Source of the DNA: Ceratodon purpureus
Lineage: Eukaryota > Streptophyta > Bryopsida > Pseudoditrichales > Ditrichaceae
Length of the DNA: 64,000 bases
NCBI GenBank assembly: GCA_014871385.1
Contig: CM026427.1
Span: forward strand, 3,588,366-3,652,365
Direction of reading: 5' to 3'
Below, piece after piece: positions 1-64,000 of the stretch (its first letter is position 1; every line of letters starts with the position of its first letter). The notes beneath the pieces were generated by a model. That model was not told where the DNA came from and searched no databases. It saw nothing but the letters and a program-made list of their open reading frames with translations. A program made the translations under genes and the position numbers.

Positions 1-2
1 TT

Positions 3-533
3 ACTACGCAAAAACAAGATGATTTGGCAGATTTGCTATCAATAGGTGAATTTGCATATAACAACACACTTCATTCTGCAACATGATATTCTTTATTTTC
101 CGTGAATTATGCTTAACATCCAACAATGTCTTTCACTAAACAAACCACATCCACAGTTCTAGCAGCCAAAGACCGGATTCACTTACATCAAAAAGTTCAC
201 GAAGAGGTCAAGACCATGATCAAACTATTAGGGAAATATACGAAACGTAACTCTCACCGCCACGTTACTCAAGAATCAACATACAATATTGGAGAATATG
301 TATTATTGCGGAATGAGCACATCACCACAACATTACCATCTCAAAAAATAGGACCCAAGTACCTCGGCCTATTCACAATTGTCGCAAAAATATCCGACCT
401 AGTCTATAGACTAAAATTATCACACGCTACACATCAACATTGTCTTTCACATTGCAATATTGGATTCCTATTGCCAAGATACTATCATAGGCCAAAGACA
501 AATCAAGCTACCTCCAGTTTTTACACCAGACGA
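3..533 (+). pseudogene. Ty3/gypsy retrotransposon pol fragment (integrase C-terminal part), broken
   Basis: One frame reads through a typical gypsy integrase C-terminal region: LADLLSIGEFAYNNTLHSAT, then an HEEVK segment, then the chromodomain-proximal pattern VLLRNEHITTTLPSQKIGPK followed by YLGLFTIVAKI and VYRLKL. In-frame stops lie at 84-86 (TGA) and 114-116 (TAA), so the copy is inactive. The element is cut by the left edge of the window, so gag, protease, reverse transcriptase and RNase H are not visible. The order integrase then 3' LTR matches Ty3/gypsy and not Ty1/copia. Family assignment is from recognition of the motif pattern. Confidence 0.85.
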
Positions 534-741
534 TAAAAAGAACATTGGATCCTGAATATACATTTTGTAGGAAAAAAAATAAAAATGGCTATAGTACTTG
601 ATATCCTATAACGGATATGGAACCAAATAAGACTCTTGGAAACTAGCTTCCCACCTAATAAAGCACCTCAAGTAGTCAAAGAATTTCATTAAATCCATCC
701 ACGTGCTCCACACCATACACATGGACTTGAAGGAAGGGTAA

Positions 742-1005
742 TGTTATGATTAAGACCCTAACAAGCTAATTATGATGAACAAACTAACTAAGGTTAGAGA
801 CTAAAGGTACAGTATTATGGAAGTTAATGGAGTTAAAGTAGTTAGGGAAATAAAGTGGTTAAGAGAGGATAACCATACTAGAACTATTGGTACTTAAGAA
901 GGTGGAAAGGAAATCCTTTACGCTCTTCTTTTTGTTTTGTGGAGAATTTAGTCACAATAGAATTAGAGGATTTAGAGAATAGATAGGAAATTATTTTCTA
1001 ACACA
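742..1005 (+). repeat. Putative 3' LTR of the gypsy remnant
   Basis: About 200 bases after the pol fragment there is a purine-rich stretch (AAGGAAGGG, near 731-738) that can serve as a polypurine tract. It is followed by TGTTATGATT and the segment ends in TAACACA, giving a 264-base TG...CA unit. Size and position suit a short LTR. The 5' LTR lies outside the window, so the limits cannot be proven here. Confidence 0.5.
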
Positions 1006-4000
1006 ATGGCTACCAAAATTTGAGGATTTGTATAACTTGTGTTGTAATATATCATAAAACACCCGAGGTCGATCATGGTGTAGCACAGAGTTGTTGCAAA
1101 TGCGCAATGCTTGAAGTTACATAAGGATGAAGTTGGCTTTATTGTTAAACTTATATTCAGTTATTGATTTTAACTTAGAACTTTAAATTTCAAAATAGCT
1201 CTTTGGAATAATTTATTTATTTAGATGGAATTTGAGTAAAATGATAAAACAAATATAAAATATTCTAAAATGATAATTTGTATGCATTGTATATTGTTAA
1301 AACCATAAATATAAAGAGTAAGTTCAACAAAAGTCTTGTAATTTAATTTACTTATTGTTAATTTCTTAACAATACATATTTGCATGGACATTATTTTTTT
1401 CTATTAATTTTTTTTATTAATATTCAATATATTTGAATTCTATTGATAATTATAATTTTTTTTTTAAATGCCATTTTTGGTTGAAGTGTTTGGAATGTAC
1501 ATGTTCACAAATTTTTTATTGAGAATTTTTTTGTGTTTCACACATTTTATGAATACCTCACTGGTCTAATAATGTTACTCGAACTTAATTGAAATTATAC
1601 CATTCTATGGATAAATTTTTGGATGTAAGGTTTATACTATAAAGAACAATAAAAATGTAGATGAGTTCATTATGGCTTCTTTTTTTATTGTTAGGAATGT
1701 TTAATGCCATTTTGTAGTTTGAAAGGTATGTTAAAATAATATTTAAAATTATAATATGAAACAATAGATTTTTTAGAGTAAAATAAGAATTAGTTCTTCC
1801 TTGATTTAAATATTTGAGGTGTGCATCTTAGCTAATTATAATATATTGTATTTTAATAACACACTTCATATTAAGTAAACAACATTTGATTCAATGTTAT
1901 TAGGTCAATCAAAGCGTCTATGAGTGTATCCATGTATTCTTATGATTCATTTATCAATTTTTGATATGCAGTCAACATTTGTACAAAGTCAATCATCAAC
2001 AAAAATGTTCCATTAATATGGTTTTTCCTTTTTAATGAACGATGCACAAATTTATTGCAATATACAAAGATTAAGATCCATATATGTTGATTTTAATGCA
2101 CCTTGTTTCATGATGTCTACTAAATATTTAGCAACATTATTTGATGTTATAAACTTATGGATAAAATTCGAAGGTCATGGTCATGGTCATGGTGAAATAT
2201 CTTCTAGGGTTCAATAACATAATTTGTGTAATTTTTGATTTGACGATACAAAAAGTGTTTATTTAAAATATAATTAAATTTTGGAATGAAAGAAAATAAT
2301 CACGACACTAGTATTGTAAAAATAAATAAAAAATAGAACAAAGTTGATGTTATGAAACATATATTTTGTATAATTATTGAATTTTTTGTAACGTAGTATA
2401 TAGAAAATAGAAAAGTTATAAGGAAAGTTACAAACGACTTCTATGTCTTTATTATGCTATGGAAAACTCCCGCTTAATTTTATACATAATTAAATTGTTG
2501 ACTATAGATGGATGCAAAAGCTATAAAACATCTTTGATATAGTTCTTGATGACCTTAGATGAATCTATAAAGAAACATAGAAAATATATTTAACTAAAAA
2601 TATCTAACTATTAAAAACAATTCATATATAAAATATCACGTTATTTTTACAATCAAAAGATGATAATTATTAGATTGGAATTGATTATAGTATATGAAAC
2701 ATTTTAGTCATTTGAAATGTCTATTAACAAATCATCTCAATTCATCATTTAGGAAGCAAAATTGGAATGGATATCACTTTTACTCCCTTACATTTTTAAA
2801 AGATGAAAATAACAATTTAGTCAAAGTTTAATTTCTAGAAGACAATTGTCCATACAATTAATAGTTTTGATTTTGAGCAAGTTCTTACAATGTAAATTTC
2901 AAGTATGGTTTTTATAAACTCTTGTAATATGTGACGGTATTAAAATTATTATTCTCATTGGATTATAAGAAAAAAAAACTGATGTTTATCTAGATCATTT
3001 TCTTCAATTTGGACAACTTGAAAATTGGCTCATTCTTCTATTACTTTTGAGATCTTTTTGTAAAAGACACTACTAAATTTATCTCTGAAATTATCAAAAA
3101 AACAAAACCGTTCTAGAATAGATCAAAATTCACTCAAAAATCATCAAAATTCTGTAAAACAACAAAGACTTTGAAAAACAATTGTCAAAAATATACATTT
3201 TGTCGTATCTTTTTATATTATAAATGTATTGAATACATAGAATAAAAATAATTTTGTTAACGCAAATTTCTATAATTTTTTATTTTTTATTTATTTTTTA
3301 ATGATATTATTACATCTAGTGTATAAGAATTTTTTTTATATATTTTAAAAATATCTTTATATTGAGGTAGAAATACCATAAACCAAAAATGATCAATAAT
3401 AGCTAAAAACTATTTTTGAAAGAAATTAGTGTTAACCACTTGATTCATTGTATCTACTTTATTTTTGATTGAATGATAGAATGAATTTAGAATTAACACT
3501 AATATTGGATCTATTCCTAAACGACCATTGTCCATGGATGAGCATTTTGAAATTTTGAGCATGCTTCCATGATGTCAATTTTGAATATGATTGTTTGAAA
3601 AAATTTGTGGATATAAAGAACTGCGAGAGCTTTACCGGAATATTTTTTTGAACGTAGACTTGTAAGTAAAAAAGGTCATGCTCCTCTAAGTCATTTTTCT
3701 TTGAAAAGGACAACTCCAAATTTTTTGCTACATCCTTTCTTCATTATTGAGGTTCTTTAATACAAGTAACTTTGAAAATTACCTTTGAGATTGTGAAAAA
3801 TCAAACTCTCTACAGTGGAAAAATTTCACTCTAAAAATCTTCAAATATTCACCACATTCTTTTTTGAAACATACTTGGAGCATTATCATTCATCAATTTA
3901 AACAACAATGAAAATTTTCATTAATTTCATCCACACTAGTTGAAACCAACATACTATTCTGGTCTATTGTTTACATTAACTTTGCTACTATAACTTCTTT

Positions 4001-4905
4001 TTTTCAGTTCTTATAAACTTTACATCAATCAAAATTTCAGTACAATCAACATATGATTTGTAGACAACTTACAGACTTTGAATGTCAATCTTACACCAAC
4101 TTAGGCCCACTTTACACGGCATCTAGGGCTGGCCGGATTGCTCCTCCATTCAACCTCCAACCAGACCTTCATTGATGGCCCACAACCCAAGTTGGGAGTT
4201 TGGGCAAGAAGAAAACTTGGCCCACTTGGATCAATTAGGCCCAAACATTTTGGTGCCAAAAAAGTGCCACGTAGGATGCCACATAGGATAAATTGAAGTT
4301 TCAATTGGGCCCAACATAAAACCTTTGGACCTAGTTTGGAAAAATCAAATAATCTTATTGATTAAAATTTGAAAAATTAAGGTTGGCCAAAGGGAAACTC
4401 CGAAATAAGGTCTGAACTTTAATTTCAGAGTTTAAAGAGGCCAAAGGGAGCACATTAAGGCCCCTTTTACACTAGAGGTGAAAGGCTATGAAAAAAGAAA
4501 TTTCAGCCAATGACATGTCTAGAAATTGAGATACTAAGAAATGTCATTTTACACCCAAAATTTCAATCCAAGGGACGAAATGAGGAGAAAATGACATGAA
4601 CAACACTTTTGTCCTTACTGGTAGTAAAAAGGCACATTTATGAAAACCCCTGAATTTATAGTAAGGCTTACCTCAAGAGGTGGGTCTGAAAATTCACAGC
4701 CAATCATTTTCATTTTTTTAATAATTTTTCATAACTTTGTATTAGAAAATGTATGAAAAATTTCAGCACATTGTTTTTAGGCCCCTTCTCACTTTACACT
4801 ATATCAAAAGGATGTCAAATTTAGAGTTGAACTTCTAAAAAATGAGCCATGGCCCTTGGCTGATTTTGTCCACGACTTCTCGTTTTTAGTGAAAAGAGGG
4901 CATAA
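1006..4905. other. AT-rich intergenic repeat tract, no gene seen
   Basis: Very AT-rich DNA with many short broken frames and no recognisable protein. A short GGTCAT repeat sits near 2173-2195. Segments around 3030-3200 and 3668-3880 resemble each other and 8090-8260, so this is a dispersed low-copy repeat. Around 4100-4800 the DNA contains several GGCCC/TTTACAC pieces that look like decayed transposon ends. Confidence 0.5.
3668..3810. repeat. Dispersed repeat, copy 1 (cognate at 8090-8225)
   Basis: The stretch reading AAAAAAGGTCATGCTCCTCT, then AAGTCATTTTTC, then a CCCAAATTTTTTGCT-like segment and a TTGAGGTT segment is matched in the same order at 8090-8225. A weaker third relative lies at about 3040-3160. 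The copies are diverged. No coding function is seen. Confidence 0.5.
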
Positions 4906-5767
4906 CCCCTAAAGACCTGAGGGTATTTTTCATCAAAACTGCCTCAAAACAGCCCCTCTTGAAAGCATGGTGGATTTTGCAAACTTGGGGTCTTTTTTAG
5001 TACATTTAACCGTAAGATCTTGTAGCTAACTTTTATGTCTACATGTCCACCAAATCTCACACACTCATTCCTCACCAATTGCAAGATCGTAACGTTCAAA
5101 GTAGAAAAACACGTTTTTTTCCCTTCAAAAAAAGGGGACAGCAGAGTTTTGAAGGCCCAAAAAACCATTTTTAAAAGTAGATATGGAATGAATCTCTCCA
5201 TATTATTGTTCCTAAGTGAGTTAGGTACATGTCCAAAAAATATCATATTCAAAAAAGTTGTGGAAGGTTTCCAAAAAAATCATTTTCCGCTAGGGGGTAT
5301 GCTGAAATTCACATACAAAGGCCGTTTTTTGACAATAATAATAGCATATGAAAAACTCTCGGATTGAAAATCCGAACAGCGGAAACATGCTCTACTGCCT
5401 TCTCTATACATATAAATTTTTATTTTTGAAAAATATCAAAATCTCAATTTTTGGTGGAATTTCAAAGTTTCATCTTAGGGCAGATTTTTGCAGATTTGGG
5501 CAGTTTTGGGCAGTTTTGGACAGAATTTGCTGCATTCACAGTGGCTTAGAAAATTTCAGCAGCTGGCCAACGAGCAGCGTTTGACACTCAAACCTTCATA
5601 ACTTTTTATCCCAATGTCAGAATTGAAAAATAAAAATATGCACACGGAGCTCTCGGAATGGCACACCTCCATTTAAAATTTCAAAAAATCTCGATTTAAA
5701 TTGAAGTCGTAGGTACATGCCCAAATTCTAAAAAAGCCCAAATGTGAAAGATTGTCCTTTAGAGGAT
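4906..5767. mobile_element. Diverged relative of the TTAA-flanked element at 54571-55492 (inverted)
   Basis: Read forward, this tract parallels the reverse complement of 54571-55492. Both start with a TAACCCCT end, then share a CAAAACTG segment, an ACCGTAAGATCTTGTA segment and an AACGTTCAAAGT-like segment followed by a T run. The left flank is ATAA where the cognate has TTAA. The right end is poorly defined and the limit given is an estimate. Confidence 0.4.
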
Positions 5768-6018
5768 AATGTATATCCATTAAACTCCTCGGATAACCCT
5801 TTTTGAGAATGTAGAACATTGTTCATATTCTACATATAGAACCTAGAAATTACAAATTTAAATTTTTACATACTTTTTTAAGAAAAAATTTGGGCCATAT
5901 TTGGTTCGACGACCCAAATTTAGTTGGAAGAGCCCATCCCGTAAGACATGGAACCAATGTCCTGCAATTGGCTAGGGGCCACCCAAGGTTCTCTGGAGAG
6001 TTCGATATATATTGTTTA
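5713..6018 (+). repeat. Dispersed repeat B, copy 1, left part
   Basis: This segment aligns by eye with 56283-56595 in the same orientation. Shared pieces include GAACCAATGTCCTGCAA (GGACCAATGTCCTACAA in the other copy), GGTTCTC and TATTGTTTA (TATTCTTTA). The repeat is interrupted at 6018 by a DNA element and resumes at 7155 with TTAGTGTACC. The repeat class is not known. Confidence 0.6.
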
Positions 6019-7154
6019 GGGCCGGTTTAGACTACGGTGGAGAAGTCCACCGGTCATGAAAAAAAGGGCATTTGTGAAATGTGATTGGCCGAAAATGCAA
6101 CTCTACACCGGAAGGTGTTTACACTAGGTGAAGACAAGAATGGTGGTGAAGTTTTCTCATGGATGATAAAATGACATGGCCGCCTACATGGCAGCACTTT
6201 TTGGACTTGGGCTTCTCCAGAGGAGGAGTTTCTTGTCCGGCCTCAAGAGGTTGGAGAAGAAACTCCACCTCCGGAGAAGCCCAAGTTAATAAAAAATCAT
6301 TTTTCAAAACAAATTGTAGCCATAGATTCAACCATCGAGATTTGAACCATGAACCTTGTGGTTGCCAAATTAAGCCTCTTTGGCTTATGGTCCACCTCCA
6401 CCTTTTACTTGTGTACTCTTCTTCTTAAAATTAGATATATACACTTCTCACTCTAGCTCTACATGCTATAATTTGTTTTTCAAAGCCATTTTAAAGGCTT
6501 AGAGTTTATTTTTTGGGCTTTTTATCATGCTGTAATTTTTTTTACAAAGCCATTTTGAAGGCTTAGAGTTTATTTTTTGGGCTTTTTATCATGTTTTTTA
6601 AGACATGAGCATGTAGGGTACCAATGGTATTTTTGTTATTGATTAGGTGTTGATATATGGGCCAAAGTTGACAATTGGCAATTTGGTAATTTTAATTATT
6701 TTTTTGACTAAAATTGAATATTATATTACCATGAGATATTTTTCAATTATGAAAAGTGAAAATCAACCAAAAAATTATTATTCTTCCGCATAATTTGATA
6801 ACAAATAATTTTGAAGTTTAGTCAAATTGTCATACATATGCATATTCATTTTTTATGAAAACAATTCTTGTTTAAATTTTTTGTTACAATGTGAATGTAG
6901 AGAATTGTGATTTTTATCAAAAAAAAACTTCACAATTTGGTGAGTTTCTCTTCACCGGTACACTTCTCCGGTGGACTTGTCCGTTAAGCTTCTCCTCTAG
7001 GTGTTTAGACTACAACCGGTCAAGACTCCTTTTGAAATATTTTATTGCCTTAAATTCTTCTCCGTCACATCCACCATTTGCCTCATATAACCATGTCTTG
7101 GCCAAGCATTCTTGACCGACCAGAGGCCTTCTCCACCGTAGTGTAAACCGGCCC
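6019..7154. mobile_element. Non-autonomous PIF/Harbinger-like DNA element with TTA target duplication
   Basis: The ends are inverted copies. The left begins GGGCCGGTTTAGACTACGG and the right, reverse complemented, begins GGGCCGGTTTACACTACGG; 26 of 27 bases agree. TTA flanks both ends (6016-6018 and 7155-7157). The second copy of repeat B shows the uninterrupted sequence at this site, which supports the insertion and the 3-base duplication. TTA duplication with a GGG/CCC terminus is usual for PIF/Harbinger. No transposase was seen in 1136 bases. Confidence 0.7.
6205..6286. repeat. Inverted repeat (hairpin) inside the Harbinger-like element
   Basis: Arms of about 30 bases, beginning ACTTGGGCTTCTCC and ending GGAGAAGCCCAAGT, flank a loop of about 22 bases. 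The arms differ at a few positions. It may be a nested foldback insertion or an internal structural repeat. Confidence 0.6.
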
Positions 7155-7535
7155 TTAGTGTACCTCAGGCCAAAGAACAAAGGAGTTTCTATTGCAAGTC
7201 TAGTTGGAGATTCAAGTTACGGACTCCCATGTAGATCTGGACCAATAACAGAGTTAGTGTCACATTGGAGAGAATAAAGGGAATTAAAAAATATATAATA
7301 AAATCCTTGCTACAGACCGCCAACTGCACTGTCTAAATCTGCACGTTGGTGCTCAAATTTGTTTCATGTGCAAATGTAGCATTCAGCTTCCACAGTTACC
7401 AAGCTCACTCTGGAATGCTAGAATATACCAAAGCCTAGTTGGAAGGAGTAGAAAGTTTAATGTTCACAGCTTAATTGTGTCAATCAAATGAAAAATAACA
7501 TTATAGTGATAGAAGTGACTTGCCTCGGGCTATGA

Positions 7536-7768
7536 TTTTTTTTTTTTCGATTTTTGATTTTTTTAAATTTTTGACACATACGACCTTGTTTTTTCGAGGG
7601 TGACTCTAAATCCATGTAACCGGACCGAGTTAGGCCGGTGGAAATTACTCATAGGCCTCTCATAGGGATAGTAGTGTAGGCTGATCGATTGGCTAAAGCC
7701 ACAGAGAATCGAACAGGTGACCACATGGGTTTCAACCATGCCTTCCACTGAGATGCGTCTTACGGATA
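7536..7768 (-). mobile_element. tRNA-derived SINE
   Basis: On the minus strand the element opens with a tRNA-like head. An A-box-like CATCTCAGTGG is followed about 30 bases later by a B-box-like CTGTTCGATTC, the spacing of a pol III promoter. A tRNA-unrelated body of about 130 bases follows, and the element ends in an A-rich tail (the T run at 7539-7552 on the plus strand). Size and order match a plant tRNA-SINE. No clear target-site duplication was found, and the 5' limit is approximate. Confidence 0.6.
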
Positions 7769-9802
7769 GTTTAGGGTCAATTCAAACTTGCCTGACTGTG
7801 ATTTTTGTTTTGTTTTCCCAAATCAAACAATACACCAAAGTTTGGAAATAGTCTCAACCATCTGAACCCCCTAAACGCCTGAAGGTGTCTTTAGAATAGG
7901 AGAATTGAAAGAGAACTGGAAAACCATTTAAGTTTTAAGGGATTGTTGTTTGTTTCACATGCAATTAGGATTTTGGGTAGGTTTTTATGATGAAAATTTT
8001 GTATGTGGTTTTTAGATTCTTTTGAGGATGTCTAGAATTACAAGAGTTTCATTAAAACATAATTTTTTATTTATTTATTTTCTAGAAAAAAAGGTGATGC
8101 TCCTTTAAAGTCATTTTTCCTCAACTAGACAGCCCCAAATTTTTGCTATAATATTTTACTACTTTTAAGATTTTTTATAGAACTAACTAATATGGTTACC
8201 ATTGAGGTTGTCATGAACTATTCGATGTATAACGGAAAATTTTCTTTCGATGATGGGTCAAATTTTCTCACTTTTTTTGGCAAGGGTACAAAAAAAAAAT
8301 ATAAGGTCCCAAAGGGCTCCCTATAAGACAATCCGTGTTAGGAGAACTTGTTGTCCAAACACCCCTCTTCATAAAAGTCCATTGGTGCATGCGTTGCCCG
8401 TTGACAGCGTCAGAAGCTACAATGCTAGCAGTGATGGAAGTGCTAGCAGTATTGGTAGCGTTAACAACGTCAATTTATTGGACCCCTCGCTGGACTCATC
8501 AAACTGCACTGCTATCAATTAGATAGCACAATTGGTACCACCATAAAAAATGCACGGTTTGAATCAAATTTCTTAGCACGTGGAAAACTCAAAGGCCTCT
8601 TTGAGACTACATATCTCTCGTAATGACATAAAGAATGGAGATTTTTATATTTTAATATTTTTTCTTTTTCCAATTCAAGAATAGGCATAAATATTTCTTT
8701 TAACTATATAGATTCAAAATTCATAAGAAATTGCATCAACAAGAAAAGAAAAAAGTATTGGTAGAATTATGAACATATGTTCCTTTCACAATTTGTTTCA
8801 CAAAGTTACACTCCTTTGCAATCCCTACAAATTATTGTATATAAAACTAACATTATTTTCACTATACTAGTATCAAAAATAAACTTTTTATAGTGCAAAA
8901 ATTTAACACCAATAGAAGTAAAATCCTATTGACCATGTTTGATTAGGATTAAAAAAGGAATTTTATTTATTTCTAAAACCCTATAATTTTTCAATCCGCA
9001 CCGTTATAGATAATGAAATTTTGTATGAATGATACTATAATAGTCTTAAGGAAGATCATAGTTCTAGAAATGCAAAAAACTTTTGTTAGTAATCTTTTAC
9101 TCTTTGCTTTAGTAGTGGCATTTCTTGAGTAATCTTGATTGTTTTTTTTTTCACGATCAAGGAATTTTAGGAGTCAAAGTATTATTTCAAAGGTTGTTTT
9201 ATAGTTGATGTGCAAATAAAATTAGTAGACATTTATTTTTAGACTATATCCATACAACTAGATTTAATAATGACATATTTAAAACAATCTAATTTAAGTT
9301 TTAAATAGCTATTTTAAGTTTTATTTTATTATATTGTTTTTTACTTAGAGTGGTTAAATAAATTTAGATTAAAAGAAATTAAAATATAATTTTAATTTTA
9401 GTCAACAAAATAATTACAATGAGACATTTTGAGGCCCCTCACCAGTAGGACAAAGACGAGGTTTATCACTGGGAAGCAGAAGTCTGTAGTAGTGTTTTTT
9501 ACATTCAAAAAATTCACCTTAAATTTTGATTTTAATAACAAACTGATCAATAATGCAGACTTATTCCAAATTCTGCTGAACGAAGGGGAAAAGTAAGATT
9601 CCGTGCTACCTCTCCCTGTAACAAATTTCCTAATTTCATTATATTATTCTAAAAGCCACTCTGTTCAGTTCAACTGCAACACGCAATGCTAGACATCATC
9701 TATGACACCCCTAGATTTATGAGAAACAATCTACTCCCATTGTAGATAGATAATACCACGCCTCGACACAAAACATGTGTTGCGACGGCGTCGATCGTGA
9801 AC
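7769..9802. other. AT-rich intergenic tract, no gene seen
   Basis: The tract holds the second copy of the dispersed repeat (about 8090-8225) and a short region of more balanced composition at 8310-8530 that has open frames but no family I recognise. The remainder is AT-rich with no supported feature. Confidence 0.5.
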
Positions 9803-10033
9803 ATGGCGATGGCGGGACGCGCCGGAGCTCAAGCGATGGGGGATCTCCGAAGCGCAGATGCATCAAGTTGCGGAAGTTTGCAGCTGGTTCGGGGCAGGGG
9901 GCCCGCGCTCCACGTGGACAGCAATCGTGAGCGTCCCAAAATTGCAAAAACTGGCAGGAAGGAGATCTATTCCGGGGCGGCAACAGGGAGCAACTCAGCA
10001 GTGATCGCCAAATCGCACACAGTTCAAGCGCAG
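9803..10033 (+). CDS. Possible first coding exon of an unidentified gene
   Basis: An ATG at 9803 opens a frame of about 77 codons in a locally GC-rich stretch that contrasts with the AT-rich DNA to its left. The translation is rich in Ala, Gly, Arg and Ser. The frame meets CAG|GTTGGT at 10033, a usable donor, just before an in-frame stop. No downstream exon was recognised. It could equally be part of a long 5' leader or promoter of MIKC* gene 1. Low confidence. Confidence 0.2.
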
Positions 10034-12938
10034 GTTGGTAATTAGCCGATTCTCATGACGCTGGAAGCCTGCTCTTGCATGCCTGTTTATAGTGTTCTGT
10101 TATGGTGCCGCAATGAGGTGAAGGGACAAATGCAGACATGGCTCAACATTCTCTGAAACTCGTATCTAACGAGGTCGGCTAAACTCGGCCGGCTTTATTG
10201 GTTCTCGGATCGCTGAATTTTGTTGTATTTCAGTGGGCGTTTGAATCGTTGCCTAGCTGACGTGGTGGTGTCTACTATTTGTCACGGATGTGTCTGAATT
10301 GTCGAAGAGAGAAAAAAAAATCTTAGTCCAGGTTCCAGAGTTCATAAGGGTACAATGAGTTTTCACTGCCCACATGAAATGAACTCACATGGTTGTTTGA
10401 ACAATGGATCCACATGGTTGTTTGAGAAGAACCCATGTGGAGGGTAAGTGGGTGGTGTATCTGTGAGATGGTGAGGATGGGCCACTCATCATGTAGAGAT
10501 TGGGCACTCTGGGGTTTAGGGTTTGGTACAGCGTGGGTTATGGGGTTTTAGGGTTGGGGTTTCTGCTCCGATGCCGTCCAAAGAGATCTGCGCTGGCGAT
10601 GAATCAGGTTGCTACGTGCATTCATGAGCTAAGGGGCTTTGTACCTTAATAATGGACCTAGAGTTGGTTCAGTGTTGCAGTAAATGAAAATTCCATGATT
10701 CTGGTTGAGTCACCAGGGGGAGAGATGGGCTTGAACGCGGCGGCGTTCATTCTTTCACATGGTAATCTTTATGATTCATTCTCCCCAGATGTGCATTTAA
10801 TCACCTGGTTTGCGGCTCCAGGACTCGGTGATTCTGTGTCACATGGTGCACTTGAAGTGTACTAATCATCAGCTCTTGATTGCAGTGCCACTGTGCTGAA
10901 TGTTCAGAGTTCCAAAAATGATAGGTAACTATCAATGTGAAGGCATACCCCAGAGTTTGTAATACCGAATTCGTTGCTCTATCTGCTTCGAATATCGTCA
11001 TTGAATGGGTTGAGGTTGAGACTTTGGTAACCCAAAGCGACGATCATGGTACAGGTTTTTTTTCCAGAGATCAGGAACCTCTTCGCGAGTCATTGCCAAG
11101 GTCGTACCTTAATTGTTCTAACATTCACCTATATTTTTGCTTCAGAAAAGGGAAAAAGGAAAAAGAAAAAGAATTACAATATCGTATCCCAAGGTGTCGC
11201 GACGACGAGATCCAGCATGTAGCGGCACCCCAAGCACGTGCACCTCGTTGCAGTGGGCGTGGAGTGATGCACCACACTGTCATTCGCTGACAGCACTGCC
11301 TCTCTTCTTTACAATTGTCAACTGGCTCTGCGAACGCGTACGATAAAAACGGGAATCCACGGCCAACATTGGCTCTCAAGAAGAACACGCCGAGAATTGG
11401 GCTTCGGCACCAGACCAGATCACATTTTCGCTCCTGATCAGGCGCTGGGCGCTTGTAACTTTGTGCTAGTGGGCACTGTTCGTGTAGCCCCATTTCATCA
11501 GGTAGTGGGCATAGTAAGATTCTGTGTGTGCCACTCATAAATGTCGATGTGCAAATTGTTGCAATAAGTTAAGATTATGCGGCACCAGATGGGAGATCAT
11601 GGAACACATTCCCAGATTCCTTCCATGCTTTTAAACTGTACACATCCGCCTTCAAGAGCAGTACATGAATTTCATAAGAAATTCAAAATTTTTCACCCAA
11701 ACTGAATGACATCCCAGCTCAGTGACTTGCATTCTGCTGAAGGGAAGCTATCAACAGTTCAAAGCCTGACATGCCGAGACAATGGATGGACCATGACGTT
11801 AACTTTTAAGTACCATTTTACCACATGATCTACCATTTTGTGGAATTTGTGGTGGGCCGCAGCATCGACCAGTTTGAGGAGATTTTGTCTGCCTGCATTC
11901 ATCAGCCGTGACGATCCAATCTCCTTGTCTCGATAATATCATCAGAAATCAACTAATCTTCCAAATCGAGCTCGACCTCTTATTTCCACGTCTTGGAAGT
12001 TGGAACCACAACATTCGTACTCGAGATGAGCAACAGAAAGAACTCACAATTCGAACCTTTCGGTAACAGCTTCCAGGATAACTAAATCACCCTCATAATT
12101 AATTTACAAACTTTCAGTTTCTTACCAACCTCAAGGTGCATGGTCGACACGAATCCCCACAGCCGACCCATACGCATCCAGGTACAGTACATGTGAATGT
12201 ACCATGCAGGTGATGTCAAGAATGATTTAACTACACTTGGTTCGATCTTTCAGGTGGGGCGTCGTGCACTTGGATGGTAAACTGTGCACTGTAGAAGGAT
12301 ATGGGAAGAAGTTACTGGGATTGCTTTAACGGGTGAGAGTCAAAGGGGGGTGACAAGCTTGGCGCGGCAGGCCGTGCGCGAGGGGGCTGCGCAGCTGCGC
12401 AGGCTGGAGGGGCCCGCGCCATTGGCGACACAAAGAGATCCAAGCTTCGAGCGATCCTGCCAAATTGAAACATCATTGAAGAAGAAAGCCCAAACGTCAC
12501 CAATCCATACAAGCTTTGTCTCTTTGGCTCATCACAAGCGAAAGTACATCTCAGAAGGCGTGGTACTACGAATAGTTCTGACGCTAGAGTAGTAAGCTTT
12601 AGAACTGTGCAGACTAGGTTGCGTGGACTCCAGGTTTGAATCTGCTGTGCAGGTTGTTCGTGATTGTCAGTTCCAGGGCACGGAGGAGATCTACACAACT
12701 CCCGAAGTGGGCAGCATGAGAGGGAACTTCGGAGTGGACGAGAGGAGGATTTGTCAGGCAATGTCAAGCACTGGTCTAGCAGCCGGGGGTACTATTCAGA
12801 ACTTGATTCACTGCGACAGAACGGTTTAGTCTGGCTCACCGATCTCATTGCGAGAAGCGGGTGGTGGGAGAAGTGAGCGAGTCTTGTTGTGGATCAACAT
12901 AGGAAGAGGGTTGGCAGGCTGTTTACAAGGCAGCAGAA
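10034..12938. other. Upstream region of MIKC* gene 1, no gene supported
   Basis: This is mixed-composition DNA. Repeated GGGTTTAGGGTTT/TTAGGGTTGGGG (telo-box-like) pieces lie near 10510-10560, and a GC-rich island lies around 12350-12430. Several open frames overlap on both strands, but none resembles a known protein. The 500 bases before 12939 probably hold the leader of the MADS gene. Confidence 0.4.
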
Positions 12939-15900
12939 ATGGGGAGGGTGAAGTTGGAGATCAAGAAGATTGAGAATCCTACCAACAGGCAGGTGACGTA
13001 CTCCAAGAGACGCAATGGGCTTATCAAGAAGGCCTATGAGTTGTCAGTGCTGTGTGATATCGACGTCGCCCTCATCATGTTCTCGCCTTCGGGGAAACTC
13101 ACTCAGTACAGCAATTGCAGGTGTGGTTCTAGCTCGATGTGCTTGAGAGTGGCGCGTGTTGTTGCATATCGTAATGTTTCAGATAGATTGTCAACTGCTC
13201 AAGAGTACTTCCAGCAACGTAGATCTCGAGCATTCAACCTAAGGAAGTTGAACTATTAAAGTTCATCTTAGGTTACGGGAAACCTTTCGTCCACCAGGAA
13301 TGTAGCAACGTATCATTTGCAGTTTTCGCAATTTCAGTTAATTGCAGATCTTAACGTTACTTTGTGTCGTAACGGATACCCCATGCAGTATTGAAGACGT
13401 CATCTCTCGGTTCGCGAATTTGCCGATGCATGAGCGGAACAAAAGGTCTGTAATCGCAACTTCGCAAGCTTCCCCCGCCTCGTAATGTTTACTCATCGTT
13501 GATTGTTGGTTTGCTTCAGGTCTAGCAAGCTCACTTCATGAATGATTTTCTCTGTGTGGATGAACAGTTTTGAGGATATGCTTACGCGCTTCGCCAATTT
13601 TCACATGATTCATGATCGCACCAAGTATACTAGGTTCGTAGGCATTCTTCCTCTACGTTTTCCATCTAATTGAGCTTGATGACATCACAATGTGTACGCT
13701 CAGTTATAGTTATCTAATGGTTTGGGAGTAGTAGCACGTCTAATCTGATTGAGTGTGTACTGTCCCGCATGTGCAATTACGGACGTCATTGCAGGAAAAT
13801 CGAAAATCTGGAGGTCAGCCTCCATTCCGATTAATCTTCGTTTCAACGTTCATTGTAAAACCTTCCAACACTGACAGTGCCGGAGCTCACTAAGATAAAT
13901 TTGGGTTGTAGGGCTCTGGATTAGTAGGAACTTGGAATGACAGGCTTTGTGGTGATGTAAATGCAGTATTTGCACAAGTCCCTGAAGAAGTTGAATGGAG
14001 AGAGGGATCTTGCATCAAATCATCAACTTCTTTCAGGAAGGTTAGTGACCGTTTTCACTCAAGAAGTTGACATACGGAGTACTGTAACAGTGTTGATGTT
14101 CCCGAGCGATTCTTAGGTTTGTTGTAGGCAATTCGTTAGTACACATGATCATGAAATTTGTGGACTTGCTAATCGAGTTAGAGGTTTGTTGCATGTTTTC
14201 CGCACTGGGATGACAACAGCAAGAGTTACGAAGTTGGGGTACGTTCCATATGTCAGTGAATTTCAGGCTTAATCACTGCTGTTTTCTGCTGCGTACATCT
14301 CGGTTCCATTGATTTCTTCATATGCTTAATATGCTTTCGGGACCAGAGATGATATGATTAATGCTTGTCCTTCGAAATTTTCAAGCTGTCCATAATTTTT
14401 CCGAATCACATCTGATAATGTATGCTAGAAGCTGGTGTAGCTGATCAGTTTAGCTATGTTGTGAACAGTTACTACAAGAGGAGCTGAAAAAATCCCAACA
14501 GGAAAAAGAACTAGTACAACAGAGAGCTCGCTTGTATCTGGCGGATGAGCAACTTCTACATAGCATTGCTTCAGTTCAACAACTGTCCAATATGGAAACC
14601 GAGTTGGAGCAGGCACTCGAGCGAGTGCGTGCAAGGAAGGTGTGTTGTCGGTATCCTGAATTTATAACAAAGTTGAATTCCTCCTTACAATGTCAATACT
14701 GATTGTTCTTTTTGTGGTGGGGTTACCTCCATGCAGGCTTACGTGAGTAGTGCATACCAGGCTGCCAGTGCAGTGCAAAGACAGGTGCACTTTATTTGAT
14801 TGATATTTCACATGTTCGGAAATTCTGCTACGGCGTCCCATTGTACTAGCAAGTCAAATACATGGCACTCTAGTGTTGCCGCCGTCCTAACTTGAGAACC
14901 TGTTTCTTGTGCAGCAACATGAGTTTCTGGGCAACAGTTATCAACAGGTATAATTTATCCTGGGAGTGCACTCCTCTTGATGTTGGTCAGTCTAGATTAA
15001 CCTGGTGTTATTCTAAACATTTGTACACATTCTTGGACATGTTGATTATTTGCCTACTATTCCTCGGAAGGTTTTACTAGGCCTAATACTGTATACATGT
15101 AATATTCTGCGTCGTGCACAGATGATGGCATTACGTCAACAACAGCATTTACAGCAGCACCAACATCAGCAACATCAGCAACAGCAGCAGCAGCAGATGC
15201 AACAGCAGCAACAGCACCAGGGTAGTATGGCTGCAACGCAACAGCCATCCTTGCAGTGGAATATGCCTGAGCGGGCCGAAGCAACCCTTCAGGACTTTAT
15301 GGAATCGAACCCAAGTCAGGCAATCGTGCCTGCACAGATGACAAGGTTTGTAACTGGTGTATTCGTTAATATAGTTGAGCAAACATAGGCCTGCCTAAAT
15401 TCAATTGCTAATCGTCTTCCAGAATCATATATAGTGACTTAAACCTAGTTGATTGCAATGTTGGGCAGGGAAGTTGAAAGCAACAATGAAGCTGCAAGTC
15501 CTTCTGGTTTCTTCCTAGGCGCAGCATCGCAGGCCAATCTACATAATCTGGGTCAGATAGGCCAGCTTGTAGGTGCAAACCGCGGATTATCGATCCACGA
15601 GATGGGTTTGGAACAGCCTGGTGGTCAGTATGATGAGTCTCAGAAGAAGGCTAAACTTGAGGTGAATATGGGGTTTGCATCGTCAAGCAGCAGTGGAGCC
15701 GGTGCAGAAGAAACCGCGGAAACCTTCACCAACCAATCCGAACAAGGACATGGCAGCACCAGTGCTTCTAATTGGCACCAGGCCCACCATCATGCTCAGG
15801 CATACGCAAATTCTCAGTATTCAAATGGATTCTTCAATCAGGTAGTGTGACTGATCGTCTGCAATATGATCTGAATTATTGATCTAGAGTTCCATGTCTT

Positions 15901-16033
15901 GTTATCTGCGGCTTATGAGGTTACTGTAGGGCTCCCCACACAGTCTCGTAAATCCGAATATCAGTGGTTCAATTTTCGTGGTGAGCAGATCTCAATCTAG
16001 TATTGTTGGCAGAGTGCAGATGCGTGGAAATGA
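12939..16033 (+). CDS. MIKC*-type MADS-box transcription factor, gene 1 (428 aa, 12 exons)
   Basis: Exons: 12939-13120, 13389-13445, 13568-13633, 13795-13813, 13967-14040, 14220-14238, 14469-14639, 14737-14784, 14915-14947, 15122-15345, 15469-15841, 16013-16033. All phases join and total 1287 nt. Residues 1-60 are the MADS DNA-binding domain ([39 protein letters not shown]). The I region is split over several tiny exons, the known MIKC* hallmark. A K-like coiled coil follows ([20 protein letters not shown]), then a Gln-rich stretch and a Ser-rich tail ending in SADAWK. MIKC* factors act as nuclear dimers on CArG-type sites and in bryophytes are tied to gametophyte development; this is family knowledge. 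Exon 3 looks like a duplicate of exon 2. The exon at 14915-14947 ([11 protein letters not shown]) has no counterpart in gene 2. If the last intron is retained, the protein ends VV-stop at 15848-15850. Confidence 0.88.
13568..13633 (+). other. Duplicated I-region exon in MIKC* gene 1
   Basis: The 66-nt exon encodes [20 protein letters not shown] after a split Ser codon. The preceding 57-nt exon encodes [18 protein letters not shown]. Both are phase 2 to phase 2 and share the E-D-x-x-x-R-F-A-N-x-x-M-x pattern. Splice sites are GAACAG at the start and TACTAG|GTTCG at the end. Gene 2 has only the first of the pair. The two could be used together or as alternatives without breaking the frame. Confidence 0.65.
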
Positions 16034-17378
16034 TGCACATCGATAAATGACAGTAATGACGTTAGAGAGGTAGGCGCAAGCGTGGGAATTTCTGGAGGTC
16101 GATCTGATGAGCACAAATTAATGCTCTTATCGCTGGAGATTATTCGAAAAGCAATAGATACACCCCCGAGGAGTGAGGGTAATTTGACGAGGTTGGGATT
16201 ACAGCAGCTGTTCCGAAGGGTTAGTCAGTCCATGCCAAAGAGCCCACCGAAGAGCCTGGTTGATCAACTGCAAGGAGCGTCGGAGTACCTAAGGTAAAGT
16301 AGAGCTTCCAGGTTGGATGACCTTTGGGAATGATCGGAAATCAGTTTAGCACTAGGTTGAGGTACAAAGATAGTGTAAATGGTGACATTGCAGGTTCAAG
16401 ATGATGGTCAGTTAATCTCAGTAAGGAATGGGTTTGAAAATTTTGGTTGAGGGAGATCACCGAGTAGGCAGGAATCAGGATGGTGCCATAGCCTCGTTAA
16501 ATAGTAACTTGGATCTGTCTTTCGTCTGGCAATTGAAGATTGAACCCGACGTATAATAGTACCTCAGGATGTGTTGAAAGTTGGTGGTGCTGCCTCGGGA
16601 TGCAACCTTTCAACACATCCTCAACATGTATTGAAAGTTGGAGTGCATGCAACTAGATGCAACCTTTGTCTTGATGCTTCCGGGCTGGGAGTGTAGAGTT
16701 GTAGTAGTACTCCACTTGTACTGAGGAGACACTTGTATTGTAAAGGAGCTTTCAATTGAAATGTGACGTGGGCATCATCCATTATGACGACCTTCCTAGA
16801 TGTGCATGTCACATTTATGTTGGACATGTTATGACGTCTTTTGTTGGTTATTATATATCAAATATAATATCATTACAGTGCCAGACTATTCTCAGCTGGC
16901 TTTGAGGAATTCGAACAGCATTTACTGTGATGTCATTCATGTACGAATGACACACTGAACAGCACCATATTGCTTCTGTGATTCAAAGTTGAGATCACAT
17001 ACCGCAAAGTCTGTTCTTATGTTCACCACCTGTTGAAGGTTATCCCACCCGAGCATCGGTAATGAAGGTTGTGATGCAATACCATCTCTTTTCATCTACA
17101 GGAGAGTTCGTTACCGAAATATGTCCATTTGAAAACACAAAAGGAGTTTCCTAGGGAACTGTGTTCAAAGAGAATGTCAGCGTATATGCTTATTTTGCAA
17201 CGCCGAATCATTGCTGGAGATTCAAAAAATATTGATGAGCCCTATCTTTTGAGTGCCGGATTGGAAGACGTAAAGGCACCGGCAGAGATAATGGGTGAAG
17301 ACGGACCAACTTTTGACGCCCAGTGGCAACGTGTCTGAGACAAACAACGTTAAGTGCATGAAGTAAGTGGCGGCCCAC
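14711..17378 (+). repeat. Segmental duplication, parent copy A (MIKC* gene 1 exons 8-12 plus 3' flank)
   Basis: From TTTGTGGTGGGGTTACCTCC onward this block matches 22672-25321 almost base for base, including introns and 3' flank. It begins inside the intron before exon 8 and ends near the AAGTGCATGAAG segment. Copy A lacks about 217 bases present in copy B (around 24974-25191). Short imperfect repeats ending in GTGCC bound that segment in B, which suggests a deletion in A. Confidence 0.92.
16567..16620. repeat. Perfect-looking hairpin in the 3' flank of MIKC* gene 1
   Basis: GGATGTGTTGAAAGTTG pairs with CAACCTTTCAACACATCC across a 19-base loop; one G bulges. The hairpin is kept in copy B at 24306-24359. 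It may be a small foldback element or a transcript 3' structure. Confidence 0.55.
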
Positions 17379-19445
17379 ATTAATGTGCAATCCTTATGGG
17401 ATATGTGTATCTTGAGTTGAATGTGTGATCGTTTGAGATTTGGAGTGTGTGTGTAGGATGTCCGACTGGCAATTGGGTATTGGGTTCTAATTGGTTTTGT
17501 GGTGTTCCAGGTGCTGAAGGATTTGGGGCGCTGCGTGACTCTGCATGATATCAGTAACGTGGAGGGAGGTTCTGTGTTTCCCGGCGATGGTGCGCCTCAC
17601 TTTACGGTTCATTTCGGTCTTGAAACTTACGGTGTGTCGGCTCCGGTGCACAACTGAGAGCTTCGTAGAATAAATTACTTGGCAGTGGGGTTTAGGGTTT
17701 AAGGGTCAGGGGGTAGGGTTTAAGAAGAAGTGAAGTGTTTGTTTTGAGTTGCAGGCTGGTGCTTGTTTCAACTTGAAAACGTTAGTGTGAAGCTCAGTGC
17801 TGCAAAGCAAAGAAGGGATTGATTTTGTACAACAATTTCGTCTTTTGAAATTCGTCGATTTTTAGCCCCTGAATTGCTAATGTAATCTTGACGATGTTGA
17901 TCGAAATTTTATCTTGCTTGGCTTTCGATTGAAAATTTAGTTGGCACGCTGCTTTAACAGGTGAACTTTCGGTTGGTGATGTTTCGCCCTTTCGTTGGCG
18001 AGGTGTTGATAGCGAAATTGAAAAGATGTGACAAAGCAGGCCTCTACTGTACGTGGTCTCTCTTCCTTATATTCTGTTCGTAATAACTTGACTTGTGAAT
18101 ACTGTTGTGTGTAAGGTGAGTTTTGGTTGTTGTGTGGCAGCTCTATTATAGCACTTTTGCCGCCTTTGTTGCTTACTGGACCCTTTCCAAAACGACTGTG
18201 CAGTATCACTCGGTAGTTTTTTTGAGGACAGACACATTCCTGAGCATCTCCTGCAACAACCTTCAGTATTGTACAGTCTCGTACCCCTGCATTTTGAATT
18301 TAGCGTGTATCCATTCGACGTCCTGGATATGTGGGATTTAGAAAAAGGATTGTGTAGTTATCTAGGTACACTATTGACATATTTCAAACATTTTGCTCGG
18401 TAGATGCAATAATTGCATTTATGGCAAGTAGTTAACCGCTGTAATGTAAGAAGTAAAATTACCACTAGCTAGTTACTTTGCACATACGGTGTAGAGTACC
18501 AAGCGCTGATCATTCGACATCACCTGCCTGTTCAAATTCAGCACCAGCTTGTGTTTCCCATCATGATACGAAGGCTTGAAGCTTCCCACCTTGTGACAAA
18601 GGAGTACTACAAAGAACAGTACCCATGGTTCTGATTATGTGTGTGAGTGTTCTGTAGCTTGAGAGCAGAACAAGTAGCACCTCTGTAGTCTGACAGAGAA
18701 CGTATGTAAGTCCTTGTACAGGACTGTAAGGATGTCGATCCTGTTTCCAGTAATGCAATAGAGGCTTTAAGCAAAGTATTGTGTGATTTTCATTTGTGTT
18801 GGTAGTGTTTACCAAGTGTCATCTTGGTTGTTGTTTGCGTGTATTTTAGTTACCTTTAATATGTAACACGATTAGATGTCGTGCTAGGTAGATACTGATA
18901 TGTTTATGGACCTTGAGGAAGATGTGAGTTGCTCTCTACCGTATCATTTTTGTCTCTTTGAGATCATGAGTATGAGAAGCCGTGTTGGATGTCAGCTATA
19001 CCTTTATACTTTGATACTCATATGAGCCCACTTCGTCCTGGAATTGCTTGCAGGTTCGATTTCGAGTAGTACAAGTGAAGTATCCTCTAATTCCTCTCGA
19101 GCAAGAAAAAGCTGCGAGGCCTTTTGCTCCCATGACTGTCACGGTGTGCAATTCCGTTTCATCCTATGCCCTTTCTGCTAATGATACTGGTTTTGCGCTG
19201 CAGAGTTCTAAATTATCCCGCTGTTGTTTTAAACTTTCTAGACGTGTATTCTTGAATTGGACCTTCTGTTATCTATTTAGAACAAGCAAAATTTACCCCA
19301 AATTTGCAGACTTCATCTTCATGGCTCTGGTTTCTTGTGTTGTGTTTGACGTTTAAAATACAATTTTCCATGTTATGTCAATTAGCAAAAGTGTCTTGTT
19401 GTGAACTTGTGACATTGACAACTCTGTGCAGCGGGGATCCTTTCA
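17379..19445 (+). promoter_or_regulatory. 5' region of the EDM2-like gene, upstream exons unresolved
   Basis: A cluster of TAGGGTTT pieces at about 17688-17730 (telo-box-like) suggests a promoter or leader. Two stretches could be coding exons. 17511-17655 is open after TTCCAG. 19054-19140 is open after TTGCAG and reads RFRVVQVKYPLIPLEQEKAA. EDM2 proteins carry about 200 residues before their PHD region, so N-terminal exons are expected here. I could not join them in phase to 19446. Confidence 0.4.
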
Positions 19446-22400
19446 ATGACTTTTTGTGACCGCCTACGCAAGCAGCGCTCATTGATAGAACAGTATATTG
19501 ATTTAGATCTTGCCTTGAGAGAGGCCGATGAACGAAAGACTTTATTGTCTCTTTCTCGAGAGAAAGCAACTGGGAAGCGGGTGTTACTGCTCAACGATGG
19601 CAGCTCAGATGAAGACGATTATCCACCGGTGAAGAAGCCCAAAATGGATCACACAAGGTCAGAAGATGTGAGCATGCGTGAGTATGAGAGCGAAGAAGAG
19701 TTTTACGAAGATGAAGGGATGAGCGATGAAGGCGTTGAATCTGAAGATGAACTAGGGGATTCATTGTGTATTTTGTGTGATGATGGGGGTTATTTGCTTT
19801 GCTGTGATGGTCCATGTATGCGATCGTTTCATCCCCGTCGAATTGACGGCACCAATTCCCAGTGCGCGACCCTTGGCTTCCCAGACAAAGCGGATATGGA
19901 GGTATTTTATTTTATTTTTAAATTTTATTTGAAGCAAATGAACGGAATTCTTTGCACGGGGATTGTGTTTCATTTAAGCATCTTGGTTGTGCAGAATGTC
20001 AGGAGAGGTTGGTTTTGCACAAACTGCAAGACTAAAAAGCACCAATGCTACGTTTGTGAGGGGCTTGGTAGTTCTGATGCGGCTCTTGGACGAAAAAGAG
20101 AAGTTTTTGTATGCGATGTTGCATCTTGTGGTAAGTTTTTTCATCCTAGGTGTATTGCAAGCAAACTCAAGCCTGGTTCGGATGAAAGAGAAGCAAGGGA
20201 GGCATTAGCAAAGGACATTCGAGCTGGGGAGTCCTTCACTTGCCCACTGCACAGGTGTAAAAAGTGTGGAAAAGGTGAAGAAAAGAAGGAGAGGGACCTC
20301 AACCTTGCTACATGCAGACGGTGTCCAGCAGCCTGGCATGTAAAATGCCTGCCAAGGTGTATTTCAGCTCTTCCACCTTGACGGCTCCAATGAATGCGTT
20401 GGATAGTTTGTCACTCAGGTATGCAGCTGGTGCTTTTCATTTAATATATATCTCTGCATGTCGCATTATCCAGAACCTTGAGTTTTGGTGGCGATGAGGA
20501 GTCGCACTTCGAAGTTCGAGCTTGGTTACTTGATAAGCTGTTCATTGTTTACTGCACGTGAGTGGGCCTTTTCTTCCCTTCACTTGTAATATGATGTAAA
20601 TCTCACTTTCACAATTTGCATTTCCCGTTCATTTAATGTCTCCTTCTCTTTTCCCAGATTTTGTTGGGACGGTTCTGACGGTTTTCTTACTTTGCTCTAT
20701 TTGCAGAGATCATAAACTCTTGCCAGATCTAGGCACTCCAGCACGAAATCACATTAAGTTCAAGGAAAATAGCTCTGATTCAACGACAACCTTTAAAAAA
20801 CCTCAAAAGAAAGTCAGCACTGTAGGGCACGAACGACCTGACTTTAGGACCAAAGTATCTTCTTCTTCAGTATCGCAGATGCCATGTAGGGGTACAGACA
20901 CGGCAAGACTTGCGACTCAGGAACTGTCCGTAGAAGCTTACAAGAGGTATATTTAGTATTCCCTCTTTCTCAGCTCTTTTCGACTCGTGATTAAAGTAGT
21001 GCTTCGAGCGTGCTCTAACTTACAAATTGGTATTTTCCTTTTGCGGTGCAGGCTTGTTCGTGACATTGTTGGTAAGTCGCATCGAGCGATTACAGAAGAA
21101 TCTGTGAAGGCAAAACTTACCCTTCCTACAATTTATTCGCGGAGGGAATCCAATTGGATGCCGCAAGGAAGGTTTAATTCAATTTTGAACGGTGCAAGGG
21201 CTGCTATGGAGTGGTTGAAGCAAGGTGTCAATTGGGAAGATGCAAAGCTGAAATGTGCTCGAGATCAAGTTTTTGCTATTCATGCAGAAGAGGTAAACTC
21301 AACTGCCTTTTACCTGCATCAAGCTGTACATTTTACACTCGGTTTCATCATTAAGTTCCCGAGATATAAATTTCATCGTTTGTCTAGCTATGATACTTAA
21401 ATCTTGTCGTTTTGATATTTTTCAGAGTCATTTGAGAACTTTCCTCGCTCCGACCTTACATGGGAAGCGCTACACATCTTATGGGCGGCATTTCACAAAA
21501 GTTGAGAAGCTCAAAAAGGTATGAATGATTTACTCAAAAAGGTGACCACTTTTTATTAAGCCAGTCAATGTTTGCACAAACATCTCACATTGAAGGTTAC
21601 CTTCTGGCTGTGCAGGTGGTGGAAGTTCTTGAACCTCACATTCGGGATGGAGATACAGTATGAACTCTATCCTTCTCTCTTTCACTTTCAGTGCGCATTT
21701 CCAAATGTTTGCACTAATGAATCCCCAGTGTTTTTAAACGTGTTTATTGATGTCTCAGATTGTGGATTTTAGCTGCGGAGATAATACTTTTGCCCGGCTG
21801 CTGCTCGACGCACTCTCAAATTCTGAGAAGTCTAAGTGCCAGTTCAAGAATTTTGATATCTTTACACCAAAGGATACCTTCGGATTTGAGCGGAGGGACT
21901 GGTTAAGCGTTCGTGTAAATGAATGTGGACCTGGTGACAATTTGGTGATAGGGTTGAACCCTCCATTCATGTATACAGACGTGTTCATTAACCACGCTCT
22001 GAGCATGAATCCGAGAGTGCTTGTTTTCATTATTCCCCCACTGAAGAAACCATTACCACATTATGGTTTTGAATGTGTATTGGATGATCCGACGACTATG
22101 GCTGAAAAGTCATTCTATCTGCCCGGCAGCGTGCATGGCTTAAATGACGATCATATGGAGCAAGGCAACCACGTGGCTCCGCACCTCTATATTTTTGTGC
22201 GAGCTGCAACTTTTGGGGGGTCGAATTCGCTTTCAACAGTGAGTCCGCCCTGGATGGTGAATTCGTCTTTGTCAACAAATCCTAGCCAGCAACTCCATAA
22301 GAGTGAGAAGCGTGTGAATCCTGCAACGCCCACACCCGAATCAGATCCCACAGCAAACCTTTTCATTCGAGGGAAGAGATCATGGGATCCAAGACGGCCT

Positions 22401-23772
22401 CAACACATGGTGCCAAAGATAATGTCTGGAGCGCCGGGTTTCGGATCACATACGGAAGAGGCCGTAATTCTGCCTCCGCCTCCACCTGTTACTCCATATT
22501 TACCTCCGCCTCCGCCTCCGCCCCCACCTCCATTTCGATACTCGCAGGTTCATGACAGTCCTCGTGATCACCTTCCCCCTCATTTTCGTCCGCAACACCA
22601 CCCTGAACTCCGTCCTCCTCACCCTCTGGACGAGCCTTACTCTCCCTTCGAGCCGGCTCTGTTTCCTTCTATTTGTGGTGGGGTTACCTCCATGCAGGCT
22701 TACGTGAGTAGTGCATACCAGGCTGCCAGTGCAGTGCAAAGACAGGTGCATTTTATTTGATTGATATTTCACATGTCCGGAAATTCTGCTACGGCGTCCC
22801 ATTGTACTAGCAAGTCAAATACATGGCACTCTAGTGTTGCCGCCGTCCTAACTTGAGAACCTGTTTCTTGTGCAGCAACATGAGTTTCTGGGCAACAGTT
22901 ATCAACAGGTATAATTTATCCTGGGAGTGCACTCCTCTTCATGTTGGTCAGTCTAGATTAACCTGGTGTTATTCTAAACATTTGTACACATTCTTAAACA
23001 TGTTGATTATTTGCCTACTATTCCTCGGAAGGTTTTAGGCCTAATACTGTATACATCTAATATTCTGCGTCGTGTACAGATGATGGCATTACGTCAACAG
23101 CAGCATTTACAACAGCACCAACATCAGCAACATCAGCAACAGCAGCAGCAGCAGATGCAACAGCAGCAACAGCACCAGGGTAGTATGGGTGGAACGCAAC
23201 AGCCATCCTTGCAGTGGAATATGCCTGAGCGGGCGGAAGCAACCCTTCAGGACTTTATGGAATCGAACCCTAGTCAGGCAATCGTGCCTGCACAGATGAC
23301 AAGGTTTGTAGTGTATTCGTTGATATGGTTGAGCAAACATAGGCCTACCTAAATTCAATTGCTAATCGTCTTCCAGAATGATAGTGACTTAAACCTAGTT
23401 GATTGCAATGTTGGGCAGGGAAGTTGAAAGCAACAATGAAGCAAGTCCTTCTGGTTTAACCGCGGAAACGTTCACCAACCAGTCCGAACAAGCACATGGC
23501 AGCACCAGTGCTTCTAATTGGCATCAGGCCCACCATCATGCTCAGGCATACGCAAATTCTCAGTATTCAAATGGATTCTTCAATCAGGTAGTGTGACTGA
23601 TCGTCTGCAATATGATCTGAATTATTGATCTAGAGTTCCATGTCTTGTTATCTGCGGCTTATGAGGTTACTGTAGCCCCACTAGTGCTCCTAAATCCGAA
23701 TATCAGTTGAATTTTCATGCTGAGCAGATCTCAATCTAGTATTGGTGGCAGAGTGCAGATGCGTGGAAATGA
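19446..23772 (+). CDS. EDM2: EDM2-like PHD-finger/methyltransferase-fold protein, reading on into copied MIKC* exons
   Basis: Exons: 19446(or earlier)-19901, 19995-20356, 20474-20557, 20707-20946, 21052-21292, 21426-21518, 21616-21657, 21759-22745, then copied MADS exons 22876-22908, 23080-23303, 23419-23587, 23752-23772; 2952 nt in phase, 983 aa plus missing N-terminus. The protein begins DRLRKQRSLIEQYIDLDLAL, then an acidic stretch and EDM2-type atypical PHD fingers (SLCILCDDGGYLLCCDG; HQCYVCEGLGSSD; CPLHRCKKCGKG; ATCRRCPAAWHVKCLPR). After a linker comes the EDM2 methyltransferase-like region (LHGKRYTSYGRHFTKVEKL; IVDFSCGDNTFARLLL; GLNPPF; FYLPGSV) and a proline-rich stretch. In Arabidopsis, EDM2 controls heterochromatin-associated polyadenylation and an R gene; that role is family knowledge only. 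From about codon ICGGVT the frame is former MADS intron, then MADS K/C-terminal sequence ([16 protein letters not shown] onward). Without splicing at 22745 it stops at 22758-22760. Confidence 0.8.
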
Positions 23773-25321
23773 TGCACATCGATAAATGGCACCGATGTTA
23801 GAGAGGGAGGCTCAAGCGTGGGGATTTCTGGAGGTCGATCTGATCAGCACAAATGCTCTTATCGCTGGAGATTATTCGAAAAGCAATAGATACACCCCCG
23901 AGGAGTGAGGGTTTGACGAGGTTGGAATGACAGCAGCTGTTCCGAAGGGTTAGTCAGTCCATGCCTAACCGGCCTTGAGGACGTGCAGACCGAAGAGCCT
24001 GGTTGAACTGCAAGGAGCGTCGGAGTACCTAAGGTAAAGTAGAGCTTCCAGGTTGGATGACTTTTGGGAATGATCGGAAATGAGTTTAGCACTAGGTTGA
24101 GGTACAAATATAGTGTAAATGGTGACGTTGGTCACTTAATCTCAACCGGTAAGGAATGGGTTTGAAAATTTTGGTTCAGGGAGATCACCGAGTAGCCAGC
24201 CAGGAATCAGGATATATGGTGCCATAGCCTCGTTAAACAGTAACTTGGATCTGTCTTTCTTCTGGCAATTGAAGATTGAACCCGACGTATAATAGTACCT
24301 CAGCGGGATGTGTTGAAAGTTGGTGCTGCTGCCTCGGGATGCAACCTTTCAACACATCCTCAACATGTATTGAAAGTTGGAGTGCATGCAACTAGATGCA
24401 ACCTTGGTCTTGATGCTTCTGGGGCTGGGAGTGTGGAGTTGTAGTAGTACTCCACTTGTACTGAGGATACACTTGTATTGTGAAGGAGCTTTCAGTTGAA
24501 ATGTGACGTGGGTATCATCCATTTTGACGACCTTTTGAGTTGGCATGTCACATTTATGATGTGTTATGACGTTTTTGTTGGTTATATATCAAATATAATA
24601 TCATTACAGTGCCAGACTATTCTCTGGCTTTGAGGTATTCGATCACCATTGACTGTGATGTCATTCATGTACGAATGACACACTCAACAGCACCATCTTG
24701 CTTCTGTGATTCAAAGTTGAGATCACACACCGCAAAGCCTGTTCTTATGTTCACCACCTGTTGATGGTTATCCTACTCGAGCATCGGTAATGAAGGTTGT
24801 GATGCAATGCTGTTTTCATCTACAGGAGAATTCGTTGCCGGAACATGCCCATTTGAAAACATAAAAGGAGTTTCCTAGGGAACTGTGTTCAAAGGGAATG
24901 TCAGCGTACATGCTTATTTTGCAACGAAATCATTGCTGGAGACGATTTAAAAAATATTGATGAGCCCTATCTTTTTGTGTGCCACCTGAGTTCTAACTTA
25001 TATGAAAGACGAGGCGTTTACCACCAGAGGATTTGTAGTAAATAATAGTGCCATGTTGTCATTGTACTCAGGGGAGGAAAAGGGTCAAGAAATGGAATTA
25101 AGAGCTGCCAATGTTGACAACAATACAGACAAGGAGGGTTGCTTCCCCAACATCCTTTTACCTGGTCTCGCGAGGAACGAGGGCGGAACGTTGAGTGCCG
25201 GAAAGAGAAGACGTAAAGGCACTGGCAGAGGCACTGGGTCAAGACGGACCAACACTTGACGCCCAGTGGCAACGCGACTAAGACAAACTGCGTTAAGTGC
25301 ATGGAGCAAGAGGCGGTCCAC
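22672..25321 (+). repeat. Segmental duplication, copy B, joined to the EDM2-like gene
   Basis: This is a direct copy of 14711-17378. The left breakpoint falls inside the EDM2-like coding exon, so nine codons (ICGGVTSMQ) come from a former MADS intron. The copied exons keep their splice sites. The Ser-rich exon has lost 204 nt compared with copy A, an in-frame deletion of 68 codons. Upstream MADS exons (MADS, I and most of K) are absent, so alone it would be a 5'-truncated pseudogene. Confidence 0.92.
24306..24359. repeat. Hairpin, copy B
   Basis: This is the counterpart of 16567-16620: GGATGTGTTGAAAGTTG pairs with CAACCTTTCAACACATCC. The stem is unchanged although the loop differs from copy A. 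Confidence 0.5.
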
Positions 25322-27099
25322 TTTCGTCCTTTATTCTCACCCTGGCTACTGTACAAACCAACTCATCCATTCCATCCGACCGCCAGCCAGCCCATCGTAA
25401 TGCCATTTGAATAATGCACAGATTCGTTAAATATCAGAAAATCAACGCTCCATCCAGGATGTCTTTTGCTGTTGCCGTTCATTGCCGAAGGTGAAGCGGT
25501 TGCATAAAGAATTCAGTTTTCCATCAACATGGTAACGGAAATTGAATTATCCTATGTTTGACAAAGTCACAGGATTGTTTTTCGTTTTGGATACAAATGG
25601 GATCTTGCTGAGACCGGCTGTGATGCAACAAACTTTGAACTGTCATCGGCATAAAATCACCGAGTAAGATTTCCTTCTTCACCGTCGGCATTGGATTAGT
25701 AAATCTGGAACTACCGATACCTTTTCGAACGCATTATTCATTAGCCAATTGACAAATATACATTGCAATACGTGAATATCCCTGCAAGAAGGTGAAATTA
25801 AGAAATCAGTTACGCAGTTCCAAAAACACACTGTGTTCGAAGGTGTAACTCCTTGACGTGGTTAATAATTTAATAGCTGATCAAGCGGCCGTGCTCTTTT
25901 TTCCTACAGAATGTCGTTCCATGTCATGAGCATTTGTAGCTGCAGAAATGGAAGCCAGGCAGTGCAGGACGCATGCCCGGGATGAGAATAGAAACTATTA
26001 GGAATTACGGCTCCAGGGCTCGCCCACTAGCCCCATGATGTCACCTTGCGCACTCGCATCCGCCCTACGCGGCCCCGGAATAGTCTTTCACCAGCCTCTG
26101 ACACTGTCCCACAGCAACACGTAGACCCGCAAATCCTCCGGGAGGTGCGAGGACGGGTGAAAAATATAATGGTAGAAAATGGGGAGTAGAGACTGAACTG
26201 GTGTGAAATCATCCAATTTTCACCGGCTGCCACCAGTTTCCGGACCTGATTTCGATGCATGGGAGTGAAACCGTGAAAATGCCTTGTTGATCGAAGGCGA
26301 CAAAAGGCAGAAGGAACACCTGCAAGTTGGATCACCCGCCGGAAGGGGAAGCAGTGTGGACTCATCGCTACCGGCTAGACTGCGATGCAACGCTATCTTT
26401 GGATTCGGAGCCAGCCGCGACGGGTTGGCTGCCAGGTCCCACCACCAATTGGCGAGCAAGGAGCTCCAAGCTGCGCTTGCGCTCGCCCTGGGCGACGCAG
26501 CCTGGATGGCAGGGGCAGGAAGGGCAGGGCAGCAGGATGCGAGGATGCGCTAAGTTACATGATGCCAGCCCCGTCTCGCCATCCCAGTCCCCCGGCCACG
26601 CGTAGTATCACGTCCTCCATTCCCTCCCTCCACCCCTTGGGCTAAGTTAGCATCCCAGTCAGTTTACTCCACCTGCCCACCTTCACAGGCTCGTCCGTTC
26701 ACGTCATTCAATCCATTTCGTGTGCAGCCTTCTCAGCTCCGTGCAGATTCCTGGAATGGATCTTGCCCTGCAAGGTGCCCCTCGGAAGCATCATGATTCC
26801 ACCGGTTTTACTCTAGCTCCGACTGAACCCTGCGACGGCACCTGCGACAGTAACCATGAGCCGATAATATGCTGCTCACGGCGCCCAATGTTCCAGTGAT
26901 CGCTGGTTACTGACGTTCAGGAGGTTCATCGCTAGCTCTACAAGTTTCGTAATCTGGCTCCGAGGTCAAGGTTTGGAGTGCAGGAAGTCTAGCTGGGGTC
27001 TACTTTTGTATAGGACGTGGGGAATTGCTTGTTAATTGTGAGTGGATTGTACTAGAGAGATTGGTTTGGAATTGCTGGAGTGGTAGAGGATTTGTAGAG
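25322..27099 (+). promoter_or_regulatory. Upstream region of MIKC* gene 2, no gene supported
   Basis: The tract includes a GC-rich island at about 26220-26640 with overlapping open frames on both strands, none resembling a known protein. A GC-rich island also precedes MIKC* gene 1. The last few hundred bases before 27100 probably hold the leader; no clear TATA box was chosen. Confidence 0.35.
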
Positions 27100-30000
27100 A
27101 TGGGGAGGGTGAAGTTAGAGATTAAGAAGATCGAGAATCCGACCAACAGACAGGTGACGTACTCGAAGCGGCGGAATGGGCTTATTAAGAAGGCGTATGA
27201 GTTGTCAGTGCTGTGCGATATCGACCTTGCCCTTATAATGTTCTCGCCGTCCGGGAAACTCACTCAGTACAGCAATTGCAGGTTCGTTGATGAATCTAAA
27301 TATCGGTTCACTATATAACCTTTGTTGTTTTGGAATTCTTTGTTTCAAGAATGCTGACAGCTTCGAATTATGAAATAGGGAATTGACCTAATGCAGGTTT
27401 GTCTTAGAAAGGATGATTTGAGTTTCGACAATATTTGATCAATTGTTCGGAATCTAGTTTCACTGCATTGAGATGCGGTGCATATCATATATGTCGGGCA
27501 TTCGATTCTTAGAGAACGACGCAACAGTTTCAGACTACCTGGTATTGTATTAAGGACATTCAGAAGTGGTGTGCACTGGACATCTTTAAGATCTGTATTT
27601 GTAGAGTGACCTGCGTTAACCTATTACTTTCGGCTTGGAAAGTTAACATGTTAATTGGTGAGATAACTCAATCCTAACTCGTTCCTGGATGGCAGCATCG
27701 AAGATGTCATTGGTCGATTCGCCAATTTGCCTATGCACGAACGAAACAAAAGGTGTGCAAGTCGTCCAGTGCATTGATTTTTGATTCGATCTTAGTTTTT
27801 CATATGATATAAGATTCGAATTGTAATTGCATTGGTCGTAATGGTCCTACACAGGACACTGCCCTGACTGTCCGAAATTTGAACATTTTTCATAGGTTGT
27901 CAGCCAATTTTCAATATCCTGACAACTTTTTCATCTGCTTGTTTGTGCTTGTGGGACGATAATGGATTACTTTCAGAAAGATTGAAAATCTTGAGGTATG
28001 TTATCAAATTTCTAATACTACAGGATTGCACAGTAAATTCGTTTGGAGTCCTGTAGGTTTAATAACAAGTGCTGCAACGCATTTCAAGTGAGATACGGTC
28101 CCGTAAATCCAACTAGTACTAAACCTGGAAGGCCAAACTTGTGGGGATGTGTGCAGTATCTACACAAGGCCCTAAAGAAACTCGCAGGAGATAAGGAACT
28201 GGTCTCGAATCAGCTCATCTCTGGAAGGTGAGCACCCCAGTTTGTACACTTCTCGAGCCTCAGTTTTGCGAGAAGCATGCCGATCTTTTCTTTTTCGATA
28301 TGAGATGCCGTGATGATGAACAATGGTTAACAATTTGCAAGCTGTGTATAGATCTCTTCTGAATCTGGTTCTCGAGTTGCAAGACAGTTCATGTACTGAC
28401 TTCAGCCATGGCATGTTGTGTTTGCTTCTCGGTCGAGAACAGTAAGAGCTACGAAGTAGGGGTAAGCTGCATTCTCTAGTCATCGAGTTCATGGTTCTCA
28501 ATTTTCTGTTTTTATGACATGGCAGCTCACATTGAACTACACTAAGATTATGAAGAGTAAACTAATGTCTAGTGAACATCCGAGGATTATGTTGGGAAGG
28601 AAGCTGTCGTGTATTTGATTTCTTGGAAAGCAACACGTGATAATTTAGCAAATCAGAATCACTGAATACGTGGTCCTTGCGCAGTTGTTGCAAGAGGAGT
28701 TGAAGAAATCGCAACAAGAGAAAGAGTTGGTTCAACAACGAGCTAGGTACGTGGCCTCAGCAATTAGTTACCATCCCCTTTTCTGTATTTACCGTCATTT
28801 TGTAGTGTAATTTGAATTCAATCTGACACAAGTATGTCCAATGCAGATTGTATTTGGCTGACGAGCAGCTTCTTCAGAGTGTAACGTCTGTTCAACAACT
28901 GGCGAACATGGAGACAGAACTGGAACAGGCAATTGAGCGAGTGCGAGCAAGAAAGGTGATGGGCCACAAAGAATAACCAAGTTGCTAGCACCTTTTTCTG
29001 TGATGTGAACCATCGGAACATGTCAGTCCATCGTGCTTAAATTAACCGGGTATATCTGTACATATTTGCAGGCTTATGTGAACAGTGCTTATCAGGCTGC
29101 TTCAGCAATGCAAAGACAGGTCCCTAACCCTTCAACTCCAACTTCAATTGGTGTTGAATCATGTACAACAGCTACTTAATTAGTTCCTGAAGACAATCAA
29201 TTTATGTACTGTTACTAACCGCCTTGATTTCTTTTGAATGTAGATGTTGGCATTGCGCGCTCAACAGCAACAACAACAGCAACAAGGAGGAATGCCGGGG
29301 GGCCAACCACCCTTCTTGCAATGGAATAATCCTGAGCGTGGCGAAGCAATTCTTCAGGATTTCATGGATCAGCAAGGAAACTCTCAAGCAATTGTGCCAG
29401 TGCAAATGAACAGGTATATACAATCTCTTGAGATGCACTTCACATTTATGTCAAATACTTGCTTCATGTTCAATATTCATGTCCTTGAATGTTTTTGAAA
29501 ATCTTTTGTGCCTGCAGGGAAGTGGCGAGCAATACCGACGCGGGTCCTTCCAGTTTCTTCCCACAGTCAGCTTCACAATCAAACCTACACAGCTTGGCCG
29601 GACAGATGAGCCTAGTGGGAACTAGCAGAGGGTTGAACATCCATGATATGGCCCTGGAGCGCTCTAGTGTTCAGTATGAAGATCAGAAAAAAGCCAAAGG
29701 CGAGGCTAATACTGGCTTCGCTTCTTCAAGCAGCAGTGGCGCTGCTGCTGAAGGGACTGCCGAAACTTTCACTGGCCAATCTGAGCCTGCTCACGGAGGC
29801 GCCAGTGCCTCCAACTGGCAAATTTCACATCAAGCTCATCACCATGCGCAGGCATACTCTACCGCGCAGTACCCTAGTGGGTACTTCAGCCAGGTATGAA
29901 TTGGTATATAATCTAGTTTTAAGTTTTACTTCCTATATCATTGCAAGAGAGATACAATTGGCATCCTTAAGATGTTGAGTGTTTAAATTTTTTTTTATTG

Positions 30001-30159
30001 ATGTACATGTTAGGTGAAGAGTTGGGCTACTTGTTAGTTTGCATGTTTTGCACTGAGGAATTGTCTGTTTAAGCTAGACCTTTGCTAGCTTCAGATTGAA
30101 AATTGGAGGCTTAGCTAAACTGGATTGATTGTGTGCAGAATTCGGATGCTTGGAAATAG
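27100..30159 (+). CDS. MIKC*-type MADS-box transcription factor, gene 2 (377 aa, 11 exons)
   Basis: Exons: 27100-27281, 27696-27752, 27977-27995, 28157-28227, 28443-28461, 28685-28746, 28847-28955, 29072-29119, 29244-29413, 29518-29893, 30139-30159; all phases agree (1134 nt). The MADS domain is nearly identical to gene 1 (one difference, Leu for Val after CDID). The I region is split over small exons ([50 protein letters not shown]). The K-like region continues [21 protein letters not shown] short poly-Gln run, a Ser-rich C-terminal region and the ending NSDAWK complete the protein. It differs from gene 1 in having one I exon instead of two, an intron at 28747-28846 that gene 1 lacks, and no QHEFL exon. 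An in-frame GTG or other codon upstream is not needed; ATG 27100 starts the invariant MGR. It is a probable nuclear gametophytic regulator and dimer partner of other MIKC* factors. Confidence 0.9.
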
Positions 30160-31420
30160 TTTCACCATGTATGGTGGAGCTTACCAATGAAGCGATCTTA
30201 AAGGCACAAAGGATTTAGTGTTTTACTTCTTTGAGGGCTGATTAATCATGGCCAAGAAACTTCCAACTGTGGCTTTACAGCATCCTTCTTCAAGATAATT
30301 GTGTGGGAGTTCTACAAAAGTTAGAATGAAGCGTGCAGAGGTCCGAAACGAACCTGCGATTTGATTGAATCACTATAGTTTCTCGGGATTATTCAAAGCC
30401 CCCGAGCAATGGTTCAATTATTTTCCAGTAGGGAGTTCATGCACGCCATCTGTGAATCAGCTCCTTGCAATCGGAGGTTGAAAGACCCAAAGACGACGCA
30501 GTGACAAAGGTCACCAGCGTTTGATCCATTCTTAGTTACTCGTGACGACACGGCTACATTGTTGCACAGCTATTCTATTCCCATAGAAAACAAAGTCCTG
30601 GACCTCCAAAATTTATTAATTGCTCCTGCAACTGACGTCCAGAATATAATATTACCCTATCAGCTCAGGCTTCTTTAGAGTGATAGTCATTGGGGAGTTG
30701 CTGCAGTTCTCGCTTCTAGACTACTTCAAGGTGGCCAGTTTGTTTCAGAGATCAGATTCCCTGGATATAATATATATTTGATCTGGGCACACTGTGAGCG
30801 ATGATTGTCCACTAAGTGTTGATTAATGAGGACAATTCTCAATTTTGAAGATGGCCTTGTCAGTTGAAAGTCCTTGCATTGGTAAACGATGGACTCCTGT
30901 ATTCGGTCTTGAACCACTTAACATTTGTTGTTTCGTCAAAGTCTGTGCTTTACATGTCTGGACCTTGTTGGTGACACGAGCCACTGACACCTCGGTTTCG
31001 CGGATAATATTCAAAATTGCGTATAGTGTCTGCAGTTTCAAATGAGTCGGCAAAATTTGTGGAATGCTGTAACGATGCTCCGACATCTGAGTAGACTGTT
31101 TGTATTTATATTAAATCCGAAGACAAGGCTGCAAACCCTTGTTTGCAGTGTACTGATTGGGATGAACCGTTGCAGGCACAATTGGTGAAGTTGGCGTGCA
31201 TGATGAGAGTGACAAATTTAATCCTTCCAAAAGAAGGCCCTTCCGAGTAAGTAGTAACGGCAAGCAGGTTTACGGGACGAGAACCGTAGCAGCCAGTCAT
31301 GGCACAGCTCCCAAGTCATGTTGAAGCCAGGCGCTACGGTTTGGCAAGGAATATAGGCCCCCGGAAAGGTGAAATTTAGTAAAAATATTAAACAGTTGAG
31401 GATCACCTGGGTTTGGAGCT
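30160..31420. other. 3' flank of MIKC* gene 2 and spacer
   Basis: Open frames are short and unrelated to known proteins. The left part probably holds the 3' UTR of gene 2. No repeat or RNA gene was recognised. Confidence 0.4.
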
Positions 31421-32160
31421 ATGTACCACAATAGAACGAGTTCGTTTGCTTCGGGTGATGCTTTTGATGAGAAGATTGGGCGTACATCCATCGCTGTTCC
31501 TCATTCCCAGCTGAACAGTTCCAAAGACAATTCTGGTAAGTTTTGTCAGATTTGTCTACACTTGCCGGAGCCTATTCTCAGCCAGTTCGCGGGCATAATT
31601 AAATGGTTTTTCTTCATAATTCAAACCTGTCACCACCTGTGATACCGTAGTTCCCTTCTTTACAGTGTTTTACTCCCTGTATAATAGATCATTTTTGGTT
31701 CATGGAAACAATAAAGGTCAGATATCTGAAATGACAGCAGATGATGCAGGCCAATCGGCACTTTTAGGTGATGTACTTTAGTATCGCATTTTGCTAGTTT
31801 TGAAAACTTAATGGGTCACTTGATGTCCTGTACACGTTGTACTTTCTCTGAATTTGGCATTGAGCTATCAGTATGTAAGAGCTGCACAAGGGACATGTGA
31901 ATTCAACAGAAACATACTGTGTTTGCAAAGAATATCGACTGGAGGTAAAATAAAGCGATATCTGCTTTTACGACATCTACATGCAAATCACTCAATCCCT
32001 CCAAGTTCTGAGTGATGAGAGTAACAATCACGGTGGGGGAGGAATTTTGAACACGTCTTGAACCAGTCCCCTCGGTTTGCGTGTTATCCCGACTTTGTTA
32101 GAAAGTGTCTATCTCTGCCTTCTTGCAGCTTCTGAGGTGCCCCCACGCCGAGCCAGTTGA
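31421..32160 (+). CDS. Candidate small gene, three exons, 65 aa, unknown function
   Basis: Exons 31421-31535, 31717-31767 and 32129-32160 join with phases 1 and 1 (198 nt). ATG is at 31421 and TGA at 32158-32160. Donors are TTCTG|GTAAGT and TTTAG|GTGATG; acceptors are ATAAAG and CTTGCAG. The middle acceptor has a weak pyrimidine tract. The product starts MYHNRTSSFASGDAFDEKIG and ends SEVPPRRAS; it is hydrophilic, with no membrane segment or signal peptide, and matches no family I know. Further exons, or non-coding status, are possible. Confidence 0.35.
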
Positions 32161-33690
32161 ACCTTGAGGCTGTGGCGTGAAGAAAGCACTTCCGTCCGCT
32201 TCAAGTGATCAGGAGGAGCTATATAATTCAATTTAGTTCACCATATTCTGCGAAGAGTTATACTACTCAGGACTGAATTATCTAGGCACAAGCAATGACC
32301 CACTTCAACCGGTCGCAATTTTAGTTTTCCTTGCAATTCAACCAAATTTATCAATCACTTACACAGGCTTCAGTAACTAATTGCATTGTGCGCCCAGCAG
32401 AACAGTCCACAGTGCAATTCAATGGACAGTTGATGGATTTTCTTTGGGAAATTAATACGGCAACTTAACATAGTAGACCATAAAAACGCATCATTTACAA
32501 AATTGTAGACTGTAATTTCTGGAGGGATCTGCAGTATATCCTTCGAACGCCAACGTCGACGATGTCAGAAACCCAAGTGTTTATCCACGCATTTCGATGC
32601 GGAAAAGTTGTTAACAGATGATCCAGACTCTGACGCATTGTGAGTTGTACTCTGCAGATTTTCAGTATTCAGCAATAGCACAACCTACCCACTTTCTCTC
32701 CAGTATCTGATAGAAAGGCCACATATACATGCAAATTTATGTAACGATATCTGGTATGGCCCTCCGCATAATCACTTTACTTTTCACATTCTCAGTTTTG
32801 AATTTTTGAATGGAAATCACTGCAATAGGCCGGCCTGTGACTAACTCATTCCCATGATTATTTTCCATAATATAAATGTATATCTCCACAAAGTAGGGAA
32901 GCACTTATGAATCACACTCAGTAATTATTCCCCTAAACTCTAATGAGAAATTTTCTAAGCTAGCACGTCCAAAACAGACGTTGTTTGGCTCTTGACGACC
33001 TGTACAAATAGCCCAAGTTTTAGCATACATTAATCACTATGATCACTTGAAAAAGCTATGTAGGAGTTTTAAGACAAACATTTAATGCACGGTTCTACTT
33101 TAGTAAAGCAATTTGATATAGCTACTTGTCTTGAGAGTACCTGGTTGAGCTAGACTTCGTGGTTGTCTCAAGGAGAAAAGGCATGTCTAAGTCAATGATT
33201 AGATATCTGTACAGATTTGAATAATCCTGTAAGTTATGGGAAAAGTGTCGACTAATTTAGTTTGCTAGCATTATAAGGTGATCAAAATTCAAATGGCTAC
33301 AAAGGTATGTTGAAAGAAAAAGGATACTGGAAAATGATATTTACATCAATTCTCCGAGAAAAGGTAGTAATCCAGTTAAACAGTACCTAAATTCTGCAAA
33401 GCATGCACATTGATTTCACAGGCAAAGCAATGAGTTCTGAAAAATGGGTAACGACTCATACGTCAAGTTTATCCGATGGGTGTAAATTCAATTTCACTGC
33501 CGTATTCATGATTGTATTCACATGGTCAACTCTACACTCAGATGATTCTCAAATGACTACATAATCTGTAGTCAATCTCAACAATTCAATGCAAGTCGTC
33601 TTGCATAAGAAATGCTGGCATATCAATTCTCTAAATCAATTCTCCCGAAAACTTTGTTTCATCTACTCTAAACTGCAACTCGAAAAAAAG
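32161..33690. other. Spacer between the candidate small gene and the CAD-like gene
   Basis: AT-rich, with no supported gene. The right end contains the 3' UTR of the minus-strand CAD-like gene. Confidence 0.4.
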
Positions 33691-34925
33691 TTATTGTTGA
33701 ACACTGTCCAAGTCCAGCACGAACCGATACTTGACATCATTATTGGCCAATCTCTCCATAGCTGTGTTGCACTCTGCAACGGGAAGCGTCTCCACCAAGC
33801 ATGTGATGTTGTTCTTGCCACAAAACTCCAACATCTCCTCCGTCTCCTTCATTCCACCAATCAGACTCCCAGCAACCATTTTGCGGCCAGCAACGAGCTG
33901 CACGGGCAACACACTCAGCTCCTTCTCGGGAATTCCAACCAGGCACATCTTGCCGTTCGACTTCAATGTAGAAAGGTAAGGGTTTAGCGAATGTTGAACG
34001 GAAATGGTGTTAATAATGAAGTCGAGTGACTTCGCCTTAGCGTTCATGGCCTCCTCATCTCTGCTCACAACAAAATCATCAGCGCCTAACAATTCTCGTG
34101 CCTCCTTTTCCTTGCTCGGGGAGGTACTAAAAACAGTGACATGCATGCCGAATGCTTTCCCAAATTTGACAGCCATGTGGCCCAATCCGCCCAACCCTAC
34201 GACTCCAAACTTGGCGCCCTTCACGTTCATGCCGAAGTAGAGCATGGGACTCCAAATTGTGATACCGGCGCACAAGAGCGGCGCTGCGGCATCCTTGGGA
34301 AGATTCTCTGGAATGTGCACCACGAATTTCTCATTTGCGACCATGATGGTGGAGTACCCGCCCTGTGTGGCTGTACCGTCGGGGAGGACGTCGTTGTAGG
34401 TCCACACCATCTTGTCGCAGTACTGCTCCAATCCTTTATCGCATGAGTCGCAGTTATGGCACGAGTATACCATGCATCCAACTCCGACCGTGTCACCTAC
34501 TTTGAACTTCGACACCGCGGAGCCGACTGATGTCACCGTGCCCACGATTTCGTGTCCGGGGACCATTGGGTATTTGGAATTCCCCCAATCACCTCGGAGC
34601 TGGTGCAAGTCGGAATGGCAAATGCCGCAGTAGTGAACTTTAAGTGTCACATCTTCGGCACCGGCAGGCCTGCACAACAGAAATTTCAAGACGTGCTGAA
34701 TACACTTCACTCGAGAATTCGCAGGAGTAATCAGGAGGGAAAATTATCCACTAAAGAAGCAAAAGCATCCCTTTGTTTAGAATTGTGTAAGATACACAAC
34801 GACTTGAAGATGAAATTAGAATGTATTACATACTTGCGAGTGAACTTGAAGGGGCTCATGTGGCCGGTGGTGTCCTTGGCGGCGTAACCGAACACCTCGA
34901 TGGGTACATGAGCGTCTGAACCCAT
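33691..34925 (-). CDS. CAD: Cinnamyl alcohol dehydrogenase family protein (zinc, NADP(H)-dependent), 356 aa
   Basis: Two exons on the minus strand: 34834-34925 and 33691-34669. They join inside a Lys codon (…KFTRK-PAGAEDVTL). Medium-chain dehydrogenase signatures are complete. The catalytic zinc ligands are C48 (GICHSD), H70-E71 (PGHEIVG) and C164. The structural zinc cysteines are C101, C104, C107 and C115. The nucleotide-binding GLGGLG is at 189-194, and a Ser-rich strand end after HVTVFSTS fits NADP preference. W120 and the DVLPDGTATQGGYS segment place it in the plant CAD/sinapyl-like group. The family reduces hydroxycinnamaldehydes to alcohols in the cytosol. A moss enzyme of this type would serve phenylpropanoid or defence phenolics, not true lignin. 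The start at 34925 gives MGSDAHVPIEVFGY; five codons upstream, at 34940, is an in-frame non-canonical start context and is not preferred. Confidence 0.92.
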
Positions 34926-36994
34926 TCTGCTCATGAACAATACCGAAGACCATCAGCAAAAATGGAGAGCTCAAAAACACATACAAATTAGAAAACTGCC
35001 AACCGGCAACAGTCACACTTTTTAAGACAGAAGCGGAATTCGTCCAAAGCAACTGAATAACCCTTCTCAACGAGTCTACCGTCATAGAACATTTCAGAAG
35101 TGCCTTTCTTAGGACCAAAGGGACACTACCTGCATCGTCACTTAAAACCAAAAAGAGATGCTGTAGAAAACCAAAAAAGACTACTAATGACATGCAGGTT
35201 ATGGCAGCTGGACAGTACCTGTACAGTTGTTGAGAGAATCTAATGCAGATCGATGTTGCAATACAAGGTTAAGAACAGTGCTTGTCAACGATGACAAGAG
35301 CGCTGCAATAGTTGGTCTGGTCGCTGAGATGTTGGAACCTATTCGGAATGCCAAGGCTTGTCCTGAATATATAGCTTGAATGCAGTGCCTTGCGGTAGTA
35401 CAGAGCACCTTGTCCTGACAGTCCAATTGATGCATCAAATCTCGATGCTTCCATCGAAAAAACCCCACGAAGCTTCCCCATGACTGAATCTACTTGGTCC
35501 AAAACCAGCGCAGCAAAATCAGGGCTCGAAACGAAGTTTACTTCTTCCTAAGTTCCTAACCGCTGTGAGTTCGCGGTTCGGTAAGGTACATTACCGCGCT
35601 TCCCGGATGTGCTGCAGGCCAGCCCCTTGTCCTGCACTTGAGGCGAATTCCACCTGTCATGAGCATTTACACTGGCTCTTGCCTACTTTCCAAAATCGTT
35701 TCCTGAGAACATTCCCTACTAACCTCACAGGAGATCTGGTCAGGATTCTCACGGTATAATACTCCGAATAAATATCGACCCTTCGAAGTTTCCTTTTCCC
35801 TTTAGGTCTAGCTCTTCGAAATTTTCGGCAGCATCAATCTCTGTTTGATTCAGCAGTTGGAGTTGAGTCCTTTCTTGCAGGGACACCAAAACCATGCAAT
35901 GAATCCGGCATAATGAAGTATATTTAGTGTCTTTAAAGTAGAATATGGAGTTTCATTAATGAGTTAGCTTGGTATTTTCACAGAAATACAAGTAACGTAC
36001 ATACCTATCAATCTACCGATTGGCAGTTTGGGCAGTTCACCACGCGCCATTCTCGAGTCCTCCGGTGTACAATTTCTCATGGAGGTGTAGTCCCCTGTGA
36101 TTTTCCATAATTTTGAATGTTACAGGGCTCAACCCTAACTACCAAAGGGGATATGTCAGGTACAACAACCATATTCGAAGGGGCGGAGCGTGTGGCACTG
36201 TGGAGGTTCTTCACCTGGCTGGATGGTTCACAACTGCCCCTCATTCTTCGCGTCAGCACACAACCAACAGAAGGACCAAAAGAGTAATTGGACAACCGAG
36301 TACGTACCCTACGAATCATTCGGCTTCTTAAGAGGAGGCTCTCAAAAGGTTGCATTTGTCTTCTTGTGCTGAACTCTCGCAGCGCATTCTTTTGAAGACC
36401 CCACCTGGCTGTCACAGAACTGAGAAGCCACGCTCTTCTCCAGACCTTGATAGGTCCACTGCCCTTAAGAGTCTGTAGATGTGACAGACTACACTAGATT
36501 TGCTTCTCCAAAATGTGATTAGGGCCACTTTCCATGTCTCTCTCGAAATGCTGAGAGAAAACGTATATACCACATGGAGGTTGAAAGGGCTGAGGGGAAG
36601 GTTGTATACCAGACATCAAGCTGGCAACGTGAAACCACCTTATCAAAATGCAGTGTGACATTGTTATCATGTAGCTAAATAGCTTGAAAAAGTGACTCCA
36701 CTCCATCTGGATCAACTCTGCAAAACAGTAGATTGTACATCCCTCCGCTACAAACCAGAGCAATGAAGCACTGAAGGTGCTGAACACACCAGTCTGGTGG
36801 CAAGAACCAGCTTCAAGTTTCCTCCCATTATAAGCCTTCTTAAAGGCAGATATAGAACAATTAAGTACATTACGTATGCACGGATACCAAAAGTATCGAA
36901 ACATGGTCAACGATAGTGTGACCCAAAACTCAGAGTCAGCCAATACAAGGACCAAACTCCATTACAGTCACTAACTACAGCCAAGCAAGCAGGC
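34926..36994. other. Spacer upstream of the CAD-like gene and downstream of the FHA-BRCT gene
   Basis: About 2 kb of mixed composition. Several short frames occur on both strands but show no family resemblance or consistent splice chain. Both neighbours are on the minus strand, so it should contain the CAD promoter (left) and the FHA-BRCT gene 3' UTR (right). Confidence 0.4.
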
Positions 36995-39900
36995 TCACAA
37001 GTCCCCATTAGAAGTGTCGTTGCTTAGCCATGAGCGGAGAGAGTGCTGGCCTACAACATTCCTCCTTCGCACAGGTCCCATGTTTTGCGTTAACTCAGTG
37101 TGGAGCGATGGTCTATAGGTAGATACCGGTCGAGAAGGTCGTCGAAGCGCGTAGGGCTGTGTGTTCCTTCGACGCACATTTGATGGCCTTGTTACTGGTC
37201 TAATCTCTTGAGTAGAATCGCCATAAGCAGACGTAGAAGGCCCAGGAAGGAACTGATTCCAAGCCAATCTCATGGAGTCTCTGCATATCCAAATACCATA
37301 GATAAGAACTCTGAGCTAAACCATCATTTCTACATAGATAGTGCGAAGTTTGTTTCGCTGACAAACTAAATCATGTATACTAACTTATACTTCTTAGTTT
37401 AAGAATTGACTTCTGAAAATTACTTACACTAAACCGGTAGAGTAAGATGGCGTCTGGTTTCTTAGCACCATGAAAATTACAGTAATACACGGAAGAAGAG
37501 AAGTCTCACCTATGATGGCCATGCATGCATCCGGGACAAAACCATGGTGGTGGAGCCGGTGGATCCATACAGAAGTTGTGGATTGCTCGATTTGCACAGG
37601 TTCCACATCGAATCAACAAGGATTCAGAATCGCTATTTCCACACTGAATGCAAACGTGGTCCTGCGTGCATAGGTACACATAGAGCTATGAGAATGATAT
37701 GAAAGAATGGTTACCTTAGAAACATTTTGTTTTTTTGCATTCCGACAATAAAATCAATAGTAACGTTTCAAGTGGAACTGTTGTGATTATCAACAGAAAC
37801 GTAAAGAGTTCACATCTAGTGTAAGCAGCAAAGGAAAGAATCAGAAGGAAGAACTCTGCATAAAAACAATGCCCCGTATCAGGAGGTCTCGACTTTTCAA
37901 TAACCAAACTCACCAGCACAACGGTTCTCTGGGTTCTCGTAGAAGACCCTGACTCCTTCTTGCCCACAACCACCACAGTTTCATCAAGTTTCCCGGACGA
38001 ACTCACTTCATGTCTTGTGATAAAGTCGAATGATGCTTTACAAAGTGGACAAAGTGGACAACCTGGTCCTTTTCCCTGCCAACCCTAAGTAGTTAGTGAT
38101 ATTCAAACAATTTGGCCCCTTGGCGAATACAGGCACTAGGCTGGGCATCCATATTAATCAACAGATACCAAGTACCTAACATGGAGGTAGAATTTCGGCT
38201 CTTGTAAATCATTACAATGTAGAAAACTATACATTTGCCTGGACACGTACCTCTTGTATAGTCCAAGTAAATATGCACTTATAGCAATATTTGTGCCCAC
38301 ACTCCAACAACCCTTCAGATGAAGACTTCGCTTCGACTAAACAAATAGCACAAGCAACCTCTTTGTCAAGTTGTGAAGGTTGTAAGTCCTGTAAACTCGT
38401 ATCTCTAGTGGTTTCAGCATTGGTGCCCTCTGTGGCTTGAGCGCTTGAGGCCTGAGGAACTCGTAAACGAACTTCTCTCACGTCGTCGTCAGCTAAATTT
38501 ACGACAGTAAACTCTCTGTCTGGTGCGACAGAAGACAGCGGTCGGCCTCTCCCTGTCAGGTTGTCAAGCGAATTTCTGACAGCTCCCTGCTCCTGACCAT
38601 CAATGCCCCGCTCTAAAACTGAACTTGCTGACTTTCTGCGTTTTGTTTCATGCCCCTGCACTTGAACAGGATTGTGCAATGCTGCACTCGCTGATTTTCG
38701 TCGCCTTGTATAATAGCCCTGCTCCATATCACGAACAAACTCACCGGTTCTTCTTTGATAGGATTCTCCAGCTCTTCCAGAACTTGATGCAGGAGGACTA
38801 GGATTCTCTCTAACCAAATTTTCTTGCTCAACAGTGAGAGGGTCTATATGAACTTCCGCACCGGATCGTTTTATCAATCTGCGTGACTTTCTGCCTCCAG
38901 TGTGCCCAGCTTCTACAGTAGCAACCCCTGCCTGCCTTGAGGGCCCCGGCAAATATTTTCGGTAAGATGTCTCCACTTGCCCCTGCTGATCCATATTAAT
39001 CTGCCGCCACATTATCACTCAACTCGGTTATACTTAATCATAGCTAACATTCAGGAAGTTTATTAGTTCACGTCAGAGATACAACGCACTGAGAAATACT
39101 TCAAGAATTGTAAATAGAAGGGAAATTCTCTCGTCAAGACAATTCATTATCCGCATCGTTTTGTACCTCTTCATCGATAGTATTCCAAAAAGAGGCGCCG
39201 CGATCACCAAGATATTGATTGGCAGCTCCATTAGATGGTTCAGCCTGTGCTGTCACCGGAGGTGGCAGAGGCTGTTTCCATTTCAATGGCCCCACATCTT
39301 CCCCGCTGCACATCACATAGGTCCTTGTTAAAAGCTCATTACCGAGCTCTACCCTCAGATACACTTGATTATCATGGAACATCACACGTGAGAGAGTCAT
39401 CAACAAAATCATCCAACAAAACCATTTCAGTTAAATCAATCGGTCGGATTTGCAGTCTTCTTGCCCTTTTTTTAGGCAAGTTAAATGGACAACTTCTCAA
39501 GGGTCTCAGGTGAAGGAAAGTTCAGACAAGATGTGCGTCCATATTCTTAATAATCAAGTCAGAAGGCAGGCACTGGAAACTCTACACCACCAGCAATTCA
39601 TTCTGCTCTGATGATAAAGAGAGAATTTTTCTATAATACTGATCGCATTTCAAAAGATCAGCAGAGTATTGGGCATTGTAAAACTATGTCTGCAGTTCCG
39701 AGGAGTTCATCATATGACAACTACACCCAGATTCAAAGTCAGCCTGGAGCCTGCTCATACCTGCGAAGCTTGTATGGATCTTCTGAGAGCCTTTTGCCTG
39801 CTCGTAGACAGTCCTCAAACCATTGGTGATTGACTACCACCTTGTGCAATTTCATCGCCTTGTCAAACTTTTTCCCATGAAAACTCCAGCAGACCTACGG

Positions 39901-42140
39901 CTCGTTAACCAATGCACATATCACTAACAATTAGTACGATATTACCGTAATAATGTACACCACTGTCATTAGATTGGCACCCTCGCAATAACTAGTAGGA
40001 TAGAAGAGAAATACCAGATGTGTGTTGGCCTTGGAGAAAACTCCTGTAAAGCCAGCTCCAGTCTTGTTGATTAGCTTCACAAGATTTTGCTTGTCAGCAC
40101 CTTCATAGCCACTCACAGATGCAATCACTGGTTCCATACCATCCACAGGACCATCCGGCCATGATTCGTCTTCAACATCAGCAGACATAACAGGATCGTC
40201 TTCTCTCTCGATAGCGGACATTCCAGGATCATCTTCTCTCTCACTAGCCCTGCCTGACACTTCAAGGTGCTCCTTTTCTTGCAACTTTTCCAGACATCCT
40301 TCTCTAATCCCAGAAAGAGGAGATCTGGATAGGGTATCATCGTCGGGGTGGTCCAAATCTAGATTTAAGATATTGCCTAAACAATCTCCAACATCACCAA
40401 ATGCCACGTCTCTCGCCGGCTCAGAGGGAATCAAGTCGTCCTCAATGGACCGGCCATCGACAGTCTCAGAAGACATGATTGGGTTATAATCCTGCGTTTC
40501 CCTCTGTCCACTAGGTGCTTCACATGGCAAATCATCCGGGATGTCGTTGAGGGGTCTACATCCTTCTCCATTAATAGACGACTGTGGACATATGCCGTCT
40601 CCTAGGACCTCATGAGCTGTACTTCTGGCTAATGCCTCATCGGTCCGGTTATCTGCGCGAATTTGCTGAGATACATACATCCCCACAGAATTGTCATTCT
40701 CAACAGGAAAGAGTATTTCCTCTCTACGAAAGGGTCGAACTCCTGGAGCTGCACAATCATAAGCGTCCAGACCTAGAGAGTCGGAATCTTCCTGCTCAGC
40801 TCTGACGCTTCCATCTCTAGGCTTCTCCAAAACCGGGCAATTCAACGCGGGGTTACCCGAGGGCTCAAAAGCAACGAAAGATTCCCGCGGTCTATCTACT
40901 CCAGGACAATGTGATGCCGCAACTGCTTGGGACGAACTCGCACACATGACAGGGTCATTCGTCAACAAAAAATTCTGTGGTTCGCTAGTACCGCAATCCT
41001 CAGCTGGACATCGAAGCTCTTCCCCAATCTCAACATCTAGCTGCTCCTCTTCCACACGTGCATTTGAGGCTTGTTGCAAGGCCAACTCCAGAGCGTCCCC
41101 TGGGATTTGGCTCGGAGAATTCATCCTGATAACGACCGTAAGCAAACACTCCATGGCCGCGTAGTAGAATTGGTCTCCGTCGGTGAGCTCTACAGCTTCA
41201 CCTTTCTGAAGCTGAAATAGCTCAGAAGCTGGTGTCTCCTGTACAACGTGCAGGCAACTACATCAAATAAAAACTACCTTGGCCATATCTTCCCAATCCT
41301 ACTGCCTTGACAAGCTGAAACAGTTCATTTCTATAGTTTTATTAAAATATATACTTCAAAATTTTCGACCGAACGAATCTGGTTCACAACTCCGAGCACA
41401 GAAATTACTTCTAAATTCATAACACAGAGAATCCTCAGTGAGTTGAAGCCAAAATTGGAGTGAATGCCAGCTAGCAAACAGCAAATCAGTCCAGTCAGGT
41501 TCGGCATGTACTTGCGCTCAGAAAACATGTCGAATTTCCAATAATGGTGTAAGTCTCACCTCTATGCCATGGAAATTTCTGGCGTGGCAAACGACGAAGA
41601 CCAGCGGATTAATCCCATGGCACTCAAGAACCAACCGCGTCGCAGTCAGGTTCAAACAAGCCTGCCGCCTGCTACAGAGAAGATGCGCCTTATCAGACGC
41701 TAGAAAGCTCCCGCGCCCGATCCATGTCACGCCATTATTCAACACCTGAACAGAACACAAATCACCACTCCACGAAACTACCTCACACTCTCCACACGCA
41801 GGCGTCCACCACTCACAATATCCTCCTGCTCCACTACAATCCCCTCACACACAGAACCGCAAGACTCCACAGCGAAACCCTAACTAAACAGATTTTGATC
41901 AAATTCTACACACCAAACTCCCTAGAAAGAATCCTAACCTAATCCAAACCTGGACACACATTCACAATTCCTCGCATGGCTCCACTCGCTCTTCCACAGC
42001 ACCCGAGCTTCTTTCAACAAGACGCAAATACTCAATTCAACAACGACAACAGCAGAAATCCTTACCAGAGTCTCTCCATTAGAAGGTTTCAACAACGCCG
42101 AGTCCAACATGGAGAGCCGCTTCCACCACTCGATATCCAC
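36995..42140 (-). CDS. FHA-BRCT-RING-PHD protein, probable DNA-damage E3 ubiquitin ligase (1035 aa, 9 exons)
   Basis: Minus-strand exons: 42066-42140, 41560-41745, 40015-41238, 39761-39894, 39167-39305, 38251-39000, 37914-38075, 37510-37661, 36995-37280; total 3108 nt, all phases agree. Residues ~20-125 form an FHA-like domain of the PNKP/APLF kind (VTWIGRGSF; CSRRQ at 49-53; LQKGEAVELTDGDQF). An acidic linker follows. Residues ~458-550 are a BRCT domain (SVSGYEGADKQNLVKLINKT; VVVNHQWFEDCLRAGKRL; SGEDVGPL). Residues 803-~850 are a C3HC4 RING (CAICLVEA; LECGHKYCYKC; CPLCPLC). Residues 894-935 are a PHD finger with C4HC3 spacing. Known families with FHA or BRCT plus RING read phosphorylated partners at DNA breaks and attach ubiquitin; PHD would add histone reading. 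The function here is inference. A CT/GA-rich tract lies just upstream in the leader. The start gives MDIEWWKRLSML. Confidence 0.88.
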
Positions 42141-42600
42141 TCAATCCCGCACGCGCCAGCCACTTCAACACAAGAACACCATCGCCACGCCTGTCCTCCT
42201 GCTCCGCCACCAAACCCTAGCGACGCAGAATTCTATCAAATTCTCGACGCTCTCCCTCACTCGACCCGAGTTCCGAGTCTCGAAACTTCCTCGGTCCGTT
42301 GCAGAGAAAAAAGTGCGCATGCAGACTCTAAGGCCACTGCATGACGGAGACGGAGATGGAGACGGAGCGTGCGATCGAGAGCTGCAGCCGGGGTTTAGTG
42401 CCGAGGAGAGTGCGATTAGGAGTTTGTTGCGCCGTGATCGTGCTTCCGAGAGAGGGATATGGCGAGAGAGAGAGAGAGAGCTCGAGGGGTTTTTGTAATG
42501 GCGCTGTTTGAATGTAGTCGGAGTGAATAATGTGTGGAAACGGCGGCAATCAATGAATGAATGGGGGTCGGGGTTTCTGTTTCAGTATAATGGGGTACTA
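42141..42600 (-). promoter_or_regulatory. 5' leader/promoter of the FHA-BRCT-RING-PHD gene with a GA/CT microsatellite
   Basis: A GAGATGGAGACGGAG-type run at about 42345-42368 and a (GA)n run at about 42465-42480 lie upstream of the minus-strand start, so the transcript side reads CT-rich. Such tracts are frequent in plant core promoters and leaders. No TATA box was assigned. Confidence 0.4.
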
Positions 42601-42650
42601 ATCAAAATGTCGTTTTTGAATTTGCAGTGAGAAAACAATTTCAGCCAACT

Positions 42651-43100
42651 GCCAACTTTGACAGCCTCCCGAGAGCTCAAAAATTGGCATTTTATCACAA
42701 TTTTTTTTTACCAAAGTGTTATCTTTAAGTTAGTTATGTGTATGCCAAATTTCAAGGTTAAAAGATTCACCAAAAAAATGTTATTCAAAATCTACCAACG
42801 TTGGTAGTTGTGGAAAGTTTTTCACTGCTGCCAACTTTGACAGCCTTCCAAAGATTGATTTTTTAATTTTTTTTTGCCATGGAATTCTCAGGATAGAAAT
42901 TTCTTTAGGTTCATAACATATGATAAAAATTTCGAGGTCAAAAGACTAATATCAAAAAAGATATTAATAATTTACCAAAATGTGTAGTTGTGGAAAACAA
43001 TGGGAGAAACTATTTCATTGGTTCCAACAGTTGCGAAATTGTCCATTTACCATGAAATTTGGCACAAATGTTTTTATTATAAAGAGCATGTTATCCCAAA
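42651..43100. repeat. Degenerate tandem repeat of about 180 bases
   Basis: GCCAACTTTGACAGCC recurs at 42651 and 42830, and GTAGTTGTGGAAA at 42804 and 42984, giving a period of 179-180 bases. Two copies are clear and a third is partial from about 43020. The size resembles satellite monomers, but the array is short and diverged. Confidence 0.5.
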
Positions 43101-44912
43101 AATTTCATTGACATAAGAGGAATATGTTTATTTTAGAAACAAAATTTTTCATCCATGCATTTTGCATTAATTTGGCCAAAAAGATGCAATTTCATTCAAC
43201 AAAAAATGTTACATGTTATTTATACATTATTCATATGTCTCTAAATTAAAATTGTTGTTATTGTACATTTTAGATAATCTCAGCCATACATACAAAAATC
43301 ATTGTGCAAATGTGACTTTCCGAATTTTAGACTCATTTCTTATTTTCCACAAAATAATATTACGTTGGTTACTTTCTTATCAAATTTTAGAACTGGCAAA
43401 GCTATACAATACTTTCAAAAAAATGGAATAGAAGAAGTTTAGTAATGAAACCAACATTTTATTTTTATGATTCAAAAATTTTAACTTTGTCAATAAAAAT
43501 AGTCAAATTGAAGGTTGGTGCTTCTTATGGTTTCAAAAGTTAAAAAAAAAAAAAATGATATATCAATAAAATTTTCAACTATATACAACAAAGAATAAGT
43601 TTTATTTTGACTATTTGAAGAGTTGAAAAAACTATGAATCTTTTTAGAATGAAGTTTTACAGAGTAAAAATCTCATTTTCAAATTTATATGATTTTTTGT
43701 TTTAAAAATATGAAAAAATGACCTTTATAAAATCACTAATTAACAAAATATAAGAAGTAATAGAAGGACATTTTAACTATATATTTTTGGGTGGATTATC
43801 AAATAACATGATGCTTAATTAACAAAACCCTCATCAAAAATTCTTAGAATATAAAATAATAAGGAATTTTACTTTGCATATTGATGTATGATTTACAAAA
43901 CATGTTTTAACTAATGTGTCATATAGTGTAATTTATGATACATTTCATATTACGCGGATTTATCAATTTAAGTGACCTACATTATTGGAGTTATTTTCAA
44001 AAGATGCAAATTGCTCCAAGTAATGTAGTCCACATAAAGCAAAGTTATTGCATTTTCACACCATCAAAACAAGATTACTACAACTTAGCATCACATAAAA
44101 TTGTCTAAAAGTCTCATTAAACCTTTTCTATGAATTATCATCCTCTAGAATAAATTCCTTAAGTCCTTTGACACCTAAAAACATTCTATTTTAGAGATTA
44201 GCATGACGACCATTTTACTGCAAAACACCAAGAAATTTTAGGAATTAATACACAAAATAAACTAAAATACATGAATCTACTCAATAAATCATCCATGGAA
44301 TTTTCATTTTATGGCAAAAGATATCATACATACACGGTGCAAAGACATACAAAATCCATACTTAGTAAGGTTAAGGTGAATAATTAGGTTAACTTTAAAA
44401 GCACAAAGCTGCACAAACAAATGAAAACACTTAACCTTTATTTGCCACAGCGGACCAATATGGTCCTCGAGGGAGCCTTTTGCAGCTTTTGATCTCAACG
44501 GTGGCATTTTTTGAGATTTTACCCGATGTAGTTGACTATTTTTGCGTTGGGTACATAACCAAGTTACCTCGACATTCACCGATTTGGATTTTCAAAATTG
44601 TTTCATTATCTATGCAGAAATATGGCAAAAAGCCAATGAGGTTGCATTTTTCTCCAAAACAAGGATGTCAATTAAGGGTTAACAAACTATGTGCACAATA
44701 ACAGACCTCAACAAAATAAAAAAATAAAAATACTTATAACAATATGGAAGACAAAATTTTGAAATTTCTATTTATAGATGAAGAACCTTATATTCCAAAA
44801 CTAAACAAACATTTGTTCCGAGGTGCACAAACCAGCTACCCTGCTATGGCACTGGCCGTCAGGAGTTAATACACGGAATCTATGGATAAAAGGTTCCTGC
44901 TTGATAAGCTAA
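43101..44912. other. AT-rich intergenic tract, no gene seen
   Basis: Extremely AT-rich, with no supported open frame, repeat boundary or RNA gene. Confidence 0.5.
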
Positions 44913-45134
44913 AAGGTTGGATAACTTATCACCACCACGACACCTAAAACCACCAACCTCTAAACAGATCCTACATTCCAGGAGAGAAATGTACGTCATC
45001 GGTACATGACGTAACTGTTTAATAACTAATGCAAAAGTCATGTACCAAGGTCCTACATTTCCTTCCTGAAATGAAAGCCTGGTGTAGAAGTTGGTGGTTT
45101 TAGGTATCGTAGTGGTGATAGGTTATCTAACCTT
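44913..45134. mobile_element. Foldback MITE-like element, 222 bases
   Basis: The first ~46 bases (AAGGTTGGATAACTTATCAC...) are matched by the reverse complement of the last ~46 (AAGGTTAGATAACCTATCAC...) with about five differences. The inner part also contains opposed GTACGTCAT and CATGTACC pieces. The target-site duplication is unclear. No coding capacity. Confidence 0.65.
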
Positions 45135-46703
45135 ACACTCTTTCCTTCATACACAAACAATGCCCACCTGACACCTGATAGTGGACCCACCGCCACTCAG
45201 TGGATGGAAAATCATGGATGACGAACTCTGACACTTCCCGGACGCCCGTGTCAGAGAGTGACAACGCTCACTCGTCATGCTATCGTTCGTCTCAACTGTG
45301 TCCGCAACGCAGGAACTGCTTCTACGTCTCTGTAGCTTCGTCCATGCAATGCTCGTGACGATGTTAACAGAGACGTTACAACGTTGTAATCACTGCAGGT
45401 TGATTCGATCATTTCTCCACAGCTGCACATGGCTGCAAAGGAGGTTGTACTGCTTCGATCGCGCCATGTAATTCCATATCAACATATATATAATAAGAGC
45501 CAGAATCGAGTCAATGCTTATAAGTTGTTTCAATGAGGATAAGCGCCACAGCCTTCTAACTGATCAGGGGCCGGTTCTTCTCAGCTTGATCTTTACTTCG
45601 GAGCATGTGTGTGGTACTGTAGCTATTGCTTGATCGCTGACTCAAGTGGAGATTTTGATTGGTGATTCGACTCAATGTCTCCCACGCCAGGTATTACAAA
45701 GGAGAAAATTAAATGAATCACCTTAGAAACAACCACTTTGTCTAACTTCAGTGCAGAAGTTTTATATATGCTGTAGCTGTACAGCTCGATCACTGATCAG
45801 TAACGTCTTAAATGAAGATTTAGATTGGTGATTCAGCTCAATGTGGACTGCGATATGTTATGAGGTTTAAGGTACTTCGGCCCTGGTAATTTATCCAAAG
45901 TACTGTACATTGAGGTGCACATTTAGCGAGCTAATTTTATTGACCCGAGAATTTTGGGGCGGTGATCGGTTCTGGAGAGACGTGGGCCGGTGACGCTACC
46001 AGAAGCTGGTTGGAGTTTTCCCAAGGAAAGAGGGCGCTATAATTCAAGGCGGTCCCTCTTGCATCGAGGTTGCTGCATGGAACCTCCTCGTTTGGAGAGT
46101 CTTGAAGGTGCATGATCACGCATTCGCCGATCGATTCAGCTCCTGCCTGCCTGTGTGGATGCCATGTGTGTTCCAAGCCACAGGTTCTTTCAAAGACTGC
46201 AAATTAAACCCAGGGGGTTGGATAGCTGTGAAAAAAGAACCGTGACCAGTTCGTGAGCCATTCTCACTCATGCTCAAATACTCGCAGCCCAAGTCAGCTG
46301 GTTGCTTCCTGAATAACACATTCCTCCTAAGCTTGGATCGGACAATCACCAATAATCCAGTGATTTCATGTTAATGTGCAGCTACCTGGACGTAAAGTAC
46401 CATCAAGTTGAGGTGCAGATCGAATAGAAAAGTCATGATCGGCAATCGTGGAAGGTGGACTTCTGCTCGGGGATCACATGGTAATTTGGTCGTGCATCAT
46501 GCAGAATGCTTGAAAAACTTGACTGACGTTAAGCTGATTCATGACGAAGCATCCCGTGCGATTCGATCGGAAGCAGGACGTACACCCGCAGCAAGTATGT
46601 AAATGAACCGTTCCTGTCTCATTCCAACACAGCCTTCGGAATCCTTCAGCTGCTCAGAATCCAGGACTGTACTTAGCACAGAGTCTAGTACTGAGAGATC
46701 AGA
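45135..46703 (+). promoter_or_regulatory. Upstream region of the germin-like gene, with an imperfect direct repeat
   Basis: A ~70-base motif at 45613-45680 (CTGTAGCTATTGCTTGATCG, then GATTTTGATTGGTGATTCGA) recurs imperfectly at 45770-45845 (CTGTAGCTGTACAGCTCGAT, then GATTTAGATTGGTGATTCAG). No gene was recognised. The last 100 bases hold the leader of the germin-like gene. Confidence 0.45.
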
Positions 46704-47375
46704 ATGGCGCAATACAAAGGCGCCATCATGTTCCAACTCGTCATGGTCGTTTTCATGGGCGCAGCTCTTCTGGGCGCGATGGCGTCAGATCCCGATCCGC
46801 TGCTGGACTTCTGCGTCTCAACCGGAGACCTGTACTCGTCATGCAAGCTCAAAGAGATTGTCACCAGCAACGATTTCATTTACAAGGGAACGGCCTCGCC
46901 GGGAGATCCAACCAAGGATCCGTCAGGATTCGTGCAAACACCCGCTCAGGTCACCCAGTTCCGCGCACTTCACACCCTGGGCATTTCCATCGTTCGACTC
47001 TCATACGCCAAAGGAGGATTGGTGAACATCCACACGCACCCCCACGCCTCAGAGATGGTGTATGTCATCAGTGGAAAGCTGTATGTGGGATTCGTCGGAA
47101 GTGACAACAAGTTGTACGACGGATATCTGGAAGCAGGCTATACCACCGTCATCCCACGCGGTCTAGTGCACTTCTCGATGGCTGTTGGTGACGACCCGGT
47201 GTACGCCATAGCCGCGTTCAACAGTGAGAACCCATTGACGCAAATCATCCCGAACGCGTTGTTCGGCAAGTCCAACATTCCTGATGCAGTGCTCTCCAAG
47301 GGCATCGGAATCAATGTAGCTACCGTGCAGTCTATCAAGGATCAGTTTAGGAAGACGTACGGAAACGACGCCTAG
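46704..47375 (+). CDS. GLP: Germin-like protein, secreted cupin, 223 aa, single exon
   Basis: The frame is intact with no intron. Residues 1-27 are a hydrophobic signal peptide, with likely cleavage after AMA. C37 and C47 form the expected disulphide pair of germins. The cupin metal site is complete: H110, H112 and E117 (IHTHPHASEMVYVISGKL) and H156 (VIPRGLVHF). Length and motif order match germin-like proteins, which are Mn-binding, hexameric apoplastic proteins. Some have superoxide dismutase or oxalate oxidase activity, which cannot be told from sequence. The start gives MAQYKGAIMFQLV, and no other Met suits a signal peptide better. It lies head-on to the subtilase gene, with about 800 bases between stop codons. 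Confidence 0.95.
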   Translation: MAQYKGAIMFQLVMVVFMGAALLGAMASDPDPLLDFCVSTGDLYSSCKLKEIVTSNDFIYKGTASPGDPTKDPSGFVQTPAQVTQFRALHTLGISIVRLSYAKGGLVNIHTHPHASEMVYVISGKLYVGFVGSDNKLYDGYLEAGYTTVIPRGLVHFSMAVGDDPVYAIAAFNSENPLTQIIPNALFGKSNIPDAVLSKGIGINVATVQSIKDQFRKTYGNDA

Positions 47376-47514
47376 AAATGTCCTCGGTAATGCTACTGTC
47401 ACTGAGGTTGAAGATTGTCAAATGTTCGCAGTTGCAGAGAGTCGTTGTCGTTGGTATACTCGATTGAGTTGAAGCAGGAATGCCGTCATATCTGTGCGCA
47501 CGAGAAAATTCCTT

Positions 47515-47522
47515 GAATAAAA
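47515..47522 (+). terminator. Polyadenylation signal of the germin-like gene
   Basis: AATAAA (47517-47522) in TTGAATAAAAGTTC lies about 140 bases after the stop codon, a usual position for a plant near-upstream element. Confidence 0.5.
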
Positions 47523-48181
47523 GTTCAATAAGTTGCAACTGAGTAACGTTACCGTTTCTTCTTCTGTTCAGTGATGACTGCTCCTTTTGGCATAATCCGA
47601 GGTGGTGTCTGCTTAAGGAAGAGTATTATTTTCATGAATGTGCAAATTGCAAATCAGGGCTCATTCGGAGTAAGATTCAGAGCCAGTAGAAACTGTAGAC
47701 TGATTGAATAATGAACTGCAGAAATGGGATGAAGCAATTTATGTAAACTTACTAATCCCACAACAGCACGGGAATGGGGCTCTAGTACACAATTGACTGC
47801 TCAAGTTGAACTGAAATGAAATGGCCAGCTCTAAATGACCAGCACTATTTCTTTACGAATAGAAAAAAATAAAGTAGGCTGCACAATGCCGTAAGTCGAC
47901 TTGCACCACGAGTGATCCTCACTCATCACTGAAACGCACTAATTGTCAGATAATCAAGCCAACTCAAAGTAGAGAAACGGCGAGAGATTACAGAGGACTA
48001 TCATAATTGAGCTGAAGAAGCTCAGAAACTTTGAATGCTAACCCTGTTGCATGACATGTTTGATCACGCGTATGAATCCTCACACTACACTAATAAGTTA
48101 CAGCCACAGAAGAATGTTCTAACCAATCTTGTTTCAATTTAAAAATCAAACTGACTAACTCAAAACCCGATCGGTCACCAG
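47523..48181. other. Shared 3' spacer between the germin-like and subtilase genes
   Basis: AT-rich convergent intergenic DNA. It should hold the 3' UTR of the minus-strand subtilase; nothing else was recognised. Confidence 0.4.
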
Positions 48182-51100
48182 CTACCTGAGCCTCTTGTTA
48201 ACAACCGAGACAGGGATGCGGACCACGTGACCCAATGAGCCAGTGAACGTAATCCTTGCGAAGCTAGAAGCTTGAGATGCCCTTGTAGCCCGCACTGTGA
48301 AGACAATGGCCTGCTTGTTGCGACGCCCGACTCCAATGGTGAACACTGACGGGTTGGCAGTGACAACAAAGTCTCTGGCGTTTGTGATGGTGATGGTGTA
48401 TTTCTCAGCGACAGGGGCAACGTTTGTGACCGTTCTTGGCACAAGCTTGGTTCCCACCAGATTAGCGAAAGTAATGGACGGGATATTAAGGTCAGTTGCC
48501 ATGCCAGCACGCACTGGACAGGCTGTTTTGGTTGAACCCAAAACCTCCCTTGGCGTTGCCTGAGAACATAGGAATTTCACGTAATCGAGGTGACCTGTTG
48601 CAGAACAAACGAGTGTCAGAATCGCACATTGAGAACGAATGAAGATTTTGATGGTTATGAGAAAAGAGTGTTTGAGTTTACCTGCTTCGAAGATGAGCCC
48701 CGGGTTCAAGGCAGCTTGGATGTTGAGCGCTCCACTTCCCATGTCGAACGGAGTGGCAGCTTGCAAGAAGGGGGTGGAATCAGCAGAGGCACCTTGAGCT
48801 TGAAGAGGTCGTCCCTGACGATCTGCGACATCCGCCGTGGTCACCATCGCAGAAGAGAGAGCAGCAGGAGACCATCTCGGATACTTCGCTTTGAGCATCG
48901 CTGCCAAACCAGCAACATGGGGCGTAGCCATACTCGTCCCCGACATCATGGCAAACCGTTGCCCTGCAATTACCGAAAGGTTCACCACCGTCAGCACAAA
49001 TGCCATCAATCAGACGAGCTTTGTCAAAAGATTTTAATTATTCGCATGAACGAGGTGCATACCAGTGAAAGCTGGATTATCGGTACCGATGGGAGTCCAG
49101 GCACCCCAAATTAAGTATCCAGGAGCCATCACATTAGGTTTCAAAATATCTGCTTCATCGAAGTTGAAGTCCTTGACATTTGGCCCTCTTGAAGAGAAGG
49201 AGGCCACTTGCTGAGCAGATCGAGTGTAGGTCATAGTTTGTCCATTGCCAATCTTCGCAGTAGCACCGAATGAGATAATCTTCCCCTTACGATCCTTCTT
49301 CGTGTATCTATTGTAATATGCCAAAAGAGTCTGCATTCCACAGAAACCAGAAGTGTAAGTCCAATGTGCGGATTAGCAAATCTTAAGCTCAAACAGACAG
49401 GGATTGTAATTAAATCTCACTCTGAAATTAGAATTCAGCAGTGTCATGAAGGATGGCAACTTACGTTTGAGCTAGCAGAGCTTGGGAAAATGATGAACGG
49501 CACTGAAAGAGGAATAACCTCATACTTCCCACCAGCGTTATCTGAGTCCACCATCATGGCCACACCAGCTGCGCCCAACGTCTTGACCGTCTTCGCCAAC
49601 TGCTGCATTGTAGCACCGCCGTAAACAAAGTCGAAGGAGAATGTGCAGATGAGAATTTTCCCGCGGACGAGTAGTCTATTGTACAAAGACGCAGCTTGGC
49701 AGCTACTGGGAGTGAGCGCCGGATCGCCTTTCCCGGCCACAGCGTCGTCGGCCAAAATCAAGGGGTAGAGATATGCCCCTTTCGTTGCAGCTGGACAAGA
49801 TAAAAGAATAACATAACCACAATTCAATATTCTTGTAGTCAATACCGGAAATACGTGTTTAGAATATTGAAGAAAGGACAAGACTTACGAGCAAGTCCGG
49901 TTCCTCTGATGACTCCCCGGTTTCCAAGAGTGAGAGTGTTGCGGAAAACGCGATCATCCTGTCCTGCAGCCACCGAGAGCACCCATGGACTGAACGAAGT
50001 CACAGTCTTGGCGAAAGGACCACCGTTTCCGGCCGCTTGGACGACAAGCACGTTGGCCTTGACTGCGTTGAGGAGTGCTACGTCCAGAATGTTCAGGAAT
50101 GTGCTTGTCGCCCCTCCAGGAGGTGCATTTGGCCCAAGAGACAGGCTCAGAATGTCGACTCCATCAGCTACAGCCTAAGAACCAAATAATCAAACCGTAA
50201 ACAGATGATCCATGAAAGCTACGCTTCGACATTGTCATTGCAACAACTTATAATCATCAATATGGATACGGTGGTTCATAGTGAAAATACCTGATTACAT
50301 GCGGCAATCACATCGGGGATGGATCCTCCAATATAACGGTACAAAGCCTTGTAAACAGCAACTCTGGATACCCCAAGTCAAGCGAACAAATCTCAGGACA
50401 TGTGTACAGACTGCTACAATCAAAGCTGCCGAATCACAGAAAGAACTCTCTTACTCGAAAATGACCATCAAATCAACTGGAAACGGAGTACCTCACCTAG
50501 CCCTTGGTGCAACACCACTGGCCAATCCATAGCGAGCGCCATTGAATACCACTGGCACTCCATAGTTTCCAGCTGCAGTAGATGCCGTATGGCTGCCAAA
50601 GAAACGAATACACCATCACTATCGAATACAGAATAAAACCATAAGACTACGCCATGATAAACAAGAGCAAAGCAACAGGTGATCAAAAGTTCACTGGGCC
50701 TTACCTGCCATGGCCGTCACCATCCAACGGCGATGCGAAATGAATAGTCGCGTTAAACGACCCCTCTCGCTTGGCAGCAGCGTTGAAAAACCGAGCTCCA
50801 ATGATCTTCCCATTGCAAGAGCCGCGAGGAAACTCTCTGGCGTAATCGCATGTGCCCCTGAATTTCCGAAGAGGACCATAAGGCTTCTGACCACGAGCTG
50901 CGAAGCTGGGATGCGTGGGGTCAATTCCTGTGTCGACTATTCCAATGACCATGTTCTCTCCAGCGCCTGCAGGTCCACCCGATCTCGCCCACATCCCCTT
51001 TGGCAGTCCAAGGTAATCCGGGGTGTGGACAGTGGATTTGTAGACCTTGTAGCTCTTCTCAACGCGGACAATTTTGGGATGCTCGGAGAGACGCAGAGCC

Positions 51101-51779
51101 TGGGTGAGCATACAAGCAAAAACTAAGTCATCAGAACAGGAGGTAATGGTGATGGATCAATCATGAAATGATTTGTCCAGAATGTCATTGAACTGAATGT
51201 GGAAGGACTAAGATGTGCACACCTCGTCAGCGGTGAGTGGAAGAGCGACTCCATTGACAAGATGCGTGTAGCGGTACGTTTTTTCACAGTCTCCAAATCC
51301 AAAAAAATCGCTGAGAATCGCATCCTGCTCCTTGATCAAATACTCGTTGTACTTTTTAACAAGATCCGAGATGTGCGCCCTGAGAGACTCACAAGAACGA
51401 AGAGATGATTCAATGACAAGTATCTTTGAGGATTTGGGTGCGCAATCAGACAGGAACACAGTGATTCTTGTAATCTCGAGAAGTTCTCATTCTGGAGAAG
51501 TTAGTGCACAAAAAATGCAAACAGAAGGCACCTTTTGTGAGATTTCCTCCATTTCTCTGAAAAGTACTTAGCAGTGCCTCGCAATCCGGTGATTTTTCCA
51601 TTGTAGGTCACAATGGGCATATCTTCGAAGATCACTATGTAAACATCTTTCTTCTGACCATCTGGTGGAGCATTGTATTCTTTGGCTTCACAGCTGAGCA
51701 ACGCCAGCCCCAAGGTCAAAACCAACACCAGCCATGATGTTTGGATTCTCCACCCTCGTCCAAACTCAGGGATTCTCAT
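48182..51779 (-). CDS. Subtilisin-like serine protease, SBT2 type (847 aa, 10 exons)
   Basis: Minus-strand exons: 51532-51779, 51223-51379, 50705-51099, 50497-50592, 50291-50363, 49889-50174, 49465-49790, 49063-49330, 48682-48963, 48182-48594; 2544 nt in phase. A hydrophobic signal segment (SWLVLVLTLGLALL) is followed by an inhibitor-I9 propeptide (KKDVYIVIFEDMP to YRYTHLVNGVAL). The catalytic triad is present: D191 (IGIVDTGIDPTHPSF), H268 (GHGSHTAS) and S627 (GTSMATPHVAG). The oxyanion Asn is in QAAGNGGPF. A protease-associated insert lies between, and an Fn-III-like tail (GTKLVPRTVTNVAPV) ends the protein. FRGTCDYAREFPRGSCNGKI is typical of plant SBT2 members, which are longer than other subtilases. 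It is likely secreted and processes wall or extracellular proteins. The start at 51779 gives MRIPEFGRGW; the frame stays open upstream but a signal peptide fits this Met. Confidence 0.93.
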
Positions 51780-54441
51780 TCTACTGCTCCGACGGAAACA
51801 GGTCGCATGGACTATGTGCGTCCAGAAGTGACGGCCCCTTTCTTTAGATGAGGATTCTGAACCCGCGAAGGCTCTCGTTCCTACTTCCACACGAAGAAGA
51901 CTTTTGATCTTGAAATGCAATTGCCCTGTGTGCCAATAGTAGGGCTTGATCTTACTCCTGTTGCCTGCAGAGACACACAGTTCAGTTCAGAATTCCGCCA
52001 AACCATCCAGACTTTGCTTTCGAAAATGGTGGAATTTCAGAGAAAACAAAGCCTGGCGAGTTTCTAAATTTCTTAGAGGTATACATGTCATGCAGTAACT
52101 CGTGTTGAGCCCATGCTTTGGAAAAACTACTAGTTCATGATACAATGAAATAGGTTTTGATCGATTCTGTAATAGTTTTCGGACGGACGAGCGGATCACG
52201 CCATTGAGATTACTGTAACACGAAAAACCGACGGAGTAGGATTGAAGCTCCCTCTGGAAGTGTGTGTGCATTGATCAAGATTAGTCGAGAATCCCTTCTA
52301 TCTAGGATCACTGCAACAGAACATGACTAAAGCTGCATTGCAAGTGGTATCTCATCGTTCGACACTTCAAACTGCTCCGTGAAATCCTAAACTTGAATGG
52401 CAAGTTACTAAACCTGAACGCCATGGAAGGCTTGTTTCACTGTGCTACATTGCCGTGGATAAGCCATGAACATCGTATTGAAGCTCCTAGGAATGGAGCC
52501 AATGTGTGTGACCATAACCACACTTTGAAGCCAAGATAGATCATTTTTTCTCACAAATCTTCGGTACCGTTGGCCACTCTCAACACCCACGCTCTCCCAA
52601 CTACCGCAACCTGGCGAAAGATATGCCTACAATCAATGCTGAAAGTAATGATTCTACTGAACCATACACTCAATCACCTCAAACATAAAGTATCCCCTTG
52701 CACCTCACGTCGATACCAAACTAGAACGGCGCCATTTCAGACAATGCCACAGTCTCCGACTACGCCTCGTCACTAACTAGTCGAAGACTCCGAATGCCCA
52801 TTCCGATAATCCAAACCTTTTGCGAAACAGAACCACAACAATGTATTCCATCCTGAACGTTATCCCAGTCCGAGGAATCCCAACATCAGTACCAAACCGA
52901 AAGTCATGACCACACTAACCTGCTAGAAAGAAAGGCAACACTCGCACCAGAGCTGCTGCACGTCGACCACTGTTGCATTCAAATCCACTCAGTCGACACA
53001 CCTCCTCGCCGTGTCGGACAACCTCCCCACCTGAATATCACCTGCTGGGACCATGAGCACAGGAGCTCCCTGAAGGCGATGGCGGAGACGAGCTCGCAAG
53101 GACAGCTCCAGTACCACACTGACACCCACCTCGGTACTACCTCGACCAGAGCGCTGAAACTCCCTGCCACCTCCAGTCCACGAACGCAGACCGAGTTTGC
53201 AAAAGCAACTGGCAGTCGCGCAGTGTCATTTGGATGTGGAGTCTAGTGTTGGCTAGCGGCCATCCTTTGCACATGATGACGCCGGCATTCTTGCGGGCCA
53301 TGAACGCTAACTTTTCGGACGCCGCGCCCATGTGCGACATCGCGGATCCCGAATTCCGGTCTTGGTTCGTGCCCTCGCTGTCAGTGACTCGAATCTGATA
53401 TAACTTCAGTTGCCACCTCCGACGAACGCATCCATGCACGGATGCACCCTCTGCCATGAGTCCCATCCCCAGGTGATCTCCCGGAGATGAATGCTCTCAG
53501 ATTTGGTCGAATATCCTCTCCTCAGGAGAATTCCATGTCGAATCATCTCGAGGTTGTTCTATTAATGCTCATGGACATGAGCGTTTTGCTGGCAGGAGGG
53601 AAATCAGCCTTGCTACAGGCTCAGAGTCACATTTTCAAACCTTTTCTCCAAATTAATCAGTTTTTTATTATCCCTTTATTAGCATGTGTTTCCTTTTTTA
53701 AGGATGTGTTCAACTCCCAATTCCCTGACTCAGGTGATGTCGGTTCATCTCACTGAAAGTTTTAATCCATTTTATCTTTTCATTTTGGCACAGCAAACTT
53801 GTGTTTCAACAACCAAATTGTACGAAGGAACATTTTTACATGAATTTCAAGTAATAATGCAGAACTTGTGACTCACGAGTTGTAAATCATGACATGCACA
53901 TGCAGTGACTTCGTTAAAATAATATGATCCTAGGACATTGATCTGTTGTATAAAGTGAATGCTGGAAGATTATTTTCAGGGCAGGCTAAATAAAATAATG
54001 AGAAGAACATATATTCTACCCATTTTATGTTAGGCATGTCCAATTATTTACGTAAGATTTGCTTTTATGATATTAATTATCTTTCATCGCAGAACTTCGA
54101 TGGAGCTTCGCAAGAGGAGAGCTTGCTGCTTTCATGGACGGATTTGGAAGGTCTGATGAAATGAGAAGTTGAAGGACTGAAGCACTTTGGTCTAAATTTG
54201 TGTACAATATGTGTGCAATTTGGGAGTGCTTTTGCAGGTGGTTGGTGGCATTGTTGCTGTGGCATTGTCACGCGGTCATAGGCTGATGTTTAGCATATTG
54301 GCTAAGTGGCTGTGTTTTGTTTTTGCTCACTCAAAGATGTGAAGACCCCGTTTTCCAAATATTTACTGATTGCCGTTATTGGTAGCAAGTGTGTTTTCTA
54401 GATTCTTTCTACAATTGATTATTCCAAATTTGTGTCCACAA
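51780..54441. other. Subtilase promoter side and spacer, no gene supported
   Basis: The left part should contain the minus-strand leader and promoter. Around 52560-53460 the composition is more balanced and some open frames occur on both strands. None has a recognisable domain, and none builds a convincing splice chain. Confidence 0.4.
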
Positions 54442-54480
54442 AAAAAAAAAAAATTAAAAATTAAAAATTAAAAATTACTC
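54442..54480. repeat. A-rich microsatellite
   Basis: An A run followed by repeated AAAAATT units. Low-complexity DNA at the edge of the transposon nest. Confidence 0.6.
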
Positions 54481-54570
54481 ATATTTTCTCAAGAATGAGA
54501 GATTTGGCCGTAAATATAGCATCTTTTTACAAAATTTTAGAACATGTAGAGTTACTCTAAAAATAATTAA

Positions 54571-55492
54571 CCCCTAAAAATCCAGGAAAGCCGAAATGAA
54601 TTTTTTTCCATTTTTGGGCAGCCAAGATGAAGGGGTTAAAATTCATATTTTTGCCTAAGATTTTTACTGGATGCTCCCTATACTGCAAAGTGTATGTGGT
54701 AAACTTTTCAAAGCTAAATTCCAATTTTAAGACCTTCATCTAGAAATTCTAGGTTTCAAGTCCAAAACGGGCAGCTTAAAATTAGGGTTTTTTTTTTTTT
54801 TTTTTTTCTTGAAATATCTTCATAACCATACCACCACTCAAATTCCAAAGAGACCTAAGTCAAAAAATAAACCAATTTTACAAGGGCAGACTCCAAAAAT
54901 TACAAAGACAAGCTTCAAATTTTTGAATTATTTCTTTCAAAATTCGTCAAAATTTGAGATTTTGAAATTTTTCAAAAATAATTTCGTCCAAAAATAAAAG
55001 ATGTATAAAGGCACGTAATCAATGTTTAAATTTTTCTAAAACCAAGTATACGTAACGTCATATATATTTTACAATATCAACGTTTTAAGACCCGCTTCTA
55101 GAAAATAATTTTTATGAAGGTTCTAAAAAAGGAATTAGTCTCTAAAATTTTGCATGGAGGTACCCAACTTGATTACCTATATGGAAAAAAATATGAGCAA
55201 AATGTTTGGGATAATGAAAATCAAGTCCCCATTTTCACCATTTACCCTATGTCATTCGGTTTATACCCAAAAAAACTTTTGCTGCAACTTTGAACATTAT
55301 AATCTCACAAATGGTAAACATCCAAAGGTTGAAAATTTCATCAGTACTTCTAAAAAGGATGAAGTACAAGATCTTACGGTTTGATGTCTGAAAAAAAGAA
55401 AAAAAACTGGTCCAAACCGTCATTCCCACAAAGCGGTCAAAAATGACAGTTTTGGAACTTGGAGCTTCCAAAAACGGCTGGATTTTAAGGGG
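54571..55492. mobile_element. TTAA-flanked element with inverted ends (piggyBac-like), 922 bases
   Basis: The left end is TTAA then CCCCTAAAAATCCAG. The right end, reverse complemented, is TTAA then CCCCTTAAAATCCAG; 14 of 15 bases agree. TTAA lies at 54567-54570 and 55493-55496. TTAA duplication with CCC at the terminus is the piggyBac-superfamily pattern. No transposase was recognised, so it is non-autonomous. A diverged inverted cognate lies near 4906-5767. Confidence 0.5.
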
Positions 55493-56282
55493 TTAAAATT
55501 AGAAAAATCGAGCTTGAGTTTTGAAAAAGAAACTATAGCCGAGCTCTTTGAAAAGGTTTTATTAAAATACTAATTTGACTATGATAATTTGTTATAGGAA
55601 ACATTGACAACACAACATTGTGCTTGCTAAATGAAGCTTGTGCAAAAATTTGTAGGTTGATTATGTAAAGTCTGAGATTTTTTTTAATACCTCTTGTGTC
55701 ATGGCGGCCATTTGGCTACATGACAAAAATCACTATTAATGTACAATGTTTAATCCATTTTTATAAAAATCTATATTCATTCTTTCATTGGTGAATACAA
55801 ATTTTTAGCCATTTATAGGCACAATTATACGTCTCTAATATGTTCCAAAGAACTGCTCAAGTTTTAATTCATTCGAGTTAAGAATAGTTATTCACAAAAA
55901 TAACTGGATTGAAGGTCGACATTCAAAAAATTATGTTCTTAAATGAATTTCAAAATTTTTAATCAATAATTCAATTTAAGAAATGAATATTTTAGTTTAT
56001 TGTAAGGAACAAATCAACAAAAAAGTTGTTTCTTAGTCAATTGCTTAAAAATTTACATGGTTTGTTAAATCCAATAGCGGTTTTAAACCTAAAAAGAAAT
56101 TAAACCAAACCAAATCAAATCAAATAACATAAAAATATATTTCTAATTTTAGCATTTTTTTGATATTGATATTGGCCTATCATTGAATTTTCCAATAACG
56201 ATTTCAAACCAGCCCAAATAGTCCAATGTAATATGCCACATACGACAATTTGAAGTTCGAGTCCGGCATTAGCATAAAGCCC
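55493..56282. other. AT-rich tract between transposon-like elements
   Basis: No gene or element boundary was recognised. Composition is very AT-rich. Confidence 0.4.
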
Positions 56283-56595
56283 CTAGGCCCGATTTGAAAA
56301 AATCAAGCAATTCTATAACTTGTAATTTGTAGAGTTTGGGCTGGAGTACACTAAAGTATACCCATTGAATTATGAGAAGAACCCTTTTTTAGAATCTAGA
56401 ACACTGTAAATGTAGAACATAAAGAATCCTAAAATGACAAATTCAAAGTTCCACAATCTTTTTTTAGACTTTTGGGCCAAGTTTAGTAAGATAAACCCTT
56501 CCCCTAAGACGCGGGACCAATGTCCTACAAGTTGGAATATTCTACTAGGACCCACTTAGGGTTCTCCAAAAGAGTTTGATGGGTATTCTTTAGTG
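56283..56595 (+). repeat. Dispersed repeat B, copy 2, left part
   Basis: This corresponds to 5713-6018 in the same orientation (shared AGAACAcTGT-, GACCAATGTCCTACAA- and TATTCTTTAGTG-like pieces). It is interrupted after TTTAGTG by a TA-flanked element and resumes at 57021. Confidence 0.6.
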
Positions 56596-56597
56596 TA

Positions 56598-57018
56598 AGG
56601 TCGAGCCACCCATTACCAACCAGGAACCCATTGACAACATGTAGGGTATATAGAAATAGTCATGGACTGGACGCATTTCCGATCATGTCTACTCTTTGTG
56701 GATGCTTCAAAATAGGCTTAGGTGGTTCACTCTTAGTGGTTCTTACAATTTGTGTTAAAGAAATTCTGACTTTCTTTGTCCACAATTATATGCATCGGTA
56801 GTGAGTGGTTATGGAGTACTCTAGATATTGGTTGGGGGTTCCAAGCAACTTTTCACTTCAGATAATTATAACTATTAAAATAGTGGGAATAAAATTATGG
56901 GACTTTTTGCATTCAACAAGAACCTTATGTTTACACACATGAAAAATCCTAAACAAATTATATACCTCATTCTCATATGCTAAAATCCTTAAGTGATCGG
57001 TTATAGGTGGCTCGACCT
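56598..57018. mobile_element. TA-flanked MITE (mariner/Tc1-type duplication), 421 bases
   Basis: The left end AGGTCGAGCCACC and right end GGTGGCTCGACCT are perfect inverted copies for 13 bases, with weaker matching inward. TA flanks both sides (56596-56597 and 57019-57020). The other copy of repeat B reads GTGTACC across this position, so it shows the empty site. No coding capacity. Superfamily is inferred from the TA duplication only. Confidence 0.6.
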
Positions 57019-57330
57019 TACCCCTTTGGGCTGGCCTCAATCCAACCCCAATCCGGCCCCAAGTATAAGCTGGCCCTTAGTTTTTTTGAAAGACCTGCTG
57101 TCACCGGTTCACAGGTTTCCAAGCGTGACCTCACTGGAGAAAAGTGGACCAAGTGAGCCAGAATGGCTGGAGGGTACAACAGAGTCCTTCAGTTTCAAAA
57201 AGCACTAAAAGAAATAGGTGGCAGCATGGATACACATGCATTTTTTGAAAAATAATTGATGTTTCCCCCAAACATTTACTGTAATCTAAGTACATATGAC
57301 TTTGCAATGCCATCACTTTGGATCTTTTAA

Positions 57331-58263
57331 CCCTTTAGTGCCCAGCTCGTTCTGGGGGAGAACTGCTTTTTTGCGACCCCAGCGTGATCATCCTTCAATT
57401 GCAAGCGGAGTTTGAGGATTTTTCTGAATCGGAATGTTGGAATCGGTGGCTAACCCAATTAGCTTTTCAATGCATGCCTTAGTTCATATTCAGAGTGGGG
57501 CTATTCGGAGTGGTTGAAATGTATTTGAGCATGTTTAGTGTCCTCAAAATCAAAATACAGTTAGAGTGCTCCCGGGTCATGGAACAAAATTGAGGTGGAA
57601 AGAAATCGTAAAATCCAGAGGCTCTTGGACGGGACTCTCAATAGGTATAGAGATCTTCCAAAAAAAGAATCACATGAAAAATATTTTTTTCGTAATTGTT
57701 ATAGAATTGTTCACGGCCAAGATAGTCACAGGGATACGGTTCAACCAAAACAGTTTATATGCAATTCCAATGACTTCCAAGAGTTGATCACAAGATCGCA
57801 ACGGTCATTGTGAAGTGGAGCACATGTAAATGAAAAGGAACCACCAACTTCAAACTAATACACTGCAGATTTCACCGAAATGGACACAATACAGTCTATG
57901 TTCTACACACTGGGGTCTGGTGGTATATTTCCTTCCAACCTGGTGCACAGCGAACCAACTCCCAACACCTTGCATTTCTTTCCTCGAGTTTGGAAACCGA
58001 AGGGGCTTCTTAGCGCAAGGTGTACGTAGGTGGTTCTTCTTTCCCCTTCCACTCGACTTTTCTTTCATACGGTGACACAATATAATCAGGTATTTGAGGG
58101 GTCTGTGATGATTCGATTCAGAATTTTTTTTTTGTAACTTGTAGATCAGGTTCATGCCCCAATCCGTCCCGGTCTACACTTTTGCAATCGAGAAACAGCC
58201 TGGCTGGAATTTCAATTTTCAATGCCCCAGCGACCAGGAAATGGTCTGCTGGGCACTAAAGGG
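57331..58263. mobile_element. piggyBac-like non-autonomous element, 933 bases
   Basis: Perfect 16-base inverted ends, CCCTTTAGTGCCCAGC, are flanked on both sides by TTAA (57327-57330 and 58264-58267). TTAA target duplication plus a CCCTTT/CCCT terminus is diagnostic of the piggyBac superfamily. Short frames inside (for example 57595-57813) do not show a DDD transposase core I recognise, so the copy is probably mobilised in trans or is a decayed deletion derivative. The perfect ends suggest a fairly recent insertion. Confidence 0.75.
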
Positions 58264-58267
58264 TTAA

Positions 58268-60532
58268 TGAAAGTTGCTTGTCTTCATGAACACAGTAACT
58301 TTCATTTGTTTTGCCTTGAATGTGAAGGTGAGTTGATGTTTAAGACTCTTGTACCTGAGCTGAAAGTGGAGTGGGTTTTTTTTAAGTTAAAGGTTTGTGG
58401 TAGGTGTTTTGGTACTTGAGTAAAAGGATGCTATTTTGGAGTGACTATTTGGGTTGTTGTCGACATTTGAAAAGGTAGATTTGTGTTAATTCTTGGATAG
58501 TGAAGATTTCTTTCATTTGCTACTAGAGGGTAGCAAGTTCATTCATATATCATTCTAAAATAAGAAATAAAAATAGGAAATTTTAAAGATGGAGAAACAA
58601 AAAATATGAGAGATTATGTTAGTGATACTTGTCTATTCTAAAATTATTAGTTGGTCAATGAGGATTCACTAATATTGATAGTGAATAGTAAAAGAATGGT
58701 GTCGTTACAATGGTCTGGTAGTTAAAGGTCTTTAAGACCCAATTATTGGTCCTATTAGTTTCCAACACCTCTAGCGTAGTCTAAGTGTTTGTTTCATGTG
58801 AGAATGGAGGTATTTTGTTGTTTTATGTTTTGGAAGTATAGCTCTACACCTTTGATGTGACAAAATTGGGTGCAATTATATGTGCACAACTTAGCAAATT
58901 GTTTTTTTGTTTTATTTTATTTTATTTAGAAGCTTCAAACCAAAACTATGAATAATAACGAGGAAAGAAAAATAATTGCTTAATGCTTTGAGGCATTATG
59001 ATGTTCTTACATCAACATTCATAATCAATGATCTATGGCTCAACAACCTTTACTATCAAAATCATGGATTATTTTAGAAGAAACAAATATAAAATTATTC
59101 TTCTTTATAGCTTTTCAGTCATACTAGTAGAGTATTTTTCAATTCCTGCATTCGCATGAATTTCACTTTCTAAGTGTTTAAAACATACACATGTGTAGAG
59201 TTCATGTTAGGACTTATTCGAATCTATAAATAGTTGCTAAAAAATTATATTACATAAATCTTTGTTTTGTACATTAATCCTTTAAGTAGCAACTGTCAAG
59301 CATCTTATTTTGTAAAAACCACAAAACCTATACATAATATTTGCATTACACTCACTCCTTACTATTCAACATCATTGATAAGTATTTCTTATTCTCTGGA
59401 ATTATCTTGCAATTACAATTTCCTTCTCACTATATCCATCAAAAATCCATATTATTTTAAAGAATTTGTGAATAAATTTGCCAATCTCTCCCATACTTTC
59501 TCTTCTTCGACGACCTCCTTATACTTTAAGTCGTAGATCCAATTTCAACTCTATTTTTTTTTCCATTCCACATATATTTATAACGAATCTTTGCAATTTA
59601 ACAGATTTGGCAGGATCAAACTGGGGTTAAGCTTCATTCTCCTTTTATACAACTCACAGTGCTTCCACTCCAATCACTGCTCGAGTCAACTTGTGCTCAA
59701 AGCTGCAGGAATGAATTCAATCATTTGAAAACACTCCAAAAGCTGCTCTAACAGCCACTTGTAATTTCGCATGTTGATAGCAATTAACAACTTCTCCAAG
59801 ACAACTCACCAATGTTGATACCAAAAAATGCAACATTGTCTATGCAGAATCAGTTTCACATTAATCAAAACAGATCAAATTGACATTCAACTTTTACATT
59901 CCAGACAATATCTAATGATGCTCCACCCTCGTCACTACCATGGATCACGCCCAGACAGATTCATGGAATGACGAGTGAACATGCCTTTTCCCTTAAAGAT
60001 TGAACTGAAGCGTATGCACAACAGCTTAAGGGTGATAGATTATGAAAAACACGGTCTGATTTACTTCAAGAAGTTTTCAGACCTAGACATGAACTGATAA
60101 GGAGTGACGAAGTCTAGCATGATAGATAACAAACATGTGAACAGTCGAATAGTTTACATTGCAGCACGAAGATTGCCAATCCAAGCAGTATCAAGTTAGC
60201 CAACAATTGATAAATCGACGTATCACTCCATATCCATTCTGAAATTTCCATTCTTGGAGTGATAGTTACATATAGTTTATGCTTGATATCATCTTTCAGA
60301 CTCGGATGATGTCTTTCAGAAACGATGAGACAACCAAATAAGGCAGACATACATGAAATGATGCGGGGGACGACAGCAAGAGTAGTTTTTCAGGAATTTC
60401 ACAATTTATTCATACATGTTAATACAAACAAACCATGGTTCGGCAAAAATCGATTCTCCAGGAATCTCTATTACACAGGGTGCGATGTCCAAAGGCCTTC
60501 GCCCTCGGGGGTGATATCGTCAAATACACAAT
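58268..60532. other. AT-rich spacer and 3' flank of the LHCII gene
   Basis: AT-rich DNA without supported genes. The right end (about 60380-60532) is the 3' UTR side of the minus-strand LHCII gene. Confidence 0.4.
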
Positions 60533-61535
60533 CTAGTTTCCGGGGGTGAAGTTGGTGGCGTAAGCCCAGGCGTTGTTGGCAACGGGGTCGGCCAAGTGGT
60601 CGTTCAGGTTCTCCAATGGGCCCTTGCCGGTGACGATGGCCTGGACGAAGAAGCCGAACATCGAGAACATGGCGAGACGCCCGTTCTTGATCTCCTTCAC
60701 CTTCAACTCGGCGAAGGTGTCGGGGTCGTCAGCCAAGCCCAAGGGGTCGAAGGAACCTCCGGGGTAGATGGGGTCGGTGACATCGCCCAAGGGTCCTCCG
60801 GCAACACGGTAGCCCTCGACGGCTCCCATGAGGATCACCTGGCAAGCCCAGATGGCCAGGATGCTCTGAGCGTGCACAAGGCTGGGGTTGCCCAAGTAGT
60901 CCAAACCTCCCTCGCTGAAGATCTGGGCTCCGGCCTTGAACCAGACGGCTTCACCGAACTTGGTTCCGCTCTTGGCAAGAAGCTCAGGGGTCAGGCACCC
61001 CAAAGCTCCGAGCATGGCCCAACGCGCGTGGATCACCTCCAGCTCCCTGTTGCGGGCGAAGGTCTCGGGGTCGGACGAGAGTCCGGCGGTGTCCCATCCG
61101 TAGTCACCAGCGAACTCACCGTTCAGGTATGAGGGGGTCTCGCCGGAGAAGGGGCCCAACCACTTGGGTCGGTCAGCACCATACCTGAAAATCCAGAAGC
61201 AAAGTTAGGGACAACTCTGAAAAACACCTGCTTGCTTATCCCACATCTTAAACCATCACTCTCTACTTCAGAACTCTTCCATCATGTGAGCTAGCAAACA
61301 CACATTGTACGCAAATGTAATGCAATGAAGCGCAAATGTAATGCAATGAAGAATGACAATGTGAAGTGGCCAGAGATATATACCAGATGCTGTCGCTTCC
61401 TTGGGACTTGCTGGCGGTCTTCCTCATGGTGATGCGGGACTCGACATTGCCAACCTTGCGGGAGAGCTCGTTGATGGGCTTGAGCAGGGACTGCCCAGCC
61501 AAGGCGGTGGAGTGCATGGCGGTAGCGGCGGCCAT
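60533..61535 (-). CDS. LHCB: Light-harvesting chlorophyll a/b-binding protein of photosystem II (LHCII, Lhcb1/2 type), 267 aa
   Basis: Minus-strand exons 61384-61535 and 60533-61184 join inside the Trp codon of SIWYGADRP (804 nt). Residues 1 to about 36 form a Ser/Ala/Lys chloroplast transit peptide. The WYGADRP trimerisation segment follows. Helix B ([17 protein letters not shown]) and helix A ([20 protein letters not shown]) carry the paired Glu-Arg chlorophyll ligands. Helix C ([17 protein letters not shown]) lies between. The protein ends [11 protein letters not shown]. The whole sequence tracks major LHCII, the trimeric antenna of photosystem II in thylakoids. The second exon is GC-rich with strongly biased codons, unlike its AT-rich surroundings, as expected for a highly expressed gene. 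The start at 61535 gives [12 protein letters not shown]; an in-frame Met seven codons upstream is less likely. Confidence 0.96.
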
Positions 61536-61760
61536 GGCGACTAGAGATTGAAACAATGAGATAACTCTACGGATAGAAGAAGGGAGAGATCAGATTGTTG
61601 AGCAACACAGAGAGAAACAGATAGTTTATAGTTGTGTTTCGACAATGGGCTTCACAAGAGCCACAAGTGTGCACTGAGTGCCCATTGGGTGGAATGATGC
61701 GATAGTGGATGTAGCGGATTGGGTCCAGGCTCTAGAGCAGTGTCTACTGGCTAATCCGGA
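61536..61760 (-). promoter_or_regulatory. LHCII gene core promoter and leader
   Basis: On the minus strand a TATA-like CTATAAAC lies at about 61627-61634, some 90 bases before the start codon. CCAAT motifs (ATTGG on the plus strand) occur near 61685 and 61717, the arrangement seen in many Lhcb promoters. Assignment is by motif only. Confidence 0.45.
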
Positions 61761-62792
61761 TTTCTTTTCTGATATTGCTGTATCTTCAATGGAATTGGCT
61801 CCAGAGTCTGTACACTGGGTCCCAGGTGACACTGAGCGGCTTTGAATTGGGCTGGAGGTACAGGAGCCAGATGACATCGTGGCCGTGCAATTTATCGACG
61901 CGTTTAATCTTTCTCTGTACCTCCTCATGATTCATGTGAGTGAGTTAAATTGCTGGTTGTTTATGGTCTTGGTTGGTAGAAAATGTGACAGTTCTTGTGA
62001 AGGAATGAATAGTTTTAAGTTTTTGGGATAAGTGTGATGAGGTTTATGTTGCGGAAAGTCTAATTTCTGCCAGGGATCAGTGTTTTGTTGAGAAGGGTGT
62101 ATGTAGTTGCGGTGTACGTTGGTGTGTAAGAGCTAGAGTTTGGGATGTACTGGAAAGCGTGTGATCATTGAACTTCATCTGAACAGGATAGAATGACATC
62201 CTTTTACAGAATCGGTTCATGTGCAGATTACTCGGAGCTTGCATTGCTGATTCAGATTAAGGATTAATGTCAAACTCAGGTTGGAAAACTGACAGAAAGC
62301 GGAGAGTGGACTCTTTGGAAGTGAACTATCTGGTAGTTGCTTTGATAGTGAAAATTTCCACTTATTGGGATTGAATAGAGTGATAGTATACAAATCCTGT
62401 AAAAGTAAATATCGTGACCGCGTTCTACAATTGACCCAATCTAGCTAGTTATATCAGAGCCGAGCTCATTATCATCTATTTCTACAATGGAGGGCTCCCT
62501 ATATCATCTCTCTATGCTGATATAGGAACAAAATATCTTGTGAGAAAATTACATTAAATACATTTGCTGGTTTCTTCACCTATGAACTGCACCTATGAAA
62601 GATTTGAGCGTATCTTGAGCACAAAGGAGAGATGATAAACTCTCAAACTCGAAAGAAATCCCAACTAGAGTTTTACTAACTCTTTCCTACACGCAGGTTT
62701 TCTACCTCCTTCAATGGTCCTATTACGAAGTTTATTACAGTTATTGAATGAACTCCAAGCTTACCTCGTCAAACTTCAGATCTGTTGGGAGG
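61761..62792. other. Spacer between the LHCII and PLAC8-family genes
   Basis: No supported gene. The right end is the 3' side of the minus-strand PLAC8-family gene. Confidence 0.4.
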
Positions 62793-62921
62793 TTAATGGT
62801 GAGCTTGAGGCGGAGATGCAGGGTGAGATCTGTTGGGAGATTCATGATAAGTTCGAAGAGGTGATGCAGGGTGAGATCTGTTAGGAGATTTACCGTGAGA
62901 TTGAAGAGGTGATGTAGAATC
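62778..62921. repeat. 48-base tandem repeat, three copies
   Basis: Units starting AGATCTGTTGGGAG (62778, 62826) and AGATCTGTTAGGAG (62874) repeat with a 48-base period. The repeat encodes 16-residue units (SPNRSHPA core) in the PLAC8-family reading frame, and the stop codon of that gene lies in the first unit. Confidence 0.75.
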
Positions 62922-63977
62922 AATCGTCTGATCAGGCGGAGGAAACAACATGGTTAAATCAACAGGCTTCTCATGTAATAAGTCTCCGTCTTTGTAATGC
63001 ACCATAGGGGAGCTGGGAAGGGGTTGGATGAACGACGCTGGAACAGGTTCCGTGTTGTCTCGCATTCCACTGTCGGGGGGACTTCCCGGTGTGTGTGCCC
63101 GGTGTATGGACCTGACAAAAAATGTGTCGTTTCGAACGTCATAAGCCTCTGCTGTGCGCACCTCCTGGCATAGCGAACAGAAGGAACAGAACAGCCACTG
63201 GAAGCAGTCGGTCGCGTTAGGCGACTTGCAGCACCATGTATGTGCAGGCAGCTTGTATCTTTCTCGGATTTTTATTCGCCAGAAACCTCCATAGAGTAAG
63301 CTAAATATACACAACACGTAGCCCGTTACTCCCAATGACGTTCTCACGTACCTGTATGCACCATTAAGACACACATGAGAACATGGCAGCAGCGAGAAAG
63401 ATTGACACCACACCTTGATTCTTGAGGCATCCTCATCACGAGTTCCACGTAAACAAGAAACAGAAAGGTCGCATGTATCCTTTAGAAATAACCCTTCCTT
63501 CTGAATTCTATTAGCAACTAAAACTCCACCACCAACTGATGACAGCGGTGCCAAGACTTGCGTCGTCTCGAGGTCAATTTAATACAACTTCTCAGAGTAG
63601 GAAAGCTTTACAAAGGGCACCATTGACAAGTAGGAAATCATTATTTGAGATACATCCAACCAAATGAAGCAGGTGTTAGGAAAACGTACGAATTGTTGAT
63701 GTTGATAGCCGCCAGATTGAAGACGAGATAGGGAGCGCCCACCAGGAGGAGGAATGTCACCACGTGCACATAGCGATTGCCAAACCCGAGCCTCTCATAA
63801 TTAAACCCCATCACACAAGGAAAGCAGAGAATAGACAGGATGCCAATAGTGGGCTCCTCATGACAGTCGAACAGGCCCCCTTCCCATTGCGGAACCATCA
63901 CAGGCCTCCCTTCCTTACATGCAAACGACTTACTCTTCTCTAGCATCTTGTACTTCGGGTTGTGTAGCTTGAACACT
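62793..63977 (-). CDS. PLAC8-family cysteine-rich protein, partial (5' end beyond the window)
   Basis: Minus-strand exons 63690-~63977 and 62793-63351 join inside a Ser codon (INN-S-YVRTSLG). Family features include EKSKSFACKEGRP, WEGGLFDCHEEPTIG, FPCVMGFNYERLGFGN, two hydrophobic segments (VTFLLLVGAPYLVFNLAA; GVTGYVLCIFSLLYGGFW) and the Cys-rich block CFQWLFCSFCSLCQEVRTAE. This layout matches plant PLAC8 proteins with a LLYGGFWRI segment, which are membrane-associated; their roles vary. The first exon starts at an acceptor (CTGCAG) with no ATG, so an upstream exon off the right edge is expected. The C-terminal tail is low-complexity and ends in the 16-residue repeats. Confidence 0.88.
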
Positions 63978-64000
63978 GCAGGATGAATTGAGGAAGAGTG

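Follow-up and report, generated by a model that had tools for sequence, protein, structure and literature searches.

An intact EDM2-like/MADS-box fused frame at a composite insert in the moss Ceratodon purpureus

The fused frame and its MADS parent

The window, i.e. the whole 64-kb stretch of Ceratodon purpureus DNA analyzed here, contains an intact MADS gene, MADS1 (12939..16033 (+)), putatively of the MIKC* type, with 12 exons that encode 428 residues in a spliced translation open to SADAWK-stop; the label MIKC*, as opposed to another MIKC type, comes from the first reading of the sequence. MADS1 includes a 19-nt micro-exon at 14220-14238, found by eye, and its product matches Pfam SRF-TF (1.8e-26). 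A second, more diverged MADS gene, MADS2 (27096..29899 (+); exons partly modelled), served as the outgroup. A block of 2.7 kb, made up of the 3' part of the MADS gene and downstream DNA, is present on either side of an insert: the first copy (14706..17381 (+)) holds every MADS1 exon from 14737 onward together with 3' flank, and the second (22667..25324 (+)) is a diverged copy of it. The two are 99% identical in the first 300 nt, with identity dropping to about 85% in the last 134; across five segments they differ by 2.4–14.3%.

Spliced translation reveals a chimeric frame in which EDM2-like exons run, in frame, into the copied 3' part of this adjacent MADS gene. The frame is intact; it would encode 983 residues from the ATG at 19446 to the stop at 23770-23772, as read from the assembled sequence. 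The EDM2-like coding part, 19446..22745 (+), comprises exons 19432-19901 (containing the ATG), 19995-20356, 20474-20557, 20707-20946, 21052-21292, 21426-21518, 21616-21657 and 21759-22745, the last being a single open exon that crosses the junction, with seven further EDM2-like exons upstream of it carrying the frame back to the ATG. Within this fused exon, 31 nt of former MADS intron are read before the first MADS-derived exon (22698-22745), and exons 22876-22908, 23080-23303, 23419-23587 and 23752-23772, all (+), follow with GT/AG sites and phase preserved to SADAWK-stop. Both the in-frame fusion and the conservation of the later copied exons had been proposed in an earlier note, and both are borne out. 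All splice dinucleotides across the fusion are GT/AG, and no stop interrupts the EDM2-like exons. The exon start at 19432 carries one extra base relative to the EDM2-like locus L009, at a position upstream of the ATG.

What exactly has been transplanted from the MADS gene? The tail corresponds to MADS1 residues 197-428, mostly its Q-rich C-terminal region, with one 67-residue deletion that leaves 164 of the 232 residues. The earlier note had described a 204-nt loss in one copied exon; the loss is indeed in frame, but comparison with two paralogues resolves it into a 201-nt deletion in the copy and 3 nt gained by the original MADS gene. The description of the tail as a K/C-terminal region and dimerization surface is doubtful, as exon 14469-14639 (57 codons), which by eye resembles the coiled-coil stretch of the K region, was not copied. 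The Pfam K-box model matches neither the fusion nor intact MADS1 and is thus uninformative, and the SRF-TF match of MADS1 has no counterpart in the Pfam search of the fusion. With MIKC-type MADS proteins (PMC5915566) the fusion shares this tail; because it lacks the MADS domain, the I region and the 57-codon exon taken to be the main part of the K region, it does not qualify as a MADS protein.

The composite insert, its sources and its joints

Between the block copies lies a 5.3-kb composite insert (17382-22666) that consists of a dispersed-repeat piece, a fragment of an RPC25 (RNA polymerase III subunit) gene and a fragment of an EDM2-like gene. The repeat piece (17382..17434 (+), about 52 bp) has matches in at least 16 other places. 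Of six matches compared, five have 0.65–1.2 kb in common around the piece and the sixth (L018) about 0.1 kb, and this shared surrounding sequence argues that the piece is not a transposon end. The RPC25 fragment (17433..19371 (+)) has its source at C11:9490118-9491732 and begins in intron 1 and ends in the last intron; with exons read by eye, the first and last exons are missing. The C11 gene, spliced by hand, matches PF08292 (1.7e-28) and PF03876 (1.1e-12). A deletion of about 90 bp removed the start and acceptor of one internal exon of the fragment, and a later, mobile-element-like insertion (18447..18862, strand unassigned) sits within it, flanked by a 5-bp target duplication, TGTAA, seen by eye. 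This element has a 91% match at C3:7286428 and an 80% match at C11:14033136. No Rfam family was matched in 10000-32000 at gathering thresholds, and testing for the deamination expected of silenced DNA produced no clear signal.

The EDM2-like fragment (19371..22669 (+)) is closest, among the matches listed, to C2:5621724-5625618 (94–95%). It is cut at both ends, without the native 5' exons and C-terminal tail; the C2 relative retains both, with a tail of ~100 residues ending in ASGGWLPAE-stop, and L009 and L012 have the native N-terminal exons and C-terminal end. The genome holds at least eight other EDM2-like loci, and the matches at the eight other places returned all begin at 19370-19371, with none extending past 22669. 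The C11 (1.6 kb) and C2 (3.9 kb) sources are collinear with the insert and end at the same joints as the remoter EDM2 paralogues. One intron (20357-20473) is nearer the C3 copy than the C2 copy (16 versus 37 differences of 117), and the donor may therefore have been a sister gene to the C2 copy. All seven EDM2 introns within the fragment are kept, which rules out a retrocopy. The earlier note was thus right that the native EDM2 tail is gone from this locus, but the 5' exons are lost as well and the other loci remain; its picture of a resident EDM2 gene struck by a MADS copy is better reversed, with truncated EDM2 and RPC25 fragments inserted downstream of a MADS gene whose 3' part was duplicated.

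Pfam recognizes PHD_NSD (2.1e-17) and PHDvar_NSD (2.6e-6) domains in the fusion product. The EDM2-like part contains DFSCG and NPPF, which we take to be motifs of EDM2's methyltransferase-like region; that region has no Pfam match. A blastp comparison with an approximate partial sequence of Arabidopsis EDM2 gave 1.3e-64 and 4.8e-54, values only as good as that sequence. Pfam found no domain in the fused exon alone, the native last exon of L009 or the N-terminal part of L009, and the fused exon matched just three PDB sequences, all weakly (E 0.05–0.08). EDM2 and EDM2-like proteins (PMC7529245) likewise have PHD fingers, an acidic stretch, an N6-adenine-methyltransferase-like (ELP) region and a proline-rich C-terminal part; the fusion differs in its added MADS tail and in the absence of both the native N-terminal exons and the conserved C-terminal end.

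The insert and the duplicated block share their edges to within a few bases. The breakpoint, earlier placed at 22672, lies at 22667, with three bases (TTC) of microhomology in an alignment read by eye; microhomology at the four junctions, also by eye, is 2, 2, 1 and 3 bp. How surprising is it that the join is in frame? When all breakpoints of that MADS intron are combined with the three phases, 62 of 288 combinations (22%) read openly into the MADS exon, so being in frame is unremarkable by itself; and the later exons, whose phases and splice sites were carried along as one block, add no independent coincidences.

Constraint or drift

Has selection kept the fusion as a functional new gene, in which an EDM2-like chromatin reader carries a transplanted tail that is Q-rich and possibly activating? 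We consider this rather unlikely; the evidence on selection is mixed. In its favor, the frame and the 11 introns of the fusion are free of lesions, whereas the insert's RPC25 part has suffered both a deletion and an element insertion, and in simulations of neutral decay everything stays intact in 0.2–1.8% of runs under four rate settings, a post hoc figure for a case chosen because its frame is open. (Stop and splice terms alone, multiplied by hand, give roughly a 1–12% chance of remaining intact.) Coding change on the fusion-locus branch is slower than intron change (P=0.028), the intron rate omitting two of the seven EDM2 introns (20357-20473 and 21293-21425), where L009 is replaced or enlarged. 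Additionally, young fusion genes in rice are often expressed (more than 44%; PMC9199173).

The codon counts, whose polarity we infer, weigh the other way. On the fusion-locus branch, the EDM2 part has accumulated 26 nonsynonymous and 8 synonymous changes, which fits the neutral expectation of 78% nonsynonymous (P=0.51), whereas the branch to the C2 relative shows 17 and 12 (P=0.017 for too few nonsynonymous). These counts use 797 of 808 codons, with codons gapped at the fusion locus or L009 excluded and one ambiguous coding site set aside; polarizing by the C3 copy alone gives 27:8 for the fusion locus and 16:13 for C2, with two ambiguous. Nonsynonymous changes fall within the PHD and methyltransferase-like regions in 9 of 26 cases at the fusion locus and in 0 of 17 at C2 (P=0.007), yet 9 of 26 is also below the 59% expected (P=0.009). 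Furthermore, the native 5' exons are gone, and splicing of the upstream RPC25 exon to EDM2, worked out by hand, would not preserve the frame. The earlier view that chance preservation is unlikely is only weakly supported, with the simulation for it and the neutral ratio and domain changes against it.

Four observations were counted against the label "drifting": the lesion-free frame and introns; the slower coding change; the changes polarized to the copy in the MADS tail, 1 nonsynonymous to 2–6 synonymous, with one of 11 differing codons, at the deletion edge, uncounted; and the contrast in ratio between the fusion-locus and C2 branches, which is not significant (P=0.18).

Origin of the locus and what it may mean

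The explanation that we favor, and regard as reasonably probable from these comparisons, is that a composite insert and its flanking MADS duplication arose in one event and left a young chimeric gene, either weakly constrained or drifting already. A single accident of repair or replication would have placed three pieces downstream of MADS1 (about 52 bp of dispersed repeat, about 1.5 kb from an RPC25 gene and 3.3 kb from an EDM2-like gene), doubling the 2.7-kb target block (3' MADS exons and downstream DNA) on both sides and leaving MADS1 whole on the left. On the right, the broken last EDM2 exon would by chance have come into frame, through the 31 nt of MADS intron, with the copied MADS exons. 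The duplicated flanks reach the insert edges, the joints are microhomologous and the filler is templated, and from these features of template-switch insertion we infer the mechanism: one event of template switching with microhomology. Unless gene conversion or unequal mutation rates intervened, a single event is expected to give similar divergence across parts. Divergence is uneven (five EDM2 introns 5.1%, MADS introns 3.6%, far MADS flank 8.7%, RPC25 8–13%), and the joining may therefore have taken two steps or drawn on another RPC25 source.

A tandem duplication of the whole of 14706-22666, followed by loss of the second EDM2 copy, would account for the second MADS copy beginning exactly at the expected end of the first unit (spacing 7961), but we think it improbable: similarity between the copies stops at 17381/25324, the start of the foreign insert, such that a later deletion must have struck the same point; a genome search with 23600-26400 returned the MADS block only, and 17382-22666 has no match to the right of 25324 in the self-comparison of the whole window. 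Slightly less probable still is that a Helitron or Pack-type transposon captured the RPC25 and EDM2 fragments and then inserted here. The insert does combine fragments of several loci, and multi-gene fragment capture is described for Helitrons (PMC3288121); however, the insert ends, AATGTGCAATCC and GGCTCTGTTTCC, lack the 5' TC and 3' CTRR given there as Helitron termini, the repeat piece resembles an interior fragment and not a terminus, an RPC25–EDM2 joint is absent elsewhere among the 40 of 63 candidate matches scored, and the flanking duplication would be unexpected. An assembly artefact is very improbable even though the species' data are listed as Illumina plus Hi-C in PMC13120521, because the block copies differ from each other by 2.4–14.3% in segments, and each segment from its source by several percent, so an assembler cannot simply have repeated a sequence, and none of the matches returned is a closer copy of the EDM2 or the MADS pieces.

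The single composite event thus remains our preferred account, and its product is probably a young, weakly constrained chimeric gene. In common with the plant fusion genes of the Oryza survey (PMC9199173), which arose by duplication of parental genes, the locus formed at the DNA level, its parents persist, introns are kept and an unrelated C-terminus is new; the moss case differs in that at least four sources meet at one insert and its donor is truncated at both ends. Rice insertions at double-strand breaks and sites of patch repair (PMC7971508) also involve direct duplication of local DNA, with flanking tandem duplications of up to 4.9 kb; here, 5.3 kb of foreign filler from several contigs separates the duplicates, and joints of 1–3 bp microhomology are nearer to template switching. 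Literature searches, in which an EDM2–MADS fusion was not a subject as such, found no title or abstract opening on this locus.

If transcribed, the locus would yield an N-truncated EDM2-like protein, with PHD fingers and an N6-adenine-methyltransferase-like region, in which the conserved EDM2 C-terminal tail is swapped for a Q-rich MADS tail. That this is a working new chromatin-regulator gene, its tail forming an activation surface on a silencing-linked reader and its frame kept by selection while the rest decayed, is a bolder proposal that we hold tentatively and think rather unlikely. EDM2-like genes have been copied repeatedly around this moss genome, with at least nine loci including the fusion locus. 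Here, a single genome shows the likely parents, the joints and the full frame, making the path from accidental joining to use or decay directly testable; and if the gene is expressed, its product would link a chromatin reader with the tail of a MADS transcription factor.

The fused frame and the sources of the insert

The in-frame fusion claimed by the earlier note holds. One open exon (21759-22745) begins as EDM2-like sequence, crosses 31 nt that used to be MADS intron and continues as MADS exon, and the four exons after 22745 preserve GT/AG sites and phase up to the MADS stop. Counting seven further EDM2-like exons upstream, the full frame comprises 983 amino acids from an ATG at 19446. The last exon in the adjoining upstream fragment of RPC25, an RNA polymerase III subunit gene, is in a phase that (worked out by hand) would run into a stop inside the EDM2 exon; translation of the fusion would therefore need to begin at 19446 or nearby. 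Relative to L009 (C2:5618000-5627999), the locus of the closest EDM2-like relative on contig C2, the window has one extra base at the start (19432) of its first remaining EDM2 exon; this base would disrupt the native EDM2 phase and, because it precedes the ATG, leaves the fused frame untouched.

The chimeric frame is real and open, and it was built by a multi-source insertion. Searches of the whole genome (362 Mb, 151 contigs) with queries 17300-20500 and 20500-22700 resolve the insert, 17382-22666, into pieces from several loci. A dispersed-repeat piece of about 52 bp, found in at least 16 other places (six of which were compared), forms the left end. The RPC25 fragment (17433-19371) comes from the RPC25 gene on C11 (85% and 91% identity) and is interrupted at 18447-18862 by a mobile-element-like insert with the target duplication TGTAA. 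For the EDM2-like fragment (19371-22669), the closest among the matches listed is C2:5621724-5625618 (94-95%); at least seven more EDM2-like loci, on C3, C16, C50, C9 (three) and C2 at 24.9 Mb, are more distant. When four loci were aligned to the window one by one (L009; L012 on C3; L015 on C9; and L016), similarity began at 19370-19371 in all of them and ended at 22669, 22668, 22667 and 22525, respectively. The C2 and C3 copies continue to resemble each other past both joints (L009 2157-7975), and the window is therefore the derived state.

The EDM2 part matches what we take to be a part of Arabidopsis EDM2. This match, the PHD domain matches in the window and the published protein architecture together point to EDM2 identity. 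The architecture is that described in PMC7529245.

Elsewhere in the family, the C2 gene adjoins rearranged DNA on its 5′ side (L009 1-2160, ending at the EDM2 start), which is similar to C2:5705384-5707470 and contains an inversion of 73 bp and a 69-bp stretch that matches C11; EDM2-like genes seem to have been mobile repeatedly through such rearrangements. The copies on C3, C16 and C50 are mutually 98-99.7% alike and the three C9 copies 98-99.8% alike, indicating two recent amplifications; in the C16 copy, a 5′ exon match lies about 17 kb from the remainder. Intron 20357-20473 differs from the C3 copy at 16/117 positions and from the C2 copy at 37/117, which means either that C2 was modified there once the two had diverged or that a sister gene served as the real donor.

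Duplication and mechanism

Segments 14706-17381 and 22667-25324 are copies of one another, and, within a few bases, the insert starts where the left-hand copy of the MADS block ends and ends where the right-hand copy starts. Neighbors at the four joints share 2, 2, 1 and 3 bases (by eye). Joints and flanking copies fit an insertion, through either template switching or break repair, in which the target was duplicated as well; in PMC7971508, rice patch-repair tandem duplications are reported to reach 4.9 kb. No Helitron termini, as defined in PMC3288121, were found at the insert ends, and a retrocopy is ruled out because introns are retained.

About 217 bp (24983-25190) occur only in the right-hand copy, with no other genomic match among those listed for query 23600-26400. 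The window also holds an inverted repeat at 44913-45134 (98 nt, 81% complementary, 26-nt spacer) and two tandem 64-nt units at 6462-6589 (94% alike).

Age and constraint

Non-coding divergence grows outward from the fusion: 28/545 in EDM2 introns, 22/611 in MADS introns, 27/638 in the near flank, 58/663 in the far flank, and 128/1000 and 39/492 in RPC25, where some exon sequence is included. This rise could come from any one of gene conversion with MADS1 (the intact gene left of the insert), slower mutation within a unit that is transcribed, or joining in two steps. C-to-T bias, as a mark of methylated, silenced DNA, gave no clear signal.

How constrained is the frame? Pairwise dN/dS between the EDM2 part and L009 is 0.60 (dS 0.041, dN 0.024). 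Polarizing the changes by the C3 copy and then by one on C9 assigns 26 nonsynonymous and 8 synonymous ones to the window branch, for a dN/dS of about 0.94 and in agreement with the neutral expectation of 78% nonsynonymous (P=0.51). To the C2 branch it assigns 17 and 12 (about 0.41), too few nonsynonymous (P=0.017); the direct contrast between the branches is not significant (P=0.18). Within the PHD and methyltransferase-like regions, their borders placed by eye at motifs, fall 9/26 nonsynonymous changes on the window branch and 0/17 on the C2 branch (P=0.007), and on this sequence comparison the EDM2 part of the window is under apparently relaxed constraint. In the opposite direction, 9/26 is below the 59% expected under a uniform spread (P=0.009). 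Of the residues common to L009, L012, L015 and L016, 6/354 are changed in the window, and matching controls (3 substitutions plus 4 gap positions in 355 for L009; 3/351 for L012) are not clearly separated from it. Also pointing away from relaxed constraint, coding sequence changed more slowly than introns on the window branch (34/2391 versus 15/545, P=0.028), although it did likewise on the C2 branch (29/2391 versus 13/545, P=0.036).

The copied MADS tail carries 1 nonsynonymous and 2-6 synonymous changes (a range from ambiguous sites), the original MADS1 tail 2 nonsynonymous; the whole fusion, at 27:10-14, is not clearly off neutral (P 0.31-0.06). For the 34 substitutions of the EDM2 part, the probability that none created a stop is 0.31. 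That chance preservation is unlikely, as had been proposed for an old copy, gains from neutral simulations of substitutions, splice dinucleotides and indels (four settings, 3000 runs each), in which everything stayed intact in 1.8, 1.2, 0.2 and 0.2% of runs, but loses from the neutral ratio in the EDM2 part. As for the joint, 62/288 breakpoint-phase combinations would be in frame by chance. The weakest input is the indel rate, taken from MADS introns and flanks; the EDM2 introns, 545 bp in all, showed no indel. If the window branch was partly spent in a functional donor before insertion, the simulations exaggerate the case. The chimeric frame is probably young and weakly constrained.

Protein lost and gained

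Two coding parts of the C2 gene are missing in the window: upstream sequence (within L009 2157-3785) and, at the other end, roughly 100 residues of tail that finish with ASGGWLPAE-stop, bearing out the predicted loss of the native C-terminal tail. Gained are MADS1 residues 197-428, less a 67-residue deletion. The 57-codon MADS1 exon 14469-14639, which by eye resembles a K-region coiled coil, lies outside the copied part. PMC5915566 ascribes dimerization to the K domain and a possible activation role to the C-terminal domain; of the transplanted surface suggested earlier, an activation tail is thus possible and a dimerization surface doubtful. Also in MADS1, a 19-nt micro-exon (14220-14238) is by eye conserved in MADS2, the more diverged MADS gene of the window, and in L024, a third paralogue, which (3024-3104) is without the intron separating exons matching 14737-14784 and 14915-14947.

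Fusion genes formed by DNA duplication, of which PMC9199173 reports 310 in four Oryza species, are a known kind to which the window fusion belongs; the chimeric gene is possibly expressed.
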